A DNA stretch of 64,000 nt from Neorhizobium alkalisoli. Its GTDB lineage: Bacteria > Pseudomonadota > Alphaproteobacteria > Rhizobiales > Rhizobiaceae. Location of the stretch: positions 1 to 64,000 of the forward strand of contig NZ_VIWP01000003.1 in assembly GCF_007829835.1 (NCBI RefSeq), written 5' to 3'. The notes beneath the pieces are model-generated. The model did no database searches and was not told where the DNA came from. It saw only the letters and a program-made list of their open reading frames with translations. The position numbers and the translations under genes were made by a program. Positions 1 to 64,000 of the stretch are shown here, in pieces. The first letter of the stretch is position 1; each line of letters opens with the position of its first letter.

Positions 1-31
1 CGTGTCGATACTCGTTAGACATAAGCCTATC

Positions 32-56
32 CTCAAGCCTGTGCTTGAGCCTTTCT
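32..56 (+). terminator. possible terminator hairpin at the window edge
   Basis: CTCAAGC (32-38) and GCTTGAG (43-49) form a perfect 7-bp stem with a four-base loop, followed by CCTTTCT. It could end a gene lying left of the window. The T-run is weak. Confidence 0.35.
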
Positions 57-80
57 GCTTATGCCGACTGTCCGGTCGAA

Positions 81-809
81 ATGGGGGGCAGTTCAGCCTT
101 GAAAGATGCCACGGAAGCAGATGGTGTTGGGTTCACAGCGCTCACATGGGAAACGGTTTATTCGGCGCTGTCCAAATTCGCGGACGAATGTGGGCACTCT
201 AAAACCCTGTTGGAATTCATGGAGGATCAAGGCTTGAATGCTGGACCGCCGATCACCGCCGATGCAGCACAGGCATTCGTCGCCGGATACCCACTTCTCT
301 CCCGTTTCGAGCGGTATATGAAGGCAATTGCCAAGCGCGATTGGGAATTCATGCCGGAACCATTGCGTGGAGATGAGTATCGACGGGTAAAACAGAATTA
401 CGGTCGTTTCGCTGTCGAGTTTCCTATCGTCAACGACATATTCGTTACAGCTGGCATCCTGTACGACAACTACGACCATCAAGTTCCGTTTGAGAACAAT
501 TCCAGTCGCGGGTTGGACGTATTTTTGAGACTGGAAAGCCATCCAAAAATGGCAGGCCGAAGAAGTATCATCGACGCCGTGAAGCCGCGCGTAGCGGAGA
601 TGATCGCGGAAGGCGGTGTTGTTCGGGTTGATGGCGATGGCATCACAGGTAATCGCCATACGATAGTGATCGCACAGCGTAGCCTTTCCGAATTCCTTGG
701 CTTTGCTACGGAGGCTGAGCAGCAAGACGCCATCTACAGTCAGATCGCTAACTGGTCTAAAGCGCTATTCCGAGATGAAAACGTGTTCGATGTTATATCG
801 AACGCGTAG
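81..809 (+). CDS. hypothetical protein, island gene, start uncertain
   Basis: A 242-codon reading frame counted from the ATG at 81. I do not recognise the family. The protein looks soluble and globular, with no membrane segment, signal peptide or obvious catalytic motif. The frame is open to the left edge of the window and also offers a TTG at 45, so the gene could be 5'-truncated. The hairpin at 32-49 argues for a start after it, but no good Shine-Dalgarno sequence precedes 81. A clean terminator follows the stop codon, which supports a real transcription unit. The product is unknown. Confidence 0.55.
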   Translation: MGGSSALKDATEADGVGFTALTWETVYSALSKFADECGHSKTLLEFMEDQGLNAGPPITADAAQAFVAGYPLLSRFERYMKAIAKRDWEFMPEPLRGDEYRRVKQNYGRFAVEFPIVNDIFVTAGILYDNYDHQVPFENNSSRGLDVFLRLESHPKMAGRRSIIDAVKPRVAEMIAEGGVVRVDGDGITGNRHTIVIAQRSLSEFLGFATEAEQQDAIYSQIANWSKALFRDENVFDVISNA

Positions 810-838
810 CGCTCACGGAATTGCTTTCAATTTTCTTC

Positions 839-859
839 GGGGTCATCAGGCCCCTTTTT
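839..859 (+). terminator. rho-independent terminator
   Basis: GGGGTC, loop ATCA, GGCCCC (one T-G pair), then TTTTT. It lies 30 bases after the stop of the gene ending at 809. Confidence 0.75.
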
Positions 860-2220
860 CACGCGTACAAGAATTGCTTTCTGAAGCTATCTGGGGTATA
901 AATCCATCACCCCCAAAACATCGCTGATTGCCTATTTCGTATTGTTGCGAAATTCAGGAGAAATACGCAATAATATTACGCGTAATTACTCAATCTTGCG
1001 TTTGGAGTTACCATAAATAAATTTGAGACAAATGGCTCCATGCGGCCTTTTTAAAAGCATGACGGAATCTCTAGCGTAAGGGTAATCCGTAGGTCCCATG
1101 GTCTGATGGGCAGCGCATATTGATTGCGGCAGTCGTGCCGCCTAGATGCGAGCGAATTCAAATTTAAAATTTAGCAGAAGACTGAAGCTCAATGAGCAAC
1201 GGTCGAGAGATGGAAAACCATCAAAGATGTCAAAAGGTGATCGATTGGCCTTTTAACAATATCTTGCGCGTGATTACAAACCGAACGTCAAGGGCATTTC
1301 GCCACGCCTGTCCTACCCCACTTTTGAGTGGTTGTTCGCATCGATTATACACCAACATTCGACGGATTGTTGGGCGTTGTCAGCCCCCTGACGGGGCTAA
1401 CTATGTCCAAATTTCAATATATTATAATATCAAATCTGATTCAAAAATTCCAAGGGATAAGCGTTTTTGAGCGCAGCGAGGAAACGATTATCTCAATCAT
1501 GGAGCCGTAGGCGAAGTGATTGAGAGTTGCTTGAAGTTTTTAGAAACTATTACATGCTTCTAAATCTGTATGAGAAACTGATACGAAATATGAGATACGA
1601 ATGATAAGTTTCCTCATACGGACTTAGAACTATCAGGTTGGATGATGAAGTCACTCATACGAATTTGAAACTATGAGATACGGATCAGAAAGTTCGTCAT
1701 ATGGATATGAATCCTTCCCTTCGGGAAGGTAATGACATTTTCTCGCAAGCTCGAAAATGCCAATTACTTCTTCTCATTTCGAAATGAGATTTGATTCAAT
1801 CCGATCAAATAAGAATCTCATCCATACGAATAAGTTTCTCATTTCCGTTTCTAAAGGGATCATCTCGCCTAAAATCCCGATCCAAGTTCGATCAAGCTCA
1901 TTCCGCTTCGCTGCATTCGCACCATCCAAATCTTATCAAAGCTGCTACCGAAACCCATTCATCAGGGCTTCCGAATTCTCCATTTGGATTTCCGTTCCGG
2001 TTTGCCGTTCCGTTCCGCACTCATTTTAATTTTCGCTTTGCAAGCTATTGTATTTCAACGGTTTTTAGACGCGGATTTTCGCTATTTCACGCGTAAGCTA
2101 TATCGGTACTCCCTCAGAAACCTAAAACGTAATTCATATGAATTTTCGAGGTGCAAAGCCCTGTAAAATAAGGGTTTCGACCATCAACGCCGATATTTGA
2201 ATGAGCTGAATTTTGAGGTC
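860..2220. other. long AT-rich non-coding stretch
   Basis: About 1.36 kb with no convincing gene. The short frames here have odd composition and no ribosome binding sites. It contains a perfect 12-bp palindrome (975-986, ATTACGCGTAAT), a hairpin AGCCCC/GGGGCT around 1382-1398, a hairpin CTTCCC/GGGAAG near 1715-1730, and the repeat field described separately at 1567-1850. It may be an origin-like, centromere-like or regulatory region, or decayed island sequence. The sequence alone does not decide. Confidence 0.6.
1567..1850. repeat. cluster of short direct and inverted repeats (iteron-like)
   Basis: Variants of TATGAGA, GATACGAA, CTCATACG and AAGTTTC recur in both orientations. One 23-bp unit occurs at 1613-1635 and 1654-1676 with 18 of 23 bases identical, spaced 41 bp. 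GTATGAGAAACT (from 1568) is the inverted form of an AGTTTCCTCATAC-like segment near 1608-1619. A perfect 18-bp palindrome, TCTCATTTCGAAATGAGA, lies at 1772-1789, and a further CATACGAATAAGTTTCTC unit lies near 1824-1840. The density and AT-richness resemble iteron or protein-binding arrays, but no rep or par gene is present in the window. Confidence 0.55.
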
Positions 2221-2261
2221 ATTTCTGGTTGCGATTACTCATCATTCATGATTGCGCTCTC

Positions 2262-2513
2262 TTATTCCGCCTCTTCAGCGACTGCTCTTCGCACTTGCCG
2301 GTAAAGTATCAGAAGATAGCACCAAAGGATGATCACCATCCCAATAATGCAGACCGGACCAATCACACGAGCCAGCTTGTTGACAGCCTGACCATCGAGG
2401 AACAGATCGAAACACATCCAGAAGGGAACGGCGATTAAAACCAATACCGTGAATTTGTCCGGGAAGGTCGTGTACTGCCAAATATGCCTCAGTGTAATGC
2501 GTTTCGACGTCAT
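2262..2513 (-). CDS. small two-helix membrane protein
   Basis: 83 residues. Two hydrophobic segments (about residues 21-41 and 50-70) are joined by a short loop, and both ends are charged, so it is probably an inner-membrane protein. An ACGGA sequence about 8 bases before the ATG may be its ribosome binding site. It is divergent from the next small membrane protein at 2613, with about 100 bp between them. I do not recognise the family. Phage, plasmid and island membrane microproteins of this size often have immunity or stress roles, but nothing here shows which. Confidence 0.55.
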   Translation of the reverse strand: MTSKRITLRHIWQYTTFPDKFTVLVLIAVPFWMCFDLFLDGQAVNKLARVIGPVCIIGMVIILWCYLLILYRQVRRAVAEEAE

Positions 2514-2612
2514 CTGAAATTTCCGTCAATTTGATGCTTTGGGTTCAAAAAAGTGAAACCGACAAAATTGTAGCCTCGTGTTCGTACTGACGACTGAGAG
2601 CGAAGGACATCA

Positions 2613-2912
2613 ATGATTGCTGATCAAGTGCTGATATTTCTGATCCGTAGCATTGCGGAAATTGTCTTCGCGTCTTACTTCATGATCCAAAATCCGGTGC
2701 TTTTCGGTGTTTTGGTCGCCTCACTGGTCATAGCGCTCGGCAGTCGAACCCCGTTTTGGTGGACATTTGTCTTTCCCGCTATTGGTTCGGTCGCTACTTA
2801 CGCGATCTATTGGGGCGGCGTTCCGCTTTCTTCCGTATCGGTGCAGGTTGCTGTGATGATGTGTCCCGTCGCGTTGGCTTGGTGGCTGAGACGACGGTTC
2901 AGCCGTTCTTGA
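2613..2912 (+). CDS. small three-helix membrane protein
   Basis: 99 residues with about three membrane segments (roughly 5-25, 27-45 and 48-90 with a break) and an Arg-rich C-terminus, suggesting a cytoplasmic tail. A good GAAGGA ribosome binding site precedes the ATG. It is divergent from the membrane gene at 2262-2513, and the two may form a pair. The family is unknown. Confidence 0.65.
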   Translation: MIADQVLIFLIRSIAEIVFASYFMIQNPVLFGVLVASLVIALGSRTPFWWTFVFPAIGSVATYAIYWGGVPLSSVSVQVAVMMCPVALAWWLRRRFSRS

Positions 2913-3013
2913 ATTTGAAAATCATTATAAATTTTCCGGACGACCTTATCATGAATCTTGGATGCCAAGGGGGGTGTCCGGGGTCGCTATTGCCGGAATT
3001 TCGGCCAAGATTA

Positions 3014-3056
3014 TCGAGGCAGGCGCGATGGAGAGGGAATCTCCCGCCTGCCTCGA
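3014..3056. repeat. hairpin H1, perfect 12-bp stem
   Basis: TCGAGGCAGGCG (3014-3025) and CGCCTGCCTCGA (3045-3056) are exact inverted repeats around a 19-base loop. The loop itself holds GGAGA/TCTCC. No T-run follows, so it is not a standard terminator. Confidence 0.75.
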
Positions 3057-3090
3057 CAGCGACGAGGAAATGGAGAGACCTCAACGCACG

Positions 3091-3122
3091 ATTGACGACA
3101 TCCATGCCACCATGTCGTCAAT
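3091..3122. repeat. hairpin H2, perfect 11-bp stem
   Basis: ATTGACGACAT (3091-3101) and ATGTCGTCAAT (3112-3122) are exact inverted repeats around a 10-base loop. Confidence 0.75.
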
Positions 3123-3133
3123 GGAATTAGAAA

Positions 3134-3172
3134 GAGACAGGCTTTGAATCTGTGGGACTTAAAGCCTGTCTC
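3134..3172. repeat. hairpin H3, perfect 12-bp stem
   Basis: GAGACAGGCTTT (3134-3145) and AAAGCCTGTCTC (3161-3172) are exact inverted repeats around a 15-base loop. The arm core GAGACAGG resembles the GAGGCAGG of H1. Confidence 0.75.
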
Positions 3173-3210
3173 GAAGAAGCTGGGTGAGCTTCCGTTCGGA
3201 CGACAACCGT

Positions 3211-3315
3211 GATGAGTGATCGATCGCCGTCCTAGGCGAGGGGACGCCTATAGAGATCATATGCATTTGATCAAGGCTGACCAATAGGCTGGATAGCGTT
3301 ATCCCATCACTCGTC
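3211..3315. ncRNA. candidate multi-branched RNA structure
   Basis: GATGAGTGAT (3211-3220) can pair with ATCACTCGTC (3306-3315), ten pairs with one G-T. The enclosed 85 bases hold TAGGCG/CGCCTA (about 3233-3250), GATCA/TGATC (about 3255-3272) and GGATA/TATCC (about 3291-3304). A competing pairing, CGTCC/GGACG, overlaps the TAGGCG stem, so two folds are possible. No promoter or homologue has been checked. This is an inference from complementarity only. Confidence 0.3.
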
Positions 3316-3407
3316 CGTTAGCGTACGATCAGCAAAAGCTAAAAGGGATAGGTTCGAGCGTGCAAGCCTGTCGCGCCATTCCACAAATATGGATAGAGAG
3401 AATGGGA

Positions 3408-3445
3408 GCGGAGGCAGAATGGAGCCCTGAAATTTCTGCCTCCGC
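3408..3445. repeat. hairpin H4, perfect 12-bp stem
   Basis: GCGGAGGCAGAA (3408-3419) and TTCTGCCTCCGC (3434-3445) are exact inverted repeats around a 14-base loop. The arm core GGAGGCAG is shared with H1 and, with one change, H3. A further ATCACG/CGTGAT stem follows at about 3451-3470. Confidence 0.75.
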
Positions 3446-3611
3446 ACCGTGATCACGAGGCGAAACGTGATGAATGAACTATGGATCGTTGTGGTTAATG
3501 AAACCCTAAGCTTCTGCGTTGTCCGTAAGGCTATAGTCCAGCGTACAATCTGAGCATTGAATGAGACCCTTGCAAATCAGGCATCACAAACTGTCCGCAA
3601 GGCTTGCAAAT

Positions 3612-3653
3612 CTAATCGTACACGCGTATCATCGGACATCGCCTAATCGTACA
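3612..3653 (+). promoter_or_regulatory. direct repeats before the recombinase start
   Basis: CTAATCGTACA occurs at 3612-3622 and again at 3643-3653, a 31-bp spacing, ending 9 bases before the recombinase ATG. The inverted form GTACRATC also occurs at 3323-3330 and 3543-3550. These could be recombinase binding subsites (a res or crossover site) or an autoregulatory operator. Confidence 0.4.
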
Positions 3654-3662
3654 GGTAATCCG

Positions 3663-4298
3663 ATGACCAAGACCATCCTTTACAGCCGCGTTTCCACATC
3701 CTCTCAGGACCTTTCCCATCAGCTTACTCAAGCAGAGAAGGCGGGCTTAGTCATCGATGAGGTCGTTTCAGATCACGGCGTATCAGGTGTCAGCACCAAG
3801 CTCAGCGAAAGACCTGAAGGGAAACGTCTATTCGATATGCTCCGCAAAGGTGACGTTCTCGTTTGCCGTTGGGTTGATCGGCTAGGCAGGAACTATGAAG
3901 ACGTAACCGAAACCATCAGAACCTTTATGAAGAAGGGCGTGGTTATTCGAACGATCATCAACAACATGACCTTTGACGGCTCGAATGATGATCCGACACA
4001 GAAAGCCGTGAGAGACGCCTTGATTGCGTTCATGGCTGCAACTGCTCAAGCGCAAGCTGAAGCTACGAAAGAAGCTCAGAGAGCCGGTATAGAGGCGAAC
4101 AAAGGCAACACCGAAAAGTACCGTGGAAAGAAGCCGTCTTATGACCGCGACCAGTTCACCACAGTTATCGATATGATCAACGCAGGGCAGGGAGCTTCGG
4201 CAATTTCTAAGACGACTGGGCTGACACGGCAGACCGTTTTGCGAATTAGGGATGACCAAGCAGGGGCTGAAGCGGCCTTGGCAAAATGGATGATGTAG
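3663..4298 (+). CDS. serine recombinase (resolvase/invertase family)
   Basis: 211 residues from the ATG at 3663, which has an AGGTAA ribosome binding site. The frame extends further upstream, but that part lacks family sequence. It is a site-specific DNA recombinase of the small serine type. The N-terminal catalytic domain has YSRVST with the nucleophile Ser near residue 11 and the conserved RLGRN arginine motif near residue 70. A long E-helix region follows, and a C-terminal helix-turn-helix of Hin type lies at about 165-205. It would cut and rejoin DNA at paired sites. The repeats just upstream are candidates. It is convergent with the KAP NTPase gene. Size and layout fit a resolvase or invertase rather than a large serine integrase. 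Confidence 0.9.
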   Translation: MTKTILYSRVSTSSQDLSHQLTQAEKAGLVIDEVVSDHGVSGVSTKLSERPEGKRLFDMLRKGDVLVCRWVDRLGRNYEDVTETIRTFMKKGVVIRTIINNMTFDGSNDDPTQKAVRDALIAFMAATAQAQAEATKEAQRAGIEANKGNTEKYRGKKPSYDRDQFTTVIDMINAGQGASAISKTTGLTRQTVLRIRDDQAGAEAALAKWMM

Positions 4299-4408
4299 TT
4301 GCGAATCTCATTCGCAATAAGCTTCGCATTTGTTCTGATGTTATAGTATCACATCGCTTTGTGGAAGTTTCGGGCCTTAAGCGGCGGGGGCAGGAAATGT
4401 GGTTGAGC

Positions 4409-5908
4409 TCAGATCGAAAGCCTACCGGCATGGCGAATAAGCGTCGGGTACTCCGCCACCACGCTGCGTCTGACGCCATCACCATTTCTCCGCACGGGCC
4501 GATTGTTGTATTCACTTTGGAAGTACTCGTGTGCTTGTAGTAGCTGAAAGTTCTCCTTGCTTGCTTCATAACCATTTCTTATGGTGTCGTCTAAGTATTG
4601 CGAAGCAAGACCAAGAACAAGCTTAATAGAGCTTCCAACATTATTCAATTCAGTACGTTTTTCACGTCCTTGGTAGAGGTATTGGTCTTTAATAGACCAG
4701 TTTGTTGAGCCGACCATTCTCGAAAGCCACTCATTATGCGGAGGATTGGTGATATCTTCACGTCTGAGATATCCTAGAATGAGTGGAAACATGATCCCGA
4801 TGTAAATTGGGAACCGGTATTGCCAAACGGTAGTCAGGCTCATCAAAATATCGATGGCTTGTTCCGACTCCCGCAAGCTCATCTTGTAATGGATAGTAGC
4901 ATCAGACAGATATCTGGTCGGATTCTGCTCGAAACCTGGATGAAGCCATTTACTGACATCAGGTTTGTGAAATGCCATTAGTCTTTCGACAATCTGCTGC
5001 GTGTTTGGCTCTGGTAGTTCGTACGAGCGCGTGAAAAACCGTTGCAGATACCGGCGACTATCGAAGGACGGTCCATAAACCGCGTTGATCGAGTGCGCCA
5101 ACTGAGTGGTATCCGTCGAAAGAACGAATACGACATTGTCTGCATCAAATAGGTGTTTGATCCGTTCCAGCATCGCGATTGCGTAGGTTGGGCGGCATCT
5201 GTCCAATTCGTCGATGAGGATAAAGAACGGTAGGTTTCGAGCCGTTTGCTCCTCGAATAATTTCAGAAGCTCGGAAAGGCTATCTCGGAACCGTTCGAGG
5301 CTAACACGAGCTTCGTTGAATTCCTCCATACGTTTCTTGGCAAACTTGTCGATGATTTTGTCCGTGACCTCGACCGCCTGTTTCTCAAAGGTGTCTTTGA
5401 TGTCTTCTCCTGTTTTGCCAGTTTCGTGAACCTGCTGGTCAATGACCTCTAGGATTTCATCTGTGCCTTCAGCGATCACATATCGGCTCGCTCTTTTTCC
5501 TAAACCCTTGAGCGCAATCCATCCGATCTTGGCTGCATTCGTTTTGACGACTTCATAAGCTTTGCGAAGAGCAGGCTGGTCCTCTTTCTGTTGGTCGAAA
5601 TAACACTGAAAATAGGCTTCAATCTCGGCAATCACGTTAGTGTACGGATCGTCTGAAAAGTCATTTTTCCATGCGTCGATAAGGACAACAGGATGTTCAG
5701 CAAGTTCCAGTTGCTGCTTGAAACGCTCCATGAAGAACGATTTTCCGAATCCCCAACCAGCATCGATGTTGAGGACATATGAGCCTGATCGGCCTGCGGC
5801 CTTTCGCTCTTCCATTCTCTTCACAAGGAAGTCGTGCAAAAAATCGGCGTCCGCTTTCCGATCCAGCATGTCATCAAGCCAAATCGTCTCAAGCGTCTTT
5901 TCGGCCAT
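4409..5908 (-). CDS. KAP-family P-loop NTPase
   Basis: 499 residues. The Walker A motif AGWGFGKS lies at about 50-57, and the extended Walker B/sensor block FILIDELDRCRP at about 229-240 is followed by an IKHLF element, the signature of KAP NTPases. Between the two lies a long helical, charged insertion (about 100-225) where many KAP proteins carry membrane segments. Here none is convincing, so the protein may be soluble or only peripherally membrane-bound. A hydrophobic stretch lies near 370-385. KAP proteins are common on mobile elements, and some act in anti-phage defence. The role of this one is not known. It is convergent with the recombinase and transcribed alone. Confidence 0.85.
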   Translation of the reverse strand: MAEKTLETIWLDDMLDRKADADFLHDFLVKRMEERKAAGRSGSYVLNIDAGWGFGKSFFMERFKQQLELAEHPVVLIDAWKNDFSDDPYTNVIAEIEAYFQCYFDQQKEDQPALRKAYEVVKTNAAKIGWIALKGLGKRASRYVIAEGTDEILEVIDQQVHETGKTGEDIKDTFEKQAVEVTDKIIDKFAKKRMEEFNEARVSLERFRDSLSELLKLFEEQTARNLPFFILIDELDRCRPTYAIAMLERIKHLFDADNVVFVLSTDTTQLAHSINAVYGPSFDSRRYLQRFFTRSYELPEPNTQQIVERLMAFHKPDVSKWLHPGFEQNPTRYLSDATIHYKMSLRESEQAIDILMSLTTVWQYRFPIYIGIMFPLILGYLRREDITNPPHNEWLSRMVGSTNWSIKDQYLYQGREKRTELNNVGSSIKLVLGLASQYLDDTIRNGYEASKENFQLLQAHEYFQSEYNNRPVRRNGDGVRRSVVAEYPTLIRHAGRLSI

Positions 5909-6052
5909 GGTATCCCCCGACTCTTCAACAAGGCAATCTTAGCTTGTCTTTGCCGGAGTGGTAGCGGAATCGGATCGCTGCAAATTTGCACCTAGACCGA
6001 TTTCTAGGTTCCGGCTTACGGTCCTTCTATATCAATGAAAGGACGTACTAAT

Positions 6053-6346
6053 ATGCAGTTTCAAGCGTATGGGTTTCAACTTTTGCCCGGTTCTGATGAC
6101 AGCCTTCACTTCGCCAAAACCTATGAGGAATGCCGCGACGAAGCTACCGAACTGCGCCGCGAATACAAAGCGCTCCATGCAGCCGCGCCTCCACTTGGTC
6201 CCATGAAAGTCTATCAGTTTTTCATGCGTATGCCGAAAGAGGCTGACCTTCTGAACGCTTTTAACCACCCCGACGAAACTGCTGAGATGCTGATAAACCA
6301 TTGTGTTATCGAGCGGCGTGAGGTCGGCGAATTTACCGACGATTAG
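6053..6346 (+). CDS. hypothetical small soluble protein
   Basis: 97 residues from the ATG at 6053, chosen because an AAAGGA ribosome binding site lies about 9 bases before it. An ATG 18 bases upstream has no such site. The protein is polar, with acidic and basic helical patches and no membrane segment. I do not recognise the family. It heads a run of small plus-strand genes. Confidence 0.6.
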   Translation: MQFQAYGFQLLPGSDDSLHFAKTYEECRDEATELRREYKALHAAAPPLGPMKVYQFFMRMPKEADLLNAFNHPDETAEMLINHCVIERREVGEFTDD

Positions 6347-6409
6347 TCAAAACCATTGGGCGGATCGATGCCGTTTTGCAGGCGCGTTTATGAGTCTCGC
6401 TGACGAATA

Positions 6410-6438
6410 TTGACAAGAACGCAACGTGAACAGATATT
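6410..6438 (+). promoter_or_regulatory. sigma-70 type promoter
   Basis: TTGACA (6410-6415), a 17-base spacer and GATATT (6433-6438). It would start transcription about 20 bases before the microprotein gene at 6464 and probably also serves the DUF982 gene. Confidence 0.6.
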
Positions 6439-6463
6439 GTCTGGCTGAAGCGAAGGGTTCAGC

Positions 6464-6643
6464 ATGTCATTACCGAATATGCAGCGGAAATGCGCGCGGT
6501 GCGGATTGGCCACGTGGCTTAATCAACGCGCGATGGGTCGCAGGTTGCCGCACCTTCAATTGAAAAACCTGTCATATCGATATCGTTGCCATTGCGACGA
6601 ACCACGACATACTGCGAGCTTCGTGGGTAAAAAGTCGCTATAA
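6464..6643 (+). CDS. small CxxC/CxC zinc-ribbon-like microprotein
   Basis: 59 residues. CARC near residue 10 and CHC near residue 44 supply four cysteines in a CxxC...CxC pattern, suggesting a small zinc-binding fold. The protein is strongly basic between them. A promoter lies just upstream, and AAGGG precedes the ATG by about 7 bases. The DUF982 gene starts 18 bases after its stop, so the two are probably co-transcribed. Zinc binding is inferred from the cysteine pattern. The role could be nucleic-acid binding but is not shown. Confidence 0.6.
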   Translation: MSLPNMQRKCARCGLATWLNQRAMGRRLPHLQLKNLSYRYRCHCDEPRHTASFVGKKSL

Positions 6644-6661
6644 AAACTTTGGGAGGAATAG

Positions 6662-6916
6662 ATGGCGCTTGAGTACATTGAGCCATCGGTTTGGAGAGAG
6701 CCAGTCTACATCAGGATCGGCTTTGGTGCGTCCGAAATGGTTGAGGGTCCAGTTGTCGCTTTAGATTATTTGAGGCGACGGTGGCCCTCCGAGCGTGGCC
6801 CTGCATACAATGCTGCCGTGATAGCATGTCAATCCGCTATCGAAGGTAAGGTAGACCTGATGCAAGCACGAGACGATTTTGCAGCTGCCGCGAGGGAAGC
6901 TTATCTGTTGTCATGA
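6662..6916 (+). CDS. DUF982 domain protein
   Basis: 84 residues, full length for DUF982, a family of small soluble proteins amplified in Rhizobiales. It matches the usual pattern: an early Trp followed by PV, a central GP...AL...L..RWP block, and a C-terminal AR..F..AA.EA helix. A near-perfect GGGAGGAA ribosome binding site precedes the ATG. Probably in one transcript with the cysteine-rich microprotein. The molecular function of the family is unknown. Confidence 0.85.
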   Translation: MALEYIEPSVWREPVYIRIGFGASEMVEGPVVALDYLRRRWPSERGPAYNAAVIACQSAIEGKVDLMQARDDFAAAAREAYLLS

Positions 6917-6982
6917 GCGCTATTGACTCTGCCGCCTGCCGTGAACAAAATAGGAACGCAGTCCTAATCACGGAGGCCGGTC

Positions 6983-7018
6983 ATGATCTATGCGCAAGCT
7001 CGCCAGTACGCGGGCTGA
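6983..7018 (+). CDS. 11-codon mini-ORF with strong ribosome binding site
   Basis: GGAGG, six bases, ATG, then eleven codons and TGA. It ends 29 bases before the gene at 7048. It may be a leader peptide or a gene remnant. Confidence 0.25.
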   Translation: MIYAQARQYAG

Positions 7019-7047
7019 GGCCAAAGTTCGAACGCGAGGACTAATCA

Positions 7048-7266
7048 ATGGAACGCGCAACAGCGGATGTCGCGATCTGCAACTTGCTGCGCGATCTCGG
7101 TGCTAAGGTAGATGAGCCGATCAGCATCTATCGGATCGGTGAACCGCTCATCATCGACAAAGGCTATAGCGAAGACGAGCTGATAAATGCGTTGTTCTAC
7201 CTGCAAAGCCAAAAGGTAATAGACATCCTCGATGGCAATCGGCTGCGTCTAGCGAAACCCCTGTGA
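7048..7266 (+). CDS. hypothetical small protein, possibly winged-helix-like
   Basis: 72 residues with a GAGGAC ribosome binding site. The pattern (N-terminal helix, short helices, a helix ending in LFYLQSQKVIDIL, then a short beta element) could suit a small winged-helix fold, but no family is recognised. No membrane segment. It sits between the DUF982 gene and a small membrane protein. Confidence 0.55.
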   Translation: MERATADVAICNLLRDLGAKVDEPISIYRIGEPLIIDKGYSEDELINALFYLQSQKVIDILDGNRLRLAKPL

Positions 7267-7292
7267 TCTGTAGTCCGCACGTCTGACGTTTA

Positions 7293-7317
7293 GGAACCTT
7301 TCGATCGGTAGCCGGTT
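7293..7317 (+). promoter_or_regulatory. possible EcfG (RpoE2)-type stress promoter
   Basis: GGAAC (7293-7297), 17 bases, GTT (7315-7317). This is close to the alphaproteobacterial general-stress consensus GGAAC-N16/17-CGTT, with the C replaced by G. It lies about 25 bases before the gene at 7340. Confidence 0.35.
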
Positions 7318-7339
7318 CCCTTCTTAAGGTAGGACTAAA

Positions 7340-7591
7340 ATGGCTTCCGAAATCATTCCAGCGAAAACCATGCGAGCGATTTTCCGGCTTGAGGAGACAC
7401 GGAAGCTCGCAAAGTCACGTGGAAGGATAGAAGTCATGGACGGGCTAGATGTCTACAAAGCCAAAGGAAAGCCAAAGCCGAAATTCGGTGCGGGCACCAT
7501 AATCCTAATTGGATGCTGTGTGACACTCGCGGTTGTTGGGATCGTTGTCGGAGCAATCGTGATCTACGGTTCGATGCAAGCCGTGAATTGA
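7340..7591 (+). CDS. small single-helix membrane protein
   Basis: 83 residues: a charged, Lys/Arg-rich N-terminal half (about 1-48), then one hydrophobic segment (about 50-77). This is the layout of a C-tail-anchored protein with a cytoplasmic basic domain. AAGGTAGG lies before the ATG. A possible stress promoter precedes it and a strong terminator follows. The family is not recognised. Confidence 0.6.
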   Translation: MASEIIPAKTMRAIFRLEETRKLAKSRGRIEVMDGLDVYKAKGKPKPKFGAGTIILIGCCVTLAVVGIVVGAIVIYGSMQAVN

Positions 7592-7608
7592 GAGCCGTGC
7601 AAAAGGTG

Positions 7609-7647
7609 AAGCCCGGTCGGGGAAGAGATCGACCGGGCTTCGTTTTC
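7609..7647 (+). terminator. rho-independent terminator
   Basis: AAGCCCGGTCG (7609-7619) pairs perfectly with CGACCGGGCTT (7630-7640) and is followed by CGTTTTCCC. Confidence 0.75.
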
Positions 7648-7747
7648 CCTTACACACAGCTGGGAGGTCCAGCGCTTACATAAGACTCTCTTCGCCGACA
7701 TGTTCCACATGCCTCGCGGCGGTCTCTCAAGCACGGGACTAAGTCCA

Positions 7748-7858
7748 TCAAGTGCAAAGCTGGATGCCGCCGTAAACCAGCGCAACCGCAATGTAGATGA
7801 TGGCGAATATCGTCCACATCCCCTGATCTGGATGACGTTTTTTATCTGAACGAGCCAT
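7748..7858 (-). CDS. 36-residue membrane microprotein
   Basis: 36 residues: a basic, polar start, then one hydrophobic helix (about 14-34). GGGAGG lies 8 bases before the ATG, an excellent ribosome binding site that is the main reason for calling it. It points away from the RMF-like gene at 8010. No family is recognised. Confidence 0.5.
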   Translation of the reverse strand: MARSDKKRHPDQGMWTIFAIIYIAVALVYGGIQLCT

Positions 7859-8009
7859 ATGAAGGGCCTCCCAACCCTTTGATTAGTGCCAAATAGTAGC
7901 CCAAACTTTTGGACAGAAAAGGGCAGGGCCTCATTCGTCCGCGAACGTACCGACCGGAACCAAATTCAAGTAGCCGCTTTAAAGCGCACCATCTTGGCGG
8001 ACGGTGACC

Positions 8010-8210
8010 ATGGATTTCGATAAGTTTGTAGAGTTCGCAGTGGCGTTGCGCGAGACAGTCGCAAAACCGTTCTGCTTCGATGAAGGCAGAGCAGCGGCTA
8101 TGCAAGGTATCCATTTTGTTCGCGGCAATCCATACGCCCGCGAAACTGAACCCGAGAGCCACCAATCTTGGAATGACGGCTGGCTGTCGATTAACGAACC
8201 TCAGCAGTAA
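8010..8210 (+). CDS. RMF/CrpP-like small protein
   Basis: 66 residues from the ATG at 8010 (a GTG two codons upstream is the alternative). The C-terminal half has the arrangement seen in ribosome modulation factor and CrpP-like proteins: GRAAAMQG, then NPY about 8 residues later, then a polar stretch and W..GW. In RMF this fold binds 30S ribosomes and helps form inactive dimers. CrpP-like plasmid proteins share the motif. The similarity is to the pattern only. Its function here is inferred, and the ribosome binding site is weak. Confidence 0.55.
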   Translation: MDFDKFVEFAVALRETVAKPFCFDEGRAAAMQGIHFVRGNPYARETEPESHQSWNDGWLSINEPQQ

Positions 8211-8289
8211 ATTGACAAAGCGCACGTCTCTGTGAGTTCTGGGCGTTTATTCGCTTGATGGGCGGATAGCTTGATTGCGTAATAGTTGA

Positions 8290-8544
8290 GTGTATAAAGC
8301 CGCAAAAGCCAATAATAGGCTCGCGGGAACTATAAAAGTGTACATTGTATCAGTTTTTGACGCAGGTCGGGAACGGAATCTGAAGTGTTCGTCATTGATG
8401 TTCACGCCCGATGGTCTGTTCATTGTTGCGGACAATCAGAACTATAGCTTTCCATCGTCGGCACTGCTCAGTGTTGCTTCAGTGGTTGAATGCGATGAAC
8501 GCGCAGATGGCGAGAGCAAGAGCGAGCCTTGGCTTAAGCTTTGA
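8290..8544 (+). CDS. hypothetical protein, weak start
   Basis: 84 codons from a GTG that directly follows an in-frame stop. The protein has alternating beta-like segments and no membrane helix. There is no clear ribosome binding site, and an internal ATG at 8398 is an alternative. Called because the sequence looks protein-like and fills the gap between neighbours. Confidence 0.35.
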   Translation: MYKAAKANNRLAGTIKVYIVSVFDAGRERNLKCSSLMFTPDGLFIVADNQNYSFPSSALLSVASVVECDERADGESKSEPWLKL

Positions 8545-8643
8545 GCGAAATATCAAAAGGCGTTTTGTTCCAATAATTTAAGGGCGGTTTTCACGGAACG
8601 TCTCTGCCTGCCATCTGTTCTGCTGCATCGCAAACCAGCATGG

Positions 8644-8919
8644 ATGGACAGCATGAAGCTGACGCTCGCGGACGTTTGGGACTTTGATAACGACGTAAGA
8701 TGGTATGTCGCGGAGGAAGTGAACTCTGCTTATCTACTGTGCGCATTGGTCGATCACACCGCGAAGGGCGTTCAGGTGCACGACACCAATCGCACGTTCG
8801 AAAGCCAGCCAGCATTGATGAAGTTCGTAACGCGGATGTCGAGAGGCGCTTCGACTGTGCTTTGCGTAAAGTACGAAGACGGTCATGTCGCTCTGCAACG
8901 ATATCACCATCGTGCTTGA
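8644..8919 (+). CDS. hypothetical small protein
   Basis: 91 residues from the ATG at 8644, or 88 from the ATG at 8653, which has GGATGG upstream. Mixed alpha/beta composition, no membrane segment, not recognised. Convergent with the 59-residue gene on the other strand, 5 bases apart. Confidence 0.5.
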   Translation: MDSMKLTLADVWDFDNDVRWYVAEEVNSAYLLCALVDHTAKGVQVHDTNRTFESQPALMKFVTRMSRGASTVLCVKYEDGHVALQRYHHRA

Positions 8920-8924
8920 TGGTT

Positions 8925-9104
8925 CTAATGCAGGAACTTTCGCTTCATCTGCTCGACATTTTGCGAGCCATCGAAGATAGCAAACATCCGCGTTGCAATC
9001 TCCCGCCCTTTGTCGCTCAACGGATCGATCTCGCGTTGTGAGCAGACGTAGCGATACGCGGCGAAGATCATCTCGATTTGCTTGTCGGTGACGTTGGTTT
9101 TCAT
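8925..9104 (-). CDS. hypothetical 59-residue protein
   Basis: 59 residues, predicted helical and charged, with a balanced amino-acid profile and no stop or low-complexity stretch. No strong ribosome binding site is visible. Supported by its protein-like composition and tight fit against the neighbouring gene. Family unknown. Confidence 0.5.
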   Translation of the reverse strand: MKTNVTDKQIEMIFAAYRYVCSQREIDPLSDKGREIATRMFAIFDGSQNVEQMKRKFLH

Positions 9105-9420
9105 TGCGCCAATATGATGTCGAGCCGAGCTGGCGACAAGTAAGCGCTACCGTACAATCATCAGCTTGGTTTAGAAGCAGCTAATACAGAAGCGCGTCGG
9201 AACCCGGCTGGCCTTGGACTTCGCCGGGTTCCGCTCTCAAGGTGCCAGCTATTTGGCGCAGCTGGTCAAATAGAAACCGCTTGCTCTATGAAATGTTCCA
9301 TCAAGGGAGGTCGGAGCGCGACGTTAGCTTTTGGGGAGTAACAGCCGCGCTCCGTTGGAGATTGCTGCGTACGGTGGGACACAGCGTCTGAATAATGCTG
9401 GTAAGAAGCAAATGTTCCGC
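9105..9420. other. non-coding gap with a strong hairpin
   Basis: About 315 bp without a gene. It holds a perfect 11-bp inverted repeat, CGGAACCCGGC (9198-9208) and GCCGGGTTCCG (9223-9233), with a 14-base loop and no T-run. This is the same design as the hairpins at 3.0-3.45 kb. A GTACAATC copy lies near 9150. Confidence 0.55.
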
Positions 9421-9801
9421 TCAATGGCGACCGACAAAGCCCTTGCTCTGGTCGAACACACCGCCGGTAAATTGCGTCGGCATCCCGTCAGCATCGTGAA
9501 GGCATCGCCCGAACCATCCAACATGTTTCAGTTCACCGGATTCAGTTTTTACGCGAAACCGGCTCTGTATGAACCCACCAGTCAGAATGGCTGTGTGAAT
9601 CTCTTTAGCAGTACGCTCGCGATCACCGTCAACTATTCGATTGATGATAAACTCTATAGATAAGCCATTAGCAGCCTTATCTACCGGCAATCCGTGTATG
9701 TTGGCAAATGCACTGTCGCCAATTAGCTTGTTCGCGCACACATCGAACGCATACATACCCAGCTGCGACAGATCGGGTTGAAATATTGCTTGAATGCCCA
9801 T
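9421..9801 (-). CDS. stand-alone PAS-domain protein
   Basis: 126 residues, essentially one PAS fold: an N-terminal strand pair with GMYAFD-like sequence, a central helix region and the FRV...G...W..G strand block typical of PAS_3-type domains. No kinase, HTH, GGDEF or other output domain follows. CGGAGAA before the ATG is a good ribosome binding site. It probably senses a ligand or redox state and acts through a partner. The partner is unknown. Confidence 0.7.
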   Translation of the reverse strand: MGIQAIFQPDLSQLGMYAFDVCANKLIGDSAFANIHGLPVDKAANGLSIEFIINRIVDGDRERTAKEIHTAILTGGFIQSRFRVKTESGELKHVGWFGRCLHDADGMPTQFTGGVFDQSKGFVGRH

Positions 9802-9935
9802 GTGATTCTCCGCCGATATATGCAGCTATAATAGCGAATACTGCCATTAGGTTGCATTAGAGAGATATCATATGTGACTTTTTATGGTCTGCGCGCATAC
9901 AAATATGAACCTGACTCGCATTCATATTATTCTGC

Positions 9936-10193
9936 TCAAAGTTGTGGCAATTGGTCGGAGTTGGTCGGGGCAGGCGTGCTTCTAATCGTCGCCCAACTGG
10001 CTTTTAGCCGACGACCTGAAGCGGTCAACCGGTATTCCGGTTGTTCCAGAATGACCGCGCGCTGTTCTATAAGCCCGTCTTTGATCGCGCCCTTCAGCGT
10101 AGTGGGTCCAATGCCATGGGGTTTCGCAGCCCATTCTTTTCGAGGCATCGCCCGGATCAAGCGGATAAGTCGGTAAGTGATCTGCATAGCCAT
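9936..10193 (-). CDS. small winged-helix-like protein
   Basis: 85 residues from the ATG at 10193. The frame continues upstream to 10244 and an ATG at 10187 is also possible; none has a clear ribosome binding site. The order helix, helix, short recognition-like helix (TTLKGAIKDGLI), then a beta pair ending in YRLTASGRRLK resembles a winged-helix DNA-binding domain. Possibly a regulator of the island. Confidence 0.45.
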   Translation of the reverse strand: MAMQITYRLIRLIRAMPRKEWAAKPHGIGPTTLKGAIKDGLIEQRAVILEQPEYRLTASGRRLKASWATIRSTPAPTNSDQLPQL

Positions 10194-10382
10194 AAAAACA
10201 GCCACGGAAACAACATGTTCCCGCACTGCACACGCATGACGCATTCAGTTTTCTGGTTACACGCTGCCAAATCAGGGAACGGACGTAGACCGAAAAAGCA
10301 ACAACTTGGAAAGAGAGCCCGAAGATCGGAGACAGAGGGGTCGGCAAAATCTGATATCAGCGGGGATAAGACACGATTAGCT

Positions 10383-10459
10383 TGGAGCGGATTAGGGGAA
10401 GTCGAACCCCTATCTCTAAATTCGGAAGACTTAGCGCTTTTCCGTTAAGCTAAACCCGC
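10383..10459 (-). tRNA. tRNA-Gly(UCC)-like gene with encoded CCA, atypical structure
   Basis: Read on the minus strand: acceptor GCGGGTT pairs with AATCCGC (one G-T), D-arm GCTT/AAGC with GG in the loop, anticodon loop CTTCCGA giving UCC, T-stem AGGGG/CCCCT, discriminator T and encoded CCA. T73 and the anticodon both fit glycine. Oddities are a T-loop of 8 instead of 7 and an anticodon stem that extends to 6 pairs. It may be a divergent functional tRNA or a decaying copy. Its 3' end faces the island. Confidence 0.6.
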
Positions 10460-10510
10460 ATACATCTATTTAGGAAAACTGAAAACGCGGGCTGGCCAGC
10501 AGGCACAAAA

Positions 10511-10552
10511 AAGCCTGATCCAACTGTCCGACGCAATTGTCTCAGGCTCGTT
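10511..10552 (-). terminator. possible minus-strand terminator
   Basis: On the minus strand AGCCTGA, a 23-base loop, TCAGGCT and a T-run of six. The loop is long. It lies upstream of the tRNA-like gene. Confidence 0.35.
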
Positions 10553-10588
10553 TGCAAAAAAGAACATAATCAAAAGGAGGAGGCTCGA

Positions 10589-10723
10589 ATGGCTTACGAT
10601 GCCTCACAAGTATTTAGTGGAATTCTGTTCCTCGAATCGTGGCAGGGGATTCTCTCTCAGGCTTTCGGCTACGCTACAAAAGTGCTACATCATGAGATTG
10701 ACGTGCATGATATTATCCTTTAG
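10589..10723 (+). CDS. 44-residue hypothetical microprotein
   Basis: 44 residues with a very strong AAAGGAGGAGG ribosome binding site 6-8 bases before the ATG. The peptide is mildly amphipathic with several aromatic residues and no clear membrane helix. It lies at the junction between the island and the rlpA region. No family recognised. Confidence 0.45.
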   Translation: MAYDASQVFSGILFLESWQGILSQAFGYATKVLHHEIDVHDIIL

Positions 10724-11045
10724 AATCATTACGTTATTTCACGAAGGCAATCCCACCTCTTCCGCCATAACTGTGAAAGCCTACTGCGCGCGATGTGCGC
10801 ATAGCGCAATAACGTCCATCAAGGGCGATGGGCAGGCGAACGTGTTAATCTTGGGTTAATTAAGTATTGATTAACCATAATACGTAGAAATTTAATTACT
10901 CCACAATTTTCCGTCGCATTTTTACCTCGAACCAAGCACAAGCTCGACATCATGACATTGCGGACGATTCGTCGTTCGTGTGGTTTTTGTTGCTGAAATG
11001 GCGCGGCGGAGCGAGGCCTGACCGAGCGATTTCAGCGGATGCGGA
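10724..11045. other. rlpA upstream region
   Basis: About 320 bp without a gene. It contains the tandem CtrA boxes listed next and an AT-rich stretch (10845-10915) that probably holds the rlpA promoter. Confidence 0.6.
10845..10875 (+). promoter_or_regulatory. two tandem CtrA-type boxes
   Basis: TTAA-N7-TTAA at 10845-10859 is followed immediately by TTAA-N7-TTAAC at 10860-10875. The second matches the full CtrA consensus exactly. They lie 170 bp before rlpA. CtrA is the alphaproteobacterial cell-cycle regulator, so cell-cycle control of rlpA is inferred. Confidence 0.6.
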
Positions 11046-12284
11046 ATGGGGCGGTCTGATTTGCGTTTGAGTGGCGGCACGCTTTCGCTTGGTGCGAAAT
11101 GGCTTGGGATTTCGGTGGTTTGCGCGGCAATGGCATCCTGTGCCACGACGCAGTCCAAGGCACCGGAAAAGAAGGTAGCCCGTAGCAAGGAGTATTTCTC
11201 CGAGTCGGAATATGGCGTGAAAGCCAGTCCGCGCGTCGTTGCCGAAGGGCAGCCGGTTCCGAAGGGCGGCGGCCGTTTCATGGTCGGCGATCCCTATCAG
11301 GTACGCGGCAAGACCTACGTTCCCAAAGAAGACCCAAAGTATAACAAGTCGGGTCTGGCGTCCTGGTATGGGTCGGCTTTCCATGGCCGTTATACCGCCA
11401 ATGGCGAAGTCTATGACAGCGCAAGCCTGACAGCCGCGCATCCGACTTTCCCGCTGCCAAGCTACGCCCGCGTCACCAATCTCGATAACGGTTCTTCCGT
11501 CATCGTGCGCGTCAACGATCGCGGTCCCTATCACGAAGGCCGCATTCTCGACGTATCCAGCAAGACCGCCGAAATGCTCGACATGAAGCGAATGGGCACT
11601 GCCCATGTGAACGTCCAGTATGTCGGTCGTGCCCGCATGGACGGCCAGGATACGCCGTTCTTGATGGCTTCCTATGTCCGCAAGGGCGATCGTCTGCCGA
11701 CCTTCAATCCGGGCGGCCAGATTGCGTCCGGCGTGATGGTGGCTTCCAACCAGCCGATGCGCGAACAGATGCAAGCCTATGGCTCGTCGCTGCCGCAGCC
11801 TAGCCTTCCCGGTGGCCGCACGCCGGCTTCTGCAAAGGGGCAGGGTGCTGCGCCGATCGTCGCTTCTGCTTCGGCCTTCCCGTCGGCTGACCGGTTCGCT
11901 TCCGCATCGTCGAATACGCCGCGCCCGGCTGAGCGTCCGCTTGCGGAAACGTCTCGTCAGCCTCAGCGCGTGGTTGCAAGTGCCGTTCCGGCTCCGTCGC
12001 AGCCGCGTTTTGTTGAGCCGGCAGCGCAGGCCCGTCCTGTCGCCCAGGTTCGCCCCGCTGCTCAGTCGCAGTTCGCGGCCGCTCCGAAGGCAGTTCAGCC
12101 CGTGGTTCAGCCTAGGGAGCAGCAACGCGTGCAGGTCGCCCAGCAGCAGGTCCAGCCGCGTGCACAGGGTATCCAGCAGCGCGCGGTTCAGCCGGTCGCC
12201 CAGACCAGCGAAACTGCCTATGTCTCGCCGCCGAAGAGCCGCGGACCGCAGGTCATGTTCGGCAACGTCCTGCTTCAGGATTAA
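11046..12284 (+). CDS. rlpA: RlpA-type septal lipoprotein
   Basis: 412 residues. An N-terminal hydrophobic stretch ends in MASC with the lipidated Cys at about 32, a near-consensus lipobox. A double-psi beta-barrel domain lies at about 100-200, with GLASWYGSAFHGR, the VRVNDRGP block and the GR.LD.S..AA-like motif of RlpA. In Pseudomonas this domain is a lytic transglycosylase that cuts naked glycan at the septum. The C-terminal 165 residues are Gln/Pro/Ala/Val-rich and look disordered. The SPOR domain that targets many RlpA proteins to the septum is not visible. Followed by the D,D-carboxypeptidase gene. Confidence 0.9.
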   Translation: MGRSDLRLSGGTLSLGAKWLGISVVCAAMASCATTQSKAPEKKVARSKEYFSESEYGVKASPRVVAEGQPVPKGGGRFMVGDPYQVRGKTYVPKEDPKYNKSGLASWYGSAFHGRYTANGEVYDSASLTAAHPTFPLPSYARVTNLDNGSSVIVRVNDRGPYHEGRILDVSSKTAEMLDMKRMGTAHVNVQYVGRARMDGQDTPFLMASYVRKGDRLPTFNPGGQIASGVMVASNQPMREQMQAYGSSLPQPSLPGGRTPASAKGQGAAPIVASASAFPSADRFASASSNTPRPAERPLAETSRQPQRVVASAVPAPSQPRFVEPAAQARPVAQVRPAAQSQFAAAPKAVQPVVQPREQQRVQVAQQQVQPRAQGIQQRAVQPVAQTSETAYVSPPKSRGPQVMFGNVLLQD

Positions 12285-12375
12285 GCCTTGTGAATACCGT
12301 GCGGATGGAAGTCCGCACGGGGATTGTGGTACCGCAGGCGCGCTGCTACGCATAAGCGAAACGGTGCACGGAGCG

Positions 12376-13545
12376 ATGATGCGCAGCCTTTTGTTTTCGG
12401 CCTTTCTCGTCGCTGCGACGGCATTTCAGCCGGGCGCGGCTTCGGCTGCCGAAGAAACGGCCGCCGCATTTCCGACCAAGGCCAAACAGGCCTATATGAT
12501 CGAGGCGAAGACTGGCACGGTTCTGCTCGCCACCAATGAAAACCAGTCTTTTCCCGCCGCCTCGCTGACCAAGCTGATGACCATGGAACTGGTCTTTGCG
12601 GCGCTTGAGCGTGGTGAGATCTCGCCCGAAACCCTTTATCCCGTTTCCGAATATGCCTGGCGCACCGGTGGCGCTCCCTCCGGCACAACGACGATGTTCG
12701 CGGCGCTCAAATCGCAGATCAAGGTCGACGATCTGATCAAGGGCGTGATCGTCCAGAATGCCAATGATGCCTGCATCGTGCTTGCAGAAGGCATGGCGGG
12801 CGGCGATCAGCAGTTCGGAGCCCGCATGTCAGCCCGCGCCAAGGATCTCGGCCTTGCGCGCTCAAGTTTTGGCAATTCCACCGGCCTGCCGGATGCGGAA
12901 AACAGGACGACGGCGCGCGACATGGTGGAACTGGCGCGGCATCTCTATACCGCTTATCCGCAATTCTACCCGCTCTACAAACAGCCGGATTTCACCTGGA
13001 ACAAGATCTTTCAGCGCAACAAGAACCCGCTGCTTGCGCTGAACATGGGCGTCGACGGGTTTGGCGGCGGTTTTGCCGAAGGCTCGGGTTTTGCCATGGT
13101 CGCTTCGGCCGAGCGCAACGGCACGCGCCTTTTCCTCGCTATGGGCGGACTTGCCAGCGACAAGGAACGGCTTGAGGAAACGAAGAAGGCGCTAGACTGG
13201 GGTCTTTCTTCCTTCGAGACGAAGATCATTTTCCCTCAGAACGAGGTGGTCGGTCAGGCAAGCGTTTATGGCGGCGCCGTGCGGCATGTCGATCTTGTCG
13301 CGCGCGAGCCGGTCGATCTCTACCTGCCAACCAACAGTCCTGACCGCCTTTCGGGCCGAATCGTCTACCACTGGCCGCTCAGGGCGCCGGTTGCGGCAGG
13401 GCAGGAGGTCGGAACCTTGAAAATTTCGGCCGGCGACCGGACGCTGCGCGAAATACCGCTCTTCACCACGACAGCGGTCGAAAAGGGCACTCTGGTGAAC
13501 CAGGCGACCGACGCATTGCTGGAACTTGCCTTCTTCTGGCTTTGA
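12376..13545 (+). CDS. D-alanyl-D-alanine carboxypeptidase (DacF/PBP5-like)
   Basis: 389 residues. The ATG at 12376 (or 12379) has CGGAG just upstream and starts a signal peptide (about 1-25). The frame extends far upstream, but only as a shadow of rlpA. The acyl-serine motif SLTK is present. The second motif reads NAN (in QNANDA) instead of SxN, and the third reads GGG (in FGGGFAEGSG) instead of KTG. The C-terminal beta-rich domain follows at about 290-389. It would trim pentapeptides in the periplasm. The altered motifs raise doubt about full activity. Next to rlpA, consistent with a wall-remodelling pair. Confidence 0.85.
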   Translation: MMRSLLFSAFLVAATAFQPGAASAAEETAAAFPTKAKQAYMIEAKTGTVLLATNENQSFPAASLTKLMTMELVFAALERGEISPETLYPVSEYAWRTGGAPSGTTTMFAALKSQIKVDDLIKGVIVQNANDACIVLAEGMAGGDQQFGARMSARAKDLGLARSSFGNSTGLPDAENRTTARDMVELARHLYTAYPQFYPLYKQPDFTWNKIFQRNKNPLLALNMGVDGFGGGFAEGSGFAMVASAERNGTRLFLAMGGLASDKERLEETKKALDWGLSSFETKIIFPQNEVVGQASVYGGAVRHVDLVAREPVDLYLPTNSPDRLSGRIVYHWPLRAPVAAGQEVGTLKISAGDRTLREIPLFTTTAVEKGTLVNQATDALLELAFFWL

Positions 13546-13608
13546 CATTGTTCCGCCAGCCATGCAGATACGCTATAAATCAGCGATGACAGCAATTCGG
13601 AAGCGCGT

Positions 13609-14289
13609 GTGGCAGATCATTCCGGTCTATTCGTAACGTTCGAGGGTGGAGAAGGGGCGGGGAAATCCACCCAGATCCGCCGGCTTGCCGACCTTTTGCG
13701 GCGGCGCGGCTACGATGTGCTCGTGACGCGCGAACCGGGCGGCTCGCCGGGCGCAGAGGCCGTTCGGCATGTCCTTCTGTCCGGTGCCGCTGAAAAATTC
13801 GGCGTCAAGATGGAAGCGATCCTGTTTGCCGCCGCCCGCAACGACCATGTGGAAGAGATCATCCGCCCGGCGCTGAAGACGGGGGCGATCGTGCTCTGCG
13901 ACCGCTTCATCGATTCCTCGCGCGTCTATCAGGGCGCAACCGGCAATATCGAACCGGCACTGATCGAGGTGCTGCAGCGCGTCGCGATCGATGGCGTCGA
14001 GCCCGACTGCACGATCATTCTCGACCTTCCGGCCGATATCGGCCTGGCGCGGGCCCGCAAGCGCAGTTCCGGCGAGGCTCCGGACCGGTTCGAGAAGGAA
14101 GAGATCGAGACCCACGAGAAGCGTCGGCAGGCCTATCTCGACATTGCTGCGGCCGAGCCCAATCGCTGCCGGGTGATCGATGCCGATCGTGAGGAAGACG
14201 TCATCGCGACGGAAATTGCCGAAGCGATCGAGCCGATGGCGCGCGAGCTCGGCTTTGCCCAGACCAGCAGCGCGGAATCGGTCGGATGA
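13609..14289 (+). CDS. tmk: thymidylate kinase
   Basis: 226 residues from a GTG. The P-loop GGEGAGKST lies at about 13-21, then the TREPGG motif, the DRFIDSS substrate-binding segment and a LID region with arginines. Phosphorylates dTMP to dTDP for DNA synthesis. Its last four bases overlap holB (ATGA), so the two are translationally coupled, the usual rhizobial arrangement. Confidence 0.95.
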
Positions 14290-15317
14290 GCGAAAATGAT
14301 CCGAGCGTACTCGACGGCGCCATCGCGCCTTCGAAGAACACCCATCTTTTCGGCCATCAGGCGGCAGAGGATTTTCTGGCGGCCGGCCACGCGTCCGGCA
14401 AAGGTCATCATGCGATCCTGATCGAAGGCCCGGAAGGGATCGGCAAGGCGACGCTTGCCTTCCGTTTCGCCAACCATGTCATGTCCAACCCCGAGCCGTC
14501 GCTTGCGCCGCGCTATCTGGCGAAGCCCGATCCCGATAGCGCCGTCAGCCGCCAGATCGCCTCCGGTGCCTCGCACAATCTCCTGCACCTGACCAAGCCG
14601 GTCGACGAAAAGACCGGCCGCACCAAGACCGCCATCACCGTCGATGAAGTGCGCAAGGCCGGGCATTTCTTTTCGCAGACATCGGGAACCGGCAATTGGC
14701 GCATCGTCATCATCGATGCGGCCGACGATCTCAACCGCAATGCCGCCAACGCGATCCTGAAGATTCTTGAGGAGCCGCCGCGCCGTTCGCTTTTCCTCGT
14801 CCTGTCGCATGCGCCGGGACGGCTGCTGCCGACGATCCGCTCGCGCTGCCAGCCGCTCAAGCTGTCACCACTGAGTGACAATGATCTTTCCCAGGCGCTT
14901 GCGGCGCTTGGAAGCCCGCTGACGGGTGGCAAGACGGAAGAGACCGTGCGCGCACTCGCCAAAGGCAGTGTTTCGCGCGCGCTGAAGCTTCTGAATTATG
15001 GCGGCACGGAAATCATCGGCGCCTTCGATGAGGTGATCGCATCAGAGGGGCCGACGGCCCGCAAGGCGATGCACCGCCTGGCGGATGTCCTGTCCGGCAA
15101 GGACAGCGAAGTGATCTTTGGCTTTTTCCTGGAGCATCTGGGCGATCATCTTGTCGCCCTGGCGCGGCAGTCGGCGCTGGCGGGCGATCTTGCCGCCGCC
15201 GACCGGCAGGCGAAGCTGGTCTTCGACCTCGGCGAAAAGATTACCACCGCGCAGGCCTATAATCTCGACCGCAAGCAGACCCTGATGTCCGTTCTCGAAG
15301 CAGCAAGGCAGGCCTGA
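14286..15317 (+). CDS. holB: DNA polymerase III subunit delta prime
   Basis: 343 residues. Clamp-loader AAA+ subunit: a P-loop-like GPEGIGKAT at about 48-56, the conserved ILKILEEPP segment and a sensor SRCQ motif near residue 180. It works with delta and the tau/gamma subunits to load the beta clamp. Overlaps tmk by four bases. Confidence 0.93.
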
Positions 15318-15428
15318 ACGGCAAAACGATCGCGCGGGCATCCGAACTGAAGTTCAAGTTTGGGTTCCACCGCAGCGAAACATGCGCTAAGAGCGGCGTG
15401 ACTTCCTTTCCCGCACACGAGTGCCATC

Positions 15429-16985
15429 ATGCCGAACAAGACACCCTTTTACATCACGACCGCGATTTCCTATCCGAACGGCAAGCCGCATATCGGCCAT
15501 GCCTACGAACTGATCGCGACCGATGCCATGGCGCGCTTCCAGCGCCTCGACGGCAGGGACGTGTTCTTCCTGACCGGAACCGATGAGCACGGCCAGAAGA
15601 TGCAGCAGACGGCGCGCGCGGAAGGCATTTCTCCGGAAGCGCTGGCCGAGCGCAATTCCAACGAATTCCGCGCCATGGGCAAGCTCCTGAACGCGTCGAA
15701 CGACGATTTCATCCGTACCACGGAAGAGCGTCACCACAAGGCGAGCCAGGCGATCTGGAACCGGATGGCCGATGCCGGCGATATCTACAAGGACAGCTAT
15801 GCCGGCTGGTATTCTGTGCGCGACGAAGCCTATTACACCGAGGATGAAACCGAGGTTCGCGACGGTGTGCGCTATGGCGGGCAGGGCACGCCGGTCGAAT
15901 GGGTCGAGGAATCGAGCTATTTCTTCAAGCTGTCGGAATACCAGGACAAGCTGCTGAAGCTTTATGAGGAAAACCCGGACTTCATCGGTCCGGCCGAACG
16001 CCGCAACGAAGTGATCTCCTTCGTCAAATCCGGCCTTCGCGACCTTTCGATTTCCCGCACGACCTTCGATTGGGGTATCAAGGTACCGAACGATCCGGCA
16101 CATGTCATGTATGTCTGGGTCGATGCCCTGACGAACTATGTTACCGCCACCGGCTATCTCGACGATCCGCAGGGACCGCGGGCGAAATACTGGCCGGCCG
16201 ATGCGCATATTATCGGGAAGGACATCATTCGTTTCCACGCCGTCTACTGGCCGGCCTTCCTGATGTCGGCAGGCCTGCCCTTGCCGAAGCGCGTTTATGC
16301 CCATGGTTTCGTGCTCGCCAAGGGCGGCGAGAAAATGTCGAAGTCGCTCGGCAATGTGCTCGATCCGTTCGAGCTCATCGAGCATTTCGGCCTTGATGCG
16401 ATCCGCTTTTATCTGCTGCGCGAAATCTCCTTCGGCCAGGACGGCCATTGCAGCGAAGAGGCGATCGGTACCCGCATCAATGCGGATCTTGCCAATGGCA
16501 TCGGCAACCTCGCCAGCCGCTCACTGTCGATGATCGCCAAGAATTGCGACGGCCAGGTGCCGACGCCAGGTGAACTGACGGAAGAAGACCGGCAGATGCT
16601 GGCATCCGTCGATGCGCTGATCGCCATCTGCCGCGAAGAAATGGGCAGCCAACTCATTCACCGCGCGCTGGCCGCGATCATTGCCGTCGTTTCGGAAACC
16701 GACCGCTATTTTGCCGGCCAGCAGCCCTGGGCGCTGAAGAAGACCGATCCGGAGCGGATGGGCACCGTGCTTTACGTCACGGCAGAAGTCGTGCGGCAGC
16801 TCGCCATCCTGCTGCAGCCCTTCATGCCGGGATCTTCGTCAAAGCTTCTCGATCTGGTGGCTGCATCGGCCGATGCCCGCGATTTCGCGGCTCTCGGCGA
16901 GGCAGGCCGCCTGAAGCCCGGCACGCCGATCGACGCGCCGACGCCGGTTTTCCCGCGTTATGTCGCGCCGGAAGCAAAAGCCTGA
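15429..16985 (+). CDS. metG: methionyl-tRNA synthetase
   Basis: 518 residues. HIGH motif at residues 21-24 and KMSKS at about 302-306, with the WVDALTNY methionine-pocket block between them. The length and lack of a C-terminal tRNA-binding domain fit the short alphaproteobacterial form. Charges tRNA-Met. No strong ribosome binding site is seen. Lies 110 bp after holB. Confidence 0.96.
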
Positions 16986-17012
16986 TTTTGAGCATTCCGG
17001 GATTTTATTGAC

Positions 17013-17801
17013 GTGTCCATGCTGATCGATACCCATTGCCATCTGGATTTTGCCGAGTTCGACGAGGAGCGCGACGCGTTGATCGAACGCGCCCATCGGG
17101 CCGGCGTCAAGCAGATGGTGACGATCTCGACACGGGTGAAAAAGCTCGACACGCTGCTCGCCATTTCGGAAAAATATCCGTCGGTTTTCTGTTCGGTCGG
17201 GACGCATCCGAACAATGCCGGCGAGGAACTCGATATCCAGACCGAGGATCTCGTGCGGCTCGCCAACAGCCACGAAAAGATCGTCGCGATCGGCGAAGCC
17301 GGGCTCGACTATTTTTACGACACCCAGACGCCGGCAGACCAGAAGACCGGACTTCTGCGCCATATCGCGGCAGCCCGCGAAACCGGTCTGCCGCTCGTCA
17401 TTCACAGCCGCAGCGCCGACGAGGACATGATCGAGATCCTGACGGCGGAAAGCGGGAAGGGGGCTTTCCCCTTCATTCTGCACTGTTTTTCGGCCGGACC
17501 CGACCTCGCCCGCGTTGGCGTGGAACTCGGCGGTTACGTCTCCTTCTCCGGCATCCTCACCTTCCCGAAGTCGGAAGATATCCGCGCGATCGCCGCAACC
17601 GTGCCGATGGACCGGCTGCTGGTAGAAACGGACGCTCCGTTCCTTGCGCCAAAACGCTGGCGCGGCAAGCGCAACGAGCCGTCCTATGTCGTCAACACGG
17701 CCGAGGTTCTGGCTGAGGTCAAGGGCGTGACTTACGACGAGATCGCCGCGATCACCACGGAAAACGCCTTCCGCTGCTTCTCCAAGATGCCGAGGCTCTG
17801 A
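17013..17801 (+). CDS. tatD: TatD-family metal-dependent deoxyribonuclease
   Basis: 262 residues from a GTG; an ATG two codons in is an alternative. TIM-barrel metallohydrolase with the family's metal ligands visible: HCH near the start, GEAGLDY, IHSR, LHCF and ETDAP. Members act as 3'-5' exonucleases in DNA repair or quality control. Followed after two bases by the metallo-beta-lactamase-fold gene. Confidence 0.93.
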   Translation: MSMLIDTHCHLDFAEFDEERDALIERAHRAGVKQMVTISTRVKKLDTLLAISEKYPSVFCSVGTHPNNAGEELDIQTEDLVRLANSHEKIVAIGEAGLDYFYDTQTPADQKTGLLRHIAAARETGLPLVIHSRSADEDMIEILTAESGKGAFPFILHCFSAGPDLARVGVELGGYVSFSGILTFPKSEDIRAIAATVPMDRLLVETDAPFLAPKRWRGKRNEPSYVVNTAEVLAEVKGVTYDEIAAITTENAFRCFSKMPRL

Positions 17802-17803
17802 CT

Positions 17804-18634
17804 GTGTCGGGATATCGGCGACGCTTCACCATTCTTGGCTGCTCGTCGTCGCCCGGCGTTCCGCGCCTCAACGGCGACTGGGGCGATTGCAATCCCGACA
17901 ACCCCAAGAACCGGCGGACCCGCGCGGCCTTCATGGTGGAGCAGATTGCCCCGGATGGCCAAAGAACCGTCGTCATCATCGATACCGGCCCGGATTTTCG
18001 CGAGCAGATGATCGCCGCCAAGGTGCAGCGCGTCGACGCCGTTCTTTATACGCATGCGCATGCCGATCACCTGCACGGGATCGATGACCTGCGCGGTTAT
18101 TTCATCCTGCAGAAACACCGCATTCCGATCCATGCCGATCCGTTCACGATGGACCGGATCCGCCAGGGTTTTGGATATTGTCTCGAAACGCCGCCGGGCG
18201 GCAATTATCCGCCGATCGTCAAACCCGTTCTGATCGAGACGCTGGACCAGCCGATCGTGATCGACGGTCCAGGCGGCAAGATCGCGTTCCAGCCGCACCG
18301 GCAGATGCATGGCGATATCCATTCGCTCGGCTTCAGGATCGGCAACGTGGCTTATTGCAGCGATGTCAGCGATTTCCCGGCAGACAGTGTCGCGAAGCTC
18401 GGCGGCCTCGACACGCTGATTATCGATACGCTGCAATACGCATACCATCCGAGCCATCTGTCCATGGAACAGGCGCTCGATTGGATTGCTCAGCTTGCGC
18501 CAAAGCACGCGATCCTGACACACATGCATATTCCGCTGGATTACGATCGCGTCATGGCCGAGACGCCGGACCATATCGAACCGGCTTATGACGGCATGGC
18601 ATTCGAGACTGACGTTACGGAAGGCGATCTCTAA
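17804..18634 (+). CDS. metallo-beta-lactamase-fold hydrolase (PhnP-like)
   Basis: 276 residues from a GTG two bases after the tatD stop. The N-terminal LGCSSSPGVPR segment and the metal motif THAHADH are followed by later His and Asp ligands (QMHGD, CSDVSD, LTHMH). The layout matches PhnP-type phosphodiesterases, which often follow tatD in alphaproteobacteria. Substrate unknown. Confidence 0.88.
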   Translation: MSGYRRRFTILGCSSSPGVPRLNGDWGDCNPDNPKNRRTRAAFMVEQIAPDGQRTVVIIDTGPDFREQMIAAKVQRVDAVLYTHAHADHLHGIDDLRGYFILQKHRIPIHADPFTMDRIRQGFGYCLETPPGGNYPPIVKPVLIETLDQPIVIDGPGGKIAFQPHRQMHGDIHSLGFRIGNVAYCSDVSDFPADSVAKLGGLDTLIIDTLQYAYHPSHLSMEQALDWIAQLAPKHAILTHMHIPLDYDRVMAETPDHIEPAYDGMAFETDVTEGDL

Positions 18635-18828
18635 CCGCGGGGACGTATCCGCCGGTTTCCATAAGCCTTTGCAGCACAACATATATCATTTAGTTCCATA
18701 ATCTATCTTATCTGACTTTTGTTTAGCCATATGACCGATGAGGCGTCGGCCTCCACTCGCTGATTGTCGTATGTCTCGCCTCTACCGAAATGCGACCTTT
18801 GTTTTGATACTCACCGTGGATCACGCCA

Positions 18829-19701
18829 TTGACCTCCCGCCGTATCTTTTCGCCCGCTCCGCCTGACCGGATCTCGCATGTCACCCCACCGGATGGAACG
18901 CGCATTGCCATCTACGAATGGGGTGATGAAAATCTGCCGTCGATCGTGCTCATGCACGGCATATACCAGTCGGCCCTCAGCTGGCACCGGCAGTTTTCGG
19001 ATTCGGATCTCGTCAGCCGCTACCGGCTGGTTGCCATCGATCTTCGTGGCCATGGCGCATCCGACAAACCGTATGGCGAAAGCTTTTATCGGGACGGTCT
19101 TCGTTTTGCGGCGGATATCGCAACGGTGATCGATAAGCTGCAGCTTTCCCGTCCGGTTCTGTGCGGCTGGTCCTTTGGTGGCCGGGTCGTCAACGACTAT
19201 CTGTCGGTGCATGGTGACGCCGGGCTTGGCGGCATCGTTTATGTCGGCGCGCGTTCCGTGCCGACTCTGCCGGACGAGCCGCCCGCATCGTCGCGCTTCA
19301 CATCCGCCAGCCGCAATGCCCGCAGCGAAGATCCGGCTGCCTTCATCCGTGGGACACGGCAGTTCGTGCGCCTGTGTTTCCACCGTGCGCCGTCACGCGC
19401 GGAACTCGATGCGCTGGCGATGAGCAGCATGCAGACGCCGCTCTATGTCCGTAATCAGACGCTTGGGCGCAAGATGGACTATTCCGCGGCACTGAGCGCC
19501 GTTCGCGTGCCGACGCTGATCGTGCATGGCCGGCAGGACGCGATCATCACCTTTCGCGGCGCCGAACTGAGCGCCGCGGCAATCGGCCATGCACAACTGA
19601 TCGACTATGACGATGTCGGCCATGCGCCCTTTGCCGAGGATCCCGAAAGGTTCAACCGGGATCTCGATCGCTTCATGCAGTCGCTTTCTGGGACGCCATG
19701 A
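18829..19701 (+). CDS. alpha/beta hydrolase
   Basis: 290 residues from a TTG, the only start after an in-frame stop at 18805. Alpha/beta-hydrolase fold with HG near residue 43, nucleophile elbow GWSFGG near residue 112, acid in GRQDA and catalytic His in GHAPF. Probably an esterase or lactonase-type enzyme. Substrate unknown. The 190 bp before it hold no gene. Confidence 0.88.
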   Translation: MTSRRIFSPAPPDRISHVTPPDGTRIAIYEWGDENLPSIVLMHGIYQSALSWHRQFSDSDLVSRYRLVAIDLRGHGASDKPYGESFYRDGLRFAADIATVIDKLQLSRPVLCGWSFGGRVVNDYLSVHGDAGLGGIVYVGARSVPTLPDEPPASSRFTSASRNARSEDPAAFIRGTRQFVRLCFHRAPSRAELDALAMSSMQTPLYVRNQTLGRKMDYSAALSAVRVPTLIVHGRQDAIITFRGAELSAAAIGHAQLIDYDDVGHAPFAEDPERFNRDLDRFMQSLSGTP

Positions 19702-19731
19702 AGGTGTCTCCCTGACATCAGTTGCTGACGG

Positions 19732-20211
19732 TCATTCAGCAGCAAAACTCTTCAGCGCATTATCTTCAAGCCGATAGCGGATCCATTCGGTCAGGGGTTC
19801 CGCACCAACCGCGTCATAGACCTTGATGGCGGGCGTGTTCCAGTCGAGCACGCTCCATTCGAAGCGCGCACAGCCATGGTCGACCGCGATGGCCGCAAGC
19901 CGTTTCAGCAGGGCCTTGCCGGCGCCGAGCCCCCTCGCCTTGGGCGTCACATAGAGATCCTCGAGATAGATGCCGTTCTTGGCTTTCCAGGTCGAATAGC
20001 TGAAGAACCAAATCGCCATGCCGATCGGCTCGCCATCCGCTTCAGCGATCAGCGCATGCGTGACACTGCCTGGGCCGAAAATCGAACTCTCGATCGTCTC
20101 AACGGTTGCCTCGACCTCATGCTCGGCCTTTTCGTAGATGGCGAGTTCGCGGATGAAGTGAAACAGCGTCGAGGCGTCCTCGGGGCTCGCCTCGCGGATG
20201 GTGATGGTCAT
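19732..20211 (-). CDS. GNAT acetyltransferase, spermidine/diamine type
   Basis: 159 residues. The middle YLEDLYVTPKARGLGAGKALL contains the acetyl-CoA loop (RGLGAG), and the later WSVLDWNTPAIKVYDAVGA resembles the SAT1-like (spermidine/thialysine acetyltransferase) group. Acetylates a small amine. The exact substrate is not readable. Confidence 0.85.
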   Translation of the reverse strand: MTITIREASPEDASTLFHFIRELAIYEKAEHEVEATVETIESSIFGPGSVTHALIAEADGEPIGMAIWFFSYSTWKAKNGIYLEDLYVTPKARGLGAGKALLKRLAAIAVDHGCARFEWSVLDWNTPAIKVYDAVGAEPLTEWIRYRLEDNALKSFAAE

Positions 20212-20269
20212 GACCTGTCTCTATGTTTTATGAGGATTTTTTTGAAAAGCAGCGAGGTCCGGACGCCTT

Positions 20270-20854
20270 TTATTCGGCGGCGTCCTTCACCTCGATCGCT
20301 TCGATCTCGTAGCTATAACCGTCCAGCATGCCATAGGCCTGCTCGATCGTTTCGATTTCGCTCTGGGCCTTGCCGATCGCGTCCTGAATAGTCTCGCAAC
20401 GGGCCTTCAGCATGCGGCCGAGCACATCGGTTTCCGGCTTGCGGCCGATACGGTCGATATGATTGCGGATACGGGCGCGATGGCGCTCCATTTCAAGGAT
20501 GTGGAAACGGGCGTTGACGACACGGTCCGTCAGCTTGCGGCGCATGGAGGCGACCGGATCGAAGGAACCGGGTTCGCGTTCGTCGAGAATCATCTCGTTG
20601 ACCAGGGTTTCCAGAATGACCAGGCCCTGCAGGTCCTTGGTATCGGCAAGCTCGGGATCATAGCCGGTATCGTCAAAAACCTTGCGGCGGACGGGATCGT
20701 TCAGGATCTCGTAGGCAGTCTTGATCTTGCCGAACAGGTCGACGTCGCCGCCGGCATCCGGATGCGCAGATTTCGCCCGCCTGCGATAGGCAGATTTGAT
20801 CGCGGCTGCATCCGCTTCGCGGGAAACGCCAAGGATTTCATAAGGATCGATCAC
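20270..20854 (-). CDS. J-domain protein
   Basis: 194 residues from the GTG at 20854, chosen because AGGTGG precedes it and family members start with DPYEILGV. A TTG seven codons upstream is possible. J domain at about 1-65 with the HPD tripeptide in AHPDAGG. The rest is a helical, charged region without zinc fingers or the Gly/Phe segment of DnaJ. Would stimulate a DnaK-type Hsp70. The client is unknown. Confidence 0.88.
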   Translation of the reverse strand: MIDPYEILGVSREADAAAIKSAYRRRAKSAHPDAGGDVDLFGKIKTAYEILNDPVRRKVFDDTGYDPELADTKDLQGLVILETLVNEMILDEREPGSFDPVASMRRKLTDRVVNARFHILEMERHRARIRNHIDRIGRKPETDVLGRMLKARCETIQDAIGKAQSEIETIEQAYGMLDGYSYEIEAIEVKDAAE

Positions 20855-20997
20855 AGTGCCACCTGTTTTCGGCAAGTCATAACCAGAATCGTAGCGGCCA
20901 AAGCCGGCGGGCTCAAGCCATTATCCACTCTTATGGCCAATTAGCGGCGAGGCCGACCCCTGCCCGACTTTACCCACATATTCTCCACCCCTGCCCG

Positions 20998-22155
20998 TCA
21001 GCGTCTTCTGAAGGGGCGCCGACCTTCGGCTACGGGCGCCATCAGGAGGCTCAGGATCGCGCATGGCAAGAGAACCACGAATGTGCCGACAAGGCTTACA
21101 TGTTCGGCGATGAAACCGAGCAAGGGCGGCACGCCGATGGTCGAAAGCATCAGCGTCAGCGCCAGCGCTGCCAGGTTTTCCGAAGGCTGGCCCTTTCCGA
21201 ACGCGATCGTCGTCGAGACTGCCAGCGGAAATGCCAGCGCGATGCCGCAGCCGATCACGAAAAGCGCCAGCCCGGCCTGTATCAGGCTGGATGTCGTCAC
21301 CAGAAGCAGGATGCCGGCAATGACGGCGATTGCGGAACTGCGGACAAGCGTGACGGGTCCAAAAGCTTCGCGCAGCTTGTCGCCGGAAAGCCGGGTCAGA
21401 CCCATACCGACGGTGAAGGTGGCATAAAGGATGCCCGCCGTCTGCGGATCGGCGCCGAGATGTTCGCGCAAGAAAAAGATACCCCAGTCATAAACCGCGC
21501 CCTCAACGATGCAGAGGCCGAAGACCATCACGCAGATCAAAAGGATTGCACGATCAGGCAGGACATAGGCCGATCGCTTGGCACTTGCTGTGGTTGCCGC
21601 TCGTGGCGCGGCATCACGGGCCGTAATGCGTTGCACGAACACACATGCCAGGATGACGAAGATGGCCGCCGCCATCTGCTGGGCGAAAGGGGTCACCTCC
21701 CGTTCGGCGAGAAAGCCGGAATAGAGCGAACCGATCAGCAGGCCGACCGACCAGAAGCCATGGCTGCGGGCCAGAACCTTGGTGCCGGTGCGCTGTTCGA
21801 TGCCGGCCGAGATCATGTTCGCGGAGACATCGAAAATCGTCCGGAAGAAGCCGAACAGGAAGAAGCAGACAAGAAACAGCGGCAAGGGTGCGATCGTCAG
21901 CACGGGGGTCAGAAGCGCGCAGACAGGAAGCGTCACGATCGCTGTCAGGCGCGGCGTCAGGCGGTCGTTGATACGGCCGGCCAGAGGCAGCGCAAGGAAT
22001 GTCCCGACGGGGGCGCTCAGAAGCGCCATTCCAAGCACCGCCTTGTCAACGCCGAGTGACATCTGGATTGCAGGCAGGCGGGTGAACAGCGAGACGAAGA
22101 GAATGGCATTGCAGAAATAAAGCAGCGCCGGAGGGAGCAGGATCATCGGGGGCAT
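20998..22155 (-). CDS. MFS transporter
   Basis: 385 residues with about 12 membrane helices and an Asp/Arg loop (GRINDRLTPR) between helices 2 and 3, the motif-A position of the major facilitator superfamily. The substrate cannot be told. The arrangement resembles sugar- or drug-efflux MFS proteins. Confidence 0.88.
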   Translation of the reverse strand: MPPMILLPPALLYFCNAILFVSLFTRLPAIQMSLGVDKAVLGMALLSAPVGTFLALPLAGRINDRLTPRLTAIVTLPVCALLTPVLTIAPLPLFLVCFFLFGFFRTIFDVSANMISAGIEQRTGTKVLARSHGFWSVGLLIGSLYSGFLAEREVTPFAQQMAAAIFVILACVFVQRITARDAAPRAATTASAKRSAYVLPDRAILLICVMVFGLCIVEGAVYDWGIFFLREHLGADPQTAGILYATFTVGMGLTRLSGDKLREAFGPVTLVRSSAIAVIAGILLLVTTSSLIQAGLALFVIGCGIALAFPLAVSTTIAFGKGQPSENLAALALTLMLSTIGVPPLLGFIAEHVSLVGTFVVLLPCAILSLLMAPVAEGRRPFRRR

Positions 22156-22380
22156 CCGGGACGAATCATCACCCGCATTGGTGCCAGCGCTGGGGCTTTA
22201 GAACAAGCGATGAAGATGGGACCCTGCCCTGCGGCCATCGACATTCCAGCCGTTTCCGACATGCCGGATCGGCCACGGCCTGTTCACAACCGCGCGCGTG
22301 CCTGAAAAATCCGCTCCCCCCATCTTTTCCTCAGGCGCGAATGCGCTACCCTTCAAAGCGGTCGCCCTTGGAGAAAGCCG

Positions 22381-22806
22381 ATGCCTTATCGACATGCGTC
22401 CGTAATCGCGTTCCTGGTCCTCTTCCTTGCAACCGCCGCCCGTGCCGAAGATCCGGTCGCGGACGCGCAGGCCGTCATTTCAGGCCAGATCGCCGCCTTG
22501 ATGAGTGACGATGCCGACAAGGCCTATTCCTACGCTTCACCCGGCATACGAGATCTTTATCCGGACAAGAATGCCTTTCTCGCCATGGTGCAGAAGAATT
22601 ACGAACCCGTCTATCACGCCGGCACTTATGCCTTTGGCCGGTCGAAGCTCGTGGGTGGCGGCGAAGTCGTGCTGCAGGAGGTTTTGATCGGCGCCCGACA
22701 GGGTACGGACTGGACGGCAATCTATGAGATGCGACTAATGGACGACGGGTCCTACAAGATCAACGGCGTGCGGATGATGCGCAATACCGGTAGCCAGGGT
22801 ATCTGA
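22381..22806 (+). CDS. DUF4864 periplasmic protein
   Basis: 141 residues. A signal peptide (about 1-22, ARA|ED) is followed by a compact alpha+beta domain like DUF4864, with the SDDADKAYSYASP segment typical of that family. GGAGAA precedes the ATG. Function unknown. Convergent with tgt. Confidence 0.8.
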   Translation: MPYRHASVIAFLVLFLATAARAEDPVADAQAVISGQIAALMSDDADKAYSYASPGIRDLYPDKNAFLAMVQKNYEPVYHAGTYAFGRSKLVGGGEVVLQEVLIGARQGTDWTAIYEMRLMDDGSYKINGVRMMRNTGSQGI

Positions 22807-22829
22807 ATACCCTTTCCGGCAGGCCGGGA

Positions 22830-22859
22830 CGAGGGCAGATAGGACCGCCCTCGCCTTTT
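22830..22859 (+). terminator. rho-independent terminator after the DUF4864 gene
   Basis: CGAGGGC (22830-22836) pairs with GCCCTCG (22847-22853), followed by CCTTTTG. Confidence 0.65.
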
Positions 22860-22866
22860 GGAATGG

Positions 22867-23997
22867 TCAAATCGGGTCGATATCGCCCTTTGCCCAAGCT
22901 TCCTGTGTCTCGGCATAAAAATCTGCAAAGCGGCCTTCAGCGATCGCCTGCCGGATGCCCTTCATCAGGTCCTGGTAATAGTTCAGGTTGTTCCAGGAGA
23001 GCAACATGCCGCCCAGCGCCTCGTCGGCACGCATAAGGTGGTGCAGATAGGCACGGGAGTAATCACGGGCTGCCGGGCAGTTCGATTCTTCGTCGAGCGG
23101 GCGCTTGTCTTCGGCGTGACGGGCATTGCGGATATTGACCTTGCCGCGGCGGGTGAAGGCCAGCCCATGGCGGCCGGAACGGGTCGGCATAACGCAGTCG
23201 AACATGTCGATGCCGCGGGCAACCGATTTCAGCATGTCGTCCGGCGTGCCGACGCCCATCAGGTAACGCGGCTTTTCGGTCGGCAAGACCGGCAGCGTCG
23301 TTTCGAGCATGGACAGCATCACGTCCTGCGGCTCGCCGACCGCAAGCCCGCCCACGGCATAACCCTTGAGGTCAAGTTGCTTCAGACCTTCGGCAGAGCG
23401 GATGCGCAGCGCCGGCTGGTCACCGCCCTGGACGATGCCGAACATCGCCTTGCCCGGCTGCTCGCCAAAGGCGACGCGGCAGCGCTCGGCCCAGCGCAGC
23501 GACAGTTCCATCGCACGCTCGATTTCCTTCGGCTCGGCCGGCAGCGCCACGCACTCGTCCAGCTGCATCTGAATGTCGGAGCCAAGCAGGCCCTGGATCT
23601 CGATCGAGCGTTCCGGCGACATGTGGTGCAGAGAACCATCGACATGGCTCTTGAAGGTCACGCCCTTCTCGTCGAGCTTGCGCAGGCCCGACAGCGACAT
23701 CACTTGGAATCCTCCCGAATCGGTGAGGATCGGGTGTTTCCAGCGGATCAGGTCATGCAGGCCGCCGAGGCGGGCAACGCGTTCGGCGCCTGGCCGCAGC
23801 ATCAGATGATAGGTATTGCCGAGGATGATGTCAGCGCCGGTATCGCGGACCTGGTCGAGATACATGGCCTTGACGGTGCCGACGGTTCCGACCGGCATGA
23901 AGGCCGGCGTGCGGATCGTGCCGCGCGGCATTGTGATCTCGCCGAGGCGGGCGCCGCCATCGGTGGCCTTGAGATTGAACTGAAAGGTCTCGGTCAT
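22867..23997 (-). CDS. tgt: queuine tRNA-ribosyltransferase
   Basis: 376 residues from the ATG at 23997, which overlaps the queA stop (ATGA). The frame continues upstream only as a shadow of queA. Exchanges guanine-34 for preQ1 in GUN tRNAs. The SGGFQ substrate block, the GGLAVGE loop and the nucleophile region DCVMPTR are seen. The zinc site cysteines expected near the C-terminus are partly outside what I checked. Translationally coupled to queA. Confidence 0.95.
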
Positions 23998-25082
23998 CGG
24001 TCTTTCCGGAAAAGCAGGCTGGAATCGCCATAGGAATAAAAACGGTAGCCCGTCGCGATCGCATGGGCATAGGCCTCCCGCATCGTCTCGAGGCCCGCGA
24101 AAGCCGAAACGAGCATGAACAGCGTCGATTTCGGCAGGTGGAAATTGGTCATCAGCATGTCCACTGCCTTGAAGCGGTAGCCGGGCGTGATGAAGATGCC
24201 GGTCGCGCCGCTCCATGGCTGGATCCGGCTATCGTCGGCGGCAGCGCTTTCAATGAGACGCAGTGAGGTGGTACCAACGCAGATCACGCGCCCTCCCCGT
24301 GCCTTGACGGCGTTCAGACGCTCGGCAGTCTCAGCGCTGACATAGCCGATCTCCTCATGCATCTTGTGATCATCCGTATCGTCGGCCTTCATCGGCAGAA
24401 ACGTGCCGGCGCCGACATGCAGGGTCACGAAATGCCGTTCGATGCCGGCGGCATCCAAGGCCGCAAAGAGATCCGGCGTGAAATGCAGGCCCGCTGTCGG
24501 CGCCGCCACGGCGCCCTTCTCGCGGGCATAGATCGTCTGGTAGTCCTTGCGGTCCTTTTCATCCTCGGGACGCTTGGCAGCGATATAGGGTGGCAGCGGA
24601 ATATGGCCGACCGCCATGATCGCCTCGTCCAGCGCCGGGCCGGACAGATCGAAGCGAAGCGTCACCTCACCGCCCTCGCCCTTTTCCTCGACCGTCGCCA
24701 TCAGCGAACCGGCAAGGCAGGTATTATCACCGGCATGGCCGAACTCGATGCGGTCTCCGATCTTGATGCGCTTGCCGGGCTTGGCAAAGGCCTTCCAGAC
24801 ATCGGCGCCAGCGCGCATATGCAGCGTTGCGGAAACCTGCTGGCCGCCCGCCCCTTCCCGGTGCCGGATGCCTTCCAGCTGCGCGGGAATAACCTTGGTG
24901 TCGTTGAAGACCAGCGCATCGCCGGGCTTCAGGAAGGACGGCAGCTCGAAAACCCCATGGTCGGAAAGGACCGTTTCGCCATCCGGCTGGACGACGAGCA
25001 GGCGGGCGCTGTCGCGCGGGTCGGCTGGCCGCAGCGCAATGTTTTCCTCGGGCAGATCGAAATCGAACAGGTCGACGCGCAT
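23994..25082 (-). CDS. queA: S-adenosylmethionine:tRNA ribosyltransferase-isomerase
   Basis: 362 residues, normal length. Starts with the family's DFDLPE..IA..P segment, then [20 protein letters not shown] and NFHLPKSTL. Adds the ribosyl part of SAM to preQ1 in tRNA, the step after Tgt. It overlaps tgt by four bases, so both queuosine steps are expressed together. Confidence 0.96.
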
Positions 25083-25103
25083 GGTAAATCCAGAAAATAC
25101 AAG

Positions 25104-25136
25104 ACCCGCCCCGCCTTGAAGACGGAGCGGGCCAAT
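25104..25136 (-). terminator. terminator between the cyclophilin gene and queA
   Basis: On the minus strand CCCGCTCCG and CGGGGCGGG pair (one T-G), followed by TCTTGTATTTT. It lies in the short gap between the cyclophilin stop and the queA start. Confidence 0.5.
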
Positions 25137-25150
25137 CGGTTAAAACCGGA

Positions 25151-25660
25151 TCAGACGTCGGCAGCGACGCGGACCGAAACGATCGAGTCCGGATCCTTGA
25201 CGGGCTCGCCCTTCTTGATCTGGTCGATGAAGTCCATGCCTTCGATGACCTGGCCCCAGACGGAATACTGCTTGTTCAGCCAGGGAGCGTCGGTGAAGCA
25301 GATGAAGAACTGCGAGTTGGCCGAGTTCGGGCTCTGCGAACGGGCCATCGAGCAGGTGCCGCGAACGTGCGGAACAGCCGAGAATTCAGCCTTCAGGTCA
25401 GGCTTTTCCGAGCCGCCCATGCCGGCGCGCGACGGGTTGAAATCCGAACCACCCTGCTTGCCGAACTTGACGTCGCCGGTCTGCGCCATGAAATCGGGAA
25501 TGACGCGGTGGAAAACAACGCCGTCATAAGCCTTTTCGCGGGCAAGCTCCTTGATCCGCTCGACATGGCCCGGTGCCACTTCCGGCATAAGCTGGATGAC
25601 AACCTTGCCCTTGGTGGTTTCCATGATGATGGTGTTTTCGGGATCCTTGATCTCGGCCAT
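25151..25660 (-). CDS. ppiB: cytoplasmic peptidyl-prolyl cis-trans isomerase (cyclophilin)
   Basis: 169 residues without a signal peptide. The cyclophilin core is clear: FHRVI with the catalytic Arg, MAQTGD, GMARSQSPNSANSQFF, and W in the cyclosporin pocket (VWGQVIEGM). Catalyses proline isomerisation during folding. Its closest paralogue is the next gene, which has a signal peptide. Confidence 0.95.
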   Translation of the reverse strand: MAEIKDPENTIIMETTKGKVVIQLMPEVAPGHVERIKELAREKAYDGVVFHRVIPDFMAQTGDVKFGKQGGSDFNPSRAGMGGSEKPDLKAEFSAVPHVRGTCSMARSQSPNSANSQFFICFTDAPWLNKQYSVWGQVIEGMDFIDQIKKGEPVKDPDSIVSVRVAADV

Positions 25661-25716
25661 TCTTCTTCTCCTTTTTGCAGCGCCCGTCTCTTTTATCGAG
25701 GACGCGCGCCCTTTCG

Positions 25717-26289
25717 TTACTTCTTGCCGACAGTGACCTTGATCATCTTGTCGGGATTGCTGACTTCACCATTGCCGCCCTGGCCACGCTTGATCTTGTC
25801 GACCAGTTCCATGCCGGAAACGACCTTGCCGACGACCGTGTACTGACCGTCCAGGCTTGGGTATTTGGTGAACATGATGAAGAATTGCGAGTTCGCCGAG
25901 TTCGGGCTCTGCGAACGGGCCATGCCGACCACGCCGCGCTCGAACGGGACCTTCGAAAATTCAGCCGGAATATCCGGCATCGTGGAGCCACCCATGCCGG
26001 CCTGTGCAGGGTTGAAATCCTTGCCGCCCTGCTTGCCGAATTTTACGTCGCCGGTCTGCGCCATGAAGCCGTCGATGACCCGGTGGAAGACGACATTGTC
26101 ATATTCGCCCTTGGCGGCGAGCGCCTTGATCTGGGCGACATGCTTCGGCGCAACTTCCGGCATGAGCTGGATGACGACCGGTCCGTCCTTCAGCTGAATG
26201 GTGAGAAAATCGTCCTGGGCTGCGAAAGCCGGCGCGACGAGTGCAGCCAGCGCAAGGGCGCCGGCAAGGGCGAGGCGAAACAGTTTCAT
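25717..26289 (-). CDS. periplasmic peptidyl-prolyl cis-trans isomerase (cyclophilin)
   Basis: 190 residues. A signal peptide (about 1-24, AFA|AQ) precedes a full cyclophilin domain with FHRVI, MAQTGD and SQSPNSANSQFF. It is a duplicate of the neighbouring cytoplasmic enzyme with the same motifs, exported to the periplasm. Confidence 0.93.
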   Translation of the reverse strand: MKLFRLALAGALALAALVAPAFAAQDDFLTIQLKDGPVVIQLMPEVAPKHVAQIKALAAKGEYDNVVFHRVIDGFMAQTGDVKFGKQGGKDFNPAQAGMGGSTMPDIPAEFSKVPFERGVVGMARSQSPNSANSQFFIMFTKYPSLDGQYTVVGKVVSGMELVDKIKRGQGGNGEVSNPDKMIKVTVGKK

Positions 26290-26338
26290 GCAAAACTCCC
26301 GTATCTCTTGAAGATCAGCGCAGCTATCAGCGCCAAGA

Positions 26339-26833
26339 TCAGCGTTTGTGCTTTTCGTTGAGGGCCTTCAGGATGGGAGCCGGCACGAAATCCGTGACGT
26401 CTCCCCCCATGGCGGCGATCTGGCGAACCAATGTGGCGGTAATGGGCCGCGAGGCCGTGCCCGCCGGCAGGAACAGCGTCTGGATATCCGGCGCCATCTT
26501 GCGGTTCATCGCCGCCATCTGCATTTCGTAGTCGAAATCGGTGCCGTCGCGCAGGCCGCGGATCAGCACGCTTGCGCCATGCGCGCGCGCCGCATCGACA
26601 ACGAGGCCGCTGAACGAGACGACAGAAATATTTCCGCCCTTTTCCGGCAATGCCTCGATCAGCGAAGTGCGGATCAGCTCGGCCCGTTCATCAAAGCTGA
26701 ACGTCGGCACCTTGCCTGGATGAATGCCGATCGCCACGACAACCTTCTCCGCCACGTTCAGAGCCTGAACGAGGATATCGAGATGGCCGTTCGTCATCGG
26801 GTCGAAGGAGCCGGGATAAAGCGCAGTCGTCAT
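26339..26833 (-). CDS. coaD: phosphopantetheine adenylyltransferase
   Basis: 164 residues from the ATG at 26833; the frame runs upstream without family sequence. [10 protein letters not shown] at residues 8-17 is the nucleotide-binding T/HxGH motif, and [11 protein letters not shown] corresponds to the ISSTxVR block. Fourth step of coenzyme A synthesis. Confidence 0.95.
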
Positions 26834-26923
26834 GCCGAAATGGAGACCTGTTCCAGCTGGATTTCTGCGCCTTTTGTCATGGAAGGCGGCCCGCCGCAAG
26901 GGTTTCCGTCGCGGCAATAGGGC

Positions 26924-26962
26924 CTGAATATCAGATGAACACGCCATTCAAGACGCTTTCAG
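26924..26962 (+). promoter_or_regulatory. 39-bp symmetric operator-like element, copy 1
   Basis: CTGAA...TTCAG with four half-sites, TGAA, TGAA, TTCA, TTCA, each exactly 11 bases from the next. A CACTATGG sequence that could be a -10 follows about 6 bases later. It lies between coaD and the 28-residue gene. Copy 2 lies at 27128. Confidence 0.6.
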
Positions 26963-27027
26963 GGCCACTATGGTCAACTCATCCTCACGACGGACAGAGT
27001 GCCCGTTGAAACACGAGAGAGACGACA

Positions 27028-27114
27028 ATGCTGGCGTTGATGGTCATGGGTGCGGTGTTTGCAGCAGTTCTGCTCGATGCCTTCCTCTATGTCTTCGTCG
27101 AAGAGGAAGCCTGA
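27028..27114 (+). CDS. 28-residue membrane microprotein
   Basis: 28 residues, nearly all one hydrophobic helix (about 2-24), ending in acidic residues (EEEA). GAGAGAGAC precedes the ATG. It sits behind copy 1 of the 39-bp element. Its small size and single helix suggest a regulator or subunit of an inner-membrane protein, but no partner is visible. Confidence 0.5.
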   Translation: MLALMVMGAVFAAVLLDAFLYVFVEEEA

Positions 27115-27127
27115 ACCGGCTCCAATT

Positions 27128-27166
27128 CTGAACGCCAGATGAACGAGCCATTCAAACATGCTTCAG
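27128..27166 (+). promoter_or_regulatory. 39-bp symmetric operator-like element, copy 2
   Basis: Same four half-sites with 11-base spacing as copy 1. 23 of the first 28 bases are identical, including CAGATGAAC and GCCATTCAA. It precedes the 59-residue gene by about 85 bp. Confidence 0.6.
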
Positions 27167-27251
27167 AGCAAATGGTTTACGTTCTCTCAAAATACGGTGG
27201 ATCTCGGGCGTAAAATTTACGTCAGGGCTTAGAAAGAAGGATACAGCGGAG

Positions 27252-27431
27252 ATGATGATCGCAAAACGCAAGATGGCCATGGACAAGATCACCATGATCA
27301 ACCTGGTCTGGACTGCCATGGTCGCAATGATGCTGACCGCGACGGTTACGCTTTATCAGGACCGTTCCCACTTCAACGACAACGGCTATCAGCAGATCAC
27401 TGGTCGCTACAACGACATCTCGTACTACTGA
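27252..27431 (+). CDS. 59-residue single-helix membrane protein
   Basis: 59 residues: a basic start, one hydrophobic helix (about 14-34), then a polar tail rich in Tyr, Asn and Asp, probably periplasmic. GCGGAG and AAGGA lie before the ATG. Preceded by copy 2 of the 39-bp element and followed by a strong terminator. Family unknown. Confidence 0.6.
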   Translation: MMIAKRKMAMDKITMINLVWTAMVAMMLTATVTLYQDRSHFNDNGYQQITGRYNDISYY

Positions 27432-27603
27432 TCGGATCGGGGCGGAGTTGACTGACGATATCGAAACTCCGCCAAAAGCGTGAGGGTATCGACGACTTCG
27501 CTCTTCATCGCAGTGCTTTTCAAGCAGACGTTTCATTCATAACGTTTTCAGGCGAATTCAGCAGCGAGCCGGGCTTCAGGCAGCTGTTCAGCGCAGCCGG
27601 TTC

Positions 27604-27640
27604 AAAAAAAGCCGGAGGATCTTCATCCTCCGGCTTTTTT
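27604..27640. terminator. bidirectional rho-independent terminator
   Basis: GCCGGAGGAT (27611-27620) and ATCCTCCGGC (27625-27634) with a CTTC loop, flanked by a run of A before and six T after, so it can work in both directions. The rest of the 340-bp gap to gyrA holds no gene. Confidence 0.85.
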
Positions 27641-27680
27641 GATTCCGAATGTCCACGTGACAATCCGCCACCTGAAAGCA

Positions 27681-27719
27681 ATCGGCCCGAAAATCAGAGC
27701 TGATCTTCGGGCCGATTGT
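27681..27719. terminator. strong hairpin downstream of gyrA
   Basis: CAATCGGCCCGAA pairs perfectly with TTCGGGCCGATTG (13 bp), with an inner ATCAG/CTGAT. It lies about 50 bases beyond the gyrA stop. The following T-run is short, so it is a weaker intrinsic terminator or an RNA-stabilising hairpin. Confidence 0.55.
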
Positions 27720-27772
27720 TTACAGATTAAAAGAGTTAGCGTCGCGCGCTGGGCTGCGGATCAAAGGGCGCC

Positions 27773-30625
27773 TTATTCGGCGGCGCCCTCATCCGTCTCA
27801 CCGGCCACGCCGGCTTCATTGGCCTGAGCGCCTTCCGATGCGGTACCGGCTTCGGCACCTGCCTCGTCCAGCTCGGCCGCAACTTCATCCTCACCTTCCG
27901 GCTCGCTGATGCGCTCGACGGACACGACCTTCTCGTCCTTGGCGGTGGAGAAGATGGTGACGCCCTTTGTGGCGCGGCTGGCGATGCGGATGCCGCCGAC
28001 CGGAACACGGATCAGCACGCCGCCGTCGGAGACGAGCATGATCTGATCCTTGTCCTCGACCGGGAAGGCGGCGACGAGTTCGCCGATCTCGGCGGTCTTC
28101 GACGTATCCGTTGCGCGGATACCCTTGCCGCCGCGGCCCGACGTGCGGAAATCGTAGGACGACGACCGCTTGCCATAGCCCTTTTCAGAAACCGTCAGGA
28201 CGAACTGTTCACGTCCCTTCAGCTCTTCGTAACGCTCGTCACCCAGCTGTCCCTCTTCGGTGACTTCCTCACCGACAAGAGCGATATCCTCTTCATCGAC
28301 GCCGGCAGCACGACGATCGGCAGCCGAGCGCTTCAGATAGGCGGCACGTTCCCAAGGTTCCGCATCCACATGGCCGAGAATGGTCATGGAGATCAGGCGG
28401 TCGCCTTCGGCAAGCGTCAGGCCACGAACGCCGATCGAGTTGCGGCCGGCAAAGACGCGGACCTCATCGACCGGGAAGCGGATCGCCTGGCCGAGCGCCG
28501 TGGTGAGCAGAACGTCGTCACCGGGTTCGCCGATATCGAGGTTCGGACCCTTGCAGGTTTCGACGGAGAGGATTTCATCGCCCTCCTCCTCGAGCTTCAT
28601 CGCGATCTTGCCGTTCCGGTTGACCTGAACGAAGTCTGACAGCTTGTTGCGGCGAACCGTGCCGCGCGTCGTCGAGAACATGACGTCGAGATCTTCCCAG
28701 GACTTTTCGTCCTCGGGCAGCGGCATGATCGTGGTGATGCGTTCGCCGGGCTCCAGCGGCAGCATGTTGATCAGCGCCTTGCCGCGCGATTGCGGCGTGC
28801 CGATCGGCAGGCGGTAGACCTTTTCCTTGTAGACGATGCCACGCGAGGAGAAGAACAGGACCGGCGTATGCGTGTTGACCACGAACAGACGTGCAACGAA
28901 ATCCTCGTCGCGGGTCGCCATGCCGGAACGGCCCTTGCCGCCGCGTCTCTGGGCACGGTAGGTGGCCAGCGGCACACGCTTTATATAACCGAGATGCGAA
29001 ACGGTGACGACCATGTCCTCGCGGGCGATGAGATCCTCATCGTCCATGTCGAGGCCGCCATCCATGATCTCGGTGCGGCGCGGCGTGCCGAATTCATCAC
29101 GAACAGCCGCCATCTCGTCCTTGACGATCTGCTGGATGCGCAGACGCGAGGAGAGAATGTCGAGATAATCCGAGATCTCAGCGCCGATCTTGTTCAATTC
29201 GTCGGCGATTTCGTCACGGCCGAGAGCCGTGAGGCGGGCCAGACGCAGTTCGAGAATAGCACGGGCCTGCTCTTCCGAGAGGTTATAGGTGCCGTCCTCG
29301 TTGATCTTGTGGCGCGGATCGTCGATCAGCCGGATCAGCGGCTCGACATCATGGGCCGGCCAGCGGCGGGTCATCAACTGCTCGCGGGCGGTCGCCGGAT
29401 CTGGCGCCTTGCGGATCAGGTTGATGACTTCGTCGATATTGGCGACCGAAATCGCCAGGCCGACCAAGACGTGGGCGCGTTCGCGCGCTTTGCGCAGCAG
29501 GTATTTTGTACGACGGCTGACGACTTCTTCGCGGAAGGCGACGAAGGCGCGTAGCATGTCGAGCAGCGTCAGCTGTTCCGGCTTGCCGCCGTTCAGCGCC
29601 ACCATGTTACAGCCGAACGAGGTCTGCAGCGGCGTGTAGCGGTAAAGCTGGTTGAGGATGACGTCGGCATTGGCATCGCGCTTCAGCTCGACGACAACGC
29701 GGTAACCCTGACGGTCGGATTCGTCGCGCAGGTCGGAAATGCCCTCGATGCGCTTTTCGCGCACGAGTTCGCCGATCTTCTCGACCATCGACGCCTTGTT
29801 CACCTGATAGGGAACTTCGGTGATGATGATCTGTTCGCGATCGCCACGCAGCGGTTCGATCGTGGCGCGGCCACGCATCATCACCGAGCCGCGGCCCGTT
29901 TCATAAGCCTGACGGATGCCCTGCCGACCGAGAATCAGCGCGCCGGTCGGAAAATCCGGACCCGGAATGATTTCCATCAGTTCCGGCAGTTCGATCGCCG
30001 GATTGTCGACGATCGCGATGCAGCCGTTGATGACTTCCGTCAGATTGTGCGGCGGGATGTTCGTCGCCATGCCGACGGCGATGCCGCCTGCGCCATTGAC
30101 GAGCAGGTTCGGGAATTTTGCCGGCATAACGACCGGCTCCGACATGGTGCCGTCGTAGTTATCGCGGAAATTGACGGTCTCCTTGTCGAGATCGTCGAGC
30201 ATCGAATGAGCAGCCTTTTCAAGGCGACACTCGGTATAACGCTGGGCGGCCGGCGGATCGCCGTCGATCGAGCCGAAATTGCCCTGACCATCGATCAGTG
30301 GCAGTCGCAGCGACCAGTCCTGCGCCATACGCGCCAAGGCGTCGTAAATCGCCGAGTCGCCGTGCGGGTGATATTTACCCATCACGTCGCCGGTCACGCG
30401 GGCCGATTTTACGTATTTCTTGTTCCAGTCGATCCCCATCTCGTTCATCGAGAAAAGGATACGCCGGTGCACCGGCTTCAATCCGTCACGGACGTCGGGA
30501 AGCGCGCGGGACACGATGACGCTCATGGCGTAATCGAGATAGGACCGCTGCATCTCTTCCATGATGGAAATGGGTTCGATGCCTGGAGGCAGCTTTCCGC
30601 CGCCGGGTGTGCTTTGCTCAGTCAA
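27773..30625 (-). CDS. gyrA: DNA gyrase subunit A
   Basis: 950 residues. Catalytic Tyr at about 130 (AAQRYTE), quinolone-determining region [17 protein letters not shown] with Ser-91 and Asp-95 at the E. coli 83/87 positions, and the GyrA box QRRGGKG at the start of the beta-pinwheel. An acidic insertion (roughly residues 760-800) and an acidic, Ala/Glu-rich tail are typical of alphaproteobacterial forms. Introduces negative supercoils with GyrB. The Ser and Asp present are those of sensitive enzymes. A GTTC-N7-GTTG sequence 14 bases upstream is a near-match to an SOS box only. Confidence 0.97.
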
Positions 30626-30853
30626 ATCGGATCACGATCTCTGTTCGGAATCAGTTGAATTTTTATAGCGGAAAGCGTTTCCGAGCGCCAATTTCCGCCA
30701 TGGTTTTGAACAGCTTTTGCGCGTTCAACATGGCTTTTCGAAGAGGTGGGAGGCGCAGGAGGTGGGCTTTTCTTCATAGATGACCTGTCCTAACAATCTT
30801 CGCATGCGACCGCAAGGTTCGCGACGATCAGGGCCAATACGCTGGGGGATGAT

Positions 30854-31483
30854 ATGGCGACACCGGATATGCTGGTCAACGCGCTGACCACGATGCTCGT
30901 GACACTCGACCCGCCGGGACTGGCGCCGGTCTTTCTCGGGCTGACGGCGGCGATGACCCGCGACCAGCGAAAATTCGTCGCCCTGCGCGGCTCGCTGATC
31001 GCCTTCGGCATTTTGGCTGTCTTTGCGCTGTTCGGCTCTGCCGTTCTCGGGCTTCTCGGCATATCGATCGGCGCCTTCCGCATCGCAGGCGGCCTGCTGC
31101 TGTTCTGGATCTCGTTCGAAATGGTGTTTGAAAAACGCCAGGAACGGAAGGAAAAGACATCACGGGCGGCGATCACCATCGACCAGATCCACGATATTGC
31201 CGTCTTCCCGCTGGCCTTGCCGCTGATCGCCGGCCCGGGCGCGATTTCGGCGACCATCCTGCTTGCCGGCAGTTTCAACGGCCCGCTGGACCGCGCACTT
31301 CTGATAGGCGTCATCGCGCTGATCATGATCGGCCTTTACGCCACGCTGCTGGTGGCCGAACGGCTCGACCGGTTTCTCGGCGTGACAGGCCGGGCGATCC
31401 TGACACGGCTACTCGGCGTCCTGCTTGCGGCTCTCTCCGTGCAATTCGTCATCGACGGTGTGCGTTCCGCCTTCAACCTCTGA
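30854..31483 (+). CDS. MarC-family membrane protein
   Basis: 209 residues with about six membrane helices and the MarC-family features DPPG..P.F.....T near the N-terminus and the central PLALPLIAGPGAIS repeat motif. GGGGAT precedes the ATG. Function in the family is unclear. Confidence 0.88.
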   Translation: MATPDMLVNALTTMLVTLDPPGLAPVFLGLTAAMTRDQRKFVALRGSLIAFGILAVFALFGSAVLGLLGISIGAFRIAGGLLLFWISFEMVFEKRQERKEKTSRAAITIDQIHDIAVFPLALPLIAGPGAISATILLAGSFNGPLDRALLIGVIALIMIGLYATLLVAERLDRFLGVTGRAILTRLLGVLLAALSVQFVIDGVRSAFNL

Positions 31484-31526
31484 TACCTCATCCTTTGACC
31501 GTCATCAGAAATACCGAAAGCCTTCC

Positions 31527-32678
31527 ATGCGCCGCGCAATCCGCATGTTCCTCGCCGAACAAAACACCATCAGCCTTCAGGAAAAACTGCGGGCCGCAGC
31601 CGGAGCCTTTTTCGGTATCCTGATCACCGGCCTGACCGGCAGTCTCGCGCTCAACCTAGATTCCGCTCTGCCGATCCTGATCGCCCCGATGGGTGCTTCC
31701 GCAGTCCTTCTCTTCGCCGTGCCGGCAAGTCCGCTGGCGCAGCCTCGCTCGATCCTAGGCGGCAATGTGCTCTCCGCCCTGATCGGGGTGACGGTCGGCA
31801 TCTTCGTCCATGATCCTGTTCTGTCATCCGCGCTGGCGATTGGCCTTGCCATCCCTGCCATGATGTTTCTGCGCTGCCTGCATCCGCCGAGCGGTGCAAT
31901 CGCGCTCAGCGCGGTACTCGGCGGCCCCGCCGTCCATGCGATGGGCTATGGCTTCGTTCTGTGGCCGGTGCTTGGAAATTCCCTGGCAATCCTGCTGGTC
32001 GCCCTGATCTTCAACAACCTGACCGGCCGCCCCTATCCCCACACCGTCAAACCTGCGCCAGCCGGCCACAAGACAAGCGACCCGGCGCCGGCACAGCGCA
32101 TCGGTTTCAGCTCCGAAGATCTCGACGATGTTTTGAAGGACTACGATCAGGTTCTCGATATCGAACGCGACGATCTGGAAGATATCTTGCGCCGGACGGA
32201 GCTGCGCTCCTATCGCCGCCGGGCGACCGACCTCACCTGCGCAGACGTGATGTCCCGCGACGTGATCAGCGTTTCACCCGACAATACACTGCAAGATGTC
32301 CAGAAATTGCTGCACGAACATCACCTCAAGGCCCTACCCGTCATCGACGACAAGGCGGACGTCGTCGGCATCGTCACCCAGACGGATCTTCTCGACAAAC
32401 CGGCATGGTCATCCGCCAAACCGGTAACCGGCCTTCGCCGGCGACTGCAGCTGCTCCTCAAGGGATCGACCGCGCCCGATGGCACGGTCAGTGATATAAT
32501 GACCGCCCCAGTTCGGACGGTTGGGCCGGAAACGCTGCTCGCCGATGCGATCCTCATCTTCGCAGAGGAAGGCCTGCATCATATTCCGGTCGTTGAGGGC
32601 GGCAAGCGGCTCGTCGGCATCCTCTCGCAATCCGACGTGCTTGTCGCCATGCTGGCGGACCACCCGGTCAGCGCCTGA
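31527..32678 (+). CDS. HPP-family membrane protein with two CBS domains
   Basis: 383 residues from the ATG at 31527. The N-terminal HPP domain (about 15-170) has four or more membrane helices with PMGASAVLLF, QPRSILGGN and the name-giving HPP in LRCLHPPSGA. A linker follows, then a pair of CBS motifs (about 235-380; VMSRDVISVSPDNTL and IMTAPVRTVGPETLL). HPP proteins have been linked to nitrite transport in organelles and cyanobacteria. The CBS pair probably senses an adenine nucleotide. Confidence 0.88.
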   Translation: MRRAIRMFLAEQNTISLQEKLRAAAGAFFGILITGLTGSLALNLDSALPILIAPMGASAVLLFAVPASPLAQPRSILGGNVLSALIGVTVGIFVHDPVLSSALAIGLAIPAMMFLRCLHPPSGAIALSAVLGGPAVHAMGYGFVLWPVLGNSLAILLVALIFNNLTGRPYPHTVKPAPAGHKTSDPAPAQRIGFSSEDLDDVLKDYDQVLDIERDDLEDILRRTELRSYRRRATDLTCADVMSRDVISVSPDNTLQDVQKLLHEHHLKALPVIDDKADVVGIVTQTDLLDKPAWSSAKPVTGLRRRLQLLLKGSTAPDGTVSDIMTAPVRTVGPETLLADAILIFAEEGLHHIPVVEGGKRLVGILSQSDVLVAMLADHPVSA

Positions 32679-32697
32679 CGGAAAAGCCGGCCGCCGA

Positions 32698-32964
32698 TCA
32701 GCGGTCGGTTCGCCTGGCCTTCAAAATGTATTTCCAGATCGTACCACCGAAGAACCGGTTGAAGACGACGAAATAGGCGATCATCAGCGCAAAACACAAG
32801 AAGGCGGGCGCGCCATTCAGCTGAAAGCCTTCTTCAGTCATCCCGCCGAAAATCGAAGCGACGAGGAAGCCGGCAGCCACGAAAATCGTGAAGAAATCGA
32901 GGATGAACGCCAGCACGATACGCCATGTCGCGGGTGCTTTGCCGGTATTTGCTGTTTCTGTCAT
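32698..32964 (-). CDS. small RDD-like membrane protein
   Basis: 88 residues from the ATG at 32964, chosen because GGATGGAGGGGAT lies directly before it; the frame extends upstream without a site. It shows the start of an RDD-like pattern, an Arg and a later Asp in the first helix and GGT.WKYIL at the end, with about three hydrophobic segments. Function unknown. Confidence 0.7.
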   Translation of the reverse strand: MTETANTGKAPATWRIVLAFILDFFTIFVAAGFLVASIFGGMTEEGFQLNGAPAFLCFALMIAYFVVFNRFFGGTIWKYILKARRTDR

Positions 32965-33011
32965 ATCCCCTCCATCCAAGCCAACTATGGCACACCATAA
33001 AGACGAAAGGC

Positions 33012-33032
33012 GCCTTTCGGCGCCCTCCATTC
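33012..33032 (-). terminator. ssb terminator
   Basis: On the minus strand GGCGCC, loop GAAA, GGCGCC, then TTTCGTCTTT. Confidence 0.7.
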
Positions 33033-33048
33033 AATTCAGTTTCTGATC

Positions 33049-33633
33049 TCAGAACGGGATGTCGTCGTCGAGATCCCGCGAGAAATTGCCGCCGCTCGGA
33101 GCGCCACCGCCCTGCGAACGGCCGCCGCCGCTGCCGCCACGATTGCCACCGGACGGCGCGCGGTCGTAATCGCCACCACCGCCGTAATCGCCGCCGCCAA
33201 AGTCTCCGCCACCAAAATCCTGGCCGGAGCTTCTGCCGCCACCACCGCCGCCGAAGCTGCCGCGATCGCCGCCGCCCTCGCCGCGACCATCGAGCATGGT
33301 CAGGGTCGAGTTGAAGCCCTGCAGCACGATTTCCGTGGAATAACGGTCGTTGCCGGTCTGGTCCTGCCACTTGCGGGTCTGCAGCGCGCCTTCGATATAG
33401 AGCTTGGCGCCCTTCTTGACGTATTGCTCGACGACCTTGCACAGGCCTTCGTTAAAGACGACGACGGTGTGCCATTCGGTCTTTTCACGACGCTCGCCGG
33501 AATTGCGGTCGCGCCAGGTTTCGGAGGTCGCGATGCGCAGGTTGGCGATCGGGCGGCCGTCCTGGGTCCGGCGGATTTCCGGATCGGCGCCGACATTGCC
33601 CACCAGAATGACCTTGTTCACACTACCCGCCAT
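33049..33633 (-). CDS. ssb: single-stranded DNA-binding protein
   Basis: 194 residues. An N-terminal OB fold (about 1-115, starting MAGSVNKVILVGN) is followed by a long Gly-rich linker and the acidic tip DDDIPF that recruits partner proteins. Binds single-stranded DNA in replication, repair and recombination. Divergent from uvrA, with an SOS box between them. Confidence 0.97.
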   Translation of the reverse strand: MAGSVNKVILVGNVGADPEIRRTQDGRPIANLRIATSETWRDRNSGERREKTEWHTVVVFNEGLCKVVEQYVKKGAKLYIEGALQTRKWQDQTGNDRYSTEIVLQGFNSTLTMLDGRGEGGGDRGSFGGGGGGRSSGQDFGGGDFGGGDYGGGGDYDRAPSGGNRGGSGGGRSQGGGAPSGGNFSRDLDDDIPF

Positions 33634-33744
33634 AAAACTCTTCCTTCATCTGCCGCTTCATGCGGCTTTCAATCTATCCGTTTCATCTTAGCCCATCGCT
33701 TCCGGCCGTTGGGGATGCGGCCGCCTTAATCCACAGGCAATTTT

Positions 33745-33759
33745 GTTCTTTATTTGTTC
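33745..33759. promoter_or_regulatory. LexA (SOS) box between ssb and uvrA
   Basis: GTTC-N7-GTTC, an exact match to the alphaproteobacterial LexA consensus. It lies about 120-135 bp from each start, so it probably serves uvrA and possibly ssb. Confidence 0.75.
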
Positions 33760-33880
33760 TGGTTTATCCCTATAGTCGTGTCAACCGAATCGGAACCGCG
33801 CTGCATTGCGGCAGTTTCGTCTCGACAGGCGGGAATCAATCACTACATAAGGACCTTCAATCCTCCCCGAAGGCATGACG

Positions 33881-36802
<2,922 letters not shown>

Positions 36803-36830
36803 CCTGTAATTGGGAATATTGGAGGGGTAG

Positions 36831-37643
36831 ATGAGCAAACACGGCACGATCCGCACCGGCATTGGCGGCTGGACCTTTGATCCGTGGGAAGGCACGTTCT
36901 ACCCCGAAAAGCTCGCCAAGAAGCGGCAGCTTGAATATGCCGCCAGCAAGCTGAAGGTGATCGAGGTCAACGGCACCTATTACGGCTCCCAGAAGCCTGA
37001 AACCTTTGCCAAATGGGCCTCCGAAGTGCCGGATGGGTTCGTGTTTTCGCTAAAGGCGAGCCGGTTCACGACCAACCGCAAGGTGCTGGCCGAAGCGGGA
37101 GAGTCGATCGAAAAATTCCTCACCCAGGGCCTGACCGAACTCGGCGATCATCTTGGCCCGCTCCTGTGGCAGTTTGCGCCGACCAAAAAATTCGAGCCGG
37201 ATGATTTCGAGGCGTTTCTGAAGCTTCTGCCGAACAAGCTTGAAGGCCTGCCGCTGCAGCATGTGGTGGAAGTCCGGCATGACAGTTTCAAGGTGCCGGA
37301 ATTCGTTGGCCTGATCGAGAAATACAATATCGCGCCCGTCTGCGCCGATCATTTCGATTATCCGATGATCGCGGATGTCACGGCGGATTTTGTCTATGCG
37401 CGGCTGCAGAAAGGTTCTGACGAGATCAAGACCTGTTATGCGGACGAGGATATGGCCGCCTGGCAGAAGCGGCTGGAGACCTGGGCGGAAGGCGGCGTGC
37501 CGGGCGATCTGCCGCTGGTCGACGAAAGCCGCAAGCCGAAGAAGCAGCCGCGCGATGTCTTTGCCTTCTTCATCCATGAAGGGAAGGTCAACGCACCTCA
37601 TGGCGCAATGGCCATGCAGGAGAGGCTGGACGCGGCCGGCTAG
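36831..37643 (+). CDS. DUF72 family protein
   Basis: 270 residues of DUF72 (YecE-like), a TIM-barrel-like family. It starts with the IRTGIGGWTF...W.G.FYP pattern and has LWQFAPT, EVRHDSF and DVFAFFIHEGK near the expected places. GGAGGGG lies before the ATG. Function unknown. It follows uvrA by 28 bases and may share its transcript. Confidence 0.87.
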   Translation: MSKHGTIRTGIGGWTFDPWEGTFYPEKLAKKRQLEYAASKLKVIEVNGTYYGSQKPETFAKWASEVPDGFVFSLKASRFTTNRKVLAEAGESIEKFLTQGLTELGDHLGPLLWQFAPTKKFEPDDFEAFLKLLPNKLEGLPLQHVVEVRHDSFKVPEFVGLIEKYNIAPVCADHFDYPMIADVTADFVYARLQKGSDEIKTCYADEDMAAWQKRLETWAEGGVPGDLPLVDESRKPKKQPRDVFAFFIHEGKVNAPHGAMAMQERLDAAG

Positions 37644-37859
37644 ATAAGGTCTCGTTCTTCGCTCCATACAGCTCCGCTTTGCGATATGAGCGATGTGGCC
37701 TTGTGTAAGGCGTTTCATTTCATCGAAGCGAACAGGCAGAAGCAAAAAGCTGGCTGGGCGCCCCTTCCCGCTATGAAAAGCAATTCCCGTCGCTTCGTTC
37801 AATATTCGCATCGGCGGATGGCATATTCCATCTTATCGTCAGGCGCGCAGCCGGCAGGC

Positions 37860-37885
37860 GGAACCAAGGTGCCGGCCCGCGGGTT
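37860..37885 (+). promoter_or_regulatory. possible EcfG (RpoE2)-type stress promoter before the BON gene
   Basis: GGAAC (37860-37864), 18 bases, GTT (37883-37885): the general-stress promoter pattern GGAAC-N17-(C)GTT, with G at the C position. About 70 bases before the start at 37956. The surrounding gap (37644-37955) otherwise holds no gene. Confidence 0.4.
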
Positions 37886-37955
37886 CCTCTCCTGCGATGA
37901 CGCCAAGGCTGCAGAGGCCGGCGCCTCCAGCCACCGGTATGAGAAGGAGATGACC

Positions 37956-38453
37956 ATGCCATCCACCAGGAAGGTTGACGATATTTCGCGTGAAGAAGAT
38001 TTTCGCGATTACGAGGATCGCAATATCGATGAAGGCTGGCCTTATGACGATGCGGCCGGCGCCGGCGCACGCCCTGTCGACAACGCAGCTTACGGACAGC
38101 CTGCCGCGAATTTTGACGATGATCGCAATGGTGGCTTCAAGATCGACGAGGCCGGCTTCGACGGGCTGGAAGAACGGCTCGTCGACAGCAATCGTCCGGC
38201 CGAGACGGGAGCCGGAGATGCCGACGAGATCGAAGAGCGCGTAAACGACGCGATCGAAGCGCTCGGCGTCGCCTCCATGGATTCGATCGACCTGCATGTG
38301 GAGAGCGGCACCGTCACGATCGAAGGCATGGTCGATGAGGCGCAGGCGGCACGGCAGATCATCCATGCAGCAAGACAGGTGACGGGTGTCCGGCGTGTGG
38401 TCAGCCGGCTTCAGGTTGATGGTGTCGACGGACGGATCCCCAACGAGGATTAG
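37956..38453 (+). CDS. BON-domain protein
   Basis: 165 residues from the ATG at 37956, six bases after AAGGAG; the frame extends upstream without a site. An acidic, Asp-rich N-terminal half is followed by one BON domain (about 90-160; IDLHVESGTVTIEGMV). There is no signal peptide. BON proteins are thought to bind phospholipids or other envelope ligands and are frequent in general-stress regulons, which fits the promoter pattern. Its stop overlaps the OsmC stop region on the other strand by four bases. Confidence 0.8.
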   Translation: MPSTRKVDDISREEDFRDYEDRNIDEGWPYDDAAGAGARPVDNAAYGQPAANFDDDRNGGFKIDEAGFDGLEERLVDSNRPAETGAGDADEIEERVNDAIEALGVASMDSIDLHVESGTVTIEGMVDEAQAARQIIHAARQVTGVRRVVSRLQVDGVDGRIPNED

Positions 38454-38872
38454 GCGATCTCAAGGGCGATTTCCGCACCGGCTTTCAGCGTATTGCTGAC
38501 GGTGCAAATTTCTTCCGCCATATGGGCGATATCGACTTTCTGGCTTTCGGTGAATTCGCCGTCGATGGCGAATTCACAAAAGAATCGCGTGACTCGAAAA
38601 GGCTCTTCATGGGTCTTTTCGAGTGAAACGCTGACACGTATCTCGATGAGATTCTCCAGCAATCCCAAGCGGCTCGCAGAGATGCGACCACTGAGTGCCA
38701 GACAGCTTGAAAGCGATGCGCACATCAGGTCGAGAGGATTGAATCCCTCGGCAGAGGCGCCAGTGACGACTTCGATTCTGCCACCCGTCCGACTTGTCAC
38801 CATAGGGTGACCCTTTGGGCTGACGACCGCTGCGGCACCAATCGACCTCTGCTTTATCGAAACACTCGCCAT
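38450..38872 (-). CDS. OsmC/Ohr-family protein
   Basis: 140 residues. OsmC-like fold with the first Cys in LDLMCASLSSC and a second in FFCEF or ICTV. The two catalytic cysteines of peroxide-reducing OsmC proteins are not positioned exactly, so it may belong to a divergent branch. Convergent with the BON gene. Confidence 0.75.
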   Translation of the reverse strand: MASVSIKQRSIGAAAVVSPKGHPMVTSRTGGRIEVVTGASAEGFNPLDLMCASLSSCLALSGRISASRLGLLENLIEIRVSVSLEKTHEEPFRVTRFFCEFAIDGEFTESQKVDIAHMAEEICTVSNTLKAGAEIALEIA

Positions 38873-38884
38873 CAGGCCTTCCCC

Positions 38885-39619
38885 TCAGCAGCCTGCAATA
38901 ACCGGCTCTGCTTCCGTCGGCCCGAAAACCTCCTCGAAGGCCTCACGCAGTCGCATATCGACATCGGCCATCATGACCGGCAAACCGAGATCAACGAGGC
39001 TGGTGATGCCATAGGAGCTGATGCCGCAGGGCACGATGCCGGAAAAATGCGAGAGGTCGGGGTCGACATTGAGTGACAGGCCGTGAAAGCTGACCCAGCG
39101 GCGCAGACGGATGCCCAGCGCTGCAATCTTGTCCTCGGCCATCGACCCGTCCAGCAATGGCGGTTTCTCCGGCCGCCTGACCCAGACACCGACGCGATCC
39201 TCGCGCCGTTCGCCCTTGACGTTCATCATATCAAGACAGCGGATAATGACGGCCTCCAGCGCCGCCACATAGGCCCGCACGTCCTGCCGGCGTCGCTTGA
39301 GGTCGAGCATCACATAGGCAACCCTCTGGCCCGGGCCATGATAGGTATATTCCCCGCCCCGGCCGGTCGCAAAAACCGGAAACCTGTCCGGCTCTATAAG
39401 GTCCGCGACATTGGCGCTGGTGCCCGCCGTATAGAGAGGTGGGTGCTCGACCAGCCAGACAAGCTCGTCTGCACGGCCTTCGGCAATCGCCGCCACCTCC
39501 GATTCCATCACCGCCACAGCCTCTTCATAGCCCACAGGCTCATCGGAGATTCGCCAGCGGACCGGCTTTGATCCGGCAAAGGGCAGCATTGAGACATCAA
39601 GATCGGTGCGCGTGAGCAT
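38885..39619 (-). CDS. lipB: octanoyl-[acyl-carrier-protein]:protein N-octanoyltransferase
   Basis: 244 residues from the ATG at 39619. LipB pattern: [25 protein letters not shown] and the catalytic Cys in GIVPCGI. First committed step of protein lipoylation, feeding the glycine cleavage H protein encoded at 54355 and 2-oxoacid dehydrogenases. Confidence 0.95.
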
Positions 39620-39806
39620 AATGGGTACCTTCGGCGAAATTTTTTCAAACGCGGCAAGGCCACGTTTTCCGGGCTTTATACAAGCTTCCCATATAGGGTG
39701 TTGAAGCAATTGTTTTTATCCTTCAAAAATCTGTCACGGCACACTTGTGCACCCGGAATCCTTTTGCTACATGCTCGCTCGCCGGAGCAAAACGGCCTAC
39801 CACGAT

Positions 39807-39891
39807 GCGGTCGTGGCGGAATTGGTAGACGCGCAGCGTTGAGGTCGCTGTGGGGCAACCCGTGGAAGTTCGAGTCTTCTCGACCGCACCA
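39807..39891 (+). tRNA. tRNA-Leu(GAG)
   Basis: 85 bases including encoded CCA. Acceptor GCGGTCG pairs with CGACCGC, the anticodon loop TTGAGGT gives GAG (39841-39843), and the long variable arm is that of class II tRNA-Leu. Reads CUC/CUU codons. Confidence 0.95.
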
Positions 39892-39895
39892 AAAG

Positions 39896-39919
39896 AACCC
39901 GGCTTCGGCCGGGTTTTTT
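39896..39919 (+). terminator. terminator after tRNA-Leu
   Basis: AACCCGGC, loop TTCG, GCCGGGTT, then T-run. Confidence 0.85.
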
Positions 39920-40226
39920 GTTTTCTGGCAATGACTTGCATCTTTCTGGCCTCCCACGGAAAAACATCCGTGAGACACGTCCGATCTCTTCCCTGTGGAT
40001 AACCTGCTCGTCACTGAATGCATCGGAAACGCATTTTTCGGATGATTTTCATCCCGCCGGATACAGCCGTGGGTCGCTTGCCAAACAATAGAGACATGGA
40101 CGACAATGTGTGGGAGACGGAACGGTGAACAAGGCATTGGCCTTGCCGGCAAGTTGTCGCATATAACGTCTATGAAATGCTGGCGGAATCGCCGGCGAAA
40201 CCGTTCAACTCGTATTCGAATCTCCC

Positions 40227-41147
40227 ATGTCTGGCGCTGCTGCCGTTATTGACGCAACACCGATCGCCTATTCCGCGCACCAGCTCGCGGCGATGGGGCG
40301 TTTTCCGATAGGCCTTTCGCAGGCGGTCGAGGAACTGCTCGAAATCCACAGAACGATCCCGCGCGAGGTTCGTTACGTCGCCGATGTCCAGAAATTCATA
40401 CTGAGCCAGGCAGCGATGGCGCTCCATTACGAGCACGTGCTCGATCCGACGGCTGCGGGTCTGACACCCAGCCATCTGATAAAGTTCCTCGATGGCAAGC
40501 CGGTAGCCAGCAAGAATACCGTCCTCGCCTTCCTCATGGAAATGCGGCACTACCGTTTTGTCGATGCGATAGAGACATCGGACCGCAGGAGCCGCGCATT
40601 TCGCGCGACGGAGCGCACAGAAGAGCTGATGCGCATCTATTTCGATATCCACCTGCGCGCGCTCGACACGATCGACGGTGGTGCCCGGCATGCGCTGTCT
40701 CTTGCCGATCCAAGCTTCGTGCACATCGCTCAGCCGCGCTTTGCCCGCCTGATGCTGCTTGCGGAAACCTGGTGGTCACCGCCGAAGAATATTGCGGCCT
40801 TCGTGAAGTCCGATTCGGGAAGCAGCGTCGTCCATGACCTGGTTTCGCGGGTTGCCGGGCAGGAAATCGGCAATGACCCGATCAATGTCGGACGTGTTTC
40901 GCCGACAGAGGTTGCCAAGCGGTATGTCGTCTCCCAGACGCATACGGTGCGTCTTTTTGCAAAGGCCCGCAGCGAGGGTCTTATCAGCTGGGAAAAGAAT
41001 ATCAGTCGGGGTGATTGCTGGGTTTCACCGCAGCTTGTCAGCGCCTACCGGCTTTGGCAGGCAATGAAGTTCTCGGCAATGTCTGAAGCCGTTGCCTATG
41101 CCGCCGCCCTGCGCACGACCGGGCGTGCTTCCGCGCATATCAAGTGA
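40227..41147 (+). CDS. hypothetical protein with two HTH-like segments
   Basis: 306 residues, not recognised. No signal peptide or membrane helix. Two stretches look like helix-turn-helix elements: near 85-120 (LTPSHLIKFLDG...VLAFLMEM) and near 230-255 (SPTEVAKRYVVSQTHTVRLFAKA). It may be a DNA-binding regulator. It is alone and convergent with a small secreted-protein gene. Confidence 0.6.
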   Translation: MSGAAAVIDATPIAYSAHQLAAMGRFPIGLSQAVEELLEIHRTIPREVRYVADVQKFILSQAAMALHYEHVLDPTAAGLTPSHLIKFLDGKPVASKNTVLAFLMEMRHYRFVDAIETSDRRSRAFRATERTEELMRIYFDIHLRALDTIDGGARHALSLADPSFVHIAQPRFARLMLLAETWWSPPKNIAAFVKSDSGSSVVHDLVSRVAGQEIGNDPINVGRVSPTEVAKRYVVSQTHTVRLFAKARSEGLISWEKNISRGDCWVSPQLVSAYRLWQAMKFSAMSEAVAYAAALRTTGRASAHIK

Positions 41148-41149
41148 CA

Positions 41150-41186
41150 CTTGGAGGGATCCGCAGTCGCGGACCCCTCCAAGGTC
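41150..41186. terminator. bidirectional hairpin between convergent genes
   Basis: CTTGGAGGG...CCTCCAAG with an inner CCGC/GCGG. It separates the gene ending at 41147 from the one ending at 41229. Confidence 0.6.
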
Positions 41187-41228
41187 GGCCCGACCCCCGT
41201 CAGGCTATCCGATTCATCAGTGGCCGGC

Positions 41229-41564
41229 TTATTCGTGGATCGTGTACGAGCCGAGCTTGCAGAGATCCTGCGTGTCGGTCGTGGTGTCCAGGTTGGAGCC
41301 TTCCTCGAACTCGAACTTCATGTCGTATTTGCACACGGTACGACCATCGGCGATGGTGATGTCCATGCTCTCGCCCGGATTGAGGACATCTTTGCCGAAC
41401 ACATCGTCTTCCCACTCGTTGACACCGACTGGAGACGTATAAAAATTGGTGAGAACGGACTTGGTGCCGTTCTTCAGGCTAAAGGTCAGGTCTTCTGCAT
41501 GGGCGGCGCCTGCAAGGCAGAACGAGAGCACCGACGCAGCTAGAGCGAAGTGAAACTTCTTCAT
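41229..41564 (-). CDS. small secreted hypothetical protein
   Basis: 111 residues from the second ATG (41564), which has AGGA about 9 bases before it. A signal peptide (about 1-23, AHA|ED) is followed by a beta-rich domain with two cysteines near the C-terminal half. Probably periplasmic, conserved-looking, function unknown. Confidence 0.65.
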   Translation of the reverse strand: MKKFHFALAASVLSFCLAGAAHAEDLTFSLKNGTKSVLTNFYTSPVGVNEWEDDVFGKDVLNPGESMDITIADGRTVCKYDMKFEFEEGSNLDTTTDTQDLCKLGSYTIHE

Positions 41565-41808
41565 GGTTTTCATCCTGTTGGAGATATTGTCGCCAGGTCG
41601 GTGCGGGACCTTCGGCGTCGGAATCTAGAGAGATTCGCGTCACCCTTCCCGCACCATTTCTGGGTGGATCGGCTCTGCAGGGCTCTAGTTTTGTACAGGG
41701 TTAATACGGCCGGGCGGTCGCAAATACGCGCAATGGCTTCGGTTGCCCTGCACTTGAAGAACGCCAACAGCTGTGGTTGAAAAAGCCGTTCATCGAAAGC
41801 AAAGCCGC

Positions 41809-42729
41809 ATGCCTGCCCAGACAGTCGAAAATCCCCTGAAGGGCATGGCCATCATGGCCACCTGCATGATCATCCTGCCGCTGATGGATGCCATCGCCAA
41901 ATACATGGCGACGTTCGAGGCGATGTCACCGGGTCAGGTAACATTCTACCGCTTCCTGTTTCAGTTCCTCTGCCTTTTGCCGCTCGCGCTCGCAGCCCCT
42001 GCAGCGCTGTTCAGGGCAAAACGCCCATGGATGAACCTTTTTCGTGGCATGCTGCATGCAGCCGCCAGCCTGATGTTCTTCACCGCCGTCAAATACATGC
42101 CGCTGGCCGATGTGTTCGCCATCTATTTCGTCGAGCCCTTCATGCTGACGATGATGTCAGCACTTTTTTTGGGCGAGAAGGTCGGCTGGCGCCGCTGGCT
42201 CGCCATCGTTGTCGGCTTTGGTGGCGCCATGATCGTCATCCAGCCGAGCTATGCGATCTTCGGCTGGACCGCGCTCCTGCCGGTGGTCTGCGCCTTCCTT
42301 TATACGATCTATCTCTTCCTAAACCGCGCCATCGGTGAAGCCGATTCACCGCTCGCCATGCAGACCATGGCGGGGCTCGGCGGAACATTGCTGATTGCAG
42401 CGACGCTTGTCGGAGCGAGCGGAACCGGAGCGGCCGATTTCGAACCATCCCTGCCCGGCTCGGCGCTTGGCTTGCTGCTGCTGATCATCCTTGGCTCGAT
42501 CTCCGGTTACATGCACCTTCTCGTCGTGCGTGCCTTCCGCCTGGCGCCTTTGTCGCTGCTGGCCCCTTTCCAGTATTTCGAGATCATCTCGGCAACAGTG
42601 CTCGGCTACGCACTGTTCGGCGACTTCCCGACCGCCTCCAAATGGCTGGGCATTCTGATCATCGTCGCATCCGGCCTGTTCATCATTTGGCGCGAACGGA
42701 TCAGAACGAAACAGGCGACTTCTGCCTGA
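41809..42729 (+). CDS. EamA/DMT-family transporter
   Basis: 306 residues with about ten membrane helices in two EamA repeats (about 10-145 and 155-295), the second ending in ASGLFIIWRERIR. Drug/metabolite transporter superfamily. Substrate unknown. A second member is at 59972. Confidence 0.88.
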   Translation: MPAQTVENPLKGMAIMATCMIILPLMDAIAKYMATFEAMSPGQVTFYRFLFQFLCLLPLALAAPAALFRAKRPWMNLFRGMLHAAASLMFFTAVKYMPLADVFAIYFVEPFMLTMMSALFLGEKVGWRRWLAIVVGFGGAMIVIQPSYAIFGWTALLPVVCAFLYTIYLFLNRAIGEADSPLAMQTMAGLGGTLLIAATLVGASGTGAADFEPSLPGSALGLLLLIILGSISGYMHLLVVRAFRLAPLSLLAPFQYFEIISATVLGYALFGDFPTASKWLGILIIVASGLFIIWRERIRTKQATSA

Positions 42730-42828
42730 CGCACAATATGCGGCTTCGTTAACCGCCATTCTTGTCTGCTCATAAAGAGATTGAACTTTATCCTCTCCGT
42801 GCAGTTTCATGATGAAACGGAGTAAGGG

Positions 42829-43572
42829 ATGAGCGAAAACCGCTTTTCTTTCCCGGCATGTATGATCGCCGGCAAGGGTCGCATCGAGGCTTATGACGTC
42901 CTCATGCTTCGCACCTATGCTTTTCCGGAGGGCGTCCGACGCGTCTCCGATACGCAGATGATGCTCGAACTTCACGATCTTTGCCCGACGCAATGCGATG
43001 AATGGGCGAATTATTTCGTCGAAAGTCTTTCGGCCTACCTCGTCAATGGCGGCGGCATGCCGGGTGTCATCGATGAGCGCAAGACCTCATGGCTGATCCG
43101 CGCGATCGCAGACAATGGCGCGGTGCGCAGCTGGCTCGAGATCGAACTTCTGCTGCACGTGATGGAAATCGCCGACAGCACGACCGAGACACTGTCCGCA
43201 TTCGCACTCGATCAGGTCCGCATCGGATTATCGACGACTGCAAGTGGCCGATTGGGCGGGATATCGAATTCGGCCTACGGCAAAACAAGGCCCGCTCAGA
43301 ACGGCGTGACGGCCTTCGATCTCTCCTATATCTGGCGCGTGCTGAGACCTGCCGTCGACAAGGGCAGGCTCATGCTGTCGATGATGGAGCTGGCGATATT
43401 GAGCGAAATCGACGCACTCGCCCAACGCAGTGATCATCACCCAGGCTGGAACGAGATCATGCTGCAGTTTGCGGCGATCGAGCGGCTGACGGAGGCATCG
43501 AAGCAGCTTTACCCTGCCAGCCATTGGCTGCCTGCTGAGGCTGATCTGCAGCCGGAAGGCCACGCGGCCTGA
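42829..43572 (+). CDS. conserved-looking hypothetical protein
   Basis: 247 residues, mostly helical. I do not recognise the family. No signal peptide or membrane segment. Followed after 43 bases by a GNAT gene in the same direction. Confidence 0.6.
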   Translation: MSENRFSFPACMIAGKGRIEAYDVLMLRTYAFPEGVRRVSDTQMMLELHDLCPTQCDEWANYFVESLSAYLVNGGGMPGVIDERKTSWLIRAIADNGAVRSWLEIELLLHVMEIADSTTETLSAFALDQVRIGLSTTASGRLGGISNSAYGKTRPAQNGVTAFDLSYIWRVLRPAVDKGRLMLSMMELAILSEIDALAQRSDHHPGWNEIMLQFAAIERLTEASKQLYPASHWLPAEADLQPEGHAA

Positions 43573-43615
43573 CCGCTGCGCTTGACATGGCGACGGCAAA
43601 ATCCTTCAAGGGGGC

Positions 43616-44233
43616 ATGAAAACCGAATTCCCTGCCCTCGCCTCCGGTTATTCGACTGTGCCGCCAGGCCATGTCGCAACCATCGTCACCTGCCTTGAAA
43701 TGTTCGCGCCGCCGCCGCGCAGTCCCGTGCCTGCTGCCGCAGCGACGCTGGTGCTGGAGCGCTGGGATTCGCCAGATATCGAAGGGTATCGCGCGCTGTT
43801 CAGGGATGTCGGTGCCAGCTGGATGTGGGTTTCACGCCTGACCATGGCAGACGACAAGCTCGCCGCGATCCTCAATGATCCGAAGGTCGAGATCTACGCA
43901 CTGGTCGATGCCGGCCGGCCGATCGGCCTGCTGGAACTCGACTTCCGCACCGAGAACGAATGCGAGCTCGGTTTCTTCGGCCTGGTGAGTGATGCGATCG
44001 GCAAGGGTGCCGGACGGTTCCTGATGGACAAGGCGATCGAGACGGCATGGTCACGTCCGATCGGCCGTTTCTGGGTTCATACCTGCCATCTCGATTCGGC
44101 GGCTGCCCTACCTTTCTATCAGCGCTCCGGGTTCAAGCCGTTTCGCCAGATGGTCGAGATGCTGGAAGATCCGCGCCTGACAGGCGTGGTGCCGCGCACC
44201 GCCTCACCACATGTGCCGCTGATCGAAGCCTGA
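43616..44233 (+). CDS. GNAT acetyltransferase
   Basis: 205 residues. C-terminal GNAT core with IGKGAGRFLMD as the acetyl-CoA loop, and the WVHTCHLDSAAALPFYQRSGF segment. The N-terminal 40 residues are a less conserved extension. Substrate unknown. Confidence 0.8.
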   Translation: MKTEFPALASGYSTVPPGHVATIVTCLEMFAPPPRSPVPAAAATLVLERWDSPDIEGYRALFRDVGASWMWVSRLTMADDKLAAILNDPKVEIYALVDAGRPIGLLELDFRTENECELGFFGLVSDAIGKGAGRFLMDKAIETAWSRPIGRFWVHTCHLDSAAALPFYQRSGFKPFRQMVEMLEDPRLTGVVPRTASPHVPLIEA

Positions 44234-44345
44234 CCCATCACCTTATTGCGACTTCAGCATGTCGCTTGCGGCTTGAGCCGCAGCGCCTCGCCATGCCAAA
44301 GTCGCTCGAATCGAAATTTTCAGAAAACCTTTAGGGAGAACACCC

Positions 44346-45473
44346 ATGGACGTCCGCGCCGCCGTAGCCGTACAGGCAGGAAAACCGCTGGAAGTGATGA
44401 CGGTTCAGCTCGAAGGCCCGAAGGCGGGCGAAGTGCTGATCGAGGTCAAGGCGACCGGCATCTGCCATACCGACGATTTCACCCTCTCGGGTGCCGATCC
44501 GGAAGGCCTGTTTCCGGCGATCCTCGGCCATGAAGGCGCAGGCATCGTCGTCGATGTCGGCCCCGGCGTCACCTCGGTCAAGAAGGGCGACCACGTCATT
44601 CCGCTCTACACGCCGGAATGCCGCGAGTGCTATTCCTGCACCAGCCGCAAGACCAACCTCTGCACCTCGATCCGCGCCACCCAGGGCCAGGGCCTGATGC
44701 CGGATGGCACCAGCCGGTTCTCGATCGGCAAGGACAAGATCCACCATTACATGGGCTGCTCGACCTTCGCGAACTTCACGGTCCTGCCGGAGATCGCGGT
44801 TGCCAAGGTCAACCCGGACGCCCCCTTCGACAAGATCTGCTATATCGGCTGCGGCGTGACGACCGGCATCGGTGCCGTCATCAACACGGCCAAGGTCGAG
44901 ATCGGCTCGACCGCGATCGTCTTCGGCCTCGGCGGCATTGGCCTCAACGTCCTGCAGGGCCTGCGCCTTGCCGGTGCCGACATGATCATCGGTGTCGACA
45001 TCAATCCGGACCGCAAGGCCTGGGGTGAAAAGTTCGGTATGACGCATTTCGTTAATCCGAAGGAAGTCGGTGACGACATCGTGCCTTACCTCGTCAACCT
45101 GACGAAGCGCGGCAACGACCTGATCGGCGGCGCCGATTACACGTTCGATTGCACCGGCAATACCAAGGTCATGCGCCAGGCGCTGGAATCGTCGCATCGC
45201 GGCTGGGGCAAGTCCGTCATCATCGGCGTTGCCGGCGCCGGCCAGGAAATTTCCACGCGTCCGTTCCAGCTGGTGACGGGCCGCAACTGGATGGGCACGG
45301 CCTTTGGCGGCGCCCGTGGCCGTACCGACGTGCCGAAGATCGTCGACTGGTACATGGACGGAAAAATCCAGATCGATCCGATGATCACCCACACCATGCC
45401 GCTCGAAGACATCAACAAGGGTTTTGAGCTGATGCATTCGGGTGAATCGATCCGCGGCGTGGTGGTCTATTGA
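44346..45473 (+). CDS. adhC: S-(hydroxymethyl)glutathione dehydrogenase (class III alcohol dehydrogenase)
   Basis: 375 residues. Catalytic zinc ligands in GICHTD and GHEGAG, structural-zinc cysteines in the PECRECYSCTSRKTNLC region, and the Rossmann GLGGIGLNV NAD site. Full class III length. Oxidises the formaldehyde-glutathione adduct, a detoxification step. GGGAGA before the ATG. An ElaA-type gene overlaps its stop. Confidence 0.96.
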   Translation: MDVRAAVAVQAGKPLEVMTVQLEGPKAGEVLIEVKATGICHTDDFTLSGADPEGLFPAILGHEGAGIVVDVGPGVTSVKKGDHVIPLYTPECRECYSCTSRKTNLCTSIRATQGQGLMPDGTSRFSIGKDKIHHYMGCSTFANFTVLPEIAVAKVNPDAPFDKICYIGCGVTTGIGAVINTAKVEIGSTAIVFGLGGIGLNVLQGLRLAGADMIIGVDINPDRKAWGEKFGMTHFVNPKEVGDDIVPYLVNLTKRGNDLIGGADYTFDCTGNTKVMRQALESSHRGWGKSVIIGVAGAGQEISTRPFQLVTGRNWMGTAFGGARGRTDVPKIVDWYMDGKIQIDPMITHTMPLEDINKGFELMHSGESIRGVVVY

Positions 45474-45949
45474 CTACCCTTCCCGCCTATACGGTCGACG
45501 TGCGGAGACTAGAAGAGTTCTCCGCACGCGATCTCTATGCGATGCTGAAAATGCGCGTCGATGTCTTCGTCGTGGAGCAGAAATGCCCCTATCCGGAGCT
45601 CGACGGCAATGATCCGGACTGCCTGCATCTGCGGCTTCTGGATGGCGAAACGCTGCTGGCCTGCGCCCGCCTCTGGCGCCCGACGCCGGACATGCATCCG
45701 CGCATCGGCCGGGTCACCGTCTCTCCCGACCATCGCGGAAAACGGCTTGGCGAGGCGCTGATGCGCGAGGCGATCAGCGAATGTGAAAAGGCCTATCCGG
45801 GCGAAGCGATCGAACTTTCCGCCCAGAGCCATCTCGAAAAATTCTACGGCAGTTTCGGTTTCGTGCCGATCTCCGAAGAATATCTCGAGGACGACATCCC
45901 CCATGTGGACATGTTAAGAGCGGTATGCGGGCCAGCATCAGCGCCCTAA
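45470..45949 (+). CDS. ElaA-type GNAT acetyltransferase
   Basis: 159 residues from a TTG overlapping the adhC stop (TTGA). Contains the ElaA pattern LRVDVFVVEQ..CPYPELDG and the acetyl-CoA loop HRGKRLGEAL. Translationally coupled to adhC. Substrate unknown. Confidence 0.85.
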   Translation: MTTLPAYTVDVRRLEEFSARDLYAMLKMRVDVFVVEQKCPYPELDGNDPDCLHLRLLDGETLLACARLWRPTPDMHPRIGRVTVSPDHRGKRLGEALMREAISECEKAYPGEAIELSAQSHLEKFYGSFGFVPISEEYLEDDIPHVDMLRAVCGPASAP

Positions 45950-45968
45950 ATCAACCGGTAAACTCGTC

Positions 45969-46292
45969 ATGAGCGATGTGAAAAACTGGAAACTCAAACT
46001 CAGATACGGAAAGCTGAAAACAAGCTTTCAGCATTTCACAGTCATCGCAGACGGCGAGACATTCGAACAAAATGACGATTTTGGCACCATTGCCGGATCC
46101 CCGGCATTTTTCAGAATCAATGCCTGGGCGATTGATGATGACCAAGCTGTCGATATGGTGATCTCGATCGGGCGGCATTTGGGATTCGATGCGACAGGAA
46201 GGATTTACATCTATTCCACCGATCCCACGGAACCACCTGGCGATGAACCTCACGCCTACGGCCTTGGCTTTAACTCCTACCAACATGAATGA
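45969..46292 (+). CDS. hypothetical small protein
   Basis: 107 residues, beta-rich, no signal or membrane segment, not recognised. Its stop overlaps an ATG that could start the DUF188 gene, so the two are probably coupled. Confidence 0.6.
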   Translation: MSDVKNWKLKLRYGKLKTSFQHFTVIADGETFEQNDDFGTIAGSPAFFRINAWAIDDDQAVDMVISIGRHLGFDATGRIYIYSTDPTEPPGDEPHAYGLGFNSYQHE

Positions 46293-46296
46293 AACC

Positions 46297-46764
46297 ATGC
46301 CGCAAATCTATGTCGACGCCGATGCCTGCCCGGTAAAGCCGGAAATCCTCAAGGTCGCCGAGCGTCACGATCTTGAAGTGACGCTCGTCGCCAATTCCGG
46401 CCTGCGCCCGTCGCGTGATCCGATGGTGAAAAACGTCATCGTTTCGGCCGGTTTCGATGCCGCCGATGACTGGATTGCCGAACGCGCCGGCCGCGGCGAT
46501 ATCGTCATCACGGCAGACGTTCCGCTTGCCGGTCGTTGCGTTGCGGCAGGTGCTTTCGTTACCGGCCCGACAGGCCGCGTGTTCGACGAGACGAATATCG
46601 GCATGGCGACTGCGATGCGCGATCTCGGCGCGCATCTGCGTGAGACCGGCGAGAGCAAGGGCTATAACGCCGCCTTCTCGCCGCGTGACCGTTCCAAATT
46701 CCTCGAAACCCTTGACCGCCTGTGCCGCCGCGCCAAATCCTTGGGTGACAATCCGTCCGCCTGA
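46297..46764 (+). CDS. DUF188 (YaiI/YqxD) family protein
   Basis: 155 residues from the ATG at 46297; an ATG at 46285 overlaps the upstream stop. The start IYVDADACPVK and the later GDIVITADVPLA and RPTG-like GPTGRVFDE blocks are those of the family. PIN-like fold suspected from literature on the group. Function unknown. Confidence 0.88.
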   Translation: MPQIYVDADACPVKPEILKVAERHDLEVTLVANSGLRPSRDPMVKNVIVSAGFDAADDWIAERAGRGDIVITADVPLAGRCVAAGAFVTGPTGRVFDETNIGMATAMRDLGAHLRETGESKGYNAAFSPRDRSKFLETLDRLCRRAKSLGDNPSA

Positions 46765-46777
46765 CAAGAGGATTTAC

Positions 46778-47440
46778 ATGCCGCTGAATTGGCGAAAGGT
46801 CGTGCATCACAGACATGGGCCCTTCGCGATTGCAGCCGCCGTCGCTGTTCTTGCACTCCCCGTTTTCATTGCCGGCTTTCCCGACATTGCGGCCGGTCTG
46901 ACGGTGGTGATCTTCTTCCTCACCTATCTCGTCCTGATGGCTTTTCGCATCCCGGCGGTCGATGCCGATCGCCTACGGCGAACGGCCCAGAACGAAGATG
47001 AACCTGCAGCCGTCATCCTTGCGGTGACCCTTGCTGCCGCCGCGGCCGCCATCATTCTTCTGTTCGAAGCCCTGAACCGCAAGGGCGGGACTGCTGCCGC
47101 AGAGGTCGGCCTCGCCTTCGCATCGGTCCTGTTCGGCTGGCTGACAATCCATACGATGTTCGCGATGCATTACGCGCATCTTTATTGGCGGCCGGACGAG
47201 CAGAACCAGAAAGACGAAGACAAGCGCGGTGGGCTGGACTTTCCCCAGACCGATGAGCCTGGTGCCTATGATTTCCTGTATTTTTCCTTCGTCATCGGCA
47301 TGACGGCGCAAACCTCGGACGTGGCCATTACCAGCACCGCCATGCGGCGCGTCAATCTCGTCCACGCCATCGTATCGTTCTTCTTCAACACGGTCCTGGT
47401 CGCCGCCTCCGTCAACGCGGCCGTGGGCCTGGGGCAGTAG
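46778..47440 (+). CDS. DUF1345 membrane protein
   Basis: 220 residues from the ATG at 46778, with AGAGGAT before it; the frame extends upstream without a site. About five membrane helices, with the HYAHLYW and FSFVIGMTAQTSDVAI segments of DUF1345. Function unknown. Confidence 0.83.
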   Translation: MPLNWRKVVHHRHGPFAIAAAVAVLALPVFIAGFPDIAAGLTVVIFFLTYLVLMAFRIPAVDADRLRRTAQNEDEPAAVILAVTLAAAAAAIILLFEALNRKGGTAAAEVGLAFASVLFGWLTIHTMFAMHYAHLYWRPDEQNQKDEDKRGGLDFPQTDEPGAYDFLYFSFVIGMTAQTSDVAITSTAMRRVNLVHAIVSFFFNTVLVAASVNAAVGLGQ

Positions 47441-47494
47441 CGACCAGTCGCGTCGAGGATGAGCGCCACGTCAGCGACGCGGCGCTCACGCAAA

Positions 47495-47890
47495 TCACTT
47501 CGCGCTGCGGTTATCGATCGACCACGCACCTGCACCGGCAAAAACCAGGTAGAGGAAGGCGAAGCAGAACAGCACGGCTGCATCGCCGCCATTCATGGCC
47601 GGGAAGAACGAGCGCGGGGCATGCGCCATGAAATAGGCAAAGGCCATTTCACCGGCGAGCAGGAAGGCGACCGGACGGGTCAGGAAACCGACCGCGATCA
47701 GAATGCCGCCGACCAGCTCGAGCAAAGCTGCAAACATCATCAGTGCGGAAAGCGATCCGCCGGCACCCTGCGGCCCGGGGAATGCGAACAGTTTCATCGT
47801 TCCGTGTTCGATGAACAGCAGCGCGGTCATGATACGAAGAACCGCCAGAGCCTGGGGCCGGTAAGCGCCGAGGCGCTCGAAAATGGACAT
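47495..47890 (-). CDS. DoxX-family membrane protein
   Basis: 131 residues with about four membrane helices and the DoxX pattern (LRIMTALLFIEHG..K near the start, LLELVGGILIAVGFLTRP in the middle). Possibly a quinone-linked or oxidase-associated protein. Role unknown. Confidence 0.85.
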   Translation of the reverse strand: MSIFERLGAYRPQALAVLRIMTALLFIEHGTMKLFAFPGPQGAGGSLSALMMFAALLELVGGILIAVGFLTRPVAFLLAGEMAFAYFMAHAPRSFFPAMNGGDAAVLFCFAFLYLVFAGAGAWSIDNRSAK

Positions 47891-48019
47891 GGGAGAAGAC
47901 CTCTCAAGAGTAAGTTGCGGTGCGAAGCCTTATTCAAGCCCGCGACCGCCAGACACTCAAAAGAGCCTGACGCGCTTTCACATTTCGTTGAAACTGCCTT
48001 GAACGACGAATGTCGTTGC

Positions 48020-48508
48020 TTACTCGGCAAGCGCACTTGCGAGCGAACTGCGCCGCCGATCATCAAGGCGGAACTCGCTGGAGATTCTATTGACGACCTT
48101 CAGAGCCAGCTCCTGGTTGGCAACCTTTTCATCAAAGAGGTAGATTGATGCCGTAAATGTGCCTTCGGCAACCGGTTCGCCACTGGTCACCGAGACCGCC
48201 TGAACCGTGACCTTTGCGATATGCCGCACACCGATCAGCATCGGCACGCTCGACGTTTCTTCGATGCGGATTGCAATGATCGTCCGCGGCAGAACCGTCG
48301 ACCTGGTGGTGGACTGGATGGCAGATTCGACCAGTGAATCGACGGCGGTCACCAGCGTTTTCGGAACGTCGGGTTTCGCCGTCACGAAAGCGCCGCGCAC
48401 GTCATAAAGCAGTCGTTCGCTGACCTCACGCGACGACGGCATCCGGAATGCCATCAACGGCAGGACGGTGAGAACGAGCAGCGCATGAAAGGACAGGCGG
48501 CGAAGCAT
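48020..48508 (-). CDS. secreted hypothetical protein
   Basis: 162 residues. An N-terminal hydrophobic stretch (about 5-22) is a signal peptide or anchor, then a periplasmic alpha+beta domain with no recognised motif. A strong hairpin lies directly before it. Confidence 0.6.
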   Translation of the reverse strand: MLRRLSFHALLVLTVLPLMAFRMPSSREVSERLLYDVRGAFVTAKPDVPKTLVTAVDSLVESAIQSTTRSTVLPRTIIAIRIEETSSVPMLIGVRHIAKVTVQAVSVTSGEPVAEGTFTASIYLFDEKVANQELALKVVNRISSEFRLDDRRRSSLASALAE

Positions 48509-48516
48509 GAGAAAAC

Positions 48517-48536
48517 CCGGAGGATACGACCTCCGG
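48517..48536 (-). terminator. terminator after the ATP12 gene
   Basis: On the minus strand CCGGAGG, a six-base loop, CCTCCGG, then GTTTTCTC. It lies between the ATP12 gene and the next start. Confidence 0.55.
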
Positions 48537-48564
48537 ATGTTCGCCGAACACGGTTAGAGAAGGA

Positions 48565-49356
48565 TTAAGCGGCGCCCTGCAAGGACAGAAAAACGGCAGA
48601 TGCAGCCTGCATTTCCTGCTGTCGCAAGGCGCGGCGATGCGACGCCTCGGCGTCCTCGCCCCAATGCTCGATTGTCCAGTCCTCGTCGAGATGCGCAAGC
48701 TCCCAGGCCTCGTCGGCCGTGACTTCACCTTCCGCGAAGGCAAGCGCCAAAATGGCCGAGCCCGTCAGCGATGTCACCAGGTGGAGGGCGGCAAGCTCGA
48801 TGGGCGACTGGTACTTCCTGAGCGTCACCGCAAAGGCGGCGATCGCCTCCTTCGGCTGCTCCTTCGGCATGATGCCTTCGATCAGAGTGAAGCGCGCGCC
48901 GAGCACATTCGCAGCCCAGTCGATGACCGGATCCCATTTCTCGTTCTGCCGAGCGACGAGACCGTCCGGACCGTCGGCCCGGTAACACAGCATGTCGCTC
49001 GACGAGAAGCGCAGAATATCCTCGAAGACCGCCTGCGGATCGGTGGATATACCGTCGATCGCCGTGTTGACGAGCCGGGTAACCGGCATGGTTTTCGGAT
49101 CGATCACCTCGACCTGATCGGCCCATTCATCAGCCAGAAGTGCCGCAAGCCGCACCGCCGGTACGACCAGCGCGTTTTTGGCGGGCGTCTTGATCGGCTT
49201 GCCATCGAGATGAATGGCATGACCACCCTCGCCTTCCGCTACGGAAACTTCCGTATAGAAACGCTTCGGCAGCGGCTTGTGCATCTGGATCTGCGCCCGC
49301 CGGGTCGGATCCTCATGGCTGAGGATCTCTTTGGGATCGGGAAAAATGTCGCGCAT
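48565..49356 (-). CDS. ATP12-family F1-ATPase assembly chaperone
   Basis: 263 residues from the ATG at 49356. ATP12 pattern: PKRFYTEV, LDGKPIKTPAKNALVVP, the central DMLCYRADGP..L..RQ..KWDP segment, and the C-terminal EAWELAHLDEDWTIEHWGED motif. Assists F1 alpha-subunit assembly, a role known for mitochondria and present in alphaproteobacteria. Eleven bases after the HAD gene. Confidence 0.92.
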   Translation of the reverse strand: MRDIFPDPKEILSHEDPTRRAQIQMHKPLPKRFYTEVSVAEGEGGHAIHLDGKPIKTPAKNALVVPAVRLAALLADEWADQVEVIDPKTMPVTRLVNTAIDGISTDPQAVFEDILRFSSSDMLCYRADGPDGLVARQNEKWDPVIDWAANVLGARFTLIEGIMPKEQPKEAIAAFAVTLRKYQSPIELAALHLVTSLTGSAILALAFAEGEVTADEAWELAHLDEDWTIEHWGEDAEASHRRALRQQEMQAASAVFLSLQGAA

Positions 49357-49366
49357 GAAATAAACC

Positions 49367-50020
49367 TCAGCCGATATGGGCCAGCAATTCGCTCGGGTGA
49401 TCGACGATCGCGTCGGCACCCGCCGCCAGCAATTCTTCGCGCATCGCGTAACCCCAGGAAACGCCGATCGCCTTGGCGCCGGCCGCCTTCGCCATCTGCA
49501 TGTCGTAGATCGCGTCGCCGATCACGATCGTATCCTCCGGCCGCATGCCGGTCTCGTCGCAGCATTCCGTCACCATGGCGGGATGCGGCTTTGAAGGGCA
49601 ATCGTCGGCCGTGCGGGAGACGATGAAATAGGAGCCAAAATCATGGGTTTCAAGGATCGTGTTCAGCCCCCGACGGGACTTGCCGGTGACGGCGCCGATG
49701 AGAAGGTCGTCACGCGGACCGATCGTGTCGAGCAGCGCCTGGATGCCGTCGAACAGCGGATCATGATAATCGAGCTCGGTCCGAACCGGCCCGAACAGCG
49801 ACTTGTAATAGGCCATCATCTCGACGTCTTCGGCATCGGCATGCGCCTTGCCCTGCATCCGGGCAATGGCGATGTCGAGCGTCAGGCCGATAATCGACTT
49901 GGTGTCTTCAAGAGACGGTTCCGGTTTGCCGAATTTCACGAATGTGCGGCGCATGGTTTCGTGGATCAGCGCAGCACTGTCGACCAGCGTGCCGTCGCAA
50001 TCGAAAAGCACCAGTTTCAT
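49367..50020 (-). CDS. HAD-superfamily phosphatase
   Basis: 217 residues. HAD motif I DCDGTLVDS at residues 7-15, motif II (AVTGKS), motif III Lys (KPHP) and motif IV (GDAIYDMQM). A phosphoglycolate phosphatase-like subgroup is likely from the helical cap position. It overlaps the pseudouridine synthase gene by four bases (ATGA), so the pair is coupled. Confidence 0.87.
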   Translation of the reverse strand: MKLVLFDCDGTLVDSAALIHETMRRTFVKFGKPEPSLEDTKSIIGLTLDIAIARMQGKAHADAEDVEMMAYYKSLFGPVRTELDYHDPLFDGIQALLDTIGPRDDLLIGAVTGKSRRGLNTILETHDFGSYFIVSRTADDCPSKPHPAMVTECCDETGMRPEDTIVIGDAIYDMQMAKAAGAKAIGVSWGYAMREELLAAGADAIVDHPSELLAHIG

Positions 50021-51012
50021 TCGTCGTCGTCCCTTGCGCCATTTTCCATATCGAAGCCGAGCAGGTTCCAGCTCTGCACCATATGTGGCGGCAGGGGTGC
50101 CGTGACCTTCAGGCGGCCGCCGCTCGGATGCGGAATGTCGATATGCCGTGCGTGCAAGTGCAGCTTCTTCTGGATACCGCCCGGGAACGGCCAGTTGATA
50201 TCGTCGTCGAAATATTTCGGGTCACCGAGGATCGGATGACCGATATGCAGCGCATGGACGCGCAGCTGGTGGGTGCGGCCGGTATAGGGCTCCATTTCCA
50301 GCCAGGCGAGCGACTGCGCCGCCGTCTCCAGAATGCGGTAGAAGGACACCGCATGATCGGCGCCGTCTTCGCCGTGCTTGGCAATCCGCATCCGGTCGCC
50401 ATCCGGCGTCTGTTCCTTCACGAGCCAGGTCGAAATCTTGTCCTCGCGCTTGCGCGGCACGCCCTTTACCAGCGACCAGTAGGTCTTCTTGGTATCGCGT
50501 TCGCGGAAAGCCGCAGTCAGCTTCTGGGCGGCACCGCGGGTGCGGGCGATGACGAGCACGCCGGATGTGTCGCGGTCGAGCCGGTGCACGAGGCGCGGCT
50601 TTTCACCCTTGGGGCTGATGAAGGATTCGAGCATCTGGTCGATATGCCGCGTCACGCCCGAACCGCCCTGCACGGCAAGGCCGGCCGGCTTGTTGAGGAC
50701 GAGAACCTTGTCGTCCTCGTGCAGGATCATCCGCTGCAGGAGTTCGTAATCGCCTGCATGCTTCAGATCCTTGCCGGCAATCGGCCCGGTCTTCTTCGCA
50801 TCCACGTCCATCGGCGGCACGCGAACCGTCTGGCCCGGCTGGACGCGGGTATCGCTCTTCACGCGGCCGCCATCGACGCGCACCTGTCCGGAGCGCAGCA
50901 GTTTCTGGAGAGGACCGAAGCCGAGGCCCGGATAATGGACCTTGAACCAACGGTCGAGACGCATGCCCGCCTCGTCTGGCTGAACGAGGATATGCTCGAT
51001 GCCTGCCATCAA
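50017..51012 (-). CDS. RluA-family pseudouridine synthase
   Basis: 331 residues. S4 RNA-binding domain (about 15-75), then the pseudouridine synthase domain with HRLDRDTSG carrying the catalytic Asp, and the GRTHQLRVH block. RluC/D-like length and layout. The rRNA target cannot be told from the sequence. Confidence 0.92.
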   Translation of the reverse strand: MMAGIEHILVQPDEAGMRLDRWFKVHYPGLGFGPLQKLLRSGQVRVDGGRVKSDTRVQPGQTVRVPPMDVDAKKTGPIAGKDLKHAGDYELLQRMILHEDDKVLVLNKPAGLAVQGGSGVTRHIDQMLESFISPKGEKPRLVHRLDRDTSGVLVIARTRGAAQKLTAAFRERDTKKTYWSLVKGVPRKREDKISTWLVKEQTPDGDRMRIAKHGEDGADHAVSFYRILETAAQSLAWLEMEPYTGRTHQLRVHALHIGHPILGDPKYFDDDINWPFPGGIQKKLHLHARHIDIPHPSGGRLKVTAPLPPHMVQSWNLLGFDMENGARDDDE

Positions 51013-51047
51013 AGCTCTTTCATTTTATCTGTGATCAGCCCTGCCCT

Positions 51048-51425
51048 TTAGAACATTGCTCGCCCGAGCGCCAGCCCGGCAAAGATCGCAGCAAAGGAGA
51101 TCACCAGACTGCCTGCCAGATAAGCGAAGGCGGGGAGCGCCGCACCACGCTCCAAAAGGACCATCGTGTCCAGCGTGAAGGAGGACCATGTCGTGAATCC
51201 ACCGATAATGCCGGTGACGATGAACACCCGCATTTCCGCGGACGCATTGAAGCGGCGGGCGATCATCTCCACCATCAGGCCGATGAAGAAGGAGCCGATC
51301 ACGTTGACGGCAAACGTGCCCCACGGGAAACTCGGACCGAACAGTCGCACCGCCCAGACGCCGACCAGATAGCGAAAGACGGAGCCGATGGCGCCACCAA
51401 CGGCAACGAGAACCACATTTGTCAT
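51048..51425 (-). CDS. crcB: CrcB/Fluc fluoride channel
   Basis: 125 residues from the ATG at 51425. Four membrane helices with the family's GGAIGSVFRY start, NVIGSFFIG and GGFTTWSSF pore segment. Exports fluoride as a dual-topology dimer. I see no fluoride riboswitch before it. Confidence 0.95.
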   Translation of the reverse strand: MTNVVLVAVGGAIGSVFRYLVGVWAVRLFGPSFPWGTFAVNVIGSFFIGLMVEMIARRFNASAEMRVFIVTGIIGGFTTWSSFTLDTMVLLERGAALPAFAYLAGSLVISFAAIFAGLALGRAMF

Positions 51426-51556
51426 CAACCTGTCCTGTCTTGTCCGGCAAGAATGGGATTCATTCAAATGCCGCAGATTTCCTTAAGCACAATCTAAGCG
51501 ATAGAACGTTATGACACTTCGATCGTTGAAGGCTGAAACGTCGAGGGGGTAATGCG

Positions 51557-51832
51557 ATGACACAGCTTGTAACAGTCTCCGCCGCCACCGCAGCGCTCAA
51601 TATCGAATTGCTTAAAGTGCCGCGGCGGATCTCTGTCAAGGATCAGGTGGCCGACATCAAGGCCGATGCCGACCGCAATGCACGGCGCGCTGAAAATGCC
51701 GATCCAGATGCCACGGATACGATGCTTCCGCCGGCGACGGTATCGCTCGACCTGATGGAGTCCGGTCAGCAGCCGCATCAGCAGGCGACCATCCGCGAGG
51801 CCGAAGCCGCCTATCGCGAAATGGAAGAGTGA
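51557..51832 (+). CDS. hypothetical small protein
   Basis: 91 residues, hydrophilic, with a central Ala/Asp-rich helix. GAGGGGG lies well upstream of the ATG. Not recognised. Confidence 0.55.
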   Translation: MTQLVTVSAATAALNIELLKVPRRISVKDQVADIKADADRNARRAENADPDATDTMLPPATVSLDLMESGQQPHQQATIREAEAAYREMEE

Positions 51833-51972
51833 ACGGCGCCAAGCGTTGCAACGAGGCCCTGCGATAAACAGCAGGCCTGTCGGAACAGAATGCCGCAACC
51901 GCCATTATGGCGAGGCGGAGGCGCAACAGGTCGATCTTGTCGCCTGTTATTGCCTGACGAGGGAGAGGTCTG

Positions 51973-52227
51973 ATGAACAGCACCAGCGGCGGCATATTCG
52001 ATTTCGAGCAGCTCAATCGCATCCGAGATGCGCATCGGGACTGGTGCGCCCAGAGTGGCATCGACCCTAAAAGCCCGTTCGGACAGGAGGCCGCCGGCAT
52101 GATGCTGGAGGCCTATCAGACGGGCAAGACATCCTACGACGCCTTGATCGGCGCATGTGAAGACTATGCGAAGCTTCGCAGCGCACATGTCCGGCCCGGC
52201 ACGACACCGATCGACAGTCGTTCCTGA
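51973..52227 (+). CDS. hypothetical small helical protein
   Basis: 84 residues, helical, no membrane segment. GAGGGAGAGG lies before the ATG. Not recognised. Convergent with the PCuAC gene. Confidence 0.6.
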   Translation: MNSTSGGIFDFEQLNRIRDAHRDWCAQSGIDPKSPFGQEAAGMMLEAYQTGKTSYDALIGACEDYAKLRSAHVRPGTTPIDSRS

Positions 52228-52244
52228 TCGACCGGATTCCGCCG

Positions 52245-52772
52245 TTATTTCGGCGACAGACCGCTGACGGGAAGTGCGATCTCGACATTGCCGGCCTTGG
52301 CGAAGGTCAGCGTGACGGCAACAGTCTCACCCTGCTTGAACGGCTGTTTGACCTTGGTGAACATCATGTGCAGTCCGCCGGGTGACAGCTCCACCGACTT
52401 GCCGGCCGGGATGGCAATGCCCTTGTCGAGCTTGCGCATCTTCATCACCTCGCCCTGCATCGCCATCTCGTGCAGCTCCACCGCACCTGCGACGGGAGAA
52501 GATACCGACATAAGCTCGTCATCGGCCTTGCCGTTATTGGTGATCGTCAGATAGGCGCCACCAACCGGCTGGCCCGGCAGCATCGCCTTCGCATAGGCCT
52601 TGCTGATGACAAGCGTGCCGGCCGTGACTTCGGCGCTACCCGTAGGCGCGGAACCGCCCATATCCATGTTCATCTTGCCGCCAGCGGCCATGCCCTGCGA
52701 AAAGGCCGGCCCCTCCGGCAGGACAGGCAGCGCGAAGGCGGTACAGACGACCAGCGCCAGAAATCTTTTCAT
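52245..52772 (-). CDS. PCuAC copper chaperone
   Basis: 175 residues from the ATG at 52772, after GGGAGGAAAG. A signal peptide (about 1-26) is followed by a Met-rich linker and a cupredoxin-like PCuAC domain. The copper ligands follow the H-x-M...H-x-M pattern in LHEMAMQG and LHMMF. Delivers Cu(I) to cytochrome oxidase in the periplasm. Confidence 0.9.
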   Translation of the reverse strand: MKRFLALVVCTAFALPVLPEGPAFSQGMAAGGKMNMDMGGSAPTGSAEVTAGTLVISKAYAKAMLPGQPVGGAYLTITNNGKADDELMSVSSPVAGAVELHEMAMQGEVMKMRKLDKGIAIPAGKSVELSPGGLHMMFTKVKQPFKQGETVAVTLTFAKAGNVEIALPVSGLSPK

Positions 52773-52914
52773 GCGACTTTCCTCCCGTTCGCGCAAGCGC
52801 CGACTATTTCCGTATTCTTGCGATTTGCCAAGCGTGGCAAAAGCGCTTGGGCGTGCTTCGGAGGGCTCATTTGTGACTTGCGACAAAAATAGCATTCACT
52901 GCGACATCGGCCTC

Positions 52915-52943
52915 TTGTCAAACCGCCGTCTTGCCGGATAATG
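52915..52943 (+). promoter_or_regulatory. promoter of the gcv operon
   Basis: TTGTCA (52915-52920), 17 bases, ATAATG (52938-52943). Transcription would start just where the riboswitch begins. Confidence 0.6.
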
Positions 52944-52950
52944 GAGCGCA

Positions 52951-53115
52951 TACCCGATGGGAGAAACCGCTTCGATGCGGTGCCGAAGGAGCAACCGCCC
53001 CGGAAACTCTCAGGCAAAAGGACCACGGGTAGCCGCAGGAACTCTGGAGAGAAGCAACCGTAATGGGGGCTCGCCGAAGGGATAACAATCTCAGGCGACA
53101 AGGACAGAGGGGGCT
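52951..53115 (+). ncRNA. tandem glycine riboswitch
   Basis: Two aptamers in a row. The first has the closing CCCG/CGGG helix (52953 to about 53030) and the conserved GGGAGA...GCCGAAGGAGCAACC...CTCTCAGGC blocks. The second runs from CTCTGGAGAG (53042) to CAGAGGG (about 53110) with the same core elements. Glycine binding would switch on gcvTHP. The downstream GGCGCAT/ATGCGCC hairpin lacks a T-run, so control may be at translation. Confidence 0.92.
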
Positions 53116-53195
53116 CGAAACCGGCGCATTTATGCGCCCTAATCTGAGCCGGCGTGCGACCTGTTTTTCAGGCGCGCCAAACCTGGAGGCGTCGT

Positions 53196-54332
53196 TTGGA
53201 CGACCATACAGTTCTCAAGACCACACCGCTGCACGCGCTGCATCTGTCTCTCGGTGCAAAAATGGTGCCTTTCGCGGGTTATGACATGCCGGTGCAATAT
53301 CCGCTTGGCGTCATGAAGGAACATCTTCACACCCGCGCATCCGCCGGCCTGTTCGATGTCTCGCATATGGGCCAGGTGATCGTGAAGGCGAAGTCCGGTG
53401 CTTATGCCGATGCTGCCCTCGCGTTGGAAAAGCTGGTTCCCGTCGATATCTTGGGCCTCAAGGAAGGCCGCCAGCGCTACGGCTTTTTCACCGACGCCAA
53501 TGGCTGCATTCTCGACGACCTGATGATCACCAATCGCGGCGACCATCTTCTCGTTGTCGTCAACGCCGCCTGCAAGGATGCCGATCTCGCCCATATGAAG
53601 GCGAATCTTGAAGGGTGCGACGTCACCCTGCTCGACGACTGTGCGCTTCTTGCCCTGCAGGGCCCGCGGGCAGAAGAGGTTCTGGCCGAACTCTGGCCCG
53701 ACGTCACCGACATGAAGTTCATGGATGTCTGCGACGCCCTCCTCCATGACGTTCCCTGCATCGTCTCCCGCTCGGGTTATTCCGGTGAAGACGGTTTTGA
53801 AATTTCCGTTCCCGCCGATAAGGCCGAACAGGTGGCCCGCGCACTGCTCGAAGATCCGCATTGCGAGGCGATCGGCCTCGGTGCCCGCGATTCGCTGCGT
53901 CTCGAAGCCGGCCTGTGTCTCTACGGAAACGACATCGACACCACGACATCGCCGATCGAAGCCTCGCTCGAATGGGCCCTGCAGAAGGCCCGCAAGGCTG
54001 GCGGTGACCGCGAAGGCGGCTTTCCGGGTGCGGCCCGCATTCTCGGCGAACTCGCGAACGGCACGACCCGCCGCCGCGTCGGCCTGAAGCCGGAAGGCAA
54101 GGCACCGGTGCGTTCGCATGCAAAGCTTTATGCCGATGCGGAAGGTAAGAGTGAACTCGGCGAAGTCACCTCCGGCACGTTCGGACCAACCGTCGAGGGC
54201 CCGGTTGCCATGGGCTACCTGCCCGTCAGCCACGCCGCCGCCGGTACTCAGGTCTTTGCGGAAGTGCGCGGAAAATATCTGCCTATGACCGTCGCGGCCC
54301 TGCCCTTCATCACCCCCACCTACAAACGCTAA
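53196..54332 (+). CDS. gcvT: aminomethyltransferase (glycine cleavage T protein)
   Basis: 378 residues from a TTG, supported by GGAGG seven bases before it; earlier in-frame GTG codons lie inside the leader. Folate-binding fold with [29 protein letters not shown] and [14 protein letters not shown]. Transfers the aminomethyl group from GcvH to tetrahydrofolate. First gene of the riboswitch-controlled operon. Confidence 0.95.
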
Positions 54333-54354
54333 AAAGCCCTCCGGAGAGAACAAG

Positions 54355-54716
54355 ATGTTGAAATTCACCGCTGAACACGAATGGCTCAAGCTTGAAGACG
54401 GTATCGCCACCGTCGGCATTACCCAGCACGCCGCCGACCAGCTCGGCGATCTGGTTTTCGTCGAACTGCCGGAAATCGGTGCAGAGCTGACCAAGGACGG
54501 CAATGCCGCCACCGTCGAAAGCGTCAAGGCCGCGTCGGATGTCTACGCGCCGCTCGATGGCGAAGTCACCGAAGTCAACCAGGCGATCGTCGATGACCCG
54601 TCGCTCGTCAATTCCGATCCGCAGGGTGCCGCCTGGTTCTTCAAGCTGAAGCTGAAGAATGCCGCAGACGCCGACAGCCTGATGGACGAAGCCGCCTACA
54701 AGGACCTGATTGCCTG

Positions 54717-54717
<1 letters not shown>
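54355..54717 (+). CDS. gcvH: glycine cleavage H protein
   Basis: 120 residues. Lipoylated Lys at residue 58 in ESVKAASD. Carries the aminomethyl intermediate between P and T. Its lipoyl group comes from the LipB pathway. Its stop overlaps the gcvP start by one base. Confidence 0.97.
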
Positions 54718-57581
<2,864 letters not shown>

Positions 57582-57602
57582 GATTTTTCGCCTTTAAGTT
57601 GA

Positions 57603-57627
57603 GGGTCGCCCCATCGGGCGGCCCTTT
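57603..57627 (+). terminator. gcv operon terminator
   Basis: GGGTCGCCC, loop CATC, GGGCGGCCC (one T-G), then TTT. Confidence 0.7.
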
Positions 57628-57811
57628 ATCGACCTTGGGTTTGGTTTATTTCTCCGCGACCCTTGTCTTGTCTCTAATTTTCACTATGTTCAAACTATCG
57701 AACTTTGCTTGCGACTTTTGTACGCGCCTACGGCTCTTTCAGATCTCCTCTCAACGTCGATCTACGTCGGTTCGTTTGACCGGCACCTAACACGATTGAA
57801 AGGAAATCGTC

Positions 57812-58021
57812 ATGAACACGGGTATTGTAAAGTGGTTCAACGGAACCAAGGGCTTTGGCTTCATCCAGCCGGATAACGGCGGCCAGGACGTATTCGTCCA
57901 CATTTCGGCTGTTGAACGCGCTGGCATGCGCAGCCTGGCCGAAGGCCAGAAGGTCACGTTCGACATCGTGCAGGACAAGCGTTCCGGCAAGAGCGCTGCT
58001 GACAACCTGCAGGCCGCTTAA
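57812..58021 (+). CDS. cold-shock protein
   Basis: 69 residues. RNP1 KGFGFI and RNP2 VFVHISA, the two RNA-binding motifs of the cold-shock domain. GAAAGGAA before the ATG. The long leader before it could hold a temperature-sensitive structure, as in other cold-shock mRNAs; this is inference. Confidence 0.95.
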
Positions 58022-58082
58022 GGTTTTGTCATTGCCGGACGTCACCACGGAGGTACTGGGACGTTTCAGGCGATGATGATGG

Positions 58083-58112
58083 AAGGTCGGGTCGAAGCCC
58101 GGCCTTTTGTTT
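58083..58112 (+). terminator. terminator after the cold-shock gene
   Basis: AAGGTCGGG pairs with CCCGGCCTT (one T-G), followed by TTGTTTTT. Confidence 0.75.
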
Positions 58113-58221
58113 TTACCCTTCACTCCGAAGGCTTATGTCGGTAAACCGCTTTAACGCGCATCCGACGCCCCTTGCGTCGCCGTGATCGATCCGGCCGCGT
58201 CCAACCATTTAAGGAGATATT

Positions 58222-58467
58222 TTGCAGGTACTAGTCAGAGATAACAACGTCGAACAGGCACTCCGCGTTCTCAAGAAGAAGCTTCAGAGAGAAGGCGTAT
58301 TCCGTGAAATGAAGGCGCGCAGCGCCTATGAAAAGCCGTCGGAAAAGCGCGCCCGCGAAAAGGCCGACGCAATCCGCCGCGCCCGCAAGCTCGCACGCAA
58401 GCAGATGCAGCGCGAAGGCCTCCTGCCTGCGCCGAAGAAGAAAGTGATCGCCACGCGCGCTCGCTGA
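58222..58467 (+). CDS. rpsU: 30S ribosomal protein S21
   Basis: 81 residues from a TTG with AAGGAGA before it. S21 pattern: V.V.DN..EQALR.LKKK, then a Lys/Arg-rich helical tail. Needed for translation initiation. Directly followed by a small gene of unknown role. Confidence 0.93.
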
Positions 58468-58534
58468 TGACTGCTGTCCAGGCCGCGCGGCACATGCCGC
58501 GCAGCCCGCATTCCCGAAAACAACGGAGGAAGAC

Positions 58535-58738
58535 ATGACAGCGACCAAGGACGAATTTTTCAAACCCGCCAAGCTTTCCGCCCAGGCCAAGGCCGACCAG
58601 ACCAATTCGGTCGTACGCGACATTCTGGCGGCGGAAGTGGATGCCCGCGAAAAGAAGACCGAAAAGCTGCGTGCGCTTCGCATGGCCCAGGTCACCCCGG
58701 AGCAGGCACCCAAAAAGCGCAGCGCTAAACAGCGCTGA
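58535..58738 (+). CDS. hypothetical small basic protein
   Basis: 67 residues with a good GGAGGA ribosome binding site. Charged, helical, Lys-rich at the end. Not recognised. It follows rpsU by 67 bases in the same direction. Confidence 0.6.
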   Translation: MTATKDEFFKPAKLSAQAKADQTNSVVRDILAAEVDAREKKTEKLRALRMAQVTPEQAPKKRSAKQR

Positions 58739-59209
58739 CAGTCACCTTGTTCTATCCCGGCTCGCCGATCCTGTTCGGGGAGATTTTGCGTTCTAAAGTG
58801 CCACAATCTCTCGGATTAGCGTGACTCAGCTGAGCTCTTCAGCTCTTCGTATGCCCCATTTATTCAGGCAGATGACCGCCTTCAGGCACATATTCTGGAA
58901 CCCTTTTCCAGGCCCTTTGCCCCATCCCTCAAAGCGGGACCATCAGTTTGCCAGCCGGCTAATGGTTTGCGAGGGAACCTTTTTGCTCTCCCCGACGTTG
59001 TAAATCCGAGACCCGCAAGAGGGATCGCTCAACAACCCAATGTCGCACGCCATGATGGCGCGCTTGTTGCCTCACGGCTAAATCATGATCCCTTATTATA
59101 TATTAGCATGCTCTGAGCAGGTTTTGCGTGTATAGTGCTTTGCTATGAACGTTTTCCTCGATCTTTTATCAAGCTGTTCGGGGAAACCAGACCCATTGGT
59201 GAGGTGCAT
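58739..59209. other. intergenic region
   Basis: About 470 bp with no convincing gene. One 60-codon frame (58821-59003) lacks a ribosome binding site and has odd composition. A CAACAA...TTGTTG long-range inverted repeat with a CGCC/GGCG core lies near 59030-59080. Confidence 0.5.
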
Positions 59210-59470
59210 ATGCATCAGCAACAAATCATGTCATCCGACGTAGCCCTGACACCAGACGATCTGGAGCTTTTGGAAAAGTTTCTCGAAGCCTGGTGTGTCG
59301 AGAACTCCGTCGATATGGCCGACAATTCTGCGGCTGACATCGCAGCGGCGCTGATAGACTGGTATCAGCATGCCTTGAACGATCGCAACCTGATGAAGGG
59401 CGAGCCGCCGGAATTGCCGCGCGAGGCCCCCGAGATCGACATCCTGCTGCGCCAGTTGAGCGATGCCTGA
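59210..59470 (+). CDS. hypothetical acidic small protein
   Basis: 86 residues from the ATG at 59210, with GAGGTG before it; the frame extends upstream. Acidic and helical, with Trp and Tyr residues; no membrane segment. Not recognised. A TTGGCGGC/GCCGCCAA hairpin follows at 59474-59499. Confidence 0.6.
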   Translation: MHQQQIMSSDVALTPDDLELLEKFLEAWCVENSVDMADNSAADIAAALIDWYQHALNDRNLMKGEPPELPREAPEIDILLRQLSDA

Positions 59471-59633
59471 AACTTGGCGGCACACTTGAAAGCCGCCAAT
59501 GGTCTTGTTTCCTATGGATGGAACGAGGCGGCCGAAATGCAACCGATCTTTTTGCTCGCCCCTTTCCTTCGGACGTGTCAGCCTTAGTTAACTCCTTGTA
59601 GCCGAAAGGCATTCTCTCATAGGAGTGGGTATT

Positions 59634-59801
59634 ATGGCCTCGTCCGTCCTGATCGGAATTCTGATCACATTTCTCGTCATCATCCTTGTGCTCTATCTGG
59701 TCCAGCGTCTGCCGATCGATGGCCGCATGCGCCAGATCGTGCAGATCATCGTGATCATTATCGGCATCATCTCGCTTCTGAAATATCTGGCAGTGTTCTG
59801 A
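59634..59801 (+). CDS. small two-helix membrane protein (Thivi_2564-like)
   Basis: 55 residues: two hydrophobic helices (about 4-22 and 34-54) around a short basic loop, and AGGAG eight bases before the ATG. It resembles the Thivi_2564 family of tiny membrane proteins by layout. Function unknown. Confidence 0.65.
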   Translation: MASSVLIGILITFLVIILVLYLVQRLPIDGRMRQIVQIIVIIIGIISLLKYLAVF

Positions 59802-59880
59802 GGATGCTGGCTTTGCGTCAGGCTGCTTCGGAGGGGTTTTGAAGCAGCATGTCCCAGAAGCCAGGGCCATGACACCAGAC

Positions 59881-59916
59881 AATCAGGGGCGGATCGCCCT
59901 GCCCCTGATTTGTCCT
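59881..59916 (+). terminator. terminator-like hairpin
   Basis: AATCAGGGGC (59881-59890) and GCCCCTGATT (59901-59910), then TGTCCTCTT. It lies between the small membrane protein gene and the EamA gene. Confidence 0.5.
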
Positions 59917-59971
59917 CTTGCCTTCTGCCCAGGCTTTGGCGATAGCACGATTCCACAGCGGGGAATCGGCG

Positions 59972-60898
59972 ATGTTTGCTTCTGAAATGCTCGCAATCGG
60001 CTCGGCCGTCTGCATCGCCTTGAGCTCGATGTTCATCAACGAATTGAACGGCCGCGTACAGCTGTTGCGGCTGGCCCGCTGGCAGCTGACATCTTCCTTC
60101 ATCATGACCTCGATCGCAGCGACGATCGTCGGAGGCTGGGCAACCCTCGACATGTGGCAGATCGAGGCGTTGATCGGCTCAAGCATTGCCGGCATCGTCA
60201 TTGCCAGCACCACCTATTTCGCGGCGATCTATTCCGTCGGCCCTCGCGTCACGGCATTGCTGTTCTCGCTTGCCGCACCGTTTGCGCTGGCACTCGGTTA
60301 TCTCGACCTGGGCGAGACGATCACGGCGCAACAGGGTGTTGGCGTCGTTCTCGTGCTGATCGGCATCGTCATCGCGATCGGCATTCGCCGCAGAAGGCCC
60401 GCACCGATGATCCCGCTTGCGGATGCCGAGCCTATCGAACAACCCTTGCCGCCGCTTCACCGCATATCAGCGCTCGGTATCACTCTCGGCATCATCACAG
60501 CGCTTGGCCAGGCGGTCGGCAGCCTGCTTGCCCGGCCGGCCATGGCCGCCGGTGCCGAACCTTTTGCCGCCATGGCCGTGCGCGCGGGTTTTGCTACCCT
60601 GATTTTCTGGGCCATCCTGTTATTGCCTCTGCCCGGTGTCCGATCCAACGAGAGGCCGCAGCCGCGTGATCTCGGCCTTGCCGTAACGGCATCCTTCTTC
60701 GGAACGGCGCTCGGCATGTCGCTGCTTATGGCAGCGCTGCAGACCGGCAATGTCGGCCTCGTGTCCACTCTGTCCTCGATGACACCGGTGGTGATCCTGC
60801 CGATGGTATGGGTAAGAAGCGGAAAGATGCCGCGGCCGCTTGCTTGGGCGGGTGCGGCGATCGCGATCATCGGGACGGCGCTGATCAGCGTGAAGTGA
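59972..60898 (+). CDS. EamA/DMT-family transporter
   Basis: 308 residues from the ATG at 59972. About ten membrane helices in two EamA repeats, the second with LSSMTPVVILP near the end. Drug/metabolite transporter. Substrate unknown. Confidence 0.85.
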   Translation: MFASEMLAIGSAVCIALSSMFINELNGRVQLLRLARWQLTSSFIMTSIAATIVGGWATLDMWQIEALIGSSIAGIVIASTTYFAAIYSVGPRVTALLFSLAAPFALALGYLDLGETITAQQGVGVVLVLIGIVIAIGIRRRRPAPMIPLADAEPIEQPLPPLHRISALGITLGIITALGQAVGSLLARPAMAAGAEPFAAMAVRAGFATLIFWAILLLPLPGVRSNERPQPRDLGLAVTASFFGTALGMSLLMAALQTGNVGLVSTLSSMTPVVILPMVWVRSGKMPRPLAWAGAAIAIIGTALISVK

Positions 60899-61012
60899 GC
60901 CGATCCGGCACAAAACTCTCCAAGCCTGCCGGATTGCTTAACGCTGCCGCTTCATCCTTCCTTGAGGCCTGACGAATAGAATTCGCCCATCCATTCGGAC
61001 GAGGCATTCGGC

Positions 61013-61321
61013 ATGAGCATTTCGGCAGCGATCGGCATTTCGGTTTCGGGCATGCAGGCCCAGACAACGCGCCTGTCGGCGACCGCAAACAATATCGCCA
61101 ATGCCACCACGCCAGGATATGCCCGGCAGACGACGAACCTCTCTTCGGTCGCGACCGGCGGCGTATCGGCGACGGTCACATCGTCGGGTGATCAAGGCGT
61201 CGACATGCTGACCGAAGTAACGGACATGCTCGGTGCGAAACAGGCCTTTGCCGCCAACGCCGCCGCGTTCGAAACCGGCGCCGACATGTGGCAGGTGCTG
61301 ATGACGATAAAGCGCGACTGA
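61013..61321 (+). CDS. orphan flagellar rod/hook-type protein
   Basis: 102 residues. The N-terminal ANNIANATTPGYARQ is the Flg_bb_rod signature of basal-body rod and hook proteins. The C-terminal DMLGAKQAFAANAAAFET resembles the family's C-terminal helix. It is shorter than FlgB or FlgC and stands alone with no other flagellar gene in the window. Confidence 0.75.
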   Translation: MSISAAIGISVSGMQAQTTRLSATANNIANATTPGYARQTTNLSSVATGGVSATVTSSGDQGVDMLTEVTDMLGAKQAFAANAAAFETGADMWQVLMTIKRD

Positions 61322-61345
61322 CGAACCCCACCGTCGAAACGCAGC

Positions 61346-62392
61346 TCAACCAGCCAGCCGCTTCTCTTCCACCTGCACTTTGGGCCCGCTTTCCAGATCG
61401 ACCGCTGCAAAAGCCGCTTCGATGACGGCTGTCGTGGCGCCTGGCTTTGTCGCTTCGCTGGACAGAATCTGCCGGAAACGCCGCGCGCCGGCATAGCCTT
61501 GGAACAGACCGACCATGTGCCGCGTGACATGGTTCAACCGCCCGCCCCGCGTCATGACCTCTTCCGCGTAAGCCATCATCGTGTCGCGCAGGGAAAGCCA
61601 GTCGATATCGAAGGTGGCAACCTCTGCAGGACTCGAACCTTCGATCAAACCATCCACGCCGGCCAGCAGCCCGGTATTATGATAGGCGGCGCGCCCCACC
61701 ATCACGCCATCCATGACGGCCAGGTGCGAGGCAGCCTGTTCCAGATCGGTGATGCCGCCATTGATGCCGAGAAAGACGTCCGGGTTCTCGCGCTTCATCC
61801 GGTGAACGAGATCATAATCGAGTGGCGGAATTTCCCGGTTTTCCTTCGGCGACAGGCCTTGCAGCCAAGCCTTTCGCGCATGGATCCAGATCGCATCCGC
61901 GCCAGCCCCGATCATCCGGGTCAAAAAATCCGGCAGAACCGTTTCCGGTTCCTGGTCATCGACACCGATCCGGCATTTTACCGTGACGGGAACATTCGAG
62001 ACAGCCTTCATCGCAGCAACGAGATCCGCGACATGCGCCGCATCGCGCATCAGGCAGGCACCAAAAGTGCCGGACTGGACGCGATCGGACGGGCAGCCGA
62101 CATTGAGGTTGATTTCGTCATACCCGTAATCGGCCGCGATCTTAACCGCTTCGACAAGCTTTGCCGCATCCGAGCCGCCAAGCTGCAACGCGACGGGATG
62201 TTCAGCTGGCGAATAGGACAGCAGCCGTTCGCGAGGCCCGAAAATGATCGCATCGGCCACGACCATTTCGGTATAGAGCAGCGCCTGGCCAGACAGCTGC
62301 CGATGCAGGAAGCGGCAATGCCGGTCCGTCCAGTCGATCATCGGTGCAACGGCAAATATCTTGCGGCCCTGTTTCAGCGCATCAGCATACAT
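61346..62392 (-). CDS. dusA: tRNA-dihydrouridine synthase A
   Basis: 348 residues from the ATG at 62392, with AAGGA before it; METAE at 62422 is an alternative and longer frames are shadows. FMN TIM-barrel with FAVAPMIDWTDRHCR at the start and the catalytic Cys in NVGCPSDRVQ. DusA-type GTFGACLM present. Reduces uridine 20 and 20a in tRNA. Confidence 0.95.
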   Translation of the reverse strand: MYADALKQGRKIFAVAPMIDWTDRHCRFLHRQLSGQALLYTEMVVADAIIFGPRERLLSYSPAEHPVALQLGGSDAAKLVEAVKIAADYGYDEINLNVGCPSDRVQSGTFGACLMRDAAHVADLVAAMKAVSNVPVTVKCRIGVDDQEPETVLPDFLTRMIGAGADAIWIHARKAWLQGLSPKENREIPPLDYDLVHRMKRENPDVFLGINGGITDLEQAASHLAVMDGVMVGRAAYHNTGLLAGVDGLIEGSSPAEVATFDIDWLSLRDTMMAYAEEVMTRGGRLNHVTRHMVGLFQGYAGARRFRQILSSEATKPGATTAVIEAAFAAVDLESGPKVQVEEKRLAG

Positions 62393-62536
62393 TCGAAATT
62401 CCTTGGGTTCGGCCGTCTCCATACAGCAAACCGAATTTCTTTGCCAGTTTTCCACCCGGCGGAAATGAAGGGCTTGGATTGACTGGAAAATTGAGGGACA
62501 ACACCGGTCGTCACAAGTCAGTTCAGGATGCCTCTC

Positions 62537-63223
62537 ATGCGCGCCACCGTCATCCCCGCCCCCGAACCCGTCCTTATCGATGTTGCCGGAGAAACCGAAC
62601 AGTTCCCGGTTCGCCGCGTCTATTGCGTCGGTCGCAACTATGCCGACCATGCGATCGAGATGGGCCATGATCCGTCGCGCGAGCCGCCCTTCTTTTTTCA
62701 GAAGAATGCCGACAACCTTTATAACGGCGACACCTTCCCTTACCCGTCGCTTTCTTCCAGCGTCCATTTCGAAGTTGAGATGGTCATGGCGCTTTCCGGC
62801 GGCGGCAGCGATATCGCCCTCGAAGATGCCCTGTCGAAGGTTTATGGCTACGGCGTCGGCATCGATTTCACCCGCCGCGACCTGCAGGACCAGATGAAGA
62901 AGATGGGCCGCTCCTGGGAAGTGGCAAAGGCGTTCGAATATTCCGCCCCGGTCTCCGCCCTCATCCCGGCTGCCAAGATCGGCCATCCGCAGAACGGCGC
63001 GATCTGGCTCGACGTCAATGGATCGCGCAAACAGTCCGGCAATCTCGACCAGATGATCTGGAAACTGCCGGAAATCATCGTCGAACTGTCGAAGCTGTTT
63101 GTTCTTGCACCCGGCGACGTGATCATGACCGGCACGCCGGCCGGCGTCGGCCCGATCGTCAAGGGCGACAAGATCACCTGCGGCGTCGAAGGTGTCGGCG
63201 AGCTGTCGCTCAGCGTCGCCTGA
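62537..63223 (+). CDS. fumarylacetoacetate hydrolase family protein
   Basis: 228 residues from the ATG at 62537, eight bases after AGGA; an ATG three codons earlier is too close. FAH fold with YCVGRNYADHA, the metal site E..HFEVEM and TGTPAGVGP. Fumarylpyruvate or related C-C bond hydrolysis is likely. Substrate unknown. Confidence 0.9.
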   Translation: MRATVIPAPEPVLIDVAGETEQFPVRRVYCVGRNYADHAIEMGHDPSREPPFFFQKNADNLYNGDTFPYPSLSSSVHFEVEMVMALSGGGSDIALEDALSKVYGYGVGIDFTRRDLQDQMKKMGRSWEVAKAFEYSAPVSALIPAAKIGHPQNGAIWLDVNGSRKQSGNLDQMIWKLPEIIVELSKLFVLAPGDVIMTGTPAGVGPIVKGDKITCGVEGVGELSLSVA

Positions 63224-63246
63224 CATTCCGGCAGGGAGGAAGAGAA

Positions 63247-63774
63247 ATGCCGCTTTACGCTTTGGGGGATTTCAAACCCACCCTGCCCGCCGCCGACCGT
63301 TTCTGGGTCGCGCCGGATGCCAATGTCATCGGAAAGGTCGTGCTGGGTGAGGATGTCGGCATCTGGTTCGGCGCCACGCTGCGCGGCGACAACGAACCGA
63401 TCACGATCGGAGACCGCACCAATATTCAGGAAGGCGTGATGATCCACACGGATCCGCGCTTTCCCGTCACCATAGGCATCGATTGCACGATCGGCCATCA
63501 CGCCATCGTCCACGGCTGCGAGATCGGTGACAATTCGCTGATCGGCATGGGCGCGACCATCCTCAATGGCGCCAAGATCGGAAAGAACTGCCTGGTCGGC
63601 GCCAATGCGCTCGTCACGGAAGGCAAGGAATTTCCCGACAATTCGCTGATCGTCGGCTCACCCGCAAAGGCCATCCGCACGCTGGATGATGAGGCCGTCG
63701 CGCGGCTGAAGGATTCGGCTCTGCGATATATCGAAAACTGGAAGCGCTTTTCGCGCGACCTCAAACCTCTTTGA
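63247..63774 (+). CDS. gamma-carbonic-anhydrase-like protein
   Basis: 175 residues of left-handed beta-helix hexapeptide repeats. Metal-ligand histidines in IHTD and CTIGHHAIVHGC match the YrdA/PaaY group. Full length. GGGAGGAAGAG before the ATG. True carbonic anhydrase activity is uncertain in this group. Confidence 0.92.
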   Translation: MPLYALGDFKPTLPAADRFWVAPDANVIGKVVLGEDVGIWFGATLRGDNEPITIGDRTNIQEGVMIHTDPRFPVTIGIDCTIGHHAIVHGCEIGDNSLIGMGATILNGAKIGKNCLVGANALVTEGKEFPDNSLIVGSPAKAIRTLDDEAVARLKDSALRYIENWKRFSRDLKPL

Positions 63775-63782
63775 GGTATTTT

Positions 63783-63809
63783 TGTACCGCGCAGCAAATG
63801 CGCGGTACA
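63783..63809. terminator. hairpin between convergent genes
   Basis: TGTACCGCGCA and TGCGCGGTACA are perfect 11-bp inverted repeats with a GCAAA loop. The T-run lies before, not after, on the plus strand, so it may be a weak or bidirectional terminator. Confidence 0.55.
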
Positions 63810-63824
63810 GTATTCCGCCCTGTC

Positions 63825-64000
63825 TCAGGCGGCGCAGGTCTGGCAGAGGCCGCGGATCTCGATCGTCGTTTTCGACGGCTTGAAGCCTTTCGACTTGGCC
63901 CAGTCGCCGAGACGGTGATCGACGGCGTGATCATGAAATTCCATCACCTGACTGCAGCTTTCGCAGATCGCAAAGGCGACCGTGCCATGGCCGTGGCCGG
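63825..64000 (-). CDS. zur: Zur-like Fur-family regulator, 5' part outside the window
   Basis: The last 58 codons of a Fur-family protein. CESC and, near the end, CQTC supply the two CxxC pairs of the structural zinc site, and HDHAVDHR carries regulatory-site histidines. The spacing and the GLCQTCAA end fit Zur (zinc uptake regulator). Start and DNA-binding domain lie beyond 64000. Confidence 0.8.
   Translation of the reverse strand, partial: GHGHGTVAFAICESCSQVMEFHDHAVDHRLGDWAKSKGFKPSKTTIEIRGLCQTCAA

Follow-up and report, generated by a model that had tools for sequence, protein, structure and literature searches.

The window analysed here, a stretch of 64,000 nucleotides of Neorhizobium alkalisoli, contains an intergenic region flanked on the left by coaD and on the right by gyrA, both on the minus strand, in which two copies of a mirrored four-arm element, TGAA-N7-TGAA-N7-TTCA-N7-TTCA, and two very small genes were found (Table 1). 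The tetramers start at 26925, 26936, 26947 and 26958 in element 1 and at 27129, 27140, 27151 and 27162 in element 2, always in steps of exactly 11 bases, and the 39-bp span assigned to each element comprises the four arms plus one flanking base on either side. These positions and this spacing had been reported in a first-pass annotation made from the sequence alone, and the window sequence confirmed them. Element 1 ends 66 bases before an open reading frame of 28 codons and element 2 ends 86 bases before one of 59 codons.

Table 1. Positions of genes, elements and predicted promoters in the coaD-gyrA region of the window
Feature	Position	Strand	Basis
coaD, left neighbour, transcription directed away from element 1	26339..26830	-	ORF list, family match
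Element 1, mirrored four-arm site TGAA-N7-TGAA-N7-TTCA-N7-TTCA	26924..26962	.	sequence, genome search, genus loci
Element 1 distal half, TTCA-N7-TTCA read on the minus strand	26925..26939	-	motif as in PMC3616915
Element 1 proximal half, a TTCA-N7-TTCA overlapping the -35 of a predicted rightward promoter; candidate FeuP box	26947..26961	+	sequence, genus loci
Predicted -10 of element 1, TCAACT, preceded by TGG	26974..26979	+	sequence, genus loci
Gene of a 28-aa single-span membrane microprotein	27028..27114	+	ORF list, aligned loci, pN/pS
Element 2, mirrored four-arm site	27128..27166	.	sequence, genome search, genus loci
Element 2 distal half; minus strand TTCATCTGGCGTTCA, near the feuN box TTCATTTGCCATTCA	27129..27143	-	sequence comparison
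Element 2 proximal half, candidate FeuP box	27151..27165	+	sequence, genus loci
Predicted -10 of element 2, TACGTT	27178..27183	+	sequence, genus loci
Diverged EcfG-type promoter, GGATC-N16-CGTC in the window	27199..27223	+	comparison with genus loci
Gene of a 59-aa membrane protein, purifying selection	27252..27431	+	ORF list, homologue search, pN/pS
gyrA, right neighbour	27773..30625	-	ORF list, family match

Beyond the 59-aa gene, two further features were noted. A strong GC-rich inverted repeat with A and T runs on its flanks (27604-27640, by eye) looks like a bidirectional terminator between this gene and gyrA. A lone TTCA-N7-TTCA at 27536-27550 was taken as a chance occurrence, because none of the other 29 loci of the genus has a counterpart.

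When the whole genome (7,026,071 bases) was searched for the exact pattern, as the first-pass annotation had proposed, exactly two matches were obtained, both of them the elements of the window, against an expectation per genome of 0.0004 from the single-base composition of the window and 0.0016 from a first-order Markov model. Allowing up to two mismatches gave ten places in the same genome, eight of them inexact and three differing from the pattern at one position. The reversed pattern, which served as a control, was absent from every genome of the genus/order, family and class searches. The exact element was present in 44 of 60 genomes, namely the genome itself, 34 of 35 others of the genus and 9 of 24 from other families of the order, and at least two exact copies were found in 33 of the 35 same-genus genomes. 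It was also found in 38 of 121 genomes of a family sample (33 of 109 genera) and in 8 of 385 genomes of a class sample, one of the eight being the genome under study. These counts are lower bounds, because exact matching overlooks weaker sites. Each genome had from one to four exact copies or none, so that candidate targets can be read from the sequence. Four genomes of the genus (G014, G001, G021 and G004) carried a further exact element near genes of tad/cpa pilus type, assigned by eye (position 3001 of loci L078, L080, L083 and L084); no exact match of this kind was found in the genome under study.

The two small reading frames evolve as coding, judging from their substitution patterns. Mean pS and pN were 0.63 and 0.19 for the 59-aa frame (30 sequences) and 0.62 and 0.36 for the 28-aa frame (22 sequences, of which one, from L043, was non-homologous), and the shifted frames of the 28-aa stretch gave pS/pN values of 0.53/0.43 and 0.33/0.51. 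On these values, purifying selection is strong on the 59-aa protein and weaker on the 28-aa one. The proposal that each element precedes the gene of a tiny membrane protein was borne out, both ORFs being present and both having a coding signature, and the conservation of the element upstream of homologous small genes, on which the first-pass annotation had made its interpretation depend, held across the genus. A homologue of the 59-aa protein was found in all 35 same-genus genomes and in none of the 24 genomes of other families, and a frame of the 28-aa type was kept in 25 of 30 genus loci, in some of them with changed ends (by eye). For the 28-aa protein the comparison was made from the aligned genus loci; a homology search of the 121 family genomes returned its own copy as the sole significant match, and the 17 other matches (E 0.3-2.8) all lay inside long frames. 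Pfam and NCBIfam gave a family for neither protein, and a comparison of this region with Rfam yielded only two matches, both scoring far under the curated values. A third small membrane protein gene, of 44-52 aa, follows the 59-aa gene in 20 of 30 genus loci (L035-L045 and others) and is absent from this window. Small membrane ORFs of 43 aa in Sinorhizobium meliloti Ak57 (L305:834-965) and of 41 aa in Shinella sp. PSBB067 (L306:901-1026) follow the element on the coaD side; the CDS tables, which are incomplete, list no gene for either, and the 28-aa protein did not align with the 43-aa ORF found at the same place in S. meliloti.

PhoB and CtrA boxes consist of direct half-sites 11 bp apart, bound by head-to-tail dimers of winged-helix regulators. 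Both elements have the 11-bp direct half-site step of OmpR/PhoB-type operators but, compared with PhoB and CtrA boxes, they add a second, inverted pair, and their half-site is TGAA/TTCA. Alphaproteobacterial LexA binds GAAC-N7-GAAC, and the left half of element 2 fits this SOS box, here as well as in 27 of the 28 genus loci. For element 1 the window copy shows no such fit, and only 7 of 28 copies in the genus show it; the right half, the feuN box and the ndvA box do not fit either, and three more matches to GAAC-N7-GAAC or GTTC-N7-GTTC in the window lack the mirrored arms, which makes a LexA site extremely improbable. The operator motif of the iron-responsive regulator RirA is TGA-N9-TCA, which the centre of each element fits. 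The feuPQ genes of R. leguminosarum were also first linked to iron uptake (PMC11103875), but TGA-N9-TCA occurs 28 times in the 64-kb window and, being so common, does not explain the conserved outer arms; we give a RirA operator hardly any probability.

Other envelope two-component regulators of the same order, ChvI and CenR, are known, and their reported sites, N-GCC-N8-GCC or TTGC-N3-GCAA for ChvI and the repeat AgTCAC--C--cGTgAct related to CenR (PMC9731502, PMC9561847), do not match the four-arm element; both were rejected. The Brucella CenR/EssR paper states no motif in its text. Each half of the two elements corresponds to Motif 3, the direct repeat TTCA-N7-TTCA that Schluter et al. (2013, PMC3616915) described upstream of 12 genes in S. 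meliloti; five of the 12 are known FeuP-dependent genes, and the repeat was put forward there as a candidate site of FeuP. Among the matches listed in searches of the literature on FeuQ, FeuPQ, motif and 'FeuP box', this repeat occurred only in PMC3616915. In S. meliloti Ak57 the shared direct repeat lies upstream of feuN and ndvA; in contrast to Motif 3, two boxes are here mirrored into a four-arm element which occurs twice in one intergenic region, a form that the motif section of PMC3616915 does not describe.

Among the regulators of the genome, the box pointed to one protein. There were 33 Trans_reg_C matches, and of the 30 loci compared only one (L149, feuNPQ) had a box close upstream of the operon; a second (L147) had TGAA-N7-TGAA, but 927 bp away. 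In the L149 operon, the gene of a small exported protein stands together with those of a response regulator and a histidine kinase. The regulator shares 88.7% identity with the annotated FeuP of S. meliloti Ak57, so that FeuP is present in this genome, and the small protein is 62% identical to the annotated FeuN over 66 residues. An exact box was found in 29 of 30 feuN upstream regions of the family, often as TTCATTTGCCATTCA, and in 7 of 1500 mononucleotide shuffles. In S. meliloti Ak57, an exact box lies 54 bp before feuN. Upstream of ndvA, which is reported to be FeuP-controlled (PMC11103875), a box is accompanied by one distal arm, and an exact four-arm element is found at a distance of 108 bp from coaD. 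A single box would be expected by chance in about 1% of such regions. The record CP090106.1 bears the label of the S. meliloti plasmid pSymB but carries coaD, feuNPQ and a gyrA match, and is apparently a chromosome under a wrong label. Outside the order, one genome (G282) had an exact element directly before a regulator-kinase operon, the regulator of which was 56% identical to the FeuP studied here and 41% to the next regulator of the same genome as that FeuP.

Co-occurrence within the family sample pointed in the same direction. A FeuP match (E<=1e-70) was missing in 8 of 121 genomes, none of which had the element, against 38 of 113 elsewhere; this association is weak because several of the eight genomes are small. 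Seventy-five of the 113 genomes with FeuP had no exact four-arm element. The upstream regions of ndvA in 15 relatives contained no four-arm element either, and the single box found in the ndvA upstream set, at -392, was that of the genome under study, implying that the FeuP regulon differs between genera or that ndvA is otherwise controlled there. Another OmpR-family regulator of the same specificity, a FeuP paralogue of the SMc02366 type, might bind the element instead, alone or in a mixed dimer with FeuP. A FeuP-like pair, SMc02366/SMc02367, has been reported in S. meliloti (PMC5539429), and a second FeuP-type match of about 49-57% identity was found in a number of family genomes; however, in the genome under study FeuP itself is the sole match at E<=1e-70, and the regular occurrence of the box at feuN was also counted against a paralogue, which we therefore consider improbable. 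Comparative evidence supports the shared regulator and the OmpR/PhoB-type 11-base periodicity proposed in the first-pass annotation, and suggests that this regulator is one protein, FeuP.

Potential promoters were sought beside the elements. Element 1 is followed in the genus by a conserved extended -10, TGnTnTnnT, with T at offsets 13 and 18 past the last TTCA in 26 of 28 loci; the T....T pattern was also frequent at offset 10 (21 of 28). TAnnnT was present at offset 13 in 12 of 28 loci after element 2, in 18 of 29 before the RNA described below, in 3 of 20 before exported proteins and in none of 29 feuN promoters. The S. meliloti hexamers at that offset, read by eye, were GATAAT (ndvA), TAATGA (feuN) and TAACGT (the element on the coaD side). 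Motif 3 is expected within about 40 nt of a transcription start; at part of the sites a predicted -10-like hexamer lies 13 nt past the box. The hexamer supports a putative rightward promoter at many but not all sites. Leftward transcription of coaD from element 1, in addition to or in place of the small genes, may be envisaged, given that element 1 and the S. meliloti element lie 94 and 108 bp from coaD, respectively, and that, among the boxes, the leftward-facing distal one of element 2 comes closest to that of feuN. No left-side TAnnnT was found at the expected offset in any of the 28 copies of each element, nor in the 29 RNA and 20 exported-protein loci; element 2 sits behind the 28-aa gene, and many other element sites have no coaD nearby. 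Taken together, these observations leave control of coaD very improbable.

A second type of promoter was recognised downstream of element 2, ahead of the 59-aa gene. In Rhizobium etli, the motif of EcfG1 promoters is GGAAC-N16-CGTT (PMC3892343), and the same motif, with a spacer of 16 or 17, occurred at this place in most of the genus loci (19 of 30, against 15 of 15,000 Markov control sequences), at positions -49 to -51 relative to the start matched for the 59-aa gene. The window itself differs from GGAAC-N16-CGTT by two substitutions, and its copy is best described as diverged. The motif is kept at a locus with one element (L043) and at another with none (L047), implying that the FeuP-type and EcfG inputs are separable. 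The "peptide pair" of the first-pass annotation is too simple a description, given the EcfG promoter at the second gene in most relatives and the third small membrane gene in 20 of 30 loci.

Outside the region, 23 sites were inspected, largely by eye; 15 of them precede a small exported or membrane protein, 3 precede an RNA and nothing was recognised at 5, a count that refers to chosen fetched sites and excludes the four pilus-region sites and those not fetched. Of 9 loci of the class sample, which come from 7 genomes, 6 likewise lie before a protein of this kind (by eye). The link to the envelope suggested earlier is in line with the 15 inspected sites, which bear on it indirectly.

At three sites in other families the element was followed by a common sequence, from which a covariance model was built. 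Among 297 genomes of the order, the model found this RNA in 22, to which the family of N. alkalisoli contributed none, and the 23 loci include the three members of the model. Fifteen of these had the four-arm element (up to 3 mismatches, within 150 nt before the core) and two the proximal box only; the other six were unscored, the core having been missed (3) or wrongly picked (3). The records were labelled mostly Hyphomicrobium or Hyphomicrobiaceae, with single ones of Methyloligella, Filomicrobium and Caulobacteraceae. A scan for the proximal box together with the RNA core gave 34 stretches, and both distal arms were exact in 29 of them, or in 26 of 31 when the three loci from which the RNA was first known (L283, L293 and L299) are left out. 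The distal half is conserved although the scan never required the distal arms, and this is not an accident. One stretch (L287, labelled Blautia) was unlike the RNA and was dropped. The RNA, of about 80 nt, consists of ACCCUGA, CUUCCCCGGCGUGAU and then a covarying hairpin, the loop of which can pair back to the 5' end; an example is that of Hyphomicrobium zavarzinii (L276:1277-1356, minus strand), and further loci are L081, L085, L005/L087 and L267-L300 except L287. In the 33 sequences, the hairpin and pseudoknot pairing was kept in 97.4% of the cells of the alignment, and 77 cells showed double changes against a shuffle mean of 19.0. Double changes occurred at 9 of the 11 hairpin pairs; the pseudoknot is less certain than the hairpin because five of its seven pairs are invariant and one covaries. 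Rfam gave no convincing match for this RNA, and none of the matches listed for Hyphomicrobium and small RNA, as far as titles and the first part of the abstracts tell, apparently deals with it; the RNA appears undescribed.

Reported roles of FeuP and FeuQ are the sensing of osmolarity, control over the export of cyclic glucans and a response to NCR peptides of plants (PMC11103875, PMC5539429, PMC12714254). Considering the box, the promoter geometry and the conservation together, we propose, with a probability of about 0.82, that each 39-bp element, with its two mirrored FeuP boxes, serves as an operator through which FeuP would activate small envelope-protein genes. From these sequence comparisons we infer binding by FeuP, activation rather than repression, cooperation of the two halves and an envelope function of the peptides. 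The simplest model would be a class II activator with one dimer per direct repeat: phosphorylated FeuP would bind as a head-to-tail dimer to the proximal TTCA-N7-TTCA, which covers the -35 region and is followed after 12 bp by a weak -10, and would turn on rightward transcription, and a second dimer on the inverted distal box would reinforce the activation. Element 1 would in this way drive expression of the 28-aa membrane microprotein and element 2 that of the 59-aa protein, the gene of which would have, in most relatives, a second route through an EcfG general-stress promoter.

Three things are new here: the mirroring of the site into four arms, the microproteins and exported proteins as its candidate targets, and the structured RNA family, mainly of Hyphomicrobiaceae, behind the same element. 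We see about even odds that an envelope regulon of FeuP extends across the order with the four-arm element as its signature operator, and that the main outputs of this regulon would be very small proteins, both membrane microproteins and short exported ones, together with a new pseudoknotted RNA of about 80 nt found chiefly in Hyphomicrobiaceae. The element flags membrane microproteins that are easily missed. If the proposal is true, FeuP would, as a regulator of the envelope, link the production of microproteins to control by RNA, and stress signals from FeuP and EcfG would be integrated at the 59-aa protein.
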